From assembly GCA_018350325.1 (NCBI GenBank), contig JAEVLN010000019.1:682001-746000 (forward strand): a stretch of DNA of 64,000 nucleotides. Direction: 5' to 3'. The position numbers and the translations under genes are program-made. This stretch comes from Globodera rostochiensis (taxonomy: Eukaryota; Nematoda; Chromadorea; Rhabditida; Heteroderidae). The notes beneath the pieces are model-generated. The model worked only from the letters and a program-made list of their open reading frames with translations, was not told the origin of the DNA and made no database searches. Each line of letters opens with the position of its first letter. The stretch's first letter is position 1. Positions 1-64,000 of this stretch are shown one piece after another.

Positions 1-191
1 TTACAACCAGCAGAGAGAGAGTGGGGCGATGTCAGAGAAAATCGATCTTTCTAATCCATAAAAAATCAATTAGCAATCGCTTTTTTGTTGTTGTTATTAT
101 TCAAATCTTTTTTAATCTCCATTCATTTTATTTAGGCTTAATGAAATCGTCCTAAAATTGAATATAAAACAAATTTAGCGAATCCCCCAAA

Positions 192-2743
192 ATGTTTTGT
201 TCCTTTCTGTCCCTGGGGATGTTATTCATTTCGGCGGCCATCAACGCAATGTCGTCGGTCGATGTCATGTCCAATTTGCTGAGCGAAGAAGCGCAAATAA
301 ACTCCGGGGTTTAGGCGAAAATATTTTATAAATCAAAATAAAATTTATAAAATCCAAAAATCCATCAAATTTTCTTCCCTAAAGGTGCTTCCGCCAGGCT
401 CTTACCAATTGTTATTTTGGGATAAATTTGTCAATCGCTTCTATGGCAATTTGGAAACGGCCGAACTGTTCACCATCGATGCGATCGGAAATTTGAAATT
501 CAAAAAAGGCGCTTTTCGAATGAATGACAAAAAAGCGATTAGCGAACGATTCTTTCAAAATCGTCTCCAATACGTCTACACCGAAGAGAACGGCGAGTTC
601 ACATTTAACCGAAGCAAAATGAACGAGAACAGACCGGCCCATGTTTATTTGCTACCGTTGGACAACGACGGGGTACGGTCCTTTTGAGCGAAAGATACGG
701 TATACCACCCAGCTACGGTATATTAATTTGATGTTAAGAACCTGTTGATGTCTGAGCCGGGCTCGGACATTGCTGAACAGACTGACCAAATGTTCTCAAG
801 CGGTTGCCTTGCTCTCCCTACCGTAATCCGTTACCATAGTCTTGACCGAAGGAACAAAATTGTGTTGGAAATGTTTGAACGATGGCTTTTTGGCAAAAGC
901 AAATTGCTCAGCCAAAGTGATTGCTTTTTTGTGGAGGCATACATACGGCAAATGTACAAGCACTTAAACGGCATGATAATGAACAGAAGAGAGCAGCACA
1001 CAACGGACCAATCGGTCGACAATTATTTTACTATTTTAATTTTAAATTCGGTGAATTTTGTAGGAAGTGATCGAAGAGGACTTCAAGCTGTACTCCGAGC
1101 TTGGTTCGATGCTGTCGCGTGCGTTACACTCGCGACAGCTGGCCGACCGCGTGCTAATGGTCGGAGACATTGTCGGGGACATTCGCATGCTCTGTGCGTC
1201 TATCGCAACTTTACGAGCCGTGCAGCAGCACAAATCATTTGATGAATTGGGCCATTGGGCCAAACTTTGTCAAAACTTGGACAATTTGTGGCACGTCGCT
1301 GTGTCGCGTGCCATTGATCGGTGGTTGACGGAGGCGAAAGGCGCTGATCAGCAATTGCAAATGGGCGATGACAACGCGTTGTCCGCAGTGGCGGAAGAAC
1401 TTTCCCATCAAATGCAAACGATCGCGCAAATATTGGAGGATGGCCCAGCAGAACATCACCAACCCGAGCCATTTTCTCTGGAAGAGCAGCTAAACCAGGT
1501 CCAATAGAGAAATGTTAAGCTCCGATCGCTCTCTCATCTTGAAGCGCAGGTGCCAATGCTTGGCCCGCTTGGCCGAAAGTTGGAAACTGCTCGACAAACA
1601 AATGCTAAATGGACCGAACGCGTAACAGCGGTGAGCGGAATGTTGCAACACCTTGGCATATTGTGCAAAGCAAAAAGTGCCATTGCGAAGGAGTGTACGG
1701 CGCAAAGCCGATGGACGCGCGAGATCGAAGGATGGCACTCGTTTTGTGTTCATTTGAAAGTTGCGCGGAATTTTTGGGTTTTGAGGGCTGTCGGTCGGTG
1801 GTTGTACGGGTCGAAGGAGCTGAGGTCGGACGAGCAGTATTTGTTGGAAATGCAATTGGAGAATTTGGTCGAGAAAATGGAGCCGGACAGCCCAGACGGG
1901 GCGATGAGTTTGGCGGACTTTGCGCTGCTAAGCCGAATTGGAATGGAATTGGTGAAGGCGCGAAAACGGCTGGCTGCAAGGGCTATGACAGTGCCAGGCC
2001 TTTGGGATCAGTTGACGAACATTTGCACAGTGATCGAAGGCTTCATGGCGCGGAGTCGACGTCCGTTGGCAACTTGTTGGGTTGAGTTTTGTGGAAAATT
2101 GGAAGAATTGAACGTAATTGTTGTAATGAACGCATTGGAACGGTGGCGTGCCGGGACGCCATGCAAAAGCGACCCGCGCGTTATAATCGAGGCGAGCAAA
2201 AAAGCCCTGCGGACGGTGCGGCGAGTGGCGGCGGCCGCGGCCGACCGCCGCGGGACGCCGCCGATGTCCGGCGCGGAGAGCGCCCTGTTGGCCGAGTTGG
2301 GCGCCTATTTCGCGGAAGAATTCGAAATGAAAAAAGCGGCGACGGGCCCCGAGGGCAACGGGACGACAAAAGTGCCATCCATCATAAGCATGGAGGGCAT
2401 GGACAAAATGTTGAGCGAGCAGTGCAACAGGTCGGCCCAATTAAACTATTCAATTTACGGTTCATTAGCAATTAGTAAGCAATGTTAAAATTTAATTTCC
2501 TATTTTTTGTCTATCTCAAAAATTAACAATTAATTAATTTAAACTTTAAGATGGGCAGCATTTCGTCGTAATATTCCACCAGAGAGCCGAAAAATGTTCG
2601 TTAGTTGGTCAAAAATTTGTAAAGCAATCGATTTGAAAGAAATTAATAACTCCGAAAAAATGCGCGACAAAATTGATGAACAAATGGCGGAGGGGCAAAG
2701 AGAAGTCAAAGACAAGAGAAAGGAGGACGAAATGGCCAAATAA
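192..2743 (+). CDS. Predicted secreted protein built of about 110-residue repeats, unknown function
   Basis: I do not recognise this protein. Six exons join in frame: 192-308, 385-672, 739-1014, 1064-1498, 1550-2430 and 2551-2743, all with GT/AG borders, giving about 729 residues. The start begins a signal peptide (MFCSFLSLGMLFISAAINA). A region of about 110 residues follows, then at least three and perhaps five diverged copies of one repeat. Each copy carries a leucine-rich helix with an LxxLG or similar start, a Trp/Cys pair (for example WAKLCQNL, WVEFCGKL), and an alanine helix ending in an RWL-like motif (FERWLFGK, AIDRWLTEA, AVGRWLYGS, ALERWRAGT). The last exon is short and very charged (RKEDEMAK before the stop). 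The repeats look all-helical and no known domain is evident. A secreted product in a plant-parasitic nematode could be an effector or a body-cavity protein; that is inference. The last intron is the least certain: without it the frame stops at 2488. Confidence 0.7.
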
Positions 2744-3075
2744 TTGCATAATTGCGGGGAAATATTCCATTTACAATATTAGCGCTTCAAAGTAAAACCG
2801 AAAAATTAAATTTTTTTTAGAAAATTGTTCGAATTTGTGCCCGGGGCTGCTTTGTTTAGTTATCTCATGAATAAAAAAATTTGCGTTTAACTGGCAAGAG
2901 TAATTAGCATAAGACATTTAATATATTTTCCATAAATTTAAAAAATTCAAGGAATACACATGAATTTGTGGAATTATATCACAGGGCAGGCAGAATGTTT
3001 TTATTATTCATTTAAATTCTATCAAAAGTCGGTTGCTAATCTGCCATCCCTGTAATGCCATCATCATCAACCAGT
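2744..3075. other. Intergenic, AT-rich
   Basis: No gene is visible. The region holds the 3' flanks of the secreted repeat gene (ending on +) and the UBXN7-like gene (ending on -), so the two genes converge here. It contains AATAAA-like strings suitable for polyadenylation. Confidence 0.6.
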
Positions 3076-5967
3076 TCAAGGCTTAATTCGGTCAACATGG
3101 ACCACTTCTTGCACACCGAATCCGGCTGAGTCCAACGACAAACGACGATTTTGCTGAGTAAGGGAATACTCACGGCGCGGATAGTCCAGCACAAGCTGGT
3201 GGTCGACGGGGGCGACTCCCATCGACAGGAGGAGAGAGAAAAGCGCCTAAAATAATGAACAATAAGCCCTCTGAACCCCACTCATTTTGAGGCATTCGAC
3301 GCCCCGATCCCAAGAAAAACTTACGCTCAAAGGGGCTGCCATCCACATCCGAACGCGCTCGCCTCGACCGTCAGGCAAACGAAGAAGCAATTGGACGACA
3401 CGCGCTCTTCCCGAAACCCCTGCCGATTTGTTTGATTGATCGCCGCTGAGCGTCCAATGACGCCACTCATTCGGGTCCAACAAAGTCTCTGAAAATAGAG
3501 AAAGTTTCAAAAAACATCAATCATTCCATTGACTTGACTAATTTGTAAGCATGCACTGACCAGTTGATGCAGTTGCTACGGAAGGGGACGGGCGGTGCGC
3601 GTAGGAAATGCCGCCATCTTAAATTGGAAAAAGTCTTGGCTGATCAGCAGCATTGGCTGTTTGGTCAGTCAGTCATTCACCGGTGATGGTCACCACCCGC
3701 TTGATCTTCTTAGCCTGTCTGGTCATCTCCTCGTCGCCCTCTGTCGTCGGCTGTTCGTAATCATCCAAACCGCTGGAACTTTCGCTACCCGGCTGTTTGC
3801 GCTTCTTTGTCGGCGTTGTTATTGTGCGATTTGTGGACGACGGCGAAGTTGCATGGAGACAATTGGAATTGTTTGCCTTTTTTGGGTAAAGAATGACGGG
3901 ACTTTCAATTTTATGAATCCAATAACGGGGAGAGGTTTTCCCAACAAATCGACATTTCCGAAATAAGCTTAAAAGAGTCCCTCCGACCGCCTCTCTCCCT
4001 CCACAAGTTTATTGTTCACCTACCGATGCCCGACTTCGGATGAGCCGATCGCGCGCTTCGAATGTTGGGTTTTGATCAAGAAAGGAAGTCACTGGAACGT
4101 CAAATTGCTTTGTTTGAAGACGGAATTCAATGATTTACATGAATCCAGAAAAGAGACCGGTTCGAGAGCTTTCAATCGACCACTCACTTCCTCACCGGTG
4201 CGCGGATCGACAATGAAAATAGCGGGGAAGGAGGTGAGTCTGCGGGAGAATGGACATTAACGACTTCATCTTCCACCAATTTGTGAAAAAAAATGTAAAT
4301 TTGTCAGCCTTTAACTCTGACAAATGAGGCATTTTAATCTATTTCCACTTTTTAATACCCGTAATATCCTCGGATACGGGCCCCGTCTGCAGAGTCATGG
4401 TACACCTTAAAATGCAAAAAAATGTGAACATAAAATTGCATTTGAACCATTAACCTGCCAAAAAAGAAAGTTTGGTCGGACAACTTCGCGCACCGTCTCC
4501 GCACTCCAAATGTCCCGGTTCAGCACCGCACAAGCAAATTCAGACGCTTCCTGCACATTGACCAACAACCAAACGCCCTTCTGACGTGCTGCTTGAAGGG
4601 CCTAAACACCAATTCAATTTGTCGCTGATTCAAATGTCTTTCTCATTAAACAAATCCAAAAATAATGATAACCCCCCCCCCCCCAAATAAATCCAAAATC
4701 GCCTCGCCTGGTCCCAATCGCCTTGGAACATCAACTCGACTGGAGGCCGAAAGATCGACTGCAACACTTTGCGATGCTGCGAATTGGCGGGCCGACTTTC
4801 GTCGTTTTGATTGGGCTGGGCGACCATTGGCAACGGCGGCGCTCGACCCGTTGGCCGAACAATGACTTCTTCGCCCAAATCGGGCCTCATCTGCAAAATC
4901 AAATGCAGAAAATGAGAAAGGACAGAACAAAATTTCACACAAATTACCAAAACCTTGAAAAGAAATAAAACCGCACTCATCAACAATAAGGCATTGCAAT
5001 TCCAATAAAACTGACATTTGGACCACTAATTGCAGCTGCTCTGTGAGACGCCCTCGAAAAAAATGTCGACGGCTGCGCGTCGTGGCGGTGCTGCTCGAAC
5101 ACCGAGTTCCATAAGCGATTACGATTTTCTACAACAGTTTAATTACATTAAAAAACGCAAAAATCGGGAACCAAAGCCAACCCTTACGATATGTCTCGCG
5201 AAATGATTGATCGATTAGCACGCCTTGAACCGGTGCAATTGGAGCTCGGACACCTTCAGAAGCCGCGGGAACAGCCGCTCCATTTTCCGTTTTACCGACT
5301 CCTCTTCTGTCACTTTCTTCAACCATTTGCCTAAAAATGTGCAGATTTTTCAAAAACATATTCTTAAACCAATTCCCCCCCCCCAAAACACTTACACATC
5401 ATTGTCATCGAGTATTTGTACGGAATCGTCCAATTTTGCGGTCCGACGTTTATACATCTAAATCAAAAGTTCTTTAAATAAACGAATTATGCAACAAGTG
5501 TTTGCCCATTAAATTGCAGAATATTTTTTGTATTCAGTCTATGTGTATGTCAGTTGTTAGCCTAGATCAGCACAAAAACCCCTTGATCCTATAGTAAATT
5601 TTAGTTGCATCAGTCCTCCAAAATGATCACTGATATCAGCCCGTACGGGTTCATCAGCTCTGCTGCTGCCGTTTGATGCCTCCCCAACCGTCCACGGACT
5701 GTTAGCAAAATGGGAAATTCGATGGCGTGCTTGGCTTGACGTTGGCTGATCTTCCAACATCACTTCGCCCTCCTCCTCCGCCCAATTGCGTCCCGAGAAA
5801 AAAATGTCAATGGCCCGCTCCACATTCCAACCATACTTAGACAATAATCGACGTGCCTGATCATCGTCTGTGAAGCCTAAAGTATGTTAAATTGAGAGGA
5901 TTTCGAAATGCAAGCAATTTCGACCTGTGAACTCCTTAAAAGATTGCAACGCCTTCTCAGAGCCCAT
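3076..5967 (-). CDS. UBXN7: UBXN7-like UBA-UAS-UBX protein (p97/Cdc48 cofactor)
   Basis: This is a ubiquitin-receptor adaptor that recruits the p97/Cdc48 segregase. Exon 1 (5967 to about 5925) starts MGSEKALQSFKEFTG and exon 2 continues as a UBA domain (LLSKYGWNVERAIDIFFSG). The UAS thioredoxin-like domain follows near 4880-4050, with RPPVELMFQGDWDQ and then VWLLVNVQEASEFACAVLNR, RDIWSAETVREVVRPNFLFW and FPAIFIVDPRTGEE. A basic linker (TPTKKRKQPGSESSSG, about 3780) precedes the C-terminal UBX domain, VVQLLLRLPDGRGERVRMW and then LDYPRREYSL and VQEVVHVDRIKP before the stop at 3076-3078. The order and spacing match UBXN7. The intron beginning at 4707 has a GC donor (CAG then gcgagg). I saw no clear UIM between UAS and UBX, although mammalian UBXN7 has one. 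Exon borders near 5000-5390 and 3500-4050 are uncertain. Confidence 0.88.
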
Positions 5968-6569
5968 AAATAAATTCTAATTATGTAGATTAAATTCAGC
6001 TAAAAAAAGGTAGGGATATTCTGTAGTTCAACATCCGTGAAAAAAACGATTACCTAAATTATATATCAATCGCTTTATTTTTACCAGCTATGCATCGAGT
6101 TGCGGAAATGCCTTTTAGCGAAAGGCATTTGAGTACCCAACTGAGTCCCTACGTAAAAAGGACACTTCAGCGCCAAAAAATAAATTTTAATTGACTTATT
6201 TTCTTTCTTATATTTTATGCCTAATGCTTTGATGATCACGGCACAAAAATAGCCCTTTATGCGTTGGGTTGAGCCTTTTTTGGCAGGAGGTTAATCAAGC
6301 ACATTGCAATGCGTTCTAATGCAAATTAACATTTTTTGAAAAATTATAATGAAAAATTTTAGGAAAACATCGACCTTTAGATGGGCATTTTAAAACAAGA
6401 ACAAATTATTATTGAAATTGTACCAAAATTTGAACATTGTGTAAATCTGGCATTGCCGTGACGGGACGTCCCTAATGTAACGATACAATCATAAAATATG
6501 AGCAGTCATTGGGTCCGATCACTGTGCCTCGAGAGATCATTGGTAATCAGTCCAGTAATCCTTGGTCTT
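5968..6569. other. Intergenic, candidate inversion breakpoint region
   Basis: No coding region is supported. This lies between the 5' end of the UBXN7-like gene and the broken 3' end of the MED14 N-terminal half. It is AT-rich and contains a perfect hairpin at 6106-6130. The homologous continuation of MED14 is not found here but on the opposite strand near 12 kb. Confidence 0.5.
6106..6130. repeat. Perfect 10-bp inverted repeat with 5-base loop
   Basis: AAATGCCTTT at 6106-6115 is followed after TAGCG by its exact complement AAAGGCATTT at 6121-6130. It could fold as a hairpin. It lies in the region where the MED14 gene is interrupted, but no function is evident. Confidence 0.8.
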
Positions 6570-9500
6570 TTATGGGTCCCGTTTCCTATTTCGCTTGTAG
6601 AAAGTTTGGAATGATTCGGACTTTTGCGCAGCACGCAATGAGGTTATTGGAGCCGTTCGGATTATCTAAAAAAGAATTGTCGTAGTTTTGATTAAAATTT
6701 AAGCCTAACTTGTTCTGCATCCAAATCAAGCAGGTTCAAACGATTCTCATTGGCCGAAAAGAGGTGAAAATTGACACAAACACCCATTTGTTCGTCGGGT
6801 ACAAAGGTGACAACCTGAAGCAAGAAAATAGCAGAGTAAAAATCATACAATTTAATAATAATCCACCAAGTAAAATTGATCATCGCGGACAAATTGGAAA
6901 ACTCGACGCTCTGCTGGCAGAGAACCCATTTTAGCCATTAGCGGAAGTGCCTGTGCTTCATTCATCGGATTTACCTAAAATAAAACCTTGGTTATCGGAG
7001 AAAGCTCTGTGTTCGAATTGGACAATTCGTCGTTTTACCTGCACACCGACCAACGCTCTGTTCAGTCGCTCAACAATGACCAGTACACGAAGTCGTATCA
7101 ACAAACGGGCAAACGATTCGATTGTATTGGACGAGAATGAAGAGGAATGCATAAGGACGGGAGCTGTGTTCAATTGGTGTTCCAATTTGTGGATCTCATC
7201 TCGTTGGCCTGGGCGTAAATTACGAAATAATTGAGAAAAACCATGGAAATTGGGGGAAATTTATCGTTTCTTAACACGGTCAAGGCAATTTAACCAACCG
7301 AGCACATCCACCCGAGCAACAATGGCACCGCTAAATGTGTTGACCGCCAAAGTCAGACATTCGTCCGCGTGACAGTCACCGACAAGCACGAGGGGACAGC
7401 TCAAAGTGAGCAGAGAGTGGCCGGACTGGCGAATGCACTGCTCCACGGACTCGGGGTTGGACGGGGAGCAGGGGGAAGGGCACTTTGTATTGTGCCGGGA
7501 TAGACTTCTGTCAGAAAATGTGACCTTTAAAGACCCACAAAATTATGCCTCCAAGGACCTAAAAGCAGCCTCAAGCAGTTGTTTGACAGCCAAAAGCCGC
7601 TCTCGACACCGGAAAAGAATGGTCTCATTGAGCAGTCGCTGGAGGGAAGGACTGAAATTTCAAACAAATGCCAACAACAATAAAATATGGTAATAAAAAT
7701 TGGTTCCCAAACAGTTATTAGTAAAACGGGCAACTACCATCATTTATTGTGTAATCCTGAGCCTTTGCTTTCCAATACCTTTGTTCATGATCAATCGTAG
7801 GCAACTCCAAGTTGGTCGGATGGTGACGAATTTTCAGCCCAACGTGCGGATTATTTTTGTCGCCAAAAATAAGCAATCGATGCTGTGACGTCATCCTTTA
7901 ACATTTTAAAATGCAAAAAAAAATCAAATAAATTGCTTTGCTCTAATTGACTGACCTGCCATGAACGCCTCCCTCTCTCTTCAGCCAGTAAGTGATCGCC
8001 AGTCGGCATTCCTTCTCGTTGTATTCGTCCACTCGGATGTACTGCGAGCCGTCGTGCCCTTTGCTTCTGCTCATTTTGGCAATTTGGAGAGCCTTAGAAG
8101 AACAAAAGCACTCTCCAAAAAGTAATCGCAAATTCAAAAAACACCTGACAAAAAAGAATGTCCAATTGGAGAGAGCGACAGAACCAGTGCAGCACAATGT
8201 ATGCCGCCATAATAGGCTAAACATAAATTTACAATTATTTAATCAAATTTGGACAAAGCCTTCCAATGGCTTCGTACATCTTTTGCAGTGTCGAGCTTTT
8301 CCTGAACCATTTGATGGAGGAAATTAACCTTTAAATGTGATCTGGATTAAACGTTTTAATTGGTTAAAGATTCATTCACTTGCAGCGGATGGACCATTTG
8401 CTGCCCTTCGCCAACTTCCGCACTCTCCACGAGGATCCGGATGTTTAACAGCATCCACCGAGTGTCCGGATCATCTCCCAACCGAGTCAGAGCCATTTCG
8501 AACTCGCCAGGAACCATTAAAATTGCCTAAATTCGACGATCAATTTTTTAATAAAAAATAATAATAAGCGCAAGATCAAATTTACCATTCCGTTTCGCAC
8601 CGCAATTTTTCGGATTCGTGGCGATAGCTGCGCGGCTTGTTGTGCCAAATGGAACTCTATCAGCTGATTAAGGCGACGCAATGTCAGTCGTCGTTCTGTC
8701 GCACTCAACGAGGCTGGCGGAATGAACCGCTCCTTTCAAAAGAAAAAGTTGGGGAATTTGAATGTACGGTTTTTAAACAATATGATTGAGTTTCTCACTT
8801 TGATGTTTTGTGGCAGGCGAGGATAAGAGCCCAATGTGAGCACATCAACTGCTTGAGCCACTTGGAAAGCAGGCAACCTTTCGTTGTTTTATTAATTTTC
8901 CATTTTTTGCGTCCTCTTCCCACACAAATACCTCGCGTTCGGCAGTTCATTCCGTGCAATTTCCACCAAACGATCTGCGGACTCCACGTAACGGGTCGCC
9001 TGTTCATCCAGCAAATGCCGAATGGAGGCTAACGGCTCGAACTTTTTGGCACTTTTCAACCAACGGACGATGGCAAGAAGTCGCACAAAAATTAGACGAG
9101 TGTTGTGGGCAAACTGCAACAGAACATAAATTCGTTCAGACTTATAACAGAATGAGATTTTAAAGAACAACTTGCCTCGACTACGCTGATCTTCCGATCC
9201 GTCTCCTTCTTTTTGCTGTTCAATTCGGACAGAATTTCGAACTGTCGGTAGTTCCAATGAATGGCGAAATCAATGAGCAATGCCAACGAAACGGTTGGAG
9301 GCCCGCACTGGGGAGGCGCCGCGGGCAAACTGGCCAGAGGCGTGGCCAAAGAATTCTTCAAAAGGTGCGCAACAGTGTTGGAAGGAACGCCGGACTGCTG
9401 GGCGGCGCTTAGTCCGTGTTGCTAAAGCGGACAAAATTATTTGAACAAATTGAACACGTCGCGGACCTATTCTAATATAAAAACCCCCCAACAAGACTAA

Positions 9501-9584
9501 GGCCAAAGCATAATGCGGTTTAATGTAAGCATTTATAAAATGGACCTGTCGAATGCCACCATCCTGCCCGTCTTCACCCGTCAT
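6570..9584 (-). CDS. MED14: Mediator subunit MED14, N-terminal half
   Basis: MED14 (RGR-1 in C. elegans) is the backbone of the Mediator complex that links transcription factors to RNA polymerase II. Exon 1 starts MTGEDGQDGGIRQ (ATG at 9584) and splices in frame to exon 2. The conserved N-terminal domain is clear: LALLIDFAIHWNYRQFEIL, then RLIFVRLLAIVRWLKSAKKF, SIRHLLDEQATRYVESADRL, VAQAVDVLTLGSYPRLPQNI, LRRLNQLIEFHLAQQ and ALTRLGDDPDTRWMLLNIRI. Later segments also follow the family in order (VDEYNEKECRLAITYWLKRE, SLQRLLNETILFRCRERLL, RVFQFVRDDQFYLV, VTFVPDEQMGVCVNFHLFSA). The frame then stops at 6570-6572 where human MED14 has about 900 more residues. Those are encoded on the other strand from about 12 kb. 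There is a one-base frame shift near 8300 next to AAAA, and an intron beginning at 8259 with a GC donor. Some exon borders between 6.6 and 7.9 kb are uncertain. Confidence 0.85.
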
Positions 9585-9997
9585 TTGCTTTTGTGGAGGA
9601 TGTTGTTGTGCAGCCAAAGGAGCGGGCTTCCAATCTAACACTCGAAACAGAACAGTCAAAATAATAAACAATTGACACAATAAAGTTCTTTTTAATTAAC
9701 ATAATAACGTGGATGTTACGGACGATAAACAAATGTTTTTATTGCAATGCAAAACATACAAAATGATCAAAAAACATTGACATGAGAAGAACAAAAAAAA
9801 ACAACGGAATAATAAACATAAAATTCAATTCATAAAAAAAGGGAACATATTCAAAGAAATAAATTTACAAAATAAAAAATTCTGCTCTCGCAGAAAGAAT
9901 GAGAACGCCCGTAAAATTAAAATTTCCAAAAGCAGAGAGGGCTTCACCGGTGGTGCTTATTTCAAACAATAAGCAAAGTTGAGTGAATCGCTTTCCC
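9585..9997. other. Intergenic, AT-rich
   Basis: This short stretch lies between the start of the MED14 N-terminal half and the end of the OSTM1-like gene, which both read on the minus strand in the order OSTM1 then MED14. No gene is visible. The short spacing would allow an operon, but I saw no decisive signal. Confidence 0.5.
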
Positions 9998-11470
9998 TCA
10001 CAAATGAAGGGATGAGGTTGGAGTTGAGTTCACATAAGACGAATCCAACGTGGAGGAGGAGAGAATGCGCGACCGAGAGCCAATGGGCTGTGCTTCTTGC
10101 ATTCGAGAATCTGAGAAAATAACGGTTTTTACCCAATAATGAACAGTTCTCTTCCAATTGCTCTCCAAGCAGCACAATTTCATGAAACCCAAAAAACATT
10201 CATAATAACTCACAATGTATCAAATTCGAATTAGTTTGTTCCGACTGGATGTAACTGCCGGCGTAGAAAAGGCAGATGATGATGGCCAACACAGACACAG
10301 AGAAGATGAGGATCTGAATTTATATTGAAACGAATGCGTCAAGAAAACGTACGGTTGTGTCTTGACTCCGGTCAATCGGGGCGTCCGAACACCCCCACAC
10401 GACCTGCCACAGTTTCATTGTGTCGTTCATCTGAAAAAGCTCACTTACTATAAGATGAAAAGACATAGGGCCAATGGATTAAATAAACTTCTATTGAAAT
10501 AATGTCGAAAACCCCGAGAAACCTCGCTGTCCACGTCGATGCAGAAAAATGTGTTGGGGTCGGAGAATATTTTCCAATAAAAGCCAAAGAGTGTCTCATA
10601 TTGTTTTTGGCAGCCCTGGCAAATCTGTCCAGACGAACTTTCATTCAACTTGACCACGCAATCACGCAAATTGTTCAGAAGCTTTTTGAATTCCAACTAA
10701 ACGTGAGAGAAAATAAATTAGATAAGCGCCAAGATTCACCGTCTTATTGTCAAATTTAAATGAGGAGTTTCCGTGCTCAAAGTCCCAATCGATTTGGAGA
10801 CAATCTGTAAAAATGTCAATAAGTATTCATTAAAATCAAAAATGTGCATTTTACAATGACAAGCCGACGCTTCCCAAATGTTTTCGTTCAATGCCATATA
10901 AAGCTGCTGGACGTAACTGACCCGATAACTGTCTAAAATTATATTTTATTTAAATCGCTTCGTAAGTTTAACTGTAAATGACTGCAGTGCACGTTCTGTT
11001 ATCCAGCGACGTGGTATTTACCTGAAATGGGGTTAAAAATCGGAAATGTTTTGCGATTGAAAGATGGGACCGACCAAATGTAAACTTCGGTAATGTTGTT
11101 CCCTGAAGTGAATGTACTGCTCGACACACTTTGTGCAAACTTGAGACGGAGACTGAGGAAATAGGTAAATGAATTGAACATTATTCCACGGCCATACATT
11201 GTTTTCGATGGCGCATTTGACCATGTCCGTGTGTTTAAGTGCTAGACTCTGCAATTTTTGCAAAATCATCAGGAAACCAGGCCAATATATGTACAAAAAT
11301 AAAACCTGAATAAAGGGTTTGCAACTTAAATTGATGTCCCAAAGTTCATCCTCATCTCCCTTTACGAATAGAGTTTTTGGCAGCAAAATAAAGATGATTA
11401 AAAATGTAATTCTGGCATGTGATTTATTCAGAATAAAAGCTTGATGATGGAAGCTACGTTCTAACCTCAT
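9998..11470 (-). CDS. OSTM1: OSTM1-like lysosomal membrane protein
   Basis: OSTM1 is the beta subunit of the lysosomal chloride/proton exchanger ClC-7. The protein starts near 11470 with a hydrophobic leader (ITFLIIFILLPKTLFVKG) followed by a luminal domain. Conserved cysteine motifs appear in order: CTKCVEQYIHFREQHY, then LLNNLRDCVVKLNESS, ICQGCQKQYETLFGFYWKI and FCIDVDSEMNDTMKLWQVVW followed by GC. One membrane segment follows (ILIFSVSVLAIIICLFYAGS), then SYIQSEQTNSN and a serine-rich cytoplasmic tail ending at 9998-10000. The cysteine pattern, the single C-terminal membrane helix and the SEQ motif just after it all match the OSTM1 family. The start is taken at the first Met of the open frame, just before the leader; an earlier exon cannot be excluded. 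The gene lies inside the segment that appears inverted relative to the MED14 C-terminal half. Confidence 0.85.
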
Positions 11471-11959
11471 TTTCAGCTAAAAAAGATAATTAAGAAATGA
11501 GTGAAATTGCAAATATGTTTTGATTTACGGTTTAATTTAGTAAAGCCCGGAAAGAACGGGACTCCCGCAGGAAAAGTTGAGAATGCGGCACGCTAAATTT
11601 TAAATTCGTTTCCGGAAAAATATTTTAAACTTTTTCACGTTCCCGGAAATTCTTGGCGAAATGTCCATTTTATTTTAAATTTAAACTTTCCCGTTCCCGG
11701 AAAACCTTGGCAAAATGTCCCTATTTTTTTTTTAAAATTAATTTTAAACGTGCCGAAGATCGCAAAAATGTGCTCTACCTCTTCTGTTGATTTTCGGGTC
11801 TTTTTGGACACCAATCAAAAACGGGACTAATGAACAAAAAAAGGAAAAAAATTATTGGTAAAAAAAAACCGGGAAATTATAGTACCAAAATGGGGAGAAA
11901 ATCCTTTTTTTTTTTTTGTGAAAAAAGTGTTTTTTTAAAGTGATTTTCCGACGAATTTA
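11471..11959. other. Intergenic with repeated cccggaaa blocks; candidate inversion breakpoint
   Basis: No gene is supported. The stretch holds three spaced copies of a motif around GTTCCCGGAAA with a TTGGC(G/A)AAATGTCC block at 11653 and 11707, plus long A and T runs. It separates the 5' end of the OSTM1-like gene from the first recognisable exon of the MED14 C-terminal half. These are probably remnants of a dispersed repeat. Confidence 0.5.
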
Positions 11960-14900
11960 TTGTTACAAACAAAGGAAAAGTTAGATATGGTGGAAAATGT
12001 TGGCCAAAACAGCGCACAGCATACCTCAATGACCGGACGAGTGGGCACAGAAAATACGCATGAGGACAGCGGTGAAAAAAAGGTAGGGTTTAGTTTAATT
12101 TCATCTCTAATTGGCTTCGATTTTCCAAGAATGGCCGACTTTTGCGCGTTGGCAAATGGCTGGGCACTCACCTCCATCTTCAGGTGCTTTTTTTTTTGTC
12201 GAAAAAAAGCCTAAATTCCACCATCAAAGGCCGCTTTTGCCGCCATCGAAGACCGCCTTTTGTTCTTCCGTTTGTGCGAGGAATTGGACGCGCGTGGCAT
12301 TCTCTACGAGCGGGTCGTTGCCGAACGTATTGTGGGCGGCCATGTGTTGCGCCTAACCGAGTGAAATTTGCCAAATTGCGGCGATATAATCTCATGGTTT
12401 CTCTCAGCATTTCGTCAATGGCCACGCGCCATGGGGTGGAATTTGCGGATTTCTTCCAGAACTTGCTCCATTGCAATATTCGCCTTGCACAGCCCTTCCC
12501 CGAAAGGAGGTCGGTCGCTTAGCCGTAGCCGTCAAGTTCTAATTTCGAATTCTTTTAGTCAACTCGAGTGCACATTTACTAACCCGCCATTGGTGCCCGA
12601 TTTCAACAAGTCCGAGGCGGAGGTTGAAGCTGACAGGCTCAGGGTGTGTTATAGGAAATCCAATTTTGCAACAACAACAAAGTCCAGCCGCAAACCTGGG
12701 TCCAACCCGTCGGCACCGGCCCCCCGCCCTCCCATCGTTCTCGCGCTAAAATGTTCACGGCGCCCGTTGATCAACAGCAGGATTCGGCAACAAATGTCGC
12801 CAGAACGGACCCGCCGGGGGCACCGCTGATGAGCCAAGTGAGTGACCAAGAAAACATCCGAATGAATACACAACAAATTCCAATTAATCAATGTTTAACC
12901 AACTCAGGTAATCGCGCAGAATATTGAGGACAGATTGCTCACTTACTGTCAAATTTACGTCCCGATCAGACGATTTTCGAGCGCTTATTACGCACATTTT
13001 CGTCATTTTTGCAATGTTTGTTTGAGATTAAAAATTCGTCCATTTCCCCCCATAACATTTTAAGATCCGAACTTTTGCCTATTTCAAACTTTCGTTGGCT
13101 TACGGTGACCAGCGCGACCTTCTGCTGGTGTTGGCATGGCGTTGGCAGAAATATTCGCTGTGTTTTGGGCAGGCGCCGCTGCCCTCGGGGAGCGCGTGGG
13201 ACGGACGCAAAGCGGCGAAACGGTGAGGAGGGGAAATGCCCGAAATTCGGGGCCCGAATTCTTATAACTTTCAAAAAAACGGATCAGTCTTGGCGCGTTA
13301 GTGCCATAAATCCCCCCCCCCCCTCTTAAACATTGAAGAAAAAATGAATATTTTTATGCTTTCAAAATGCTAAAATTTGCTGCTTTAAAGGCGCTGGAAT
13401 CCGCACGTGTTGGTCCACCAGTCGCTCACCGAACGTTTCAATCGCGACCGCGACCTGGTTTGGCTGGTCAACTATCTGGTTGCACACCGATTCCTTGCTT
13501 CCCTTTTTAAACTTTTGCCCTCAGATCAACACCCATCGTTCACTGGATTCAATTCACAACTTCGTTCGCACGCAAATGCACTCCACGAAAACAGCGGCCC
13601 AAGTGCTTGGCACCGAAGTCGCATTTCCGGCCGAATTGATGGTGAGACGAGCAAATCGAATTACAAAGCCAAAACTGTAAAATATTAAAATCCTTAAAAA
13701 CCAAAAAAAAAGGAGGCCCCGTCTTAAAATTTCGCTTTTGGAGAAAATGGACGATAAAATCGTTGCTTTTGCACTTTTTTAGAATTGAGTAAGTTTCACA
13801 TCTTCGACGACGGCTAATTTAAATTGAATGTACTGTTAATTCCTTGTCAGTGCCATCTTTGTGCCTTGGACGAGCACACCATCCGTCTCTCCTACGGCTC
13901 CCGGCTGGCCATGGAATTTTTGCTGTTGGACGACAATCGCGTGGCCGTCCGCGACTGCAGCTTTGGTTTAGCGCGTTCTATCGGCGGCGGAGGGCCGTCG
14001 TTGGCGGACTTTTGGCACTTTTGGCAGCAGAAAATGTGCGATGTGCCGTCTCCGGGCGGAAATGGGGAGGAAATTGGAGGGCAAAAAAGCAACAGACGCT
14101 CAACCACTGAACTGCAATTAAAACTTGAATAATTATGTTTAAAGCGATGACGCCTATTTCTAAGTCGAAATCTGTTTATTCTTTCAATTCTTTTCTAATA
14201 TGGAAATTCTTTGACCATGTCTGAGAATATGTCGTTTTTCTTTTTCCCCCTCTGTTTTTGTTAAAGTTTCATTTTAATCGATGTGAATATATATTTTTGT
14301 ATGTATTTTCACAGTGTTTTCATTTTCCCACAGAAATGAATTTTGTGTAATTATTTTAATTCACAATGAAAGGGAAAAAAAGGCTCTGTGTCCTTTTGCA
14401 CACACCTTCATCGATTTTTGCCCATTTTAATTTGCAAAGTGCACCGATTTCCTCGACGAAAGGGACAGATAAGGAAACTGACGGACGAACGGACGGACCA
14501 AAAGACGACAACGCCTCCCCCTTCACTGACTGCTGACATGCCCGGATCCTTTTCATCGTCCTTTTCGACGTTAGCGACCACCAAACAGGTCGGTCGGTCG
14601 GTGGACGTCGTCCCTGCGCATTCCTTCGTCCGCTGTTTTCCCCTGTTTATTTTTGGATGGGTTTGGCATTCTTTTAAATACAACCGAAATGCTTCTTTAG
14701 TGTAAAAAGCAAAAAGTTGTGTTGTATATGTGCCGGGAAAATTTTTGTCACTAACCCGGAGCCAAATACAAAATTTTCGCTTCGCCCTCCGAGGTTCGGG
14801 TTGGAACGGACAACACAAGACAAGGACAAAACTGGTTTTAATTGTTGTCCCCCACCATTTCATATTTTGGTCTGTCTCATTTTTTCTGTGTTTCGAATTC

Positions 14901-17900
14901 GAACCATATGCCGAATACACCTAATTGTTAAGCACCGCAACCATCACCATAAGTCGTCCTCTTCCTCCTCCCCTTCCTCTTCCCATTCCGACTCCGCTCT
15001 CCTGCACATCTCCGCCAACAACGTCAAACAGCAGCAGAACAATCAGCAACGTCCCGTTTCCGTTCCACCGGCAATTTTCCCTGTACTGGCCGAACTTGAC
15101 GAAGGGCTTGTGACAAATTTTACCAGTGAGATGGGAGCAGAAGAAAAAGTGATTTGAACAAGGATTATAACTCATTTTTTATATGAACTGCGATGATTGG
15201 CATGGCAAATTTGTTCCCTCCATTGCAGAAAAGTTCAACGTCCGTAACTCCGACAATGTCCGCACTGCTCGGGCGACAGCCGACCATCAACGAGGACGAA
15301 GACGAGGCTGATTTGACTATGACCGGCACAAACGGCGCCGACAGACGGAGGGCAGTGGAGGAAGAAGAGTCCGTTTCAATGGCACGTTTAAAGCATGTTT
15401 TCTTCGCCAATCTGTACCTTTTCAGCCTGATTTTGGGGTTGCAACGTTTGGTGTCAAGAAAGAACCGCCGGAGGAGATCATTATGTTGGAGGAAGATGGC
15501 CAGAAAAGGTGGGCGGCGGTGGGGCAATGAATCAATTACTAGGCTTTACCAATTTTTTTCGAATGAGTACAACCAGGGCGATGCCGGTATCGTTTCCTCA
15601 AAATACGATATTTACTAGGTTTGCACAAAATCGGTTTTTCGGCGAACCGGTTGCAAGACTTTGATTGTGGTCTTACGATCTGGTTCAAAAAGAAATTTTA
15701 TGATACGACGGTACGATACGATACATAAATCTGGTAGGTACGCCTTGAGCCAACGCAAGAGTTCACTGTCGGCCACGCGTTTCGTGGGCAAAGCTATGGA
15801 CGACGAGTGCCGTGAAGGGGCCGCCCAAGGCGTTCATTCGATGCAATTGAAGCGGGAGGAGGACGACGCCGCCATGGGGGCCGAGCAGCGTCAGAGGGAC
15901 GAGGACGCCGAGTTGGGGGCGGACGCGGCGGCGCGGCAGGCGGCACGACAGCGCAGGCGTGAGCCGGTGGTAGTCGGATGGCGCACTTTGGAACGAACAA
16001 TGCGGGCGATGTCCGATGGTGGGCGCTTTGTTTCCTCTATTTTATATGGCATTTCTGGGTCGGGCGGGCGGGCCGCCCCGGTGATGGATGTTTTCTGTTC
16101 AGACAACAATGGCGGAATGTCCCCGTTGGAGCAGTACCTCCTCGGCACAACTTTGTTGGCTCGTCTCTGCTCTTTTTTTGAAAGGGCATTCGCCGAAGCG
16201 TTACATCCTCAGCGTCAGGGTGACATATTTATTTTTAATAGACAAAAATACGGCGCCCAACTCCAAAATATGGAATGAGTTTAAAGTTCCAAATTGAGTA
16301 AAAAACACTTTATTCTTCATATTTTTGTTTATTTTCACCTTTTTAGGCAGGGCTGGGCGAGAAAGAAAAAAGATTGTATTTTTTTATTGATTTTTTGTTA
16401 TCAATTTCCCAAAAAAATGCTCGATTTGCAACCAAAATGTAAAAAATACGGCAATTTGCAAATGCCATTTACTTAGGTCACCCTGATCAGCGTGGGAAGT
16501 TCAAGTTCAATTTGCCAATAAAAGAGTACGAAGTTGGCGCGGACGGAGTGATGAACGTAACATTTCCGAGGTGGGAGTTAAAAATCAAAGAAATTTAAAT
16601 TATTTTGACTCATCCGCCGTATATTATTTCTCTGAATTTGAAGCTATCCGATGCCGATTTCTCCGCCACTCTCTTCCGCCGTGCCCAGTGCCCTTGGATC
16701 GCCCGGTGATCACTCCTCCGGTCACCAACAGCTGTCCTCCATCTGCATGGTTCGTCTCCAGCTGTTGGTGTGCCCGCAGGAATTCCGTCTAATCGCCAAG
16801 CTGAACTACAGTCAGAGAATTCGAACTATTCTATGCTTCTTGGTCGGTCAATTCTTCCATTTTTAAGCCGGTATCCAATGTCCTGCCGAGTCGGACCTGC
16901 GCGTGTTCGAGCGCTTTTTCGCCCGCATAGTTGTCCAATTGAACAACGAAATGGCCGTGTTCACTTTCGTCACACTGTGCCGTCTCTGTTACCCGCCAAT
17001 GTTTGCCTCATTCGCTCAACTGATGATGGCTCAAATGGTACTGTGAATACGCTCTGAAAGTTATCTTAACTTGTCGGATTCGAGGGGCCGCATTTGAAGT
17101 CGTCAAAAACGATAAAACCCCTCTTTTTTTTTTGTAAATAAAATATAAAAATTTCCATGAAGGAGCCCCAACCGCGTTGGCCATGGCGTGCCGACCTTGA
17201 GCTTGTCCACATTCACACTGATGAGCTGTCCCAACAGCAACCCGCTGGCCCAGGAGGTCAAACGACAGCAACCGGTGGCGCAGGGACCAACTTTCAGCAG
17301 CAGCAGCAGCAGCAGCAGCAGAAAATCCAAAAAATAGTCAAAAACAGTGTCGTGGTCAGTCATCGAATGACACCAATCAGAAACATGGCTCAAAACTGGG
17401 AGATTACAAAATTACACAGGTCCCCGACATGTGCAAGCGCTTTTTGTTCATAATTTCGTTGAAACCGCGTGGACCGAACGCTGCCAATTATCAGCCGCCA
17501 CAGCACCAGTACGGCGGCAAAAGGGCGCAACAGCAAACAAACAGCGACCGTCACCTGCTCACCATGCGCTACGACGTTGACTTGTCCGATTCCATTTTTC
17601 ATTTCAGAAAATTCTTTTTGCAAATTTCAGAGACGAGTTGACACTGCACTTGCCGGATCAGCAACAGTACCAGAAAATGTCTTCTGAAGAAATTCAGGCA
17701 ATCGAAAATGTCCTCAAAGTGCGTTTTCGACGGAACCTCTGCCCAATCGCAAGGCTTTTTAAGACGACGCAGTCTGAACTGTGCCGGCAGTCCGTGGCCG
17801 ACCCATCCAAACAGCAGCAACATCGCGTGCCTCGGTCGTGCTGCATTTGGCCCTGCATTCGCGCTTTGCTGGAGGGTCATCACCACCAACAGCAGCAACA

Positions 17901-17922
17901 GGTCAGTCAGGTGGGCGTGTGA
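11960..17922 (+). CDS. MED14: Mediator subunit MED14, C-terminal half
   Basis: These plus-strand exons continue MED14 from where the minus-strand half stops. Segments in family order are: a charged linker (GRVGTENTHEDSGEKK, about 12050), AAFAAIEDRLLFFRLCEELD with ILYERVVAERIVGGHVLRLT (12.2 kb), MFTAPVDQQQDSATNVARTD (12.75 kb), IRTFAYFKLSLAYGDQRDLL (13.07 kb, like the family's RVYNYRKLILCYG), VLVHQSLTERFNRDRDLVWL (13.4 kb), HTIRLSYGSRLAMEFLLLDD (13.88 kb, like the family's IRLAFRNMYCIDIY), low-complexity Ser/Pro and acidic linkers (14.9-15.4 kb), MSPLEQYLLGTTLLAR (16.1 kb), LRVFERFFARIVVQLNNEMA (16.9 kb) and CKRFLFIISLKPRGPN (17.4 kb). A (CAG)n run lies at about 17300. The first exon and the exact borders are uncertain, and no initiator methionine is convincing. 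That is expected if this is an internal part of a split gene. The stop is placed at 17922. Confidence 0.75.
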
Positions 17923-18388
17923 AGGAGTTATGGCATTTACACACTCCCTTCTGTTCAGGTCCCTCTAATGTCGTCGGGATTACAACAGATTCAAAGAGTA
18001 TTGTGATCTCGTGTTTTTGTGATTTTGGTGCTTATTTTGAATAAATGGATTTGACATACGTGTACAAGAACGAAGATTTTGGCACCCGTGAGATAGTAAC
18101 CCCTACCACTTCCATCTTTTCGTTCGTAACATTCCGACAGAGAATAAGCGTCTTTAATTTTCACAATCACTGTCAATCAGAAAACCGCAGAACATGATAA
18201 CATAACATATCGCACAAATGCCATAGTGATTGTTCAGTTTTTAAGGACGAATAATGAAAAGGAACAATGGAAAAACATAGCAATAAATACCCGCGTATGT
18301 CAACGGACAAAACAGTCAATCAAATAAATTTGTCAGAAGCAGAATGATTGACATTGAAAATAAGAAATTGCCATCGCTTTAGTTGCCC
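17923..18388. other. Intergenic between convergent genes
   Basis: No gene is visible between the end of the MED14 C-terminal half (+) and the end of the PLAA-like gene (-). The sequence is AT-rich and contains AATAAA signals, for example near 18040 and 18284. Confidence 0.5.
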
Positions 18389-21300
18389 TCAAATCGCCCC
18401 AATTTTATCGGACAGCTCGCGGACCAGTGCCTTCACGTCGTCGTCCGACACCGCGTCTTTAATGCGACACGTCGCATTCGCAAGCGCTTGGAGTTCTCCA
18501 ATGCTCAAACAGTTGGCCACCGCGCTTGGACCCAACAGAACGATCAGAGTCTGGAGCAGACGGACCAACGCGAGCGGAGAGTGGGCGCCAAAAGAATCCA
18601 CCGAACACAGAGAGGCGATGATCGCGTGGACGGCATCCTCGCGCGGACCAAGTTCAACGACGGCACCGTGTTCAGACATCTCCAGGAGGATGCGGGCCAA
18701 ATTGAGCAGAGTGGAAGAGCTAGCGACCTGTTAATAAAAAGTTTTCGCTTTTAATAAAGAATTTCAATCATTTGTTGATATCAACACCTGAAGAGCAGCT
18801 TTCGAAGAGTTCATCTGGGGCGAGACGATGCTCCACAGTGCGGAGGCTTCTGTCATCAACATCGAGCGGCCAAATACATGCGCTGCCGCATTGGCCATCG
18901 AACGGCACGCCAAAATACGCACCGGATCCGTACTTTGGGGCAAAGTGAGCAAATCCATCAGACGGCGGATGGTCGACGCACCTTTTGGCGGATTCCCGAG
19001 CACCGGCTGTCAACATTTGGGGATATATAAAAAAAATAAAAGCGACAAGGGAACCTCCAACGAGCAAAAGATTTCATTCAGTTGGGGGTGAAGCAATGCA
19101 ATTCGAAACAAATCCAAAGCGGGCACAATTGTTTCGGGTGACCACAAAATGGCCTTTTCCAACGCGACAATTTGGCACTCATTGATGCAAAAATCGCTCT
19201 CCGTAAGGATCACTTCCGTCGAACAAAACTGAAAGGATTTTATGGAAAATGAATGGAGTCCCACCCATTCGGCGCCTTACTTCGTCTTCGTTCATCTTCA
19301 ACGCTTTCGGTTGAGTCAAATTCATTTCGCGCAACCGATCGAACACTTTTTTAGAGACACCGTCAAGGCCAAAAGTGCAATAGTTTTCGGGTAGTGGCAC
19401 AATGGGACTACGCTTCACATCTGAAAGAGAGCGGGCATCCGATGTCCAATAAATATATGAACAATTTCACAAAATTGTACTTGGTTGGGCCACCACGACT
19501 CCATTGCTGGTGCCCGGCATGTAACGATTTGTGCCCGTAAACGGGTCCTGATAGCCCAAATTTGGGCCCTGCGTGGAAGACACTTCATTTCTGGGTCCGA
19601 TTCTGCGCCACGAGACGTCCTCTTCAGTGGCCATGTCCGTTGCTCCGTTGAGTCCGTTCCCAAATGCTCCACCGGCTGTGGGGTCCTAAAAAAAAAGAAA
19701 AATATTGTATTAAAAAATGTATTTATTTTATGCATGGATACCTTGGCTCGCTGCATTTCCTGGTCCCTCATCTCCAGCGCCTCGTATTGACTCGAGAAGA
19801 AAAACTCTTGGATATCGGCTGAAGCTGTCCTGGACGAGTCGGTGGTAAAAACGAGAACAAAACCGGAACTGTAAAAGTCGTCATAAACATAAATGTGCAG
19901 TCCGTAATTCAGCCACCTCGTCGCCACGGCGAAGTCTCCGTTCGCAAGCGGTGTCACGGACCAAACACTGTGCACCGGCATCTTCAAATTTAAATTTAAT
20001 AACAAAAACAGATTAATTTCCCTAAAACGTTAAAACTCCGAATTGTACGATTTACCTTCAATGATTGCAGATGTGTCAGCCCGACCTGACCAGTGAGCGC
20101 GAAAATGTCGATGGAACCGCCCTCCCCGCAAGCGATGACCAGCTGAGAGCCGGGGGACGGGAAAGAGTCGAGAAGGCACATTCTGAACATGACAATTCAA
20201 TTTTTGCAGCACAAAGATACTAATTATATTTAAGAATTGAACTTCGAAATGCGATATTTAATGTAAATCGTTTTCACAATTTCCAAAGAACCGCTAAAAA
20301 CAATGTAATTTTTTAAAATATAGCCGAAAATCTGCTGTACGTGTAGAGGAACTCCTGGTGGTCGGTATAAAAGGTCCGCAAATTTGACCCGGACGCCAGG
20401 TCCCACAAACGGACGGAGGAGTCGTTGGAGGCGGACAAAAAGTGTTTTTCGGAGAGCACAATAATTGCACGTACGACGTCGTTGTGTCCTGTATAACCCA
20501 AAGTTTAGACAAAAGTCTGAAAAGGGTGACAAAACCATGAAATGTGCCGACCCGCTCGTAATCGGCACCCCAAAGCATTATGGTCTTGTCGGCAGAGGCC
20601 GTCAGAAAGTTGGGCTTCGGTTGGGCAGGGACAACCGCAACAGCCCAAACGGAACAGACGTGGCCGGACAAAAGACCGATGCCGACCTGATCACCACCCC
20701 CGGACAGCAAATCGGACACAGGCCAGACCAACGCATTGTGATCCTAAAAGGACAACGCTCATTTATTTTATAGTAGTTCAAATGGAAAAAGAGAAAACGA
20801 CAACAAGCTTTTTGTGGAAAAATCAATTTCAGCTAGGAAAGTCCCTATATCATCTCCTTTAATTCACAAGGCATTAAAGAATTAATTACCCAAGAGCCGC
20901 TCATCAGGAAGCCAGTCTTTTCATCGTAGTGCAACGCGCAAACTTAAAATACAAATGCGATAAATCAAAAAAAAAGAGAATTTGTTACCATTGGATTTGT
21001 GCCCCTGCAACACTTTTATCGGCTCTTTGAAAGTATTTGCCGACGAGAAAATTGCAATGGAGCCATCTTTTCGGCCAACAAAGACGAGAAAGCCTTTGTC
21101 AAGTCCATCAGCAACCGCAACAGAGTTTATCGAAAGGCAATCCTTTTGTGCAATCGTTTGGCCATTCTCAAAAATGCCGTCACTAAATAAAATTTCCTAA
21201 AATTCTTAAGCGATCCTCGAAAAGTCAGGAAATCGAAGTTTCAATTCGATTTTAAGTTTTGGAACCCCGAAAAGTCAGGAAATCGCAGTTTCATTCGATT

Positions 21301-21519
21301 TAAATTTGGGAATTCGGTTGCGTACTGTTTTTTCCAAATTTTCATGAGTCCGTCCCTGCCACCAGTGACCAAAGTGCCGTCCAGCATTTCCGCAACGCAT
21401 TTCGCATCGCTGGGCTGATGCGCCTCGATTATGGCGCTGATGTTAAATTTTTTCGAAGTTTGCTCAGTGCTTTTGCTCGTAGAAGCAGGCAATTCCTGTT
21501 GTTCTTTAGAAGAATCCAT
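18389..21519 (-). CDS. PLAA: PLAA/UFD-3-like WD40-PUL protein (p97/Cdc48 cofactor)
   Basis: PLAA (yeast Doa1/Ufd3) binds p97/Cdc48 and ubiquitin and acts in ubiquitin turnover and organelle quality control. The start (MDSSKEQQELPASTSKSTEQ) lies at 21519. WD40 repeats follow: CVAEMLDGTLVTGGRDGLMK, FLTASADKTIMLWGADYERV, HFLSASNDSSVRLWDLASGS and LVIACGEGGSIDIFALTG. Next come VFTTDSSRTASADIQEFFFS and the family signature YQDPFTGTNRYMPGTS. The helical PUL domain runs from IVPLPENYCTFGLDGVSKKV through LWSPETIVPALDLFRIALL and IRRLMDLLTLPQSTDPVRIL to VSDDDVKALVRELSDKIGAI at the stop. The PFU ubiquitin-binding domain normally lies just before the DPFTG motif. Here only about 50 unrelated residues fill that place and the intron at about 19690-19735 is too short to hide it. 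A 40-base direct duplication sits in the first intron (21214-21310). Confidence 0.88.
21214..21310. repeat. Direct duplication of about 40 bases in a PLAA intron
   Basis: The string CGAAAAGTCAGGAAATCG is present at about 21217 and again at about 21268, each followed by a variant of AGTTTC(A)ATTCGATTT. The two copies are nearly identical, so this is a recent local tandem duplication with no coding role. Confidence 0.7.
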
Positions 21520-22020
21520 TTCAAACTAAAAAGATTAATGGAAAAAATGTGAAAAGGCATTTGGGAAATAGGTATAAATCAAACAAGTTTGGTATTCGAA
21601 ATAACGTTCTTAACCAATCCAAGAGGAGAAAATTAAATTTGTCGGAAATTTTCAAAAACAGTTAAGTGGGTCTTTAAAAAAGTTTACAATGCCGCAGTTG
21701 CAGCTTGATCTGGAGATTAACAAAATCATCAGAATTTTTACATTAAATTAACATTTTAAAAGATTGACGTTATGAAATTTGCTAAATTTAAAACATTGGC
21801 GTTATGTATTTATTTTAAATTTAAAAAATTGGCGTTATGTAATTAATTTTTTGTTGTCGCAACAGCCCAACCGCAATTTGTCAAGTTCCGCATTTTTGAT
21901 TGTACATATTTTATTGAAAAGCATATAGAAATGTCGTTGTTGATCATTGAAGTAATAATTTTTGGTAAAAGGTTTAAGCGTAACAGGTGCGTATTCCAAC
22001 AATTCTTCGGCATTTTTACA

Positions 22021-23329
22021 ATGACTTCCAAACGCTTGGAATGCCCATCTCTCAATTTTTCAATCTTTCTATTGACTATTCTCTTCTTCCTCAATTCTTC
22101 CGGTGCCAATGCGTTGAAGTTGGCTGTTAAAGGGGACGACAACAAATATTGCATTGTTCTTGACTCACCAACAATCACCGGTTCAATTCGTTACAGAGAA
22201 CAGGTTCAACTTCTGTCAAAACGAAAAGAATTTGTTTTTTTTTTTGTTTTAGACGGGAGGCTCATTCAACACAACCGCCTTCACGGTGTCGAACAGCTCA
22301 GCGGCGGTGGTCTACAATGGCACAATGGAAAGCAAATGCGGCAAGAACTTGCAGCAGATGACCATCGAATTTGTGCCTCTCATAGCGGGACTTGACCCCA
22401 AACAATTGGACAAAAAATGGTGAATTAAATTATTTATTTGTATGTAACAAAATTTGTACCTTTTAAATTCAGGAAACTCACATTGTTATTTAACAAAACG
22501 GACACTAAACGCTATGCATTGGCCGACTATTTCCTTGCCGTGACTTTCTTCGCTGCGCAAAATGCATCTGAAGGTTTTTGCTTTTAAATTCTTCGAAAAT
22601 CTTTAGGGAATTAATATATAATAATTTTAGTGAAGCATCTCTATAAGAAAAACGGAACCGCCGAATGGGGAGCCCAGCTTGAAAGTGAACAGTCCAAATA
22701 TTCGAATGGGTACACGTGTTCCGAGAACAAATTGACACTGTCCGACGCGTCGTCGCTTAGCTTTGATTACCTTAAGGTTCTGTTTGTTACCAAAGCGTTC
22801 ATTTTTATATACAAAATGCACATTTTACAAATTTCATTTTTAGTTGGTGGCCTTTTACGACAATGACAAGGCCGACTTCAGAGATGGACAAAGTTTTTGC
22901 TTTTTTCCAATTCTTTCGTGTAAAATTTTCCTTCAGTTTATGAGAATTGCCCATTGGACGTGCGCACCTCGGATTTGGTGCCGGTATTCTTTTGGCAGAA
23001 ATTACCCCCCTCCCCCCTATCAGTCAGAAAAAATTGAATTCCGCTAGAAAACATTTATTTTTAGAGTTGATTTCTCTGCTTTATTGCGTTTTTCTTTAAG
23101 CAATTTTCCCAATTTGATCACTTTTTGGTTTACTGGGAAAAGGCTAAAATTCCTATCAAATGTTTAAAAATTTAAATGTCTTCTCTTTGTCTCAGTGCCG
23201 CTACTTTTTTTGGCCCGTCCCTTTCAGATAATTGTCGGGGCATTATTGGCCGGCCTTGTGATTATTGTGCTAATCGCTTATTTGATTGGACGCGCTCGCG
23301 CAAAGCGACAAGGCTACACTTCCGTTTAG
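22021..23329 (+). CDS. LAMP-like lysosome-associated membrane protein
   Basis: This resembles lysosome-associated membrane glycoproteins such as C. elegans LMP-1. Seven exons join in frame. The start at 22021 opens a signal peptide ([19 protein letters not shown]). The luminal part carries several N-glycosylation sequons (NTT, NSS, NGT, NKT, NAS) and spaced cysteines ([35 protein letters not shown]). The last exon encodes one membrane helix, [20 protein letters not shown], followed by [13 protein letters not shown] and the stop. The terminal GYxx-hydrophobic tail is the classic lysosome-sorting signal of LAMPs, and the IGR after the helix also matches the family. An in-frame upstream ATG at 21931 would spoil the signal peptide, so I prefer 22021. 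A single luminal LAMP domain is present, as in other worms. Confidence 0.88.
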
Positions 23330-24794
23330 TGGTTGTTGCGCGCCGGTGCGAACGATTGGACGGACGTAAACTTTCGACGAATGGACACATATTTTTGATC
23401 TTTACGTATTCCGTAGTTTAACATGTTTTAGTATTTTTAAGAGACGATAAAAATTATTACACAAAAACTGCAAGTTTTAAGTGGTTAGAAAATGTTGAAA
23501 AATGCAAAAGTTTACCCAATTGGCACCAAAAAAAATGGACGAAAATACCCCCCCCCCCCGGCAATGATGACAAAATTTCCAATTTTCCCCAACGGCGTCT
23601 ATCGGTGCGCCTTCCCCAGTAAAAGCTTAAGTTTGGTCTAAAAAGGCTCCGGTGAGGGTATTTTGGACACTTTTTAATTGGAGCTTCACTTTCACTTAGT
23701 CAGTAGAAAGTGGGCCATTTCATTTTTAATTATCGCCGCTGGGCTAATCTTTCGGTGCGAAGGCTGCCGTTACTCCAAAGCCGCGCCCAACTTTGGGGGA
23801 GGGAGGGCTGAATGATTTTACAAAATTCATTACGTTTTGTACGAATTGAAAGTAAACCCATAATTTAATTCCACATGTTAATTTGTGTTTTTTGGTTGGT
23901 TTCTTAATATGCAATTACAATTTTTGACATTCGTCGCATATCAAACGGACAAAGTCAGTGAGCCGAGCCAAGCCTTTTTTATATAAAAAAAATCGCATAA
24001 CGGAGTTGTACTTACTAGTGTTCGGCAAATGGGGTTTTTCGGTATTCGGTATCGGTATTTCGGTAAAATACCTATAAAAAATACCGCGGTAATACCGAAA
24101 AATACCGCGGTAATACCGTACCGTGCCGAACACTAGTACTTACTTATCAAATCGCTTTCAAAAATTGATTTTAATGATAAAGCCAAAAATAAATAAAACA
24201 TTTCCCATTAGATCGATTAATATTAATATTAGGCTCGGATTTGATATTTTATTTTTTCTTTTGAAAGAAGCCCAAAAATGGCATTTTTATTTCAAAAACT
24301 TGTGAATTAGGCAACTTTTTAAGTTCATATACCTAATCCGTCGTATTTGTAAGCATTTAAAATAATTTCGAAAAATTGTAAGAATTTTTAGCGTTTAATT
24401 TAAAGAAAAAATATTATTTTTGAAATAAATTCGAATTGTCTGCCTCAAAAACTGGCATAGGAACCAATTGGTCATGTTTATTGAATATTGTTTTTTCCGG
24501 AAATATTTTTGAAATTAAAAGTCACAAATTGTATGTAGACAGACGACGATTGAATGATTTGGAAGTGCTTGCGCGTGAAAAAGGTCAATTAAAATAAGAA
24601 AATAATCTTCAGGGGAAAATAATGTGAAGCTTTGGGGGTAATTGCATCATGTGCTACGATGGCATATCCATCAGCGTCAACCAGCCGATAAATGCACTTT
24701 CATTCGCATTTTTATTTTGTTTAAAAGTCTTTTTTTTCACATCCATTAGCATTTTAACCATTTTACGTTGAAGCTTAAATATTTATAATTTACA
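23330..24794. other. Intergenic region with one MITE
   Basis: No gene is supported. The region contains a C run at 23549-23559, AT-rich sequence and a short transposon (24016-24135, listed separately). The small open frames here have no splice partners or recognisable domains. Confidence 0.5.
24016..24135. mobile_element. hAT-like MITE, 120 bp, with 8-bp target duplication
   Basis: The element begins TAGTGTTCGGCA and ends with the exact complement TGCCGAACACTA. It is flanked on both sides by the perfect 8-bp direct repeat GTACTTAC (24008-24015 and 24136-24143). The interior is made of short motifs such as GGTATTCGGTATCGGT and ATACCGCGGTAATACCGAAA, which are themselves partly complementary, so the whole element can fold on itself. 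Eight-base target duplications and ends of this type are typical of non-autonomous hAT-superfamily elements. It carries no coding capacity. Confidence 0.9.
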
Positions 24795-27060
24795 ATGCAT
24801 TGGAAATTAATTTATTTGATCGCAGGTTTGTCTAACTTTAATTAATATAAGTATAAAATAGGTGGATTTATCTGACAAGTGAGTCCGGTGTCCTTAATCC
24901 GGGTATTTTTGGGAAACCCCCGGACTTCTTGGCCCGGGCCCGTTCCGGGTCTGTCTGAGATGAGAGAATCCGGGTACCCGGGCCCGACTTTTTCAAAATT
25001 CCGACCCCTAATATTATTATAAATATATGCACATTTATTTATTGGGGGTTTATTGCTTCAGTTTATCGCGCATTTGCTGCCTCCGTCACGGAGGCGGAGG
25101 ATTTCCCCGCGGGGGACGAAAAGAGCAAAGAGAGGGAAATTGGCGACCATTCGCTTCAACAAATTAAGCGCGTGCTAAATTTGACTTTGAAGCCAATTTT
25201 TGGCTCAAAAAGTGTGCAAAATTTGCTCGGGAGAGGCGAAATGGAAGAGGCAAATTTTGATGAAATGTGTGGCGTCGTAACGGCACTCGGATTCGAAAAG
25301 TTCGCCAACAAACTTTTGTCCGATAAATTAACAAAAAGAGGCAAAACTAATCGCTTAATTGACGCAACCGTTTTTGACGTTGGGCAAAAGTACAAAAATT
25401 TTGAAGAAAAATTGACAAATTATTTGAGCCTTATGAATAATTTGAAAGCATCCGAAGAAGAAGAAGCTTCGGAAGCGAATGTGGAGAATATGGGGGCTGA
25501 GAAGTATTCAAGTGAAATGTTTGCGCTTTTTCTTTTTTCGCGAATTTGTGAAGAAATGTTGAAACTGACAGAGGTGTTTAAAATAAATTTAAATACTAAT
25601 ATATAAATTAATAATTAAGTTAAATTTAATATTTACAAAAAAAAGAAACGGAATAAAAGGCAGATTATTTTTTAAAATTAATTTTAATCATTTCAGAATA
25701 ATGTTTCGTGCAACAAACAAAAAGCTGATGAAATTATTTTTAAACATAATTTTTTGAATAAAATGCGCAGAAAATTATATAAAAGTTTCGAAATGACCAA
25801 ACGGAAAATGTTGCGCATTTTAACAAAAGACGGGGAACAAATGGAACAATTAATGAGTCGTAATGACATCAAATTGGCCGTACAAAAAGCCAATCAGCGG
25901 ACAACTTTTGACGGTGTGACCAAAAACATTCAAAATGATTCGGAAATCGCGCAAATGAGGCGCGAATTTTCTCTGTTCTTTCAGACCTTTGAGCAAATGC
26001 ATTCCTTCAAAAGGGACAAAATTTATGAGGCCGCCTCCGAAAATAAACAAATTCGAATTCAATTGGGCCAAATGAATGTGGCCGGAAAAGCCTTTCAAAT
26101 TGCGAGCCTCCAAATTCGACTTACGCTTTTGGAAGGCATCGAAAGGCCAATGACCGGTATAATTCTTTAAGGAATTTCCGAAAATTTCGCCTTTTTGTTT
26201 TAGAAAATGAAATAAATTCGATGATTTTTGATGCTGAAAATGGAGAGAAATTTGAGCTTATTTCCGCTTCCAAATTGCTAATCGACGCTTTCATTGAGCA
26301 AGAAGAAATGAATGGAGCAAAAATGGGGAAATTTGTTCAATTTCTATCGAAAATAAAATATTTAAAATTGGAAGAATTGTTCACAATTTTACTCGACTCC
26401 GAATTCAAATACACAGCACACAAAACTTCGCTCGTGAACTGCCTAAATTCTGTAAAAGATTCGATTGAACAAAAGTTTAACACAGAAAATTTGTGGGAAT
26501 ATCTTTCAAAATTTAAAGAATTTGGGCTGGACATCGAATCATTGCGCAAAACGGAAGCAAAAGCAAATGAATTCGCAAATTTATCATTTTACGCCAAACT
26601 TTACATGTCATTCTTCAGCCAATTCTTTTCTGGGCAAAAAGGTAATTTTTGAAAAGAAAAATAAAATATTTAACGACAATTTATTTTAATTTTAGGCAAA
26701 AATGTGATGGAAAAATGTCCCAAAAATTTCACTGAAAAATTGTCCCCCGAAGAATATGTCGCTTATTGGCTTGTTGAGGTTGGCAAAGTTCTGAGGAAAC
26801 ATTTAATTTCAGCAAGACAAAAATTGGTCGTAATTCTTGAAGAAAATTTTATAAATCTTGAAGGGATTTTAAAAGAAAATTTGGACAAAAAAGTCAAACA
26901 ATTAAAAAGTGATTACAAAAAGATGCGAAAGGATGCGCGCAACGAAAACATTCGGAAAATGAAGGAAAAATATGCGCAAGAAATTAAAACTCACTTGGCC
27001 ATGGCTTGGACAGTGAACGGCACGCTAATGGACCAATTGCCGTTGGAAGGAGACCATTAA
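24795..27060 (+). CDS. Predicted secreted helical protein, unknown function
   Basis: I do not recognise this protein. Five exons join in frame (24795-24825, 25062-25573, 25697-26156, 26204-26641, 26696-27060), all with GT/AG borders and consistent phases, giving about 601 residues. The N-terminus (MHWKLIYLIAVYRAFAAS) looks like a short signal peptide split by the first intron. The mature part is rich in Lys, Glu and Leu and predicted mostly helical, with stretches such as NLTLKPIFGSKSVQNLLGRG, LDIESLRKTEAKANEFANLS and LKSDYKKMRKDARNENIRKM. Only a few cysteines are visible. There is no membrane segment after the leader. Lineage-specific secreted helical proteins of this kind are frequent among gland or pseudocoelom proteins of cyst nematodes, but no effector family is identified. 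Base composition is more AT-rich than in neighbouring housekeeping genes. Confidence 0.75.
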
Positions 27061-28063
27061 AGTTTAAACTTTCCCACAAATTATTCGCTTTTTTTATTTT
27101 ATTTTTTACCGATTTATTTCGTTTTATATTTTTGTGCATTTTATGTAAAGAAAAACGCCGCCTGAGAATGACCATAAATTTTGAATATGCCGGCAGCGCT
27201 TACTCAAAATGTCCCCCGTCAGGCCCGGACCCCGGACGGAATTTCGTGCCGGATACCGCGTTTTAATTATGATTAAGCAATTTTTGGACCTGCCCCCCTC
27301 CCCCCTAATTTACATGGAAAAATCCATTTGGCACAATTTAAAAATCCGAATCCAGAAAATTTGATCAGTTATCGAGATGCTAAACTCCGGTTTGATAATC
27401 TTTTAGCAAGCATTTTTGTTATTATTGGTAGCTTTAAAATGTTAAATGTTAAATTTTCCATTTTTATTCGTTTCCTTCACGGTGAGTTATTCTCCGAGAG
27501 AATTCCCCGAAAATTGTTAGAGAGCATGCACCCTGAAGATCGATATTTTCCGAAAATTTTTTAATAACGCCCGGAAAATGCGACACAAAAAATGGTTTTA
27601 AAAATTATTAAAATAAATTTTATGAATTATATTTTTTTCTGATATCATTTTTTATTTTATTAACCTTTTAAAATATTTTATATAATAAAATTAATCGATT
27701 TTGAGTAAAATGGTTCAGCCATTCGGTGTGCAATTGACGCAAATATTGAAGCTCTTCAATTCAATCTTTGGTTGACGTATGTTTTGTTTGTGCTTCTGCT
27801 ACTGGTGGCTTTTGCCCTTTGACGTCGGCGAAAACAATGTTTAAATTTTAACGTTAGTGCACATAATGCCAAATTGTTTAAATTTTAGCGTTAGTACACA
27901 TAATGCCAATATTTATTTTTAATTTTTTTGATTTTATTATTCTTACAAATTCTAAAAAATTTTCCCAAAAATTCCGTGTTCCGTTCCGCATATTGTATGC
28001 CGTGGCTAATGGGAATGGCACGGCTAATTGTGCATTTTAGAGTTCATTAAAATTGTGAATAAA
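27061..28063. other. Intergenic, AT-rich
   Basis: No gene is supported. A GC-rich scrap near 27205-27262 (CCCGGACCCCGGACGGAATT) stands out from AT-rich surroundings and resembles the scrap at 24890-25010 in the first intron of the preceding gene; both may be remnants of a dispersed repeat. A 25-30 base direct repeat (TTTAACGTTAGTGCACATAATGCC and a near copy) lies at 27848-27906. Confidence 0.5.
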
Positions 28064-29526
28064 ATGACAAAAAAACGATTACCTCTCTCAGAAACGCGGC
28101 CGCCGAAGAGAAAAGAAATGTAATTTTTAATTTCGTTTTTTTCATTTGCTTTTTCGTTTTGCTTAGGCAGCCTCTTCAAAGCGCCTTCGGGGCGCCCAAA
28201 CAATTTGTCACTTTTTCTGTCAACGGCTCGACAAGTCCGGCCCGCAAAAAAACGCAGTTTCAACCGCCGATTCGGGAAAGTCACCGTCGGATGCCGAACC
28301 CGAATTTGTCAGTGTTTTTTTTAAACTATTAAAACGTAGAAAACTGAAATCGCAATTATTTTCCAAAGAAATGGTAAAAAATGTTTCAGTCCTTCGACGA
28401 CTGACGGCCAATTCGAAACGCAAACGGCGGAAAATAGCGGCGGAAGTGCCAATTCATCGCAGCAAAGGGCCGCCGTGGTGGAAAATGTTTTTTGCGCCCC
28501 GTCAAAACTTCAGGTTTTTTTTCTTTATAATTTTCCCAGAAAAATCGCCATTTTGTAATATTTTTGCAGAAACAACTTCACAATTCCGTCCAGTTTCTGA
28601 TGACCATGCGGGAAAGTGAACAGCACAAATTGCTGCGATTGTTGTGCAACCATCCGATTTTGTTGTACCAGAGAGTGCTGGAACTCTCTGGTGACCTGCA
28701 ACATCAGGCCACGAAGAGGGCAAAGGTCCAAATGCTCATTTTAATTTAACTCTCTCCTCAAATTCGACACGTTCAGAAGGAGTTCATCAACTTTTCTGGC
28801 GTTATGTGTCACTTCCCCACGCGTTACGAACTGTCCGAGTGCAGAATTCAGGACTCAGGTCGAGTCTTGGGGGGTTCAGAGCTGGGAAATCATAATGAAA
28901 ATTCAGGAAAATTAATCAAATTGTTCGAAATGGTAACAAAACGGCCAACCGATCGTTTGATAATCGCTTCAAATTACGTAAAAGTAGGCGCATAAAATTT
29001 GAATTTTAGTTATTTTTTAATTTTTTTGAGACTTTGGACATGCTGGACGCTCTTTTCGGCCTGTTGCGTGAACATTTCACCGTTTTTCGCATCAATCCGA
29101 ACACTCCGGTCACTGTACTGCCCCAACTTGAGCGGCAAACTTTGGAGGGGTCGGAGGGGCAACACAAAATCATTTTGTTAAGCTCCAAAATGGGTAGGCA
29201 TTGGCAAATTGACACTTTATTTGCCTTTTTGAGAGGGTTCGCTTTTTCAGAGAGATTAAGCGCAGAATTATTTCATTCATCCCGACTCGTCTTCTACGAT
29301 TTCGACCCGCTCAACGACGTCAGAACGTTCAGCAAATGGCATGCCGATGGAATGCTTCAATCGGTGCAACGGCTTGTCACTTTGGTCAGTCGACACAAAT
29401 GCAAAAATTATGGATTTTTAAACGATTTTCAGTTAATTTTAGGAGACTTTCGAGGCGGACGAATTTTCTTCCAACGACGGCAGCGATTCCCGGCCAAATT
29501 CCCAACCATTCGATTTGCTGTTGTAA
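28064..29526 (+). CDS. RAD54-derived protein with only a degenerate helicase C-lobe
   Basis: The C-terminal two thirds align with the second RecA lobe of RAD54/RAD54B: LLRLLCNHPILLYQR (family: LKKLCNHPALIYD), FPTRYELSE, SGKLIKLFEMV, RLIIASNYVKTLDMLDALFG (family: VVLVSNYTQTL), KIILLSSKM and SSRLVFYDFDPLNDVRTF. The N-terminus is short and basic (MTKKRLPLSETRPPKRKEM). No first lobe is present: there is no Walker A, no DEGH and no Q motif in the gene or its introns. Motif V (family: SSKAGGxGLNL) has become SSKMERLSAEL, and motif VI (family: ARxWRDGQ) has become SKWHADGM, losing the arginine finger. The protein ends before the usual GTIEEKI segment with an acidic tail stopping at 29524-29526. It cannot be an ATPase. 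The frames and splice sites remain open, so it may be a functional non-catalytic protein rather than a simple relic. The exons near 28.1-28.5 kb are less certain. Confidence 0.7.
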
Positions 29527-29636
29527 TTTTGCGAAGGCCGACAAAACGTCTTCCTCTTAATTTGGTCAACATTTTTGTGTTTATAGACAATTTTTTGAAT
29601 TGGATAATATTTGTTTTTCATTTTTGTCCAGAATCG

Positions 29637-30790
29637 ATGGGGGTGGGGGGGGGGGGGGGGGGTGGGTATATGTTGCAGTTGCATCTTTCCTCTCATCCAC
29701 ACACCATCACAATTAATTCCCCGCCCAATTCCGACCCATTTCCTCACCATCCACTGCGTGCGACCCCCCCCCCCCCCCCCCGGGGATGGAATGCTCTTCA
29801 CCAAATCGGTCGGATCGATATTAGTGCATATAGCCCCACCAAAGTGCACACATCCAAAGCTCCCTCCCCCCTCCCTCCCCCCTCCCTCCTACAAAATGAA
29901 ACTTTACCCTCCGCCCGTTTCCCCCAGACAGAGAGAATTCCGGTGTTTTGCATATGTGCGCATTTTATGAGCTAACCCAAATTAAATGAAATCGATGGCA
30001 CTTCCTTCCGCTTCTGTCGCTTATGTGGACTAATGGCACTTTTGCTTTACGACATTTCGTCACGATTTTTTGCTTTGTTTGTTTGTTTGTTCGTTTTTGT
30101 TTCGCATCCCTCCCTTTTCTCCAATATGCAATGCATCAATTCCTTTTGGCTGAGCGAGGAGAGGGCCTTACTCCCCGCCGGGGACCCCCCCCCCCCCCTC
30201 ATCCATTTACCTCATATCTCTGTTATTTCTCTTCTCCGGGCGAGCGAGCGTCCTATTGGGGCCGGGCCCCCCCCCCGCCCATTTGTCCGTCGTTCATTCA
30301 CTTGCGGCCCCTCCAGCGACAACAGCAAAATACGGCTCCCTCTCTCTCTCTCTCTTTCTCTCTCATTATTATGCCCTCATCAACAGCAACCCAACTAAAA
30401 ACCATCGACCGATTGTCAGCAGCCGCCTTCTTTTCTTTTTGTTGTGTAATTTGATTGATTTGGACAATCGCTCTTTCAGAGGACCCACCCACTTAAAAAT
30501 GCACAAATGCGCGAGGATAAATCCAAACGAACAAATATAAACAAAATCAGATTTATCTATCCCCATTTACCTTCATTATTACAGTGGGGGGGGGGGGTGG
30601 GGGGTCTATTGTCTAATTACTGTTTAGACGAATGGACTAGGCCATTGTCCCCCCCCCCCTCACCATTAATTGGCTTCGTCTAATCCTTTGCATTCGCACA
30701 GAATGGCCAATGAAATAATGTCCCCCCCCCCCCCCCCTCCCCGTCGTATCTCCGAGTTTTATCATAAGACCCAAATTTAAGCAAAAAAAA
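29637..30790. repeat. Cluster of poly-G and poly-C tracts in non-coding DNA
   Basis: Long G or C homopolymers occur at about 29640-29662 (G), 29764-29782 (C), 30186-30198 (C), 30266-30277 (C), 30585-30598 (G), 30650-30659 (C) and 30720-30737 (C). A (TC)n run lies at 30340-30365. Proline-, glycine- or serine-rich open frames across this stretch are by-products of low complexity. I see no gene between 29527 and 30977. Confidence 0.85.
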
Positions 30791-30977
30791 AAAATGAAAT
30801 GAGAACGTCGGCGGTGACTGAGATCGTCCAAAAGCGCGCTTTGGCTTGGCCGACGCGGCGTTCCATCGGCCTCTGACTCACATTGCCCGCTCCCAGTCGA
30901 GAGAAAGGAGCACAAATTCCAGCAAAGCGACGACCCAACAGCCGAAGGCTTTTCCATCCATCAAACAGCCTGAAGAA

Positions 30978-32357
30978 ATGCGTTTTTGGCCAATCCATTG
31001 GCCTCAATTGGCATTTGCTCGTGCCAACACAGCGCAATGGAAGAGGCGGCGGAGGCTAATCACAACAGTGGCCACATCGCCACGGATTGGTCGGCGGCGG
31101 TGGCGGCATCTTCTGCTTCTGCCGCTGATAATTTTGATGCTTGGCGGCAATAATGTTGGGAGGACGGAGGAAAGGCAAGCGTTGGGTCCGGACGCCCAAT
31201 TGGAGGCGGTCGACGCGAAAAGGGAAGCGGAACTTCTGATAGAGGAAGCGGTGTCTGATTTTGAAGCATCGGAAGGTCATTTTCGGGGGGGGGGGGGAAA
31301 TACCGTGCCATTCTTGGAAAGAAGCACACAATTTGGACTAATTCAATTGCACCTTTTTTGGTTGGAGGCGACCGGAGACTTTCCATACGGAACATTAACA
31401 CGGACTAACCAATTAAATGGGCCCCCTTTTAATTGTGGGGTTTGTTTTTTGGGTGCTTTCCGTTGCGTCGTTTCCTCCCTCCCAAGCCAAAAGCGTTCGG
31501 GCACAGTCCACGTGACAAAATGGCTTGGCTTTTCTTTGTCCGTTTAAGCTTATTTCAAATCCAATTTTGTCAGACCGCACTGTGAACGATCGCCCGGGGC
31601 AATTTGGCCGGAAAGATTCTGAGGGCGGCGGACGGGCGGAACCGTCCCATTTCGCGCGTTGGCACTATTCGTCCGCATTTGCTCAGCACGCCGACTTTCT
31701 GATCGGCGCCCCGTCCATCCAGGCACTGGTCTCACGGCACAGTTGGGAACGCTATCAGCGTTTTAGAGGCATTTATTTATTTGTTTTCGGCTTATATCCC
31801 CAAATTCTAAACACTCAGAGGACACGTGCCGAAAGGGCGTCGAGACCGACTTGGCCGAGCGGAGGCTGAACAGCACCGAAAGTCCCTACTTTCACTGGGA
31901 GGAGAACGAATTCCACAGGGAATTGCGCAAAAAGTGAGTGAATGGCACATAATAATTTGGTGGCACATAATCCTTTGACTTTTTGCAGGTTATTGCCGCA
32001 AACAATGCGAGACGGGAAAAGTGCGCTTTTGCATAAATAAATATTATTATTTTTGTTATTTGCCTGAACTCAATGAAAGGATGTCATTTTAATTAGCATT
32101 TTAACATGCAATTCTGAATACTTTAAATTCCTTTGACTAATTGAATAAATAAAAAAACATTCATTCGTTACCCCCCCCCCCTCAGCCTCCTTCCGCCCCC
32201 TGCTCAACTCTAAACTGCTCGGCACCCTCGACCCGCGGCTGTTCGTCTCCACGCCCAAAACGCTGTGCAAGGCCAAGAAGCTGGTGGATGAAGCAGACGA
32301 GCGGCAGAAGCAAAGCAAAGAGGAGAAGCATATGTTCGAGGACTTTCTGATCAACAA
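30978..32357 (+). CDS. Unrecognised membrane-anchored protein (partial model)
   Basis: I do not recognise this gene. Exons that splice in frame are 30978 to about 31276, about 31574-31755, about 31818-31932, about 31989-32026 and about 32188-32357, each with GT/AG borders. The N-terminus is basic and followed by one hydrophobic segment (RRWRHLLLLPLIILMLGGNN), as in a type II membrane or secreted protein. After it come TEERQALGPDAQLEAVDAKR, WHYSSAFAQHADFLIGAPSI, QALVSRHSWERYQ, SPYFHWEENEFHRELRKKLL, LLNSKLLGTLDPRLFVSTPK and KAKKLVDEADERQKQSKEEK. The last visible exon ends at a good donor (gtgagt) at 32358. I could not find the next exon in the C-rich sequence downstream, so the 3' end is missing from this model. 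C. elegans-type short introns and preserved phase support a real gene. Confidence 0.5.
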
Positions 32358-34457
32358 GTGAGTGGGGGTGGGCGGGGAGAGACCGACCGAAACAATGCAA
32401 ATTTGGCAAATCTTTTTTTAATTTAATTGACAATCACAAACTTGTCTAACAAATTTTGTTCGCTGTTTCGTCGTCATTTGAATTGAATTCTTTTTGTTTG
32501 TTTGCATTCACTGACATCTTTGTTGTACTGTTTAAACTTCTGCTGCTTCTAATGGCATTAGGGGATCAGATCAAACGGGGAAGAGCGGCCGTTTTGGATA
32601 ATTCATTCATTTGGTCTCTGATTTTATTCTAATTACGAATCATTTATCAACACCAACCGAAAACGGCTTAATATTTGTGCCAATAGTTAGTTGGCTTTAT
32701 CTAATTTGTGCCGCCGTTTTTTTCGCTTTGCTTCGGTTGGTTTATTGTTTTGCTTCGCCACCGAATGTGTCAAATTTGCATTTATTTCGGCCTTTCTTTC
32801 CCCCGCGGGCATTTTGCATAGTTTCGACCACTCAATTTTGCTATTTTCTGCACCTCACAGAGTGTTGGACCCGAATTTGTTCGCCATCCCTACAAAGTCG
32901 AACAGACGCTCCAATGGGACAACGAAAAAGGCGCCGAATGGAAAGTCCTGAAAAAGACGATGGAGAACAAACGAAACACCCGCCACCCCCCCCCCCCCCC
33001 CACTTTGGCCTAAAAAGTCCCCCCCCCCCCAAATAAGGCCATTGTTTTGTTCGCTAGATTCTTCTGTTCCCAATGTCCACATGTCGGCCCGTCCCTTTGA
33101 TTGTACAAAACCATTCCAATCGAAAAGTGCTCATTTTGTTCCCCCCCCCCCAAGTCCCAATGGTTGGTTCCGACGGAGCTAAGCCTCTTTTTTCCATTGT
33201 TTTATTACCTCTCATTCATTCTTCGCCAGTGTCACTCTCTTTTACCTAAAACAGTCAATTTGTGTCCCTCAATGCTCTCTTTGCTATCCAACTTAAACAT
33301 TCTTAGGCCTATTCGATTTTTTTTGGCATTTTCCCTACACGAACCACGGCACTTCCCCCACCCCCACATTGGCTAGTTAAAGTTATATTGTCCCCATACC
33401 CCCAGCCCCCCCTTTTTCCCGTTGACTCAAAGGCATTCGCTTCGCAGTTTCTTCCATGGATATATTTGCGTTTTGACTTCTCTTAATGCATCGAATTGTT
33501 TGTTGTTTTCTGTGCTTTTTAATCAGTCATCAAAATTTGCCAAGTTTCGTCATTTTCTGGTCAGTAGTTCACATTTTTAAAAAACATTTGATAAACGAAC
33601 AAATCACACACAAAATCGCATTGAATGAAGCCATTCTTCAGAGTTTTCTCGCCGACATTTTGACGGCATTGTGCCACAAAGGCGTCCGAACGATTGGGCC
33701 ATTAGGCCATTACCGCGCCGTCTCATCGATCGCCCCCTCCCCCCCGACGCCGCCTCGGCTACCCATCGATCGTCTACGTGGATCAGCTGCGCCATTTTGG
33801 ATATTTTCGTATCCGGCGTTCCTCAAGTTCAGATTGAACACATTCTAGTCATTTCTTATTTTATTTTGACAAAATCACACGCTCCTCACACTGAAACTGT
33901 ATTAACATACGATTCTTTCCCTTTCCCTTCACATAATTCATCCCATCGTCCACTTCAACCGACTCGAAACGTTCATCTACAGCATCCCAACATTGTCATG
34001 CAGCACACCTCCAAATGATTCGAACAAAATCAGAAAACATTTCTTTCGTTTAAACATTCGCCGCCCACTTTTGGAAGAATAATAACCTTTGTTTCACTTG
34101 TTTTTGTGGCCTCGCCAGTCAGCTGTTCTATTTTTGAAATTCTTTTTATTACGTCCGACCATTTTTTCTGTGTATTTATATATTCCCCCTTTTTGCACAA
34201 TTCTTTCAGTTATCAAATCCATATGGTAAAAAAAAAGAAGCATTTTCTTATTAGTTGGGGGAGAGAGCATTACGATTCCGCCGATTATTTCACTTAAAGG
34301 GATAAAAACATCCCCCCCCACCCTAGGCCAGGGTCACATTTACAGATTCAGTCCCTATTTTGTGTAACGGCACGTGCCCGCCCGAATTGCCACAGCGCCG
34401 TTTAACCGATTAAAATAGAAAATAATAATAACAACAACAAAAATGGCTTCACGACGG
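32358..34457. other. Long non-coding stretch with C-rich tracts
   Basis: Apart from a possible unrecognised 3' exon of the preceding gene, no coding region is supported. Poly-C tracts lie at about 32987-33001, 33020-33030, 33140-33150 and 34311-34318. Open frames at 32611-33036 and 33604-33848 lack recognisable domains or splice partners. Confidence 0.5.
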
Positions 34458-37400
34458 CTAATCATCATCTCCACTTGCGTCCCCATCTTCGCCTTCCCCA
34501 GACACTTTCTTTTCGTCCTTTCTCCTCTTTGCCCCCTCCTCCGACTCCACGCCCCCCTCTTTCTTCTTTCGGTTGGACGCTCTTTTCCGCCCCTTCTTGT
34601 CCAGGTCAGCGATCAGCAGTTTGCCTTCCTTGTTCACCCTGAATGGCCCCTGCCCCTTCCTCCCGGACTTTCCTCCCTCCTCCTCTTCCTCCTCCGCCCC
34701 CTCGTCCCTTTCGCGCATCTTCCGCGCTCCTTTTCCTCCTCCCGCCTTTCTCTCCGATTTGGTCGGTTTTTGCTGCTGCTGCTGCTCCCGAACCAACGAC
34801 ACTTTCTGCAGCATTGCCTTCTGGTCCAACAAGTCCAGCTTAATTGAATGATGAGCTCTGATTACATTTTGATTTTTACCATTTCTTCTTCATCATCCTC
34901 AATTACCACCGAAAGATAAGACATTCCACAGCTGCCGCCCCTCCGTTTTCCACCGACCAATTTGTGCTGTCCGAAGTTCCTCTAAATTTAATGTTAATTT
35001 AAAATTCTCTCCTCCAAATGCATTCTCTCCCACCTTTCCGCCCCCTTTCCCCTCATTGTCCTCCTCCAACTCGTCGTCACTGCTGTCCCGCAGAATATCA
35101 AAAATGGAGTCGGCCTTTGCTGTACGGCCACCGGCTGTCGTCCACGAAATTGCAGAGGCCGTTTCGACGCCACTTCTGCTTCTCTGTGACGCTCTCTCCC
35201 CGCCCCTCTCTCTGTTCGGGCCGCCGTCGTTGTCGTCGTCCTCCTCTCCTTCTCCACCGTTCTCTCTCCTCCGTTGCTTTCGTCGTCGTGCCTTCTCAAT
35301 GTTTTTCAGCAATTTCTGCCACACCCAACGATCGCCAGTGAACTTCGTCAACGTTTCAAGATCAAGACGGTCAAGCAACTGGGCAAGAAGAAGCCCGTTG
35401 GCCTTGCGCATTCGAGACGTGGTAACGCTGGTGTCTTGCGAAAAAACGGCTTCGATGATCAGCTCCTGAACGTCTCAATAGAGTTACAAAAGTTGATTTA
35501 AGATCATTTCAAAACAACATAAAATGGTGACAATTTTTGCCTTAAATTGGTCGAACATGAACTGCTCCATTTTGGCGGCGAGGACGCGCAAAATTCGTAT
35601 GGGCAACGGACGAAGGGCGGCGGGCGTTAGACGAAGGGCGGCAGAGGCGTAAGCGATCAGCTGGGCGAGAAGAGAGGCGTCCATTAGGCGACAATGTTTC
35701 TGTGCCAAAATGTTCAGAGCGATCAGCGTGCACTGAAAGGACGGCTCGGCCCCGCTTTTGCTGGCTTTGAGCTCGCCGAACAATTTGGTGAGCAGTGGGC
35801 AAAGGGCGGAAGAGGCGGAAATTCTGAAAATATCATTAAATTAAATAACAAAAACAAAGAAAAAACGCACTCTTCCTCTCCGGTAAGTGCAAGTCGAATT
35901 AGTGCCGAAGTCATTTCGCTTAAACAAAGTGCCGATTGATGCCGGGTGGAACGATTATTTGAACGATGGAAAAAGGCGACAATTTCGGCACTTATTGAAT
36001 CGGAGAATTCGGCGAGTGGAGGGAACTCAGCGAATGAGGCGATTACCTGCAAAAAGAAAACATTTATTGTATTAAAAGTTATTTGAGCTTTTGTTTTTTG
36101 TTTAGAATTTATTTTTCTATATAAAAATAGTAATAATCACAAACACTCCGATAAATGGCAATTCGCCATGGGAACACCGTCCGGTTCAGTCCGCCGGTTC
36201 CGTTGGCCACGAGCGTACGCAAAAATGGGCGTTTTGTCTCAAAAAACAGCACCAACTCAGGCTCCTCAATTCGGCGATAAATTTCAGCCAAAATTCTGAA
36301 AATTCGGCGAAAAGTTTTGGGACGATCCGATGCTTTTTGCCTGTAAGCTTTCTTCTGAGCTCGTCCTGACGATCGCCCGCAGCAAAAGGGCTCAACAAAC
36401 TCAAAAATTAATTCCAAGTCGCCGGGCGCAGCTTTGCGGCAAAGAGCGGCTAACAAATCAGCGAGCAAGCACTGAAAACATAAAAAAGATTGAGGGGAAA
36501 AATTCTTTTTTGTTAATTGAAAAATATTTATTTTAGCGGAATAAACCCCACAGTCACCCGAATCACTTAATGTCTAGCCCCATTCAGGGACTAGGAGGTG
36601 AAGGAGTCTTTCCCCCTTAGGAGTTTATTCCTCAAAAAACATAAGGGGGGGGGGGAATTCCCTAAGCCTAAATAATTTTGTTTACACTGAATTTAAGAAT
36701 CTTGAATTTTCCCCCGACCTGCCCCTCGGACATTGCCCCATCCGACGAATTCTGCTGCAATTTCTGCACCGCCAACAGCACATAATTAGTGAGCAATTGC
36801 TGTGGCATTTGCTGCTGTTGCACATATATCCGGATGGTCTCCAACACCGACTTTCGAATAGCTCCGCCGTCATGCCGACCCCCGTCAATGCCGTCGATTG
36901 ATGCGCCCTTTTGATTGGGCCGTTGTTGTACTTCGTCCGTCCCCCCAGTTGCAGTGTAAATGCCAAAGAGAATGGGCAAAAAGTTGCGCGCGTACCGCTC
37001 CATTACGCAAATGCCGGCACTTTTTGTTTCAAATTTGAGTGCCGCTCGGAGTGCGCGAAGAACGATGAGACGGAGGTCGGCACGGTCGTTCAGAGCAGCG
37101 CCTAATTTATTGATGGAATCGGATTCAACCCAAAATAATAAAAATCCAAATAAATTGTTGTTTCCTTTACCCATGATTGGCGCAAGCGTGGGCATTGCGA
37201 CATGAAAGTCGCGCGGTTCGTTTGCTAAACAACGGGGAAGAATGGCCCAAATTTGATGTTCGAGTGTCGTGTAGAGTTTTCGTAGCAGTTCCGGCAGTTC
37301 GTGAAGCCTTTGGTGAAGTCGCGCAGTGAGTGGGAAGAGCGACCGCGCGAAGAAATCCAACGAGTCCCCGCGCACATTTTTTGCCAGAATTGGAGGTAGC

Positions 37401-38312
37401 CAAGAACGGCTAAAGTCGCGCGGCAGCACCGGCACGTCGACGTCAACGTTCAGCGGGACGGCGGAAAGCAGCGACTCCATGCCCACCGATTGGAGCGCAA
37501 CGGCAAAAAGCTTAATTTATTTAAAGATGATAAAACGGCGGATTTTCCATTTTTAATCAAAAGCATAAAATTAAAATTGTACTCGATCAATGCTTTCCGC
37601 CATCGGACAGTTGGCCCGATCCCGAAACTGCGCGACGGTGTCCATCACTCGCGCAAATGATGGAGTGCCGTCAGCGATAGCCGCCCCCGCCTTGCCTAAC
37701 AGCGCAGCGATTTTGTCGATGACCAATGGCCATGACTTGACATTTTGTACGCTGAGCGCCCGTTCGAGTTGTTCAAACAGTTCAACGGCGACAGTCTGGT
37801 CAATGTTTGGCCCGTCGTCCTCCAACAACGACAAATTGCTCTAAGGTTTTTAATACCGAGTTCATTTATTTGATCAGAAAGGGCAGACGATCGGAAGTTG
37901 GTCGAGAATGGTCGACGTGGCACAGGCAATTGAAGCCTTTTTGACAGTGCCGCCCGTCCTGTCGGGCGAAATGCCAAACTTTTTGCCGCTTGTTTTGAGT
38001 GAAATGTTCCCCTAAAAGCCAATTAATATACGAGCATTGAAAAGCGACGAATTTCCAAACCATTGGCACATTGTCCAAAAGTGCCGCCTCCGACTGCATC
38101 TGTTGGCGTTCATCTACGGCAACCATCGGATATGCGGCCGCCTCGCGTTGAACGCGAGCCGCGTCGCGATGCCGCGTGCGTTTGGCGTTACTCGCAGAAC
38201 TTTTTAAAATAGCATAAAAATGTGTTTTTTATTTGTCCAAGTACCTGCCGCCTTTGGCAATTGAACTCCGCGACGAGCCTTTGGCACGAATACGAAATCG
38301 CTTAGCGACCAT
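34458..38312 (-). CDS. RRP12: RRP12-like ribosomal RNA processing / nuclear export factor
   Basis: RRP12 is a HEAT-repeat protein needed for maturation and export of both ribosomal subunits. The start (MVAKRFRIRAKGSSRSSIAK) lies at 38312. Recognisable segments are ESLLSAVPLNVDVDVPVLPR and DFSRSWLPPILAKNVRGDSL (37.45 kb; family: AVPLEI then FPRSWLLPVIRDHV), IWAILPRCLANEPRDFHVAM, RYARNFLPILFGIYTATGG (36.98 kb; family: AKNFLPILFNLYG), SVLETIRIYVQ, KKAYRQKASDR, LTKFTGDRWVWQKLLKNIEK (family: KLVKRLLP), an acidic DSSDDELEEDNEGKGG block and GPFRVNKEGKLLIADLD. The highly charged tail stops at 34458-34460. Compared with the family, the N-terminal half is much shorter (roughly 200 residues before the AVPL motif where several hundred are usual). 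The conserved basic C-terminal PDPYAYIPL-type tail is absent. Exon borders in the N-terminal third are uncertain. Confidence 0.75.
36634..36653. repeat. Poly-G tract inside the RRP12-like gene
   Basis: A run of ten G bases (about 36645-36654) lies in an intron of the minus-strand gene, between AT-rich sequences. It belongs to the same class of long G/C homopolymers seen elsewhere in the window. Confidence 0.7.
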
Positions 38313-38611
38313 TTTAGACCCGAGGATTTGAATTAAGACAATTTGTAGCTATTACAATACATATATATTTTTATTGTATTTTTTCAAACAAATCAATCGA
38401 ATAGAACGTAAAATAAAAAGTTCATTTATCATAATGTCCAGAAATATAAAAAACATCTCCACACCCTTTTCGGATTACGCTTTACCACCAGTCTAATGTA
38501 ACAGTGTAAACAATAAAATGGGTAATCGTTGCCAATGTATAAACAAAACGCAAAATAAAAATTGGGAGAACTTTTGTGGTGCTAAAGCCATAAACAATCG
38601 GCGGCAAAACT

Positions 38612-41600
38612 TCAAACGAATTCATCGCGCAAAATCCATTGTGAATTTGGGAGCAATTTGCACAAATGTTTGAGAATGGAGCGAAACACAAACGATTCCG
38701 AAGGATGGACTCGGTTCTGAACAAACAAACAAAAATTAAAAACAATTTAAAATTGTCATCCATCCAAAAAATACCTGAAACCGCGTCAATATTTCGTTGG
38801 TGTTGGCTTTTCCGTTGTTCAGTGCCAAAAAATTGCGAATTTCATCGGCAAGCTTTTCGTATTTGTCGCCAAATGGAAGCGAATTGGGCCGAGATTGCGC
38901 AGAGAGCGATGAGTAATTGGCCTGAATTTTGTGTCTTTAAGCCACAAATTTAAAACCAATATTTATTTATTTTTTATTGGACATATCGAAAAACGCCAAA
39001 TTAAAAATGGAATGGTTTTACGTCTTCGTCGTCGTTGTCCACCGACGGTCCGTCCCCCCCTTCGCCGTCAATGTCCAATTGGCGCTCCTTTCGTTGCCTT
39101 ATCGAGCTGAGAAGTTCAGCCCCACTTCCGTCGCATTTGCCACGTCTTTTCCGCAACATTTCACTGCCATCAAAAGGCTTTTCAGAGTCTAAATTTTGAT
39201 TCAAATTCATTTTTCTTTATTTTCGGCATTTTCTCCCCCCACTTTGGTCCTCGTCCTCCTCGTCATCCTTTTCCATTTTCCGTTCCAATCGTCCGGTTTC
39301 GCCCATTTCGTTATTGAAACCGGCCGCCCTCTTTCGACCAAACAGCGATTTTTTTGCCGGATTTGGCACGAACTCAGACGCAGCATTCGCAAGAAATTCA
39401 AGATGCCGCCTAAAATGGCACCAAAATTTGGCATATTTATTACAAAAAAAAAGAATATCAATCCAACCGTCGCGATCTCTTCAGCACTTCGGCGGCCCTC
39501 TTCGCTACAGCGTTCGCCTCGTCCTCAACCAACTGAATGTCGGCGGCGGACCCATCCCTAATGATCTTGTCATGTTGAAGTGCCGAATGGACACCGACCT
39601 TCTTGCTGAGCAGCTTGCTCAACACATAATCGTCCTGATTTTATGAACTTATCATTTTCACAACAACCAATTCCATATCCCAACCACTAAATTCTACCCT
39701 ATCATAAAAATAAATCGACTCAGACTGGACATTGAATTTATATTGAATGAAAAGCCGAACGAACTCCACCTGTTCTTTGCTGTCCGAAGCCGTTGCACTC
39801 TGAGCGGTTTGTTGGTCCGTTTCCGCTCGCTTCTGCTCCACTTGGACTTGCCTCCTCAACAGGGGAACTTTGTATTTGCCCTCAAACAGCACTTTTTTGC
39901 GCTTCTTTCGTCCGTTCGCCGGTTTGTCGCCGTCCGTTTTACCAAAATTGCTAAAAATTTATTTCAACAACAGTAATAAATTTTATGAGCAAAACGTTTA
40001 CGCTGCAAGTCGTTTTGCGACTTTTCGAATCCGTTCGCGTGCCTCGTCAGACAGTCCATGCGCATTATCGCAACCGTCAACAGTGTTTTGACCAGCTTCG
40101 GCCGTCCGTCCGCCCTCCTCCAATTTTTTCGTCCTTTTCAGTGTTTTTTTGTTGACTTCTGTGCCATTCGCGGCAAATATCACAGCCGTTTCTGAAGTAA
40201 ACTCAAAGTAAAATCTGAGATTAAAAGCAGTGGCAAAAACAAAAATTAAGAAAAAAAATAATTTTTTACAATAAAAACAATCGCAACTCTTTTATTGCTG
40301 TTGGTTGACCTGTGCCGTATTTTCGGTCACTTTTGGACGAGCCCAAAGTGAACAGTTCGTGCAGTTCGTTAGTCTTAAAAAAGCGTTGCTGCTTTGGGTT
40401 GTCGAGCACGCGATTAGCCAAAAAGAGTTTGAATATTTGCCTTTGATAGATTTTCTCCTCAATCGTTCCACTCGTCAATCTTAACGGGGTTTTCAGCGAG
40501 TTCGGGATATTTGACAACTCTCACAATCTGTATATTGTGACCGCCCTATTCTGTCCAATTCGCCAGGCCCTCTCGCGAGCCTAAAAACGCAAAATATAAA
40601 AAAGAACAAAAAAAAAAATCGACCTGCGCATCCGTGGACGGATTCCAGTCCGGGTCAAATATCAACACGCGATTAGCCCCAGTCAAATTTATGCCAAGGC
40701 CACCAACTTTTGTTGTCAACAAAAATACGAAAAGATTAGCATCCTAAACAAATAAATAAAAGATCGAAATTTAAAAATCAAAAACTTTATTAAATTTCTC
40801 AACAAGGCTCTGACGACATCCAATGGCCGTTGTGCCGTCCATGCGAAGATAGGTGTAACTGAAATAATTCTTTTTCATTGATTCACACAAAAAGACTTTG
40901 CTTTTCAATTTACCCTTCTGAAATGATCAGACTTTCAATGATCGAAAGCATCTGACGACTTTGCGAAAACAGTAGCACTTTATGGCACTGTTCACGCCAA
41001 AGTCGCAAAAGTGCACGGAGAACGATCATTTTTCCACTGCGCTGGTAAAAGCCGAATTCCATGTCGGGCTGTCCTTTGACATCAAAATCGCCTAAAATGT
41101 ACGGGAGCTAAGATTAGCAAAGGCACATAAAAATTGCAATTATAAAAAAACAATTTTTCAGAAAAACCAACCAAATCTGTTAGGTCCTCCGTAGACCAAG
41201 TCGGGATGATTGCACAGCTTACGCAGAAACATCAAACCCGCGAATGGCATTTGCTTGCCGGTGACAATGTCCTCGCACGTCTTCGATTCAATGTATTGAA
41301 GATACAACCGACGCTGCTCATTTGTAATGTCACAAAAAAGAATCTGCAACAATTTAAAAGAAAAGGTACTGCTAGACGGCGTCGCCCCAAACTACTACAT
41401 ACTTTCCCGGAGTGGTAAGTATTTAAATTTTGGCTCTCGACACCGACCTGCTCAGACTTCTCGGGCAGTTGCAGCACCATTTGGACGTCCTTCTTCATCC
41501 TTCGCAACAAGTACGGACTGATTGCGTCCCGCAGTACACACGCCGTTTTAAAGGCGGTTCGGACTTGGACAGCGCTTGCATTTGCATAACCGCCCTGGGT

Positions 41601-43224
41601 GATTGGCACAGAAAACTTTTCCATGAACTCTTTGAGCGAGCCGAGCCTTCCCGGGTAAATAAAGTCGATGAGCGACCAAAGCTCCCGAAAATTGTTCTGC
41701 ATGGGCGACCCGCTCAAAATCAGACGATGCGGTGTTCGCAGCTCTTTCAACGCCAAAGTGATCTGCAAAAGTCAATCAAAGTGAGGATTGGTTGGATCTG
41801 TCTGATAACCTTATTCAGTCAGATAGTCCTCCCACCCAAAAATTTTTTTGGGAAAAAACACATAGGAGGGACCAATTTTCTTAAATCGTTAAATTTTCAA
41901 AAAATTTTCTCGGCGTAGTCACCCTTCGTTTAACGACTATGTTTTACTTTTGCCTCGGGATTCCGTATTTTATGGCCTTCGTCCAGAATGAAATAGTGCC
42001 AATTGACCGTCATAATTTGCTTAGAGCTCAAAATAAAAGTTGAATATGAAGTGACGAGAATCGATCCATCCCTTAAATTCATTTGGGGTTTTAAATAATT
42101 ATTGTATTGTAGAGAATTAAAATGTTTTTTTTTGTTAATTAGCAATCTATTCCATGTCAAACGAAAAACGCCATTATTGTTCATAAATATCATCATATCA
42201 GCAAATATACCCTCGATGTAAGCCGATCTTCTTGATCAAATTGCCCTTGGATCCCGAAAAAGCGCCACTGGAGTGCAAAACGGCCACTTTGCACAATGGG
42301 AACCAAATATTAAGCTCCCGGACCCATTGGTGGAGGAGAGTTGCCGGACAAACAATCAGAGAAGGGCCAAGGCCTTCATACCTGCAAAAAAAGGTGATTT
42401 TATATTCTAATTTCTGTGAAAAGCACCTGAAAATCTTCGAAGTTGCCCGACTCTCCGAGAGGGAGCGAAGAAAGACACAAAGTTGGATGGTTTTCCCGAG
42501 TCCCATTTCATCAGCCAAAATGCTAAAACAATGGCAATGAAAGAGTGAAAAGAAACAGTTCCTATTTACCCTCCGACATATTGAAAGTGCAATTCATAAA
42601 GCCACCGAATGCCCGTTTTTTGATACCTAAAGCCACGATGTGCAATTAAACAGAAAACCCCGCGGGGGGATGGAGGGATTCCATTTCAAAACTAAAAAAT
42701 TGATTGAGTTCTTATGATTTTGTTCCAAGGATTCAGTTCCCCCCGTTCCCAAAAGGCATTGTTTAACGATGTGACCTGTACAGCCTATTCCAAACAAAAT
42801 TTGAAATGCGGCAGTCATTGCTCAGTGTGTGAAAGTCGGCGGGATCATCAAAGGCTTCGCCCTTTAGCTTAGCCAATTCTTGAAGAGCTCGATGCGCTCT
42901 TAAAATATTTAATCGTCCAAGTAGATAACAAAATCTTTAAAATACAAGCCTAATTCTTTGCGGGAAATTGGACTCATCCCCGTCATCCTTCACAGCTTTG
43001 ATAGTTTCCCGTCTGTTCGCTTTCGCCGTGTTGTGCTTCTGTTTGTGGCTGCTCGTCTGAGCGGACGTTCCTGGCGAATTTACACAGCCATCGTAAGCCT
43101 CCAACGAATCGTCGCTTTCATCGGTTGAATTGGAAACAACGAATTCTTCATCTCTGTCAACGGACGCAGTTGAAACTGAGATATCCTCATCATCATCATC
43201 ATCTATGTTATTCATTGAACCCAA
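38612..43224 (-). CDS. ERCC6: CSB/ERCC6-like Swi2/Snf2 ATPase (transcription-coupled repair)
   Basis: CSB binds RNA polymerase II stalled at DNA lesions and starts transcription-coupled nucleotide excision repair. The acidic N-terminus begins [19 protein letters not shown] (43224). Helicase motifs are complete: [17 protein letters not shown] (motif I), [20 protein letters not shown] (Ia), [32 protein letters not shown] (II), [20 protein letters not shown] (III), [59 protein letters not shown] (VI) and, across a 43-base intron, [40 protein letters not shown] is characteristic of CSB rather than RAD54. The C-terminus contains the winged-helix/ubiquitin-binding region: [19 protein letters not shown], then [20 protein letters not shown] and the stop at 38612. 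This gene looks intact. An upstream non-coding exon is possible. Confidence 0.9.
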
Positions 43225-43308
43225 TCTGAAAAAATGACTGCAAAATTATTTATTCTTCGAATACCAGTGCAGGGATTTGCTCTGAAACCCCAGAAATTTA
43301 TACTTACA

Positions 43309-43348
43309 CTAGCGGTTTAGGCGCGCCTAACGGCGCACCAACCGCTAG
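43309..43348. repeat. 40-bp palindromic element upstream of CSB
   Basis: CTAGCGGTT at 43309-43317 is matched by its exact complement AACCGCTAG at 43340-43348. The interior contains AGGCGCGCCT, itself a perfect palindrome. The block is much more GC-rich than its surroundings and lies about 85 bases upstream of the CSB start codon. It may be a tiny MITE or a regulatory hairpin. Confidence 0.75.
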
Positions 43349-43546
43349 AAAGTTCGACATGTATGAACAGAATTTTTGGAAAATTCAATATTCCAAAAAT
43401 CAGCTTTAGTTCTAAATTTTCGAGTACAAGCAGAATGCCGCCATATTTTCGAAATTTCCTTGGCGGTTTTTTTCTGAAAACAGAATTTTGAAATTACCAG
43501 ACCCGAAAACCGGATAACAGAATAGAAAAGCAGGACCGGTTTATAG

Positions 43547-43753
43547 TAGGGTTGGACGGGACCGGTACCGGGACGGGATTTCCCGGTTTTTTCAGGTCCC
43601 GGTCCCGGTCGGGACGGGACTTTTTAAAATCTGAAAGTCCCGGTCCCGGTTTTTTGGTCCCGGTTGAAAATCTTGGTCCCGGTCCCGGTTTTTCTGGTCC
43701 CGGTAAGTCCCGGTCCCGGTTTTTCCCAAAAGTCCCGGTCCCGTCCAACCCTA
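43547..43753. mobile_element. hAT-like MITE, 207 bp, with 8-bp target duplication
   Basis: The element begins TAGGGTTGGACGGGAC and ends GTCCCGTCCAACCCTA, its exact complement. It is flanked by the perfect 8-bp direct repeat GTTTATAG (43539-43546 and 43754-43761). The interior is built from many copies of the hexamer CCCGGT/ACCGGG, oriented so that the two halves can pair. Terminal repeats starting TAGGG and 8-bp duplications are typical of non-autonomous hAT elements. It sits in the short space between the divergent CSB and F-box-like genes. Open frames across it are artefacts of the hexamer repeat. Confidence 0.92.
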
Positions 43754-43946
43754 GTTTATAGAAAAACAAATATTTTTGAAAAGAAAAATAATGTTAGGCT
43801 TAAAATAATTAAAAACGTTATGCCAAATTTTTGAAATTCAAAAATGCACTTCCATTTTTGGCCGGAAAAATATAAACGCTTCGATTTCCGTCAATTTCTT
43901 CTCGTTCTATTTGTTCTCCAACCTTAATAAGTGGATTTTCTACAAA

Positions 43947-45028
43947 ATGTCGGACAACGCAAGCGACGAGGAGCAGCAACAGCAAATGCAGGAAATGTGA
44001 GTTTGTTTCCTTATGAATCAAATCAAAAGCAATAAATTCCCAAATTTCAGTTGGATTTGTGCCGACATTTGGCTCGAAGTCTTCGCCTTCATTGACCCTC
44101 TTGAGCTCGGGCTGAAAATGGCGCTGATCAGCGATCGATTTGACCGTTTGGTGGACATGCACTTCAAGACGAGGAAATGGTCGCTGGGCACGCTGCAAAT
44201 TCTTCCCGCGTTTAGAGGGAATGGCGCAGAAATTGTCACAAGCTCTGGTGAACGGCTGCCAATTCCTCAAGGACCGATGCCAAACAAAGTGATCGCCTTC
44301 GAATCCATTGAAATCCGGTCATTTTCCTTTTAAAAAGTTTACAAAATTTAAATGTTTTTGAACTTACAGATACGTCGACCAAACTGTCATCGATTTTCTT
44401 CAACGCATTCGCCGTCTTTTCGACTCTTCCGAGACCACTGGTGCAATTGCTACCTTCGACGACCAAAGCCGCAGTTGGGAAATTATTCGGCAAAAGATTT
44501 GGCCTTTGATCAGTGGCTGCTTTTCCGAACAAATCGCCGATGCGTCTTCCCGCCAAGCCGTGGCCAAATGGTTGCGCACTCCTCGTGAAGATGAACTTCC
44601 GAAGATGCTTCATTGTGACTTTTATTCGGGAAGAATGGAGGGACTCAAAGGGGTAATTTCTCATTCTTCGAGTCAGTTTGGGACTAATTATTCCCTTTGT
44701 TTTAGTCATTTGTCAATGCTTCTGCGCCGGTCAATTTCATTGCCCGTCTGCGTGCACTTTCTTATGTCCATGACCCATTTGAGATGGACGAGGAGTGGGA
44801 GCGGGAGCGATTGACATTTCGACGCCTTAACGAAGACAACAAATGGGAGTTGGCAGAAGAGGAGGAGTCTGAGTGGGCATGGGACCGTCAATGGAATCGC
44901 ATAACCATCGACTTCAACGACATGGACATCGGCGACGAGTAAGTGAATGAATCTCTCCAGTTGTTAAAATTTTTCTTATTTTCAGCATGGTTGACGCAAA
45001 GGCAGGTCCAAGTGAGCCCAAGAAGTGA
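43947..45028 (+). CDS. F-box-like protein of a cyst-nematode family
   Basis: Five exons join in frame from [17 protein letters not shown] to a stop at 45026-45028. The first domain reads [40 protein letters not shown] and [10 protein letters not shown]. Further on come [50 protein letters not shown] and [15 protein letters not shown], then an acidic, tryptophan-rich tail ([40 protein letters not shown]). From memory these motifs, in this order, belong to a large family in Globodera and Heterodera genomes with an F-box-like N-terminus; such proteins are thought to act as substrate adaptors of SCF ubiquitin ligases. The middle part, longer in remembered family members, is reduced here. Biochemical role and substrate are unknown. 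The family match supports the cyst-nematode assignment but rests on recollection. Confidence 0.75.
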
Positions 45029-45580
45029 TGGACGGACAGCGGACGAACGAATTTGATGGAGGAAATTCGAACAAAAAATAAATAATTAATGATTATAATT
45101 GTTGCTTCCCCCTCATTTGCTGTATGAATATTGTTATTGTATATTCTGCCATGAAAATAAAAATGAGCGTTTATTTTTCATTAAATTTGATTGTTTACCT
45201 TTCACTTCCTCTCAACCCCAAAATCTGTGACCAAACAACACAAATCACGAAATACACTCGCCGGAAAATATGGATCTGAGCTCCCAGGCTCAAAATCACT
45301 CAAAACCACTAAACATTTTGAAAATCAGAGTTTTCGCAAGAGTTTGTAACAACTGCAGATTGAGCTATTTTTTTCGGGACGTAACAAAAGTCTTACAAGT
45401 TGACTTTAAGGGGTTATTACATTTACCGTTATATAGTCAAGTTGCAATAAATGCGACAAATAAATTATCATTCAAACGAGTATCGAAGATTTACATGGCA
45501 AACATGAGAAAAAAAAGCAAACATTAAGGATTAAATTTATCTCCATTTTTCTCTCACTGTCGGGTTGAACGGGTCGGCTC
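45029..45580. other. Intergenic between convergent genes
   Basis: AT-rich sequence with AATAAA signals near 45077 and 45157. No further gene is supported; the open frame 45270-45527 has no recognisable features. Confidence 0.5.
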
Positions 45581-48087
45581 TCAGCTCGCCCACAAAGTAC
45601 CAGAAGCATTTCTGATGCGATAGCGTAGTGATTCGTTGTGGTAGACAAGAAACCCATAAAGCGAGGTGTTGTCCTTCAAAATTATCTGAAAATGTGCGTA
45701 GTTCTTTAAAGCCAATGTTTTTTTATTCCGGATGATATTAACAGGGTTGTTGCGAATCCCTGGATGCCAAAACTAAGTATTAGTCCAAATCTTGTTAAAA
45801 TAAAATTTGTGATTTAAGATAAATATTCGGTTAAAGACAATAATAAAATAAAACAAAAACTTACAATAAGAATAGACGATTGTATCGATGAAAATGTTGC
45901 CCCAAACGGTCTTCACCAGCATTCCGGCACTGCCCTTACTTTTTCTGCGCCGGACTTTCCAGACGTTTTCCGTCGTAAAATGAACGGGCACATTGACCTG
46001 TGGGCGGGAAGAGCATTTTTGTTGATCGTCGATGTCGAAAAAAGCCCCCCGAAAAAAATGTTCAAACATTGACCATAACAATTTTGTATGTTTCGTCGTC
46101 GGTTTTGGTTTTGTCACGGAAGCGCGCATTTTCCTTTGTTCTAACAGTTTCTCGAAAATGGCGAATCTGTGTTAGGAGCCCATTGGGCGGTTGAGTTGCA
46201 CGTAGCCGATGATTTTCGGCTAGCATCAAGCTGTAAAATGAGCGGGAAGGCAATTAAAATAATAGAAAAAGGGTTAATTTTGCCCCTAAGGCCAACTTGT
46301 ATTCGAGCTGAAATTGCCTGGCAAGATATGGCCTCGTGAATTTGCCGACCACCCAATTTCCTAATTGGCAGACAGCTTCAAAAGCTTCATGGCTAAAATG
46401 TAAATTGAAAAAGTGGGCAAAAAAACAAATGCCTGTCAAAGTCGCAGCTTCTGACCACCCCAATGTGTAGCTCCTTGTTGTACACCAACGCTGCCCTGTC
46501 ACATTTGAAAACGACCAAACACGTCAGCATCTGCAAAACATTCAGAGACTTTTTTCAAAATGTTTGAATGCCGAAGTTTCCCCGTTATTTAACCAACTCG
46601 CTACTTTGACTCGGTACGCCGCTTTCTAAGGGTATCCGACTCGATACCATAATGAAAGTGCGTAACGCGACAAAATGAAGCCAGTCGAGTGGGGCGTCCG
46701 CTTTTCTTACCATTTCAGCTGCATTGATGTCGCGCGCGTAATCCTTCTCAAATGCGTAGAGCAGTCCGAGCGCGTACTCGTTGCTCAGCATCTGTCCAAA
46801 TTTGAGTTGCCATTTATTTATTTATTTCACTCATTGTTATTATTATTCATCACAGTTTTTATCGTTGGATTGTGTCCGTGCTCAGAGATGAACATCGACG
46901 GCAAAGGATTTCGCAATTGGCGACGTTCGGCGAATTGTTTTTCTCGGGAAATGTAATACTCAGAGGCAATGGCGTCTATGAAACGTGGCAAACAGTCGAG
47001 CTGAAGGATTATGACATTATGATGTTTTGCCGAGCGCGCCCGGATTTTCCAGGATCACCAGTTTTTTTATTGTCCTAGCAAATGTGGATGTTAGTCTGGG
47101 ATTTTTCAAAATGCCACCTTTCTGTAACAGTCGACTCCGTCTTGAAGGCGTTCATTGACTGCAATAGCTACCCAATTGAAGCCTCGAACGCAGTCCTCCC
47201 TGTAGATGGTTGCCAGCTAGAATGTGCTGCATGGTTTTGTGTATTTCTTGGGAGAAAAAGAGAGACGGACCTGTGCCTGAACATCCACGTAAAGGATAAG
47301 CTTTCTGACGAAATAATCTTCTGACACCAACACCCACCCGAGCAGTTCGTCCATGCCAATACGAAAGTAATCGTTGTACCGTTGGAAAGAACGGACGAAA
47401 GACATCACATAAAAAGCACGTTCTTCGATTAATTTAACCGTTTCTATTCTTCATTAAGTAGATAAATTTTTTATGAAATTTAGAGGAAGCAAAATTCTCC
47501 GTTGGTATCGAAATCGTTGACAAATGTTAACCCACAAAAGGATTTGAAAATTAACTGTTTTACACTAAAAAATTCAAACCTGAATGTTTTTATCGACTGA
47601 TGTCAAGCGGCGATCATACGTTTTCGACACATTGTCCACCATTTTCCTTTCAACAAAATGTACATGCACAGTTTGTGTGGACAGTGTGAACAGAACCCAA
47701 GTGCCTCTTTCCATCTGAAGTTTAGAAAACAAGATTAACCATTTGTTGACCATAGAAATAATTGGGTTTGTCTTTTTTTTGAGGATTAGTTAAAAATTTT
47801 GTTTTTTGCTTTTAGTGCTTTTTTAGGCCTTTTTGAAGCGTAGGGTGAGCTCCACCGCAAGTTTTTTGTTAAAAAAAATGCTAAAATTTTCAAAAAGCCA
47901 CGTGAACCCGTTTATATTCTTTTTATTTCAAAAAAACAACTTTCTGGCCAAGCAACGCAACCAGCCCCTCCGTTTGATTCCAGATGAGGGTGAACAGTCG
48001 AGTTGGCCGAGTACTTGGAGGCACCATCCGGTCACCGCCAGTCCTTCCCGAAACCACACAAATCCCCAATTTCACATTGTCAGTCAT
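45581..48087 (-). CDS. Unrecognised multi-exon protein
   Basis: I do not recognise this protein. About eleven exons can be chained in frame from MTDNVKLGICVVSGRTGGDR (ATG at 48087) to a stop at 45581-45583, giving roughly 500 residues. Segments in order include STRPTRLFTLIWNQTEGLVA, GTWVLFTLSTQTVHVHFVER, FVRSFQRYNDYFRIGMDELL, GWVLVSEDYFVRKLILYVDV, LATIYREDCVRGFNWVAIAV, LDCLPRFIDAIASEYYISRE, MLSNEYALGLLYAFEKDYAR, HEAFEAVCQLGNWVVGKFTR, NVPVHFTTENVWKVRRRKSK and LKDNTSLYGFLVYHNESLRY. It looks like a soluble globular protein with no signal peptide or membrane helix. One junction (about 46450) can use either a GC or a GT donor. The consistent phases on one strand argue for a single real gene, although two genes cannot be excluded. 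Confidence 0.55.
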
Positions 48088-48189
48088 TTTATTCAAATCA
48101 ATAGCATTTAATGCATAAAACTGGCAAATGAAAAATGGTTCACAAAGCGATTCGATTTTGGGGTCCCCGTTCAAAAAAAAAATTCAAAT

Positions 48190-48256
48190 TTTGGCCTAGT
48201 GGTCTGTGTGCTTTTCAACAAAAAAAGGTTGGGGGTTCGAATCCCCTCCGTGCAAT
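48190..48256 (+). pseudogene. Degenerate tRNA-like sequence
   Basis: The 3' part looks like a tRNA: TGGCCTAGTGG resembles a D-arm box A, and GGTTGGGGGTTCGAATCCCC is a good T-arm box B followed by TCCGTGCA, a plausible 3' acceptor strand. The matching 5' acceptor strand is absent (the sequence there is an AT-rich run). The anticodon arm, formed by CTTTT and AAAAG around CAACAAA, lacks the universal T before the anticodon. It is therefore probably a tRNA pseudogene or a tRNA-derived fragment. Confidence 0.55.
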
Positions 48257-48796
48257 ATGAATTTATTCAATTTCATTTAATTATGAAGAGCCAAATTCCG
48301 TAAATTGCTTCATACCCATCCAAACCAAACAAAGTCGGTATCAATCGAACGCTCATGATGAGTAGAACTATTTGTAATCATGAGCTATGCCATTTGATAC
48401 TTCTGAAAAAAGTTATAGGCCCATAAGCCAACTTAAAAAAATGTTTTTTTTCAAGGCTTTCTAATAGGGTTCAGCCCCGACCCCTCGGGGAGCGGAAAAT
48501 TTAGCGGAAGTGTGTAATAATTGTTGACCAATTTCCATTGTCAGCAAACATTCCAACCCGCCGATTACATCGTGGGGAAAAGACCAGACCAAATCGGTCG
48601 ATTGGGTGGCGTAGGTCCCTTTTTTCGATGGGTTACGCACTTTGCCTCGGGCGGTGTTACTCCTCCAGGCACAATTAATTAATTAATGGTTCTTTCTCTT
48701 CCCCGGGGGGTCACACATAAAGCAGAAAGTGACAGGAATAGACGACAGGAATTTGTGTAACGGTCACACTTTCTTAAAAGGACAACGGCAATTCAG

Positions 48797-48804
48797 TATA
48801 AAAG
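48797..48804 (+). promoter_or_regulatory. TATA box of the collagen gene
   Basis: TATAAAAG lies 131 bases upstream of the collagen start codon, followed about 30 bases later by CAGCAGCTTCCAATTCAG, a plausible start region. Strong TATA boxes are usual for stage-specific cuticle collagen genes. Confidence 0.65.
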
Positions 48805-48857
48805 TCTACGCACATCAGCAGCTTCCAATTCAGCAAACAGTTCAGTCCCTCAGCATA

Positions 48858-48905
48858 ATGGAAAACCAACCAGTCCACTCGCCTTTCACATCTTTTTTGG
48901 TTTAA
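48858..48905 (+). promoter_or_regulatory. Short upstream open reading frame before collagen
   Basis: The first ATG after the TATA box opens a 15-codon frame (MENQPVHSPFTSFLV) ending at 48903-48905, 22 bases before the collagen ATG. It could reduce translation of the main frame, unless it lies in a trans-spliced outron and is removed. Confidence 0.45.
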
Positions 48906-48927
48906 GACAATTTAAGTTTAAGGGAAA

Positions 48928-49916
48928 ATGTCGGAGACCAAAATCATTATTGGCATTGCTTCACTGTGTTCCATTGCGGCCATTTTGGCCACACTGGTCG
49001 TTGTGCCTCAGCTGTACCAACAGATCAACGAGGTGAACTCGCGCGTCTTCGACGGTGTTCAGGTGAACAATTCGCCAAAAGACCAATGGCAACGCTTTTC
49101 TGCAGGCCTTCCGTGTGAACACCGACTCGGCCTGGACTGAGCTAATGGACGTGCAGATTAGCGTCACACCACCAAGCCGTCCCCGCGAGAACCCGTTCAA
49201 CTCCATCTTTATGCGCCAAAAGCGTAGCGGTGGATTGCCCTCTCAGTGTGTGTGCCAATTGCAGCAGCCCCAGTGTCCGCCTGGAACTCCTGGACCCCCT
49301 GGCCCACCCGGACCCTCGGGGCAGCCCGGAGGACCTGGACAGCCCGGAGGCCCCGGACAACCTGGCCAACAGCCTCCCCCATGCCCTGCTGCTTCCGCCG
49401 CATGCCCCTCTTGCCCTGCTGGTCAGCCTGGACAGCCAGGAGGCCAGGGACCGCCTGGGCCCCCTGGAGGCGATGGCCAACCCGGACAGCCTGGACAAGG
49501 CGGCGGTCAGGGACCACCCGGTCCGCCCGGACCTCCGGGGCCTGGAGGAAACGCTGGACAGCCTGGAGGACCTGGTCAGCCAGGACAGCCAGGAGCTCCC
49601 GGAACAAAAAGGTCAGAAAACTGTCTATAAAAAAGAGTCAATATTTGTTTAATTTAGCTCTTCATCGCCCGGTCCCCCCGGACCCCCTGGACAACCAGGA
49701 GGAAACGGACAGCCCGGTGGTCCTGGTCAACCCGGACAGCCCGGAGGACAGGGACCTCCCGGACCTTCTGGTCAGCCAGGAGGACCTGGACAGCCAGGAG
49801 GCCCTGGACAGCCCGGAAACGCGGGCTCATCTGGCCAGCCTGGCCACGACGGTGCTTACTGTCCTTGTCCACCTCGCACCAGCGTTTTCGCTCGTCGAAG
49901 CCGTGTCAAAGTGTGA
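48928..49916 (+). CDS. Cuticle collagen
   Basis: This is a typical nematode cuticle collagen with three exons (48928-49060, about 49104-49611, about 49658-49916). The N-terminus [20 protein letters not shown] plus [13 protein letters not shown] is the usual membrane-spanning segment. After the first intron comes [18 protein letters not shown], matching the family's N-terminal domain. A subtilisin-like processing site (FMRQKRSGG) precedes the first cysteines ([14 protein letters not shown]). Two Gly-X-Y blocks follow, interrupted by a cysteine knot region ([17 protein letters not shown]). The second intron lies within the repeats. The C-terminal domain has CPCPP and ends [13 protein letters not shown] at 49914-49916. 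Collagens of this type are secreted by the hypodermis, trimerise and are crosslinked into the cuticle. The ORF that reads through the first intron (ending at 49140) is not the true product. Confidence 0.93.
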
Positions 49917-50101
49917 TTGAACAAAAGAAAGCAAGCGATCATAAGACGCATCCGACAACCCTTCAACCGATTGAAACATTTTTCAAATTGGCACAATTCA
50001 TCCATTACATTGGCATTTTGAGAATAAAAATGATGCCATAAAAATTTTAATGAAAAATTAAACTTTTGCGAAAAAAATAAAAAGTTAATAATAATTTTCT
50101 T

Positions 50102-53100
50102 CTATCCAGGAGATGGCGGAGTCCAAACGCATTGGGGGGTCTAAAAAGAATGGAATAGGCATTTCAATTTTAACAAAATATACCCACAGGCAATGCTAAC
50201 AGATCGGGCGGAAGTTGCATATCATTCTAAACAACAAAGAAGCCGTTAGCCAACTCAATCAATGCTTACATAGGGAATGTAAATGTGGGCGAGCGACTGA
50301 CTTCGCGGGATTGAATAAACCTTTGGGGGTTATTCAATTAAATTGGTAACATTCGAAAATGTACCGAAAACCAAAAGACGTCTTTTATGTCCAAAGGGTC
50401 CGATAGCCGCAGGGTAACCTAAAATTGACATTTTTCGATCGATCAAAAACAATTTACGCGTGCGACCGTTTCGTTGTGAAAGTCGCGCAATGAATCGCAG
50501 TCGAAACTTTGCGTGGTCCTACAAACGAATAAATCGGCAAAAAACTTTTGTCTTTTCGCAAGTCAACTGACCGGTTGAAGATGGGCACAATGTGCCCATT
50601 CCGGTTCGGCACAATTTCTTTGCCGACCATAAACCACATCGGCAGACCTTCCGTGCTCAGTGAAAACTCAGTCAATTCGATAGTTTTTGTGTTCAAAACC
50701 TAATATAAAAACTGCTTAAATGTTAATAACCCCTCGGGGGAAAATTCGCGGACACTGTCCAATCACCCGAATTGGCCCCGACTGAACGCGCTTTCCGGTT
50801 GACACATTTGGCGGGAGAAGTGGGCGAAGTTGGACGGATGAAGGCGGTTGGAAAGTTGCGCCGGCGGCGGAGGAGGGAATTAACACGAGGGCAACCGTTT
50901 GCTGAACATTTAATGTTAATTATGGGCTTAAAAGGGATGCCAACTTTTTGAGAATGGTCCCAAATTGACAGCCAATTCAACGTTTTGATCAGACTGTTGT
51001 CCGGAAGTGTTAGCAGAATGTGATGATTTCCCCCGTGCCATCCCAGCGAGCCCCAATGGCATTCCTCGTGAAGATGCACCTCTTCCGCCGCAGGGTCTAT
51101 GGCCAAGCCGTTGTTGTCATTTGTTGTTCCCCCTTTTTGTTGTTGGTGGTTTTGTCTTGCCGGGCCACCCAAACTTATGTGAAAATTATGTGGCATTCCG
51201 TCAAAGTGTACGGGCACAACAGCACCACCGGTGGCAGTGCTTGTGCCCCCGAAGAAGCCGCCTCTTTCGTTGGTGGCAGAAACCGCCGTTGCTGCAACTG
51301 AACGTGCTGTTGTCGTTGTCGTCGATGTTGGGCCTTCAGGCGCCATTTGTTCGTAAAGTTCGCTGTACAAATTACGCTTCCGTCGGCCAATCCGGTTGGC
51401 CCCCGCCGTCTCTTCCTCTTCTTCCTCCGCCGTTTTGCCCGTTCCCGTCGTCCCATTAACTCCGTAATAATCTTTCCCGTTAATTGGCAAGATTGGTGCT
51501 CGCGTATGCGCGGGCCTTTTCTAAAAAGTCAATTAATTTTAAATTCGTATTTTTTGATTTTAAAAACCTGCGCAGGCCAAAGCGCAAAAGTATTCGCGTC
51601 CAATTTTGCCGGAGGCAGGAAAAAGCCATTTTCGCTGGGGAAAAAGTCTTGACTGGTCCCCGTGTGTTTTGCCGGACCGGCCCAAAATGTGACGTTTTCT
51701 TCGAAAAGCATAATTTTATTTTGAAAATTTTCTTTTTTTTTATTAAATTCTCACCGGAATGCTCAAATGGTTGAAAATGAAAGTTCGAGATTAGCAATCG
51801 CCGCTCATCGATAGCCCAAACGGCGCCCGCAACATTATGCTGTCTGCTCAAATTGGTCTGAAAATTTGGAGAAATTTTCAAAAATTTCGTTCTTAAAGGA
51901 ATTATCGTTTCATTGAATATGCGAGCCCCGCCGCGCTTTCTTTTCCCTTGCCTGTTCAACGAAATGGCCACAGTATTTTCCATAATACGGTAGCTTTTCA
52001 ACTCCATTAATGGCCACAGTTTTATCGGGGAAGATGGCCTGGGGGCTTTGCTGTTCAGACGGAGGCCGAGGCCGGTTCTGTTGGATCCATTCCATCAGCC
52101 GACTCTCCGAGTTCACCAATTTCGTCCTGAACGCCTCGCCGACTGTCTCCTCGTTCAGTTCAGTCTTTGAACTGTTCAATTCTCGGGCCAAAGCCCAGAA
52201 AATGAAAAATAAAATTATTGTCACACATTTCACAAGCCTTCTTCACTCACTTCGCTGTCTGAGGCAAGTCCAATTCGCCGTTTTTCATCGCCGCTTCCAA
52301 AAGAATGCGTTGTTCAGCCGGAAGACCGTTGAAAAGGTCGGAAGAAGTTCCTGTCAGAAGAAAGAAAAGCATGGATTTTGTCTTCGATTAACGCTTTATC
52401 TAGATTCAATACAAATTTAAGAAGGTTTCACATTTATACGCCTCATCTGTCCCTACCGTTCAACACCAGCTCTTTCTGTTCCTGCTCCGTCCCCGTCGTC
52501 CCATTTGCGGCAGACGACGAAAACAACGTCTTCAATACGTCTCCTCCGTTGTTTGTGCCCACTACCGCCGTTCTTTCGCCTTGTGCCGCCACTTTTGAGG
52601 CCGACTTGGCAATTGACTGCACGGCAGTGCTGGTCAATTTGGAAGCGGCACTATCGGCAGCCGACGCGGGCGACCCAATGGCTTTTGACAGCGATGAAAG
52701 ACTAATGAGAATTTTTGCTAATGGTCAATCAGTTTTGAAAGCGTGGCATCCAATGCTTACAGATCATTTTTGCCATTGGACATCTGAATGAGGTTCCGTG
52801 CCAAACTGGTGATCTGTTCGAGAGTAGAGCCCTGGGAGAGAAGTTGGAGAGGATTCGGCAGCTGGGAAAGGAGCGCATTTGGCTGGACAGCACCGGAATT
52901 TGACATCGATGAGGCCAATAGGTCGAATGGAGAGCCGGCGAGGGGCGCCGGAGGTTGGGCGGCGGCGAGGGGGGAGGCCAAGTTGGAGGAGGCCAAGTTG
53001 GAGGAGGCCAAGTTGGAGGAGGCCAAGTTGGAGGAGGACACCGACGCGGAGGAGGACAGTGCCCCGCCGCCGCCGGGGACGAAGGCCGAAATTGGAGGCG

Positions 53101-55099
53101 AAAGTCTAACAACAATTATATAATCTTCGATAAATTCCCGGCCAAAACATACCTTTTGTTCCCTCCTTCCGAGTCCGTCCGTCCCAACTGATCAATTATT
53201 GTGTTTTCGTTGCCGTCGGTGAAGGCATTGGCATTGGGCATTAAAGCCCCGGAAGGCATAACGTTTTTGATGAACAATTGCTGCTGTTGCTTTTGGTGAT
53301 GGCCGGGGGGTGAATTGTTGATCGGCTCAATCGGTCGCAGTTGGGCAGGCCGATGGCCGCCGTTACGGTGGGCGTGTAACGGCGTGAACATCGCCTCGGG
53401 GCGGGTAATCAATAAATGCTCCGCGGACGAGGACTTTAACCGGCTGGTGATTCGGTTGGCATTGGAAAGCCTAAATGAATGAACGAATGGCACTTTTGTT
53501 TGAATTGATTGTCCATTCAAATGACCTGTTCTCCCCTTTTGGTTGTGCTCCGAATACCGAACTGTAAGCTGAACCCCCGACTTTTTCTTCCTCTCCATTG
53601 GACGTTCGGTGCCATCGATTGGATTGGGGTCTGATCGGATTGTTGTTTGATCCCTGCGATGATCGATTTGATCCGACACGAGCAAATTTTGATTTGACGC
53701 CTTGGCTGTTAATGGAAAGAGCCTCTTTGTAATTAACTTAATAAATATCGGAATTTCCAAATTCCATTTAAATCTTCGAACGCTGCCAAAGCCATTCAAT
53801 TTTCGTTAACACTTTTTGCGAAATTTGGAAGCAATTTAATGCTGTGAAAGGGTCGATCGGCCGGTCAATTATCGGACCCAAATAAATAAAATTGGGTGGA
53901 AGTGAAGTAATTTATGGGGGATTCAGCAAAATGTGTTCCAAAATCGGTTATTTAAATTATTTCAAAGCGAAGTTGTTGACCCAAAAACGGAGAAAAGAAT
54001 CAAATAAATGGAAACATTCAATTTTCGAGGTCAGCAGCGCCTCCTCTTGAACATTCAAAACAAAAAATGACATTGAATTAATGAATTGAATTGAATGAAT
54101 TGAATTAATTTGAATTGAATTGAATGAATTGAATTAATTTGAATTGAATTAATTAAATTGAATTAATTTGAATTGAATTAATTAAATTGAATTAATTTGA
54201 ATTGAATTAATTTGAATTGAATTGAATGAATTGAATTAATTTGAATTGAATTGAATGAATTGAATTAATTTGAATTGAATTAATTAAATTGAATTAATTT
54301 GAATTGAATTAATTAAATTGAATTAATTTGAATTGAATTAAATTGAATTGAATTAATTTGAATTGAATTAATTAAATTGAATTAATTTGAATTGAATTAA
54401 TTTGAATTGAATTAATTAAATTGAATTAATGAATTGACCTTGTCCAAGTCGACGCCCCTCCAGCGCCGTTTCCACCATTGGCGGCAGTGCTTCGATAAGC
54501 CGGCAGATGAATGATCACCGGCGTGTTTGACTTCAAAAAGTCTTCCTGAAATTTTTGTTTTTTTGGTTTTGTTCTTAATTTATTCATAAATTTATTATTA
54601 ATAATTAAAACGTTCCCTCAATTTTATCTAATGACTTTTTGAGAATAAAATATTGCGTTAAACGCCCGCCCACTTACTTCTTTGGTCGCTCCCTTTTTCC
54701 GCTCTCCGAATATTTTGGCCATTTGCTGCTCGTACAGCGAATATGGCCAAATTCCGGTCGTTTTTTGCCGATCGGTACTTTTTTCCGTGCCCAAAATTTG
54801 TTGCTGCTCCCTTTGGAGTTGGAGCAGTTCCTGGATGGCCAGCTGGGCCAACTCCCGCTCCGAGGCCGGCACTTCTGTCCCATCCGCCGGGGGAGCCGCG
54901 TAATTTAACGCAAATTTGGGGGATGGGAAGGACGACGGACTCTGTGCTGTTAATTCATTATTTCAAACAAAAAAAGGAAATTGTAAATATAAAAACGCCC
55001 ACCTCCAGAGTCTCTGCTGGTCGCTAGTGAAAAGAACATAAATAAAATTGCGAAAGGCGACGACGGCAAAATTTTCGGCCTTCGACCGTCCCACGGCAT
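50102..55099 (-). CDS. Secreted DM13-domain protein (Skeletor-like)
   Basis: The start (MPWDGRRPKILPSSPFAILF, ATG at 55099) begins a signal peptide. A long, poorly conserved region follows: ELAQLAIQELLQLQREQQQI, NTPVIIHLPAYRSTAANGGN, a Gln/His/Pro-rich block and a fourfold repeat of SSNLA (about 53010). At 52251 a gtgagt donor joins in phase to an acceptor at about 52174, so the DM13 part belongs to the same gene. Two DM13 modules can be read: HNVAGAVWAIDERRLLISNF plus NVTFWAGPAKHTGTSQDFFP and ANTFALWPAQ; then VLNTKTIELTEFSLSTEG plus LPMWFMVGKEIVPNRNGHIV, PIFNRTTQSFDCDSLRDF and VTLRLSDPLDIKDVFWFS. The second is preceded by a Glu-rich/His-rich insert (51490-50900). DM13 domains occur in extracellular proteins such as Drosophila Skeletor and are thought to be redox or hydroxylase-like; the function here is unknown. 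An alternative start at 52233 with its own leader (MKCVTIILFFIFWALAREL) would split it into two genes. Confidence 0.7.
54066..54437. repeat. AT-rich satellite of TTGAA-type units in an intron
   Basis: About 370 bases consist of TTGAATTGAATTAATTTGAA and close variants (GAATTGAATTAATTAAATTG), a pentamer-based array with higher-order units of roughly 20-35 bases. It lies in an intron of the DM13 gene. No coding potential. Confidence 0.9.
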
Positions 55100-55313
55100 T
55101 TTCTGAAGAAGCTGAAGAAGCCTTTCCCGGAGTTTAGTCTCGAATTGTCTGTCGTTTCCGTAACGTTCCAATTCCCCCCTTTTGAGTTTATAAGCCTCAA
55201 ATTGGCAAAACAATTCAATCCGTAAAGGCAAATTGAACGGGTAATTGGCAGACGCTATGCAAACATACGACAAAGTGAATGTCAACGATCAAAGCAAAAA
55301 GGGAATTTGAAAA

Positions 55314-55560
55314 TGGGGGGGGGGGAGGGGGGGGATGTTATTAATCCATGGGATACAATTGGAATGGGATGCCGGATTTGGTGTTTTGGGAGGGGATGGG
55401 ACGGGATGGAGCCGGTCGGGGGATTTCCGTCGATGGATGCGCTTGAGCGAGTGTGAATGGGTGGAATGGGATGGGATGGACAACCGATGGATAGGGGGGG
55501 GGGGAGGGGGGGGGGGAGGGGGGGGGGGGAGGGGGGGGGGAGACGGGGGGGGGGGACGTT
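55314..55560. repeat. Poly-G tracts and G-quadruplex-prone array
   Basis: G runs separated by single A or AC bases occur at 55314-55334 and especially 55494-55556, where more than 50 of about 63 bases are G. GGGATGGGACGGGATGGAGC-type repeats lie between them (55390-55485). On the plus strand this could form several G-quadruplexes. It lies about 250-450 bases upstream of the DM13 gene, which reads away from it on the minus strand. Confidence 0.88.
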
Positions 55561-56452
55561 TGGGTGGACGAGTGGCGGTGCTCTTCACATCGGACGGACG
55601 CATCTTTCACAAATCTCTCCAAATATTCCCGCAAAGAGAGAAGAAGCTTTGGGGTTGAGGGTCGAATGCCGAACCCGGATAATAAAAGCAAAAGCAAATT
55701 GTTTTTTAGAAAATGTGGAAATATTTATGAAATTTATTTATTTATTTAAATTTTTTCGAAGAATTGATATGTTCGAACAACGGCTATGATTACTTCTCAA
55801 TCACTACGATTCGTCGTCAAGAAATGCGAAAATGCCTTTGATTGATTGGTGAAGAGGGGAGTCATTTTTAGGATTTTATTACTTAAAATAATTCGTTCTC
55901 ATTATGCCCAAATTTTATTTATTATTATTTATACGTTTATTTTGAATTTATGGCATAATTAATTTAATTTTTAAATTTTTTCCTTATTTTATACAAACAT
56001 TTTCCAGTTGATTAAATTGAATTTGTTTGATTGCATGCTAAGAAATTGGCTTATTTTAATTGTTATTACTTTCCTAAAATTAAAATTTGATTTTTTTTTA
56101 TTAATTTCCCTTCGCTTATTTCTTCACTTTTTAATTCAGTTCGTCCAAATATAAAACTGGATCGTTATTCGACTCAATCGTTTCGATTCGTTGGCCACTC
56201 AAATTTCTCGGCATTTTCATTCTCGAAATTAATTAACGATACAATTAACGCAAAAGGCAATTTCAATTGGTGGGAAAATGGAATAAATAAGAAAAAAGCG
56301 AAAAGTATTTGCCCATTCCCATCGCTATAAATTGCGCATTAAATCAGTGACACAAACATAAATTAGTTTATAAATGCATGAAAATTGCTAATTAATTTGT
56401 ATTAATTTAATGCCGTAATAGCAAATGATTCTAATTGTAGACGCCGCCAATG
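55561..56452. other. Intergenic, AT-rich
   Basis: No gene is supported. The sequence is strongly AT-rich between the poly-G array and the 24-bp minisatellite. Confidence 0.5.
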
Positions 56453-57005
56453 TTAGGGCATTGGTAAAATGCCAATGTTGGGCATTGATAAAATGCCAAT
56501 GTTGGGCATTGATAAAGTGCCAATGTTGAGCATTGATAAAGTGACAATGTTGGGCATTGATAAAATGCCAATGTTGGGCATTGATAAAGTGCCAATGTTG
56601 GGCATTGATAAAATGCCAATGTTGGGCATTGATAAAATGCCAATGTTGGGCATTGATAAAGTGCCAATGTTGGGCATTGATAAAATGCCAATGTTGGGCA
56701 TTGATAAAATGCCAATGTTGGGCATTGATAAAGTGCCAATGTTGGGCATTGATAAAGTGCCAATGTTGGGCATTGATAAAATGCCAATGTTGGGCATTGA
56801 TAAAATGCCAATGTTGGGCATTGATAAAGTGCCAATGTTGGGCATTGATAAAATGCCAATGTTGGGCATTGATAAAGTGCCAATGTTGGGCATTGATAAA
56901 GTGCCAATGTTGGGCATTGATAAAGTGCCAATGTTGGGCATTGATAAAGTGCCAATGTTGGGCATTGATAAAGTGCCAATGTTGGGCATTGATAAAGTGC
57001 TTGAG
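56453..57005. repeat. 24-bp minisatellite, about 23 copies
   Basis: The unit GCCAATGTTGGGCATTGATA plus AA(A/G)T repeats head to tail with very few changes; the main variation is A or G at one position. Because the unit is 24 bases and lacks stops in four of the six frames, it gives long open frames on both strands (MPMLGIDK repeated on plus, ALYQCPTL on minus). These are artefacts: they have no start context, splice partners or biased substitution pattern. Several copies are identical, suggesting recent expansion. Confidence 0.95.
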
Positions 57006-57080
57006 GAGGGCTAATAATTTAAATTAATTAGCATTAAAAAAATTTCTGCAACAAATATTTTGCTTTTTTATTCGTTGCCT

Positions 57081-58739
57081 ATGGAACAGCAAAATAGCGC
57101 AGGGCCATCCGAAGACATTGACAATACGGTAATTGGCATTGACTTAATACGGTAATTGGCATTGACTTAATACGGTAATTGGAATTGACTTAATACGGTA
57201 ATTAATACGGTAATTGGCATTGACTTAATACGGTAATTAATACGGTAATTGGCATTGACAATACGGTAACTGAAGAAGAACGAATTCCCAATCAAAATCG
57301 TCGAAGATTATTATAAGGTCCTTCCCGATGATGGACAAATTCGATGCAATTAAAAGCTTTTCGCCGTTCAGTTCTTCCTGAACTACAAAGACTTATGCCC
57401 GTGGTGGCCCATCATCGCCAGTGCCATTGTAATGGTCTCAATTTCCGTTCTCGGAATCTTTCTCAACTCTTTTCTCATTTTTGTAACTGCCCGAACAAAG
57501 CGAGTTTCTTAAAATTAAAAACAAATTTCAATTGCTTTATTTTTTTGTGAAGGTCGTTGCACGGCACTGCCAATGTGTTCTTGGCACTGACCTCGGCCTT
57601 CGAAGTGCTGCACGAATTCGGGCACTTTTTCTTCTTGGCCACCGCCCTCTCCGGCAATTGTTTTGTGCCCTATCGAAATGCCTTTCGCTTTTTGGCACTT
57701 TCTCTGTTTGGGCTCTGTGCTTCGACCCTTTCGATGCTTTTCACCGGTTTTGACCGCTTTTATTGTGTGCTATTCCCAATGAAGTCGGAAAAATTGGAAA
57801 ACTTTAATTAAATTTCAATTTTATTTTAGATATAATCACATCAATTTTTGGCTTTACATTGTCACTGGGCTTCTTCTTTGCACCGTCCCAAGCGTTTATT
57901 TGCTCTTTTTGTATTGGCAAATAAGCGAACAAATGCCATCAATGCAAGTCACCGGAAGTATTGGCGATTTGATTTGGAAGGTGCCAAAAGTTTTCGGGGG
58001 AATTGTTTTTCCAATTTTATTTTTCAGGGCGGGTACGCTTATTCTGTGTACAGAAACGCAAAGTTGGGCTGCACGTCGGCCACCATGTTGGTCTACATCG
58101 TCGTGGCCTGTGTAATCCGTGCCCAACAAAGTGCGTAACTTGCCGAATTTTATCAGACTTTGGCACTTTTTGAGTCTTCAGAATCGAATTCGTCCGCCGT
58201 CAGCAGCCAACACCGCCGCATTTTCTTCTCTCTTTTGGTGATCGTTCTGTTTAATGTTGGCGGATATTATTTGATCTCCATGTTCTACGTGTTTATGCCG
58301 TCGTTGAACGGCCAGGTCGTTTTGTGGGACGTCCGGATGGCCCTCTCAATTCCGGCCAATTTGTGCGGGGCGTCCAACGCACCAATTCTTTTTATGACGA
58401 GGTAAAGCCCCCGGCAAACGAACATTATTGGCACAGCTTATGGCACATTTCAGCAATGAGTACCGGAAGGCTTTTAAAAAACAATGCCAAAACATTTCGT
58501 CGCTTTTATTCTCCTCGGCAAGTCGAAGCAGCGCCATTCAGCCGGCAAATTTTGTGCTGCAAACAACCAAAAATCAGTCGCCGCAGCCGCCGCTTAATGT
58601 GCCGAAACGGCGGGCGACAATTTTGCCGGCAAATTCAATGGAATGGAAATTTGTGCCGGCGAATTCGCTTGGAAGAAAAACGATTTTGAAGAGGCCAAGT
58701 GTGCCGTTGGAGAGAGTAGAGGAAGAAATCGCGAATTAA
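57081..58739 (+). CDS. Chemoreceptor-type GPCR (srsx-like)
   Basis: This is a seven-transmembrane receptor of the nematode srsx type, presumably a sensory-neuron chemoreceptor. A probable first exon encodes MEQQNSAGPSEDIDNT. The next exons give TM1 (WPIIASAIVMVSISVLGIFL plus NSFLIFVTARTK), SLHGTANVFLALTSAFEVLH (TM2), FLALSLFGLCASTLSMLFTG (TM3) with FDRFYCVLFP in place of the DRY-type motif, NFWLYIVTGLLLCTVPSVYL (TM4), LGCTSATMLVYIVVACVI (TM5), RRIFFSLLVIVLFNVGGYYL (TM6) and VRMALSIPANLCGASNAPIL (TM7), followed by the typical NEYRKAFKKQC. The long basic tail ends at 58737-58739. The intron beginning at 57499 needs a GC donor (AA then gcgagt) to restore the conserved TKSLH motif. The first intron contains a tandem array that repeats its own donor site. 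Linkage of the first exon is the weakest part. Confidence 0.85.
57121..57267. repeat. About 23-bp tandem array of a splice-donor-like unit
   Basis: The unit AATACGGTAATTGGCATTGA plus CTT is repeated about six times with partial copies. The first copy overlaps the end of the putative first receptor exon, whose donor is ACG/GTAATT; every further copy contains the same potential donor. It also shares GGCATTGA with the neighbouring minisatellite. Confidence 0.85.
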
Positions 58740-58976
58740 AATCTTTGTCGCCATTTTAGCATTGGCATTATGCAAATTTGTAATTATTGTAACTGTCCCA
58801 AATGAACAAAACCATATGAGGCCATAAAATGATTCACAATTTTTTGATGGCCCAATTTGTGTCTCCTTAACAAATTCACAATTCAATTTTGTTGTCATGG
58901 TTACCTATCAACAACAACAACAAAATGAGTTCAGCGTTGGCATTTTCCACAAAATTAAAGTGAATATTTGCGGGAG
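58740..58976. other. Short intergenic spacer
   Basis: AT-rich spacer of about 240 bases between the receptor and the dynein gene, both on the plus strand. A CAACAACAACAACAA run lies at 58909-58923. No gene. Confidence 0.5.
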
Positions 58977-61900
58977 ATGTCCCGTCGAGAAAATGCGACG
59001 GGCGGCGGCTCCGACCAACGCAAGGCGTACCTCCTCAAGGTTTTGGAGCGGGTCGGGGGCAAAAAGTCGCGTCGATGAAATTGAAATTGGAAAGGTCGCG
59101 TCGCATATTCTTTCGCTGAATCTGACGGAAGAGCGCCTGCCCAATGCGACTGCGCTGAACGCCTTTTGCGACTCGGAGGCGCCTCTTTTGGTCATCTCCC
59201 GACGAGACCAGGTCGTTCAGCGTTCAGTCAGCCGCTATTTATATAATACAATTACAATTTGTTGATTGCAGAAGGGCCATGTCGATGTTAGCAACGAGGT
59301 TAGTGAGTTAGCAGCGGCAGCAGCAGCAATTTATGAAAAATTTCTTTAAAATTGAAAATATTTTTGCTTTTTTTTGATTGAAAGCAAACGGTCGGCGATG
59401 TTGCGAGTTTTGTTCTACAAGAACAGAAACCAGCCGTTGGCTTTGGACGACTACAAACAGAAAGTCTCTGTGCTGAGTATGCATGAAAATGCGGGCCAAA
59501 CTTTGTTGGGCACCCTCAAACAGGCAAAATTAATTAATTGAATTAATTAATTCAAAAATATTTAAAAAAACAAATTAATTTTAAAGGTATTTTCTCGGTT
59601 TTTGGCCGAAGATCAATTGGGACGGGCCGACGGAAATGCTTCCCAATTGGCTTCGCTGGTCAGCGAATTGGAGGGAACGCTGCAAAACAATTTCGGAGAG
59701 GACGGAACGGAGGACTCCGCCGGAGGCGATAAATTTTAATAATATAAATTTTAAAATTAAAATAAACCCCTCAGGCGTTCAATCCGTTCGTTCCGAAATA
59801 GAATTGTGGCGAAAAAAAGCCCAAAAGGCGACGGAACCAGCCCAAAGTTACAGCGAAGCGTTGGAACCATTAGCCGATAAATTGGCAACGCTCGAGGCAA
59901 CTTTTTTGATTTAATTTAAATTGTGAATATTTTAATATTTTGATTTAATTTAAATAATAAATATTCTGCTTTAATTTAAATTGTGAATATTTTGAAGTGA
60001 ATATTTTGATTTAATTTAAATACAAATATTTTGCTTTAAATTGTGAATATTTTGAAAATTGTGAATATTTTGTTTTAATTTAGTTATTTAATTTAAATTG
60101 TGAATAATTTTGATTTAATTTAAATTATTAATATTTGATTTAATTTTTGTGAATATTTTGTTTTAATTTGTAAGGGCGAAGGGCCTCTGGACGAATTGTA
60201 CGAAGTTTGTGAAGCGGCCGAAGAGAGTGCGGAGGGGCTTTGGAATGTTCTGGACGACCCCTACCCCCAAAGGCGAATGCGGCAATTGATCATTTGCATC
60301 GGTCCAATTCAAAACTTAAATAATTTAATTTATAAAACTTAAATAAACTAATTTATAAAACTTAAATAAACTAATTTATAAAACTTAAATAAACTAATTT
60401 ATAAAACTTAAATAAACTAATTTATAAAACTTAAATAAACTAATTTATAAAACTTAAATAAACTAATTTATAAAACTTAAATAAACTAATTTATAAAACT
60501 TAAATAAACTAATTTATAATTATTATTGCAAATTCAGCCGCTTCCCTCCAAAGGGCCATTTCTCATCGCGTTGCCTCAAATATTTCGCCGTCGGCGCTGT
60601 TTCGATCGTCGGAGACGCTTCGATTGGCACTGAATTTGGCCACGCACTGGTGCGATTTGGTTGAGCTGCTGACGGGACGAAGTTGGGCACAGAACGCTCT
60701 TCACCAATGGGAAGGCGAGCCCATCGGCCTGGAGATATTCCAACGATTCAGAAAAAGAATTGAAGAGGTACATTGGACGTGAACGATGGGAGAGTGATTG
60801 CTTTAACTTTGATCAGATTTTTGATGCTCTTAAATCTGATCAGATATTTGATGCTCTTAAATCTGATCAGATCGGGATAGCGGTGTTTGTCCACCGATTA
60901 AATTACATTTTATTGCCTATCGAATTTAGGCCCACTCTCTGGCCACTTTGGGCGAGCAAATTGTCCAATTGTCAGACCGACGTGGCGACTCGCAGGTGCG
61001 CGAGCGTATTTTTGGCTCCATTGAAGGGGCAATGCGCGACTCAACTCCGTTCGGGACGGCGGCGGGGGAACAATGGACGGAACGTTTAGAGGCCGCGGGC
61101 CGCGCGTTGGACTCTTTCATTGAACAAATTGTGCCAACGTTGAGGGCACAACTTCAGTTCCAGCCCAGCGTTGGTTGGGAATTGGTAATTTAGCCTCCGG
61201 ATGGATGTTTATGGCACACTTCCGGAGGGTCATTTTACAATTAGCAGAAGAAGCTAGCAGCTCTATTCATATTATAAACATTTAGATATTGGACGAATTG
61301 AACCGTTACCGGCACTTTTTGGCTCGTAAACAAGTGAAGGCCAAGCTTCAGACTGAACGGTAACATTCCGAGATGATTTAAGCGCCAAATAATTTGTAAA
61401 CTTTGCCCGTTGATTAGTGAGGTGCTAATTACTCAATTGTCCGAACAACTTCGCTCCCGGCGACGCGAAATTGAACGATTTGCTTCAGCAGCCATCCCAA
61501 CCGGCAAATTTCTGACCGAAATTGCTGCAAAAATTGCATGGATTCGGAATAACAGTGTTCAGGTGAAATTTGGAAAATTGCGAAAAATGCATTAAAATAA
61601 TAATTTTTATTAAAATTTTCAGGTCGACAAACTGAGCAAAGCGTCCTCAAAATTTTTCAACGATTTGCCCATTTACGCGTCGTTTGAGCAGTCACTGCTG
61701 TCTCTGGCCGAAGAGTTGAAGACGGCCGAACAGGAACAGTTCGATGCTTGGTTAGGCTTATTTAAGCAATATAAACTTTCTCAATAATTGACGTTTTAAG
61801 GTGTCGGGATATGTTAGCGCATGTGGACGACCCCGGCGGGGATTCCATTTCTCTGCAGACGACGGGCCGTCTGATGGTGCTGGAACGCGATCGCGGCGTG

Positions 61901-64000
61901 TTGAACGTTAGTTACAGCGACCGGTTGGCACGATTGCTGCGCGAGGTGGCACAACTGCAGGCGATGGGACTGAAAGTCCCCGCCAAAATCATACAATGCG
62001 TCAGGCAGGGCGAGAAGTTCTATCAGTACGGGGTTCTTCTCAAACAGGCATCAAATAAAAATTCATAAAATTTATTTTGAAAAACGGCTAAAGGTCGCCC
62101 ATTTTTACAACACCATCGAGCAGCAAATGCTGCCATGTCAGCAGGCGATGTTGCTGGACGAGGCGTTGGCCTTCGAAAGGCTGGTTTTGCCGTCGCCGGG
62201 GGGGAAACAAAGGGAGGAAAGGGGCGCTGCTGCAGTCAATATCACATGGGAGAACCCTGAGAAGTTGAAGCAGTACATCAACAAGTTGCGTGAGGCCGCT
62301 TTCAACCTGACCAACCACAACAGACGACTCAGAAAGGTGGCTGAAAGATTTGTGTTGGGAATGGGCCTTAATTATTTTTGTAATTAATTGAGGCACATGC
62401 CGAAATTACGCAAATTGTGGCCGAATTGGGCCACGTGGATTTGTTGCGGGAGGAGGAGAAATGGTCGGCCAAACTAATTGAAATACGGCAAAAGTTTGTG
62501 GACGAGGAGCGTTTCGTGGCGGTCAAGTCGAACATGCAGCCGTGGGCCAACCATTGGAATCGGCAGCTGTACAAAGTGCTCCAGTTGCAGTTCCGCTGGG
62601 CCATGGAAGACATTGACAGCCAAATACCAACTTTGAACGCGCAATTGGTCAGGCAAAGAACCCAATTTTTGGCTAAAACTCCATGGCTTTGGTGGGTTTT
62701 TGAAGGTGTTTCGTGACGAACGGCTCCAATTTCGTCCTCCGTTGGAGGAGTTGCGTCAGCAGTACTACAAGGGACTGCGCAAGTTGCTGTCCACCCCGCA
62801 ACGGTTGCGGGGAGTGCAGAACAACACACGGGAGATGGAGCTGTTCGGACGCATTGTCGCTAGAAATGCCAGTCGCTTCCACCAATTATATTTACGCTCC
62901 GAGGAAATGTTTGAAAGACTGCGAACGATCGACAGAAACTTTGACGAATGGGTGGCACTGGCACAGGTCGAAAAAATAAATCAAATTTTGAAATTAATTA
63001 ATGCGCTTTTTGTGTAGGTGAATTTGGAGGATTTGCTGGAACAAAATTTGCATAATGCCTCGGATTGGGAGCATCAGCTGAACTTGTTGAAACAGAAACA
63101 GCGATCGGCGGAGAGAATTCCCAACGAAATTCGGGTCGACTGCGTTCGCGTGTCCACTGCGGGGGTCCGGACATTCGCTTTGGACTTACTCAAAAGGTGC
63201 AAACAATTAAATTACTCATACAAAATAATACGAAATGTACTCGCCCAACTTCATTTGCTCAGATTCCATGACGCCCTTTCATGGACACTTCGCCATTCCA
63301 TTCGGACGGAGTTGCAGTCTGTCGAACAGACTTTAAGCCAAGGCGTGGACAAATTGTCCAAATTGCCCGAATCGCTTGAAGAAGTTGCGGAGGCCAATTA
63401 CACCCAATCGACGCTTGCGAAGAGTTCCAAAGTGATCCGCACCAAAATTTACAATATTGAGGAGAAAGATCAGCTTTTGAGGCAATTTATTTTCTTTTGG
63501 CATAGAAAATGCAAAAACTTTCTTTTATTTTTTGTCAGATCATTGTTCGGCAGTGATCAAGGCGTAGATTCCGTTCCATTAACCAAAGATCAGTTCACAC
63601 ATTTTCTGAGTCTTCTCGAAGGGCACGAACTGGTGATGAGGGACCAGGTGAATGTGATGAAGGAGAAGGTGAGGGAATCGCTGCAGAAGTTGGGCGACGA
63701 CCTGGAGAAGTTGCACTCGCTGTGGAACCAGTTCAAGCCTCGGTCGGAGATATTTACCTCACAGGCATTTGGTTCAAGATGTTCAAGCAGTTCATTTATT
63801 TTAATTGCAGGACGATCGGATGGCGTTGGTTAAAGCGGTTGAGTTCATCCGTGGAAAGCGTCAGGAATTTGACGCGATAGTGAAGAGAATGAACAAAGTG
63901 CGCATGGAGTGCGAGCAGTTCGAGTTGGAGCAGTCGGAATGGCCTCTTTTCGTGGAGTTAAATGAGGATTTGGAGCAGTACGAGTCCAATTATTTGCTGT
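58977..64000 (+). CDS. DYNC2H1: Cytoplasmic dynein-2 heavy chain, N-terminal tail (cut by window end)
   Basis: Dynein-2 heavy chain (CHE-3 in C. elegans) drives retrograde intraflagellar transport in sensory cilia. The proposed start gives MSRRENATGGGSDQRKAYLL (58977), continuing with ILSLNLTEERLPNATALNAF and CDSEAPLLVISRRDQ after a one-base shift at a GGGGG run near 59055. Many exons then follow the family in order, for example RVLFYKNRNQPLALDDYKQK, ALFRSSETLRLALNLATHWC, IAWIRNNSVQVDKLSKASSK, EELKTAEQEQFDAWCRDMLA, VSYSDRLARLLREVAQLQAM, VAHFYNTIEQQMLPCQQAML, ITWENPEKLKQYINKLREAA, MQPWANHWNRQLYKVLQLQF, LQFRPPLEELRQQYYKGLRK and VMRDQVNVMKEKVRESLQKL. The window ends in the tail, before the AAA motor domain. 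Introns near 59.9-60.5 kb are filled with simple repeats. Confidence 0.88.
59919..60165. repeat. Imperfect AT-rich tandem repeat in a dynein-2 intron
   Basis: Variants of TTTAATTTAAATTGTGAATA plus TTTTGA are repeated about ten times with irregular spacing. The array fills most of one intron, between the exon ending near 59900 and the one starting near 60176. Confidence 0.85.
60331..60519. repeat. 23-bp tandem repeat in a dynein-2 intron
   Basis: The unit CTTAAATAAACTAATTTATA plus AAA is repeated about eight times almost without change. It fills the next intron of the same gene, so two neighbouring introns have independently expanded by different repeats. Confidence 0.92.
60816..60872. repeat. 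Tandem duplication of a 27-base unit
   Basis: GATCAGATTTTTGATGCTCT plus TAAATCT occurs at about 60816 and again, with one change, directly after it, followed by a third partial GATCAGAT. It lies in an intron of the dynein-2 gene. Confidence 0.8.

What the first reader, a model, noticed from the sequence alone, without database searches (positions are those of the whole stretch)
6570..17922. MED14 is split into two head-to-head halves, as if by one inversion
The N-terminal part of MED14 reads on the minus strand from 9584 down to 6570 and stops. The missing C-terminal part reads on the plus strand from about 12 kb to 17.9 kb. Between them lies OSTM1, also on the minus strand. Turning the segment between about 6.0-6.57 kb and about 11.5-11.95 kb around would place OSTM1 and then the MED14 N-half on the plus strand, directly upstream of the C-half and in the right order. 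A single inversion therefore explains everything. MED14 is essential in the organisms where it has been tested, so either the assembly is wrong here, an intact copy or allele exists elsewhere, or the two halves are joined after transcription (trans-splicing) or assembled as two polypeptides. The last would be new biology.
Basis: partly seen in the sequence, partly recalled or inferred. Interest (0 to 1): 0.9.

Follow-up and report, generated by a model that had tools for sequence, protein, structure and literature searches.

The report
Mediator backbone MED14 split into genes
In the potato cyst nematode the gene for MED14, the backbone protein of the Mediator transcription complex, appears as three separate intact genes instead of one, and a related cyst nematode shows the same three pieces, so it looks like a real and old gene break-up rather than a sequencing mistake.

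Summary
The split is real, but it is three-way and not explained by one inversion. The window is Globodera rostochiensis. MED14 is encoded by three open reading frames, each with its own start and stop: N (minus, 9584-6570, 665 aa), M (plus, 11830/11987-14132, 466 aa) and C (plus, 14538-17922, 656 aa). In order they tile the single-chain MED14 of Ditylenchus destructor (50-615, 636-984, 1133-1406); the gaps look like linkers. Genome searches placed each piece at this locus only. Heterodera trifolii has N, M and C as three separate gene models. G. pallida has a separate C and a truncated N; a separate M (P0002) is probably its own. Meloidogyne hapla has a separate 682-aa N. MED14-N and a UBX-like gene run on into each other in the G. 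pallida and H. trifolii models, as the orientation here requires; this speaks against a misassembly. Likely reading: an old gene fission whose products are separate polypeptides that assemble in Mediator. Translation and assembly are inferred; I saw no transcript or protein data for this locus. My literature listings showed no report of it.

The parts
6570..9584 (-). MED14-N: 16 coding exons, 665 aa, own ATG (MTGEDG) and own stop (TAA, ending KRNRKRDP); one GC-AG intron (9114-9175)
   Evidence: residues 1-649 identical to G. rostochiensis protein P0006
11987..14132 (+). MED14-M (RM5, RM6 and the following repeat); 466 aa with the recorded first exon at 11830-11857, or starting at ATG 11987 in my model; stop TAA 14130-14132
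   Evidence: exact match to P0001; RM6_Med14 E 2.8e-08 over cut-off, RM5_Med14 E 0.0018 below cut-off; fold matches MED14
14538..17922 (+). MED14-C: 12 coding exons, 656 aa, own ATG (MPGSFS) and stop TGA; residues 1-253 of the recorded protein have pLDDT below 50
9998..11476 (-). OSTM1 (osteopetrosis-associated transmembrane protein 1) gene between the two MED14 blocks; start approximate; stop TGA 10000-9998
   Evidence: PF09777 E 1.3e-51 in fused model P0006; ORFs
9635..9743 (-). OSTM1/MED14-N intercistronic signals: AATAAA beginning at 9743 and splice-acceptor-like TTAG ending at 9635, about 100 nt apart (possible operon spacing; inferred)
4600..5960 (-). First part of a UBX-like gene (UBA and thioredoxin-like domains in its relatives) downstream of MED14-N; extent approximate, continues below 4600
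   Evidence: ORFs matched by eye to parts of P0007 and P0010

Best explanation
MED14 underwent gene fission in the lineage of cyst nematodes (and, for at least the N part, root-knot nematodes). G. rostochiensis now makes three polypeptides: N (the core scaffold part), M (RM5 onward) and C (the extreme C-terminal, Tail-facing part). The breaks lie in linkers between folded parts. Most likely each polypeptide docks in its usual place in Mediator and the backbone is re-formed without a covalent chain. Shown: three open reading frames with own starts and stops, one locus found for each, recurrence as separate models in H. trifolii, in-order tiling of intact MED14. Inferred: separate translation, joint assembly, retained function, single ancestral origin.
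Against: No transcript, proteomic or interaction data for this locus. The listing cuts off the species of P0001, P0002, P0004 and P0005: P0002 as G. pallida and P0004/P0005 as Meloidogyne are guesses. No Meloidogyne C part was found. The G. pallida N model P0010 covers only N residues 1-268. The N tails of G. rostochiensis and M. hapla are no more alike than shuffles (1354 of 5000 reach the score), so one shared N|M event is not proved. The recorded N models are fused to neighbours (P0006, P0007, P0010), and P0006 ends differently after N residue 649. My C model differs from P0013 by a 3-residue insertion, a 15-residue stretch and the last residues. The C fold model is poor (mean pLDDT 40.8). 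The M fold alignment ends at human 1190-1207, overlapping where C aligns, so the fold does not fix the M|C boundary on human MED14.
Confidence: 0.8

Rival explanations
1. Only the N|M break is real. M and C are one gene whose transcript skips the M stop and the C start by splicing, giving two MED14 polypeptides.
For: M and C lie on the same strand 405 nt apart; predictors can misjudge such a low-complexity linker; no Meloidogyne C part was found.
Against: M and C are separate models in H. trifolii, and the C proteins of G. rostochiensis, G. pallida and H. trifolii all begin with a similar Met exon (MPGS/MPGG). The last 28 residues of M up to the stop are identical in P0001 and P0002.
Confidence: 0.11
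2. The pieces are rejoined at the RNA level (trans-splicing of N to M), giving one MED14 protein.
For: The pieces are complementary and in order; nematodes do trans-splice leaders (recalled).
Against: Each piece has its own start and stop, with disordered residues at the break (M 1-54 below pLDDT 50). The N tail is shared nearly to the stop by G. rostochiensis and H. trifolii (0 of 5000 shuffles reach the score). The H. trifolii models keep the pieces apart.
Confidence: 0.05
3. Assembly error: the 6.5-11.9 kb segment is inverted, and MED14 is one intact gene.
Against: The same separate pieces occur in H. trifolii. Models that run from MED14-N into the UBX-like gene in P0007 and P0010. M and C are also split without any inversion. 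No inverted repeats of 30 bases or more.
Confidence: 0.02
4. The locus is a decaying relic, and function is supplied by another copy or by loss of MED14.
For: None found.
Against: All three frames are open, 40 exons in all. Sequence is conserved between genera (H. trifolii about 80% N, 80% M, 61% C). No second locus was found for the pieces.
Confidence: 0.02

Closest known systems
MED14 (Rgr1) of Mediator in animals and yeast, e.g. human and D. destructor MED14
   Same: The three pieces are homologous to consecutive parts of D. destructor MED14, in order; the M model matches the MED14 fold, the C model weakly
   Different: One polypeptide there, three reading frames here; breaks at D. destructor 616-635 and 985-1132; on human MED14 M begins near residue 634, the second break is not pinned
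Engineered human MED14-NTD and MED14-CTD fragments in reconstituted core Mediator (PMC12719649, abstract and passages)
   Same: MED14 cut into separately made fragments that each join Head plus Middle
   Different: Laboratory constructs cut near residue 757; here natural, with other break points and three pieces
Gene fission of large subunits of a complex (for example split rpoC in plastids and cyanobacteria; recalled, from no call)
   Same: A single ancestral chain encoded as separate subunits of the same complex
   Different: For a Mediator backbone subunit I saw no report in my search listings

Membership tests
MED14 (Mediator subunit 14), piece N | Med14 N-terminal domain PF08638 over its cut-off | tested here: met
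   E 1.4e-42, 145.7 bits against a cut-off of 25.6
MED14, piece M | MED14 repeat domains (RM5/RM6) and MED14 fold | tested here: met
   RM6 34.2 bits over cut-off 27; RM5 18.4 bits below cut-off 22. All 8 Foldseek rows at E <= 0.001 are Mediator chains; 4 of these chains are named MED14, the other 4 entries hold a MED14 sequence there, chain letter not shown
MED14, piece C | MED14 C-terminal domain | tested here: inconclusive
MED14 as a single backbone chain | One continuous polypeptide from the Middle hook to the Tail | tested here: not met
   Three reading frames with own starts and stops on two strands
Working Mediator subunit | Incorporation into Mediator | not testable with these tools
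   Needs purification or co-immunoprecipitation
Gene fission | Single gene in outgroups, complementary pieces as separate genes in the ingroup | tested here: met
   Single chains in D. destructor, A. fujianensis and Mactra (the last matched by N and M only); separate pieces in G. rostochiensis and H. trifolii. Rests on gene models, not transcripts
Nematode operon (OSTM1, MED14-N, UBX-like) | Co-oriented genes with about 100 nt from poly(A) signal to next splice acceptor, downstream genes trans-spliced (recalled) | tested here: inconclusive
   Spacing fits for OSTM1 to MED14-N; trans-splicing not testable here

The most novel reading that the evidence does not exclude
Cyst and root-knot nematodes run a Mediator whose backbone is not one chain: MED14 is three separately encoded subunits, so core (N) and Tail-facing parts (M, C) can be made, dosed or exchanged independently. 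This would be a natural test that covalent continuity of the Mediator backbone is dispensable.
Probability: 0.58. Interest if true: 0.85.

Novelty: new variant of a known kind. Interest (0 to 1): 0.72.

Why it matters
Mammalian MED14 spans Mediator from the Middle hook to the Tail, over 350 A (PMC7921410, passages), and is treated as the chain that ties the modules together. A lineage of animals in which it is split into three genes would show that this covalent tie is not required, and would make separate regulation of core and Tail directly testable. It also warns annotators: these genes are filed as 'Uncharacterized protein', 'UDENN domain-containing protein' or fused to OSTM1.

Tried and rejected
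I suspected frameshifts in M (after LTE) and in N (near QEKLD); both vanished once short introns were placed. A first N model with a wrong exon 12 gave stops and was corrected. I expected the N tail to be shared by Meloidogyne and Globodera; the shuffle test did not support it, so I do not claim it. Tail-module gene content as a correlate: the MED17 family search, meant as a positive control, found nothing in this genome or in the 14 control genomes, so such searches say nothing here; the MED23 and MED24 searches did not complete. The M profile alone matched human MED14 only weakly by sequence (E 0.25 for 7emf_N, 0.21 for the best chain); the link to MED14 rests on D. destructor, Pfam RM6 and the fold. 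The hmmsearch of A5 against the PDB includes whole MED14 rows and so says nothing about piece C. Rfam and tRNA scans of the window were empty.

Full report
What the window is. The window is contig 11, 682001-746000, of a 92.6-Mb, 80-contig genome. Residues 1-649 of the N model are identical to a protein named Globodera rostochiensis (P0006), and the C model agrees with A0A914HV01_GLORO (P0013) apart from a 3-residue insertion, a 15-residue stretch and the last residues. The species is therefore the potato cyst nematode G. rostochiensis. These records may come from the same assembly as the window; that was not checked.

The observation. Placing introns by hand gives an open N model on the minus strand, 16 exons from ATG 9584 to TAA 6570, 665 aa. 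A 267-aa stretch of it carries PF08638 and matches human MED14 at E 2.2e-60. On the plus strand the 'C-half' resolves into two reading frames. M runs to TAA at 14130-14132, and its 12-exon model translates exactly to the recorded 466-aa protein P0001. C runs from ATG 14538 to TGA 17922, 12 exons, 656 aa. None of the final models needs a frameshift. Genome searches placed the PF08638 domain of N, M and C at this one locus; those searches score only best candidates, so distant copies could be missed.

Relatives. One search (M query, 432 aa) gave 5 proteins of 255 to 501 aa, each with the RM6 domain (PF22984) in the precomputed column; its length limits would have hidden a full-length chain, and the listing shows a species for P0003 (H. 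trifolii) only. The G. pallida model covers only N residues 1-268. One search (C query, 361-1148 aa) gave 3: G. rostochiensis, G. pallida and H. trifolii, 630-653 aa. In H. trifolii the three pieces are niasHT_016855 (N), _016823 (M) and _016844 (C), all listed with a contig of 468218 bases. The tag numbers hint that they are not neighbours there, but tag order was not checked against position. A published H. trifolii genome used long reads, and its models used RNA-seq and PacBio isoforms (PMC11817004, passages); that these tags belong to it is inference.

Against a misassembly. Recorded MED14-N models are fused to neighbours: OSTM1 plus N in G. rostochiensis (P0006), OSTM1 plus part of N plus the UBX-like gene in G. 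pallida (P0010), N plus the UBX-like gene in H. trifolii (P0007). The fusions are probably annotation errors, but a model can run on only through co-oriented neighbours. If the 6.5-11.9 kb segment were turned round, MED14-N and the UBX-like gene would lie on opposite strands. The spacing between the OSTM1 AATAAA (9743) and a splice-acceptor-like TTAG (9635) is about 100 nt, which fits a nematode operon (recalled rule, not tested).

How it probably works. Mammalian MED14 reaches from the Middle hook to the Tail (PMC7921410, passages). Human MED14-NTD (1-760) and MED14-CTD (754-1455), made apart, each join Head plus Middle, and the NTD alone supports transcription in vitro (PMC12719649, abstract and passages). 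The nematode breaks lie between matched, folded parts, with disordered residues at both M ends (1-54 and 437-466). The simplest reading is that N serves as core scaffold and that M and C dock with the Tail, without a covalent link. This last step is inference.

What stays open. Whether the N|M break was caused by an inversion; whether N|M and M|C arose together; whether root-knot nematodes share both breaks (N separate in M. hapla; M perhaps, the species of P0004 and P0005 being cut off in the listing; C not found); and whether all three proteins are present in Mediator. Literature listings for MED14 with nematode and Mediator subunit (8 of 8 shown), Meloidogyne (2 of 2) and Globodera (1 of 1), for at least two of gene fission, Mediator complex and MED14 (15 of 294 shown) and for gene fission, nematode and operon (3 of 3) showed no title or abstract start reporting this split; only open-licence papers are searched.

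Noticed in passing
window 9114-9175 (minus): MED14-N intron 2 uses a GC-AG splice pair; GC-AG introns are about 5% in Heterodera (PMC11817004, passages).
   Followed up: partly
window 4600-11476 (minus): OSTM1, MED14-N and a UBX-like gene are co-oriented and appear in fused gene models in three species (P0006, P0007, P0010), hinting at an operon or at misannotation.
   Followed up: partly
window 56388-57023: Tandem array of a short unit that keeps two reading frames open on the minus strand.
   Followed up: no
window 63018-63833 (plus): Long ORF that resembles a dynein heavy chain by eye (recalled resemblance, not searched; ORF).
   Followed up: no
window 49228-49920 (plus): ORF whose later part has collagen-like Pro-rich spacing by eye (ORF; not searched).
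   Followed up: no
protein P0014 (G. pallida A0A183CH71): MED14-C is named 'UDENN domain-containing protein' by its source, while the precomputed Pfam column shows none.
   Followed up: no
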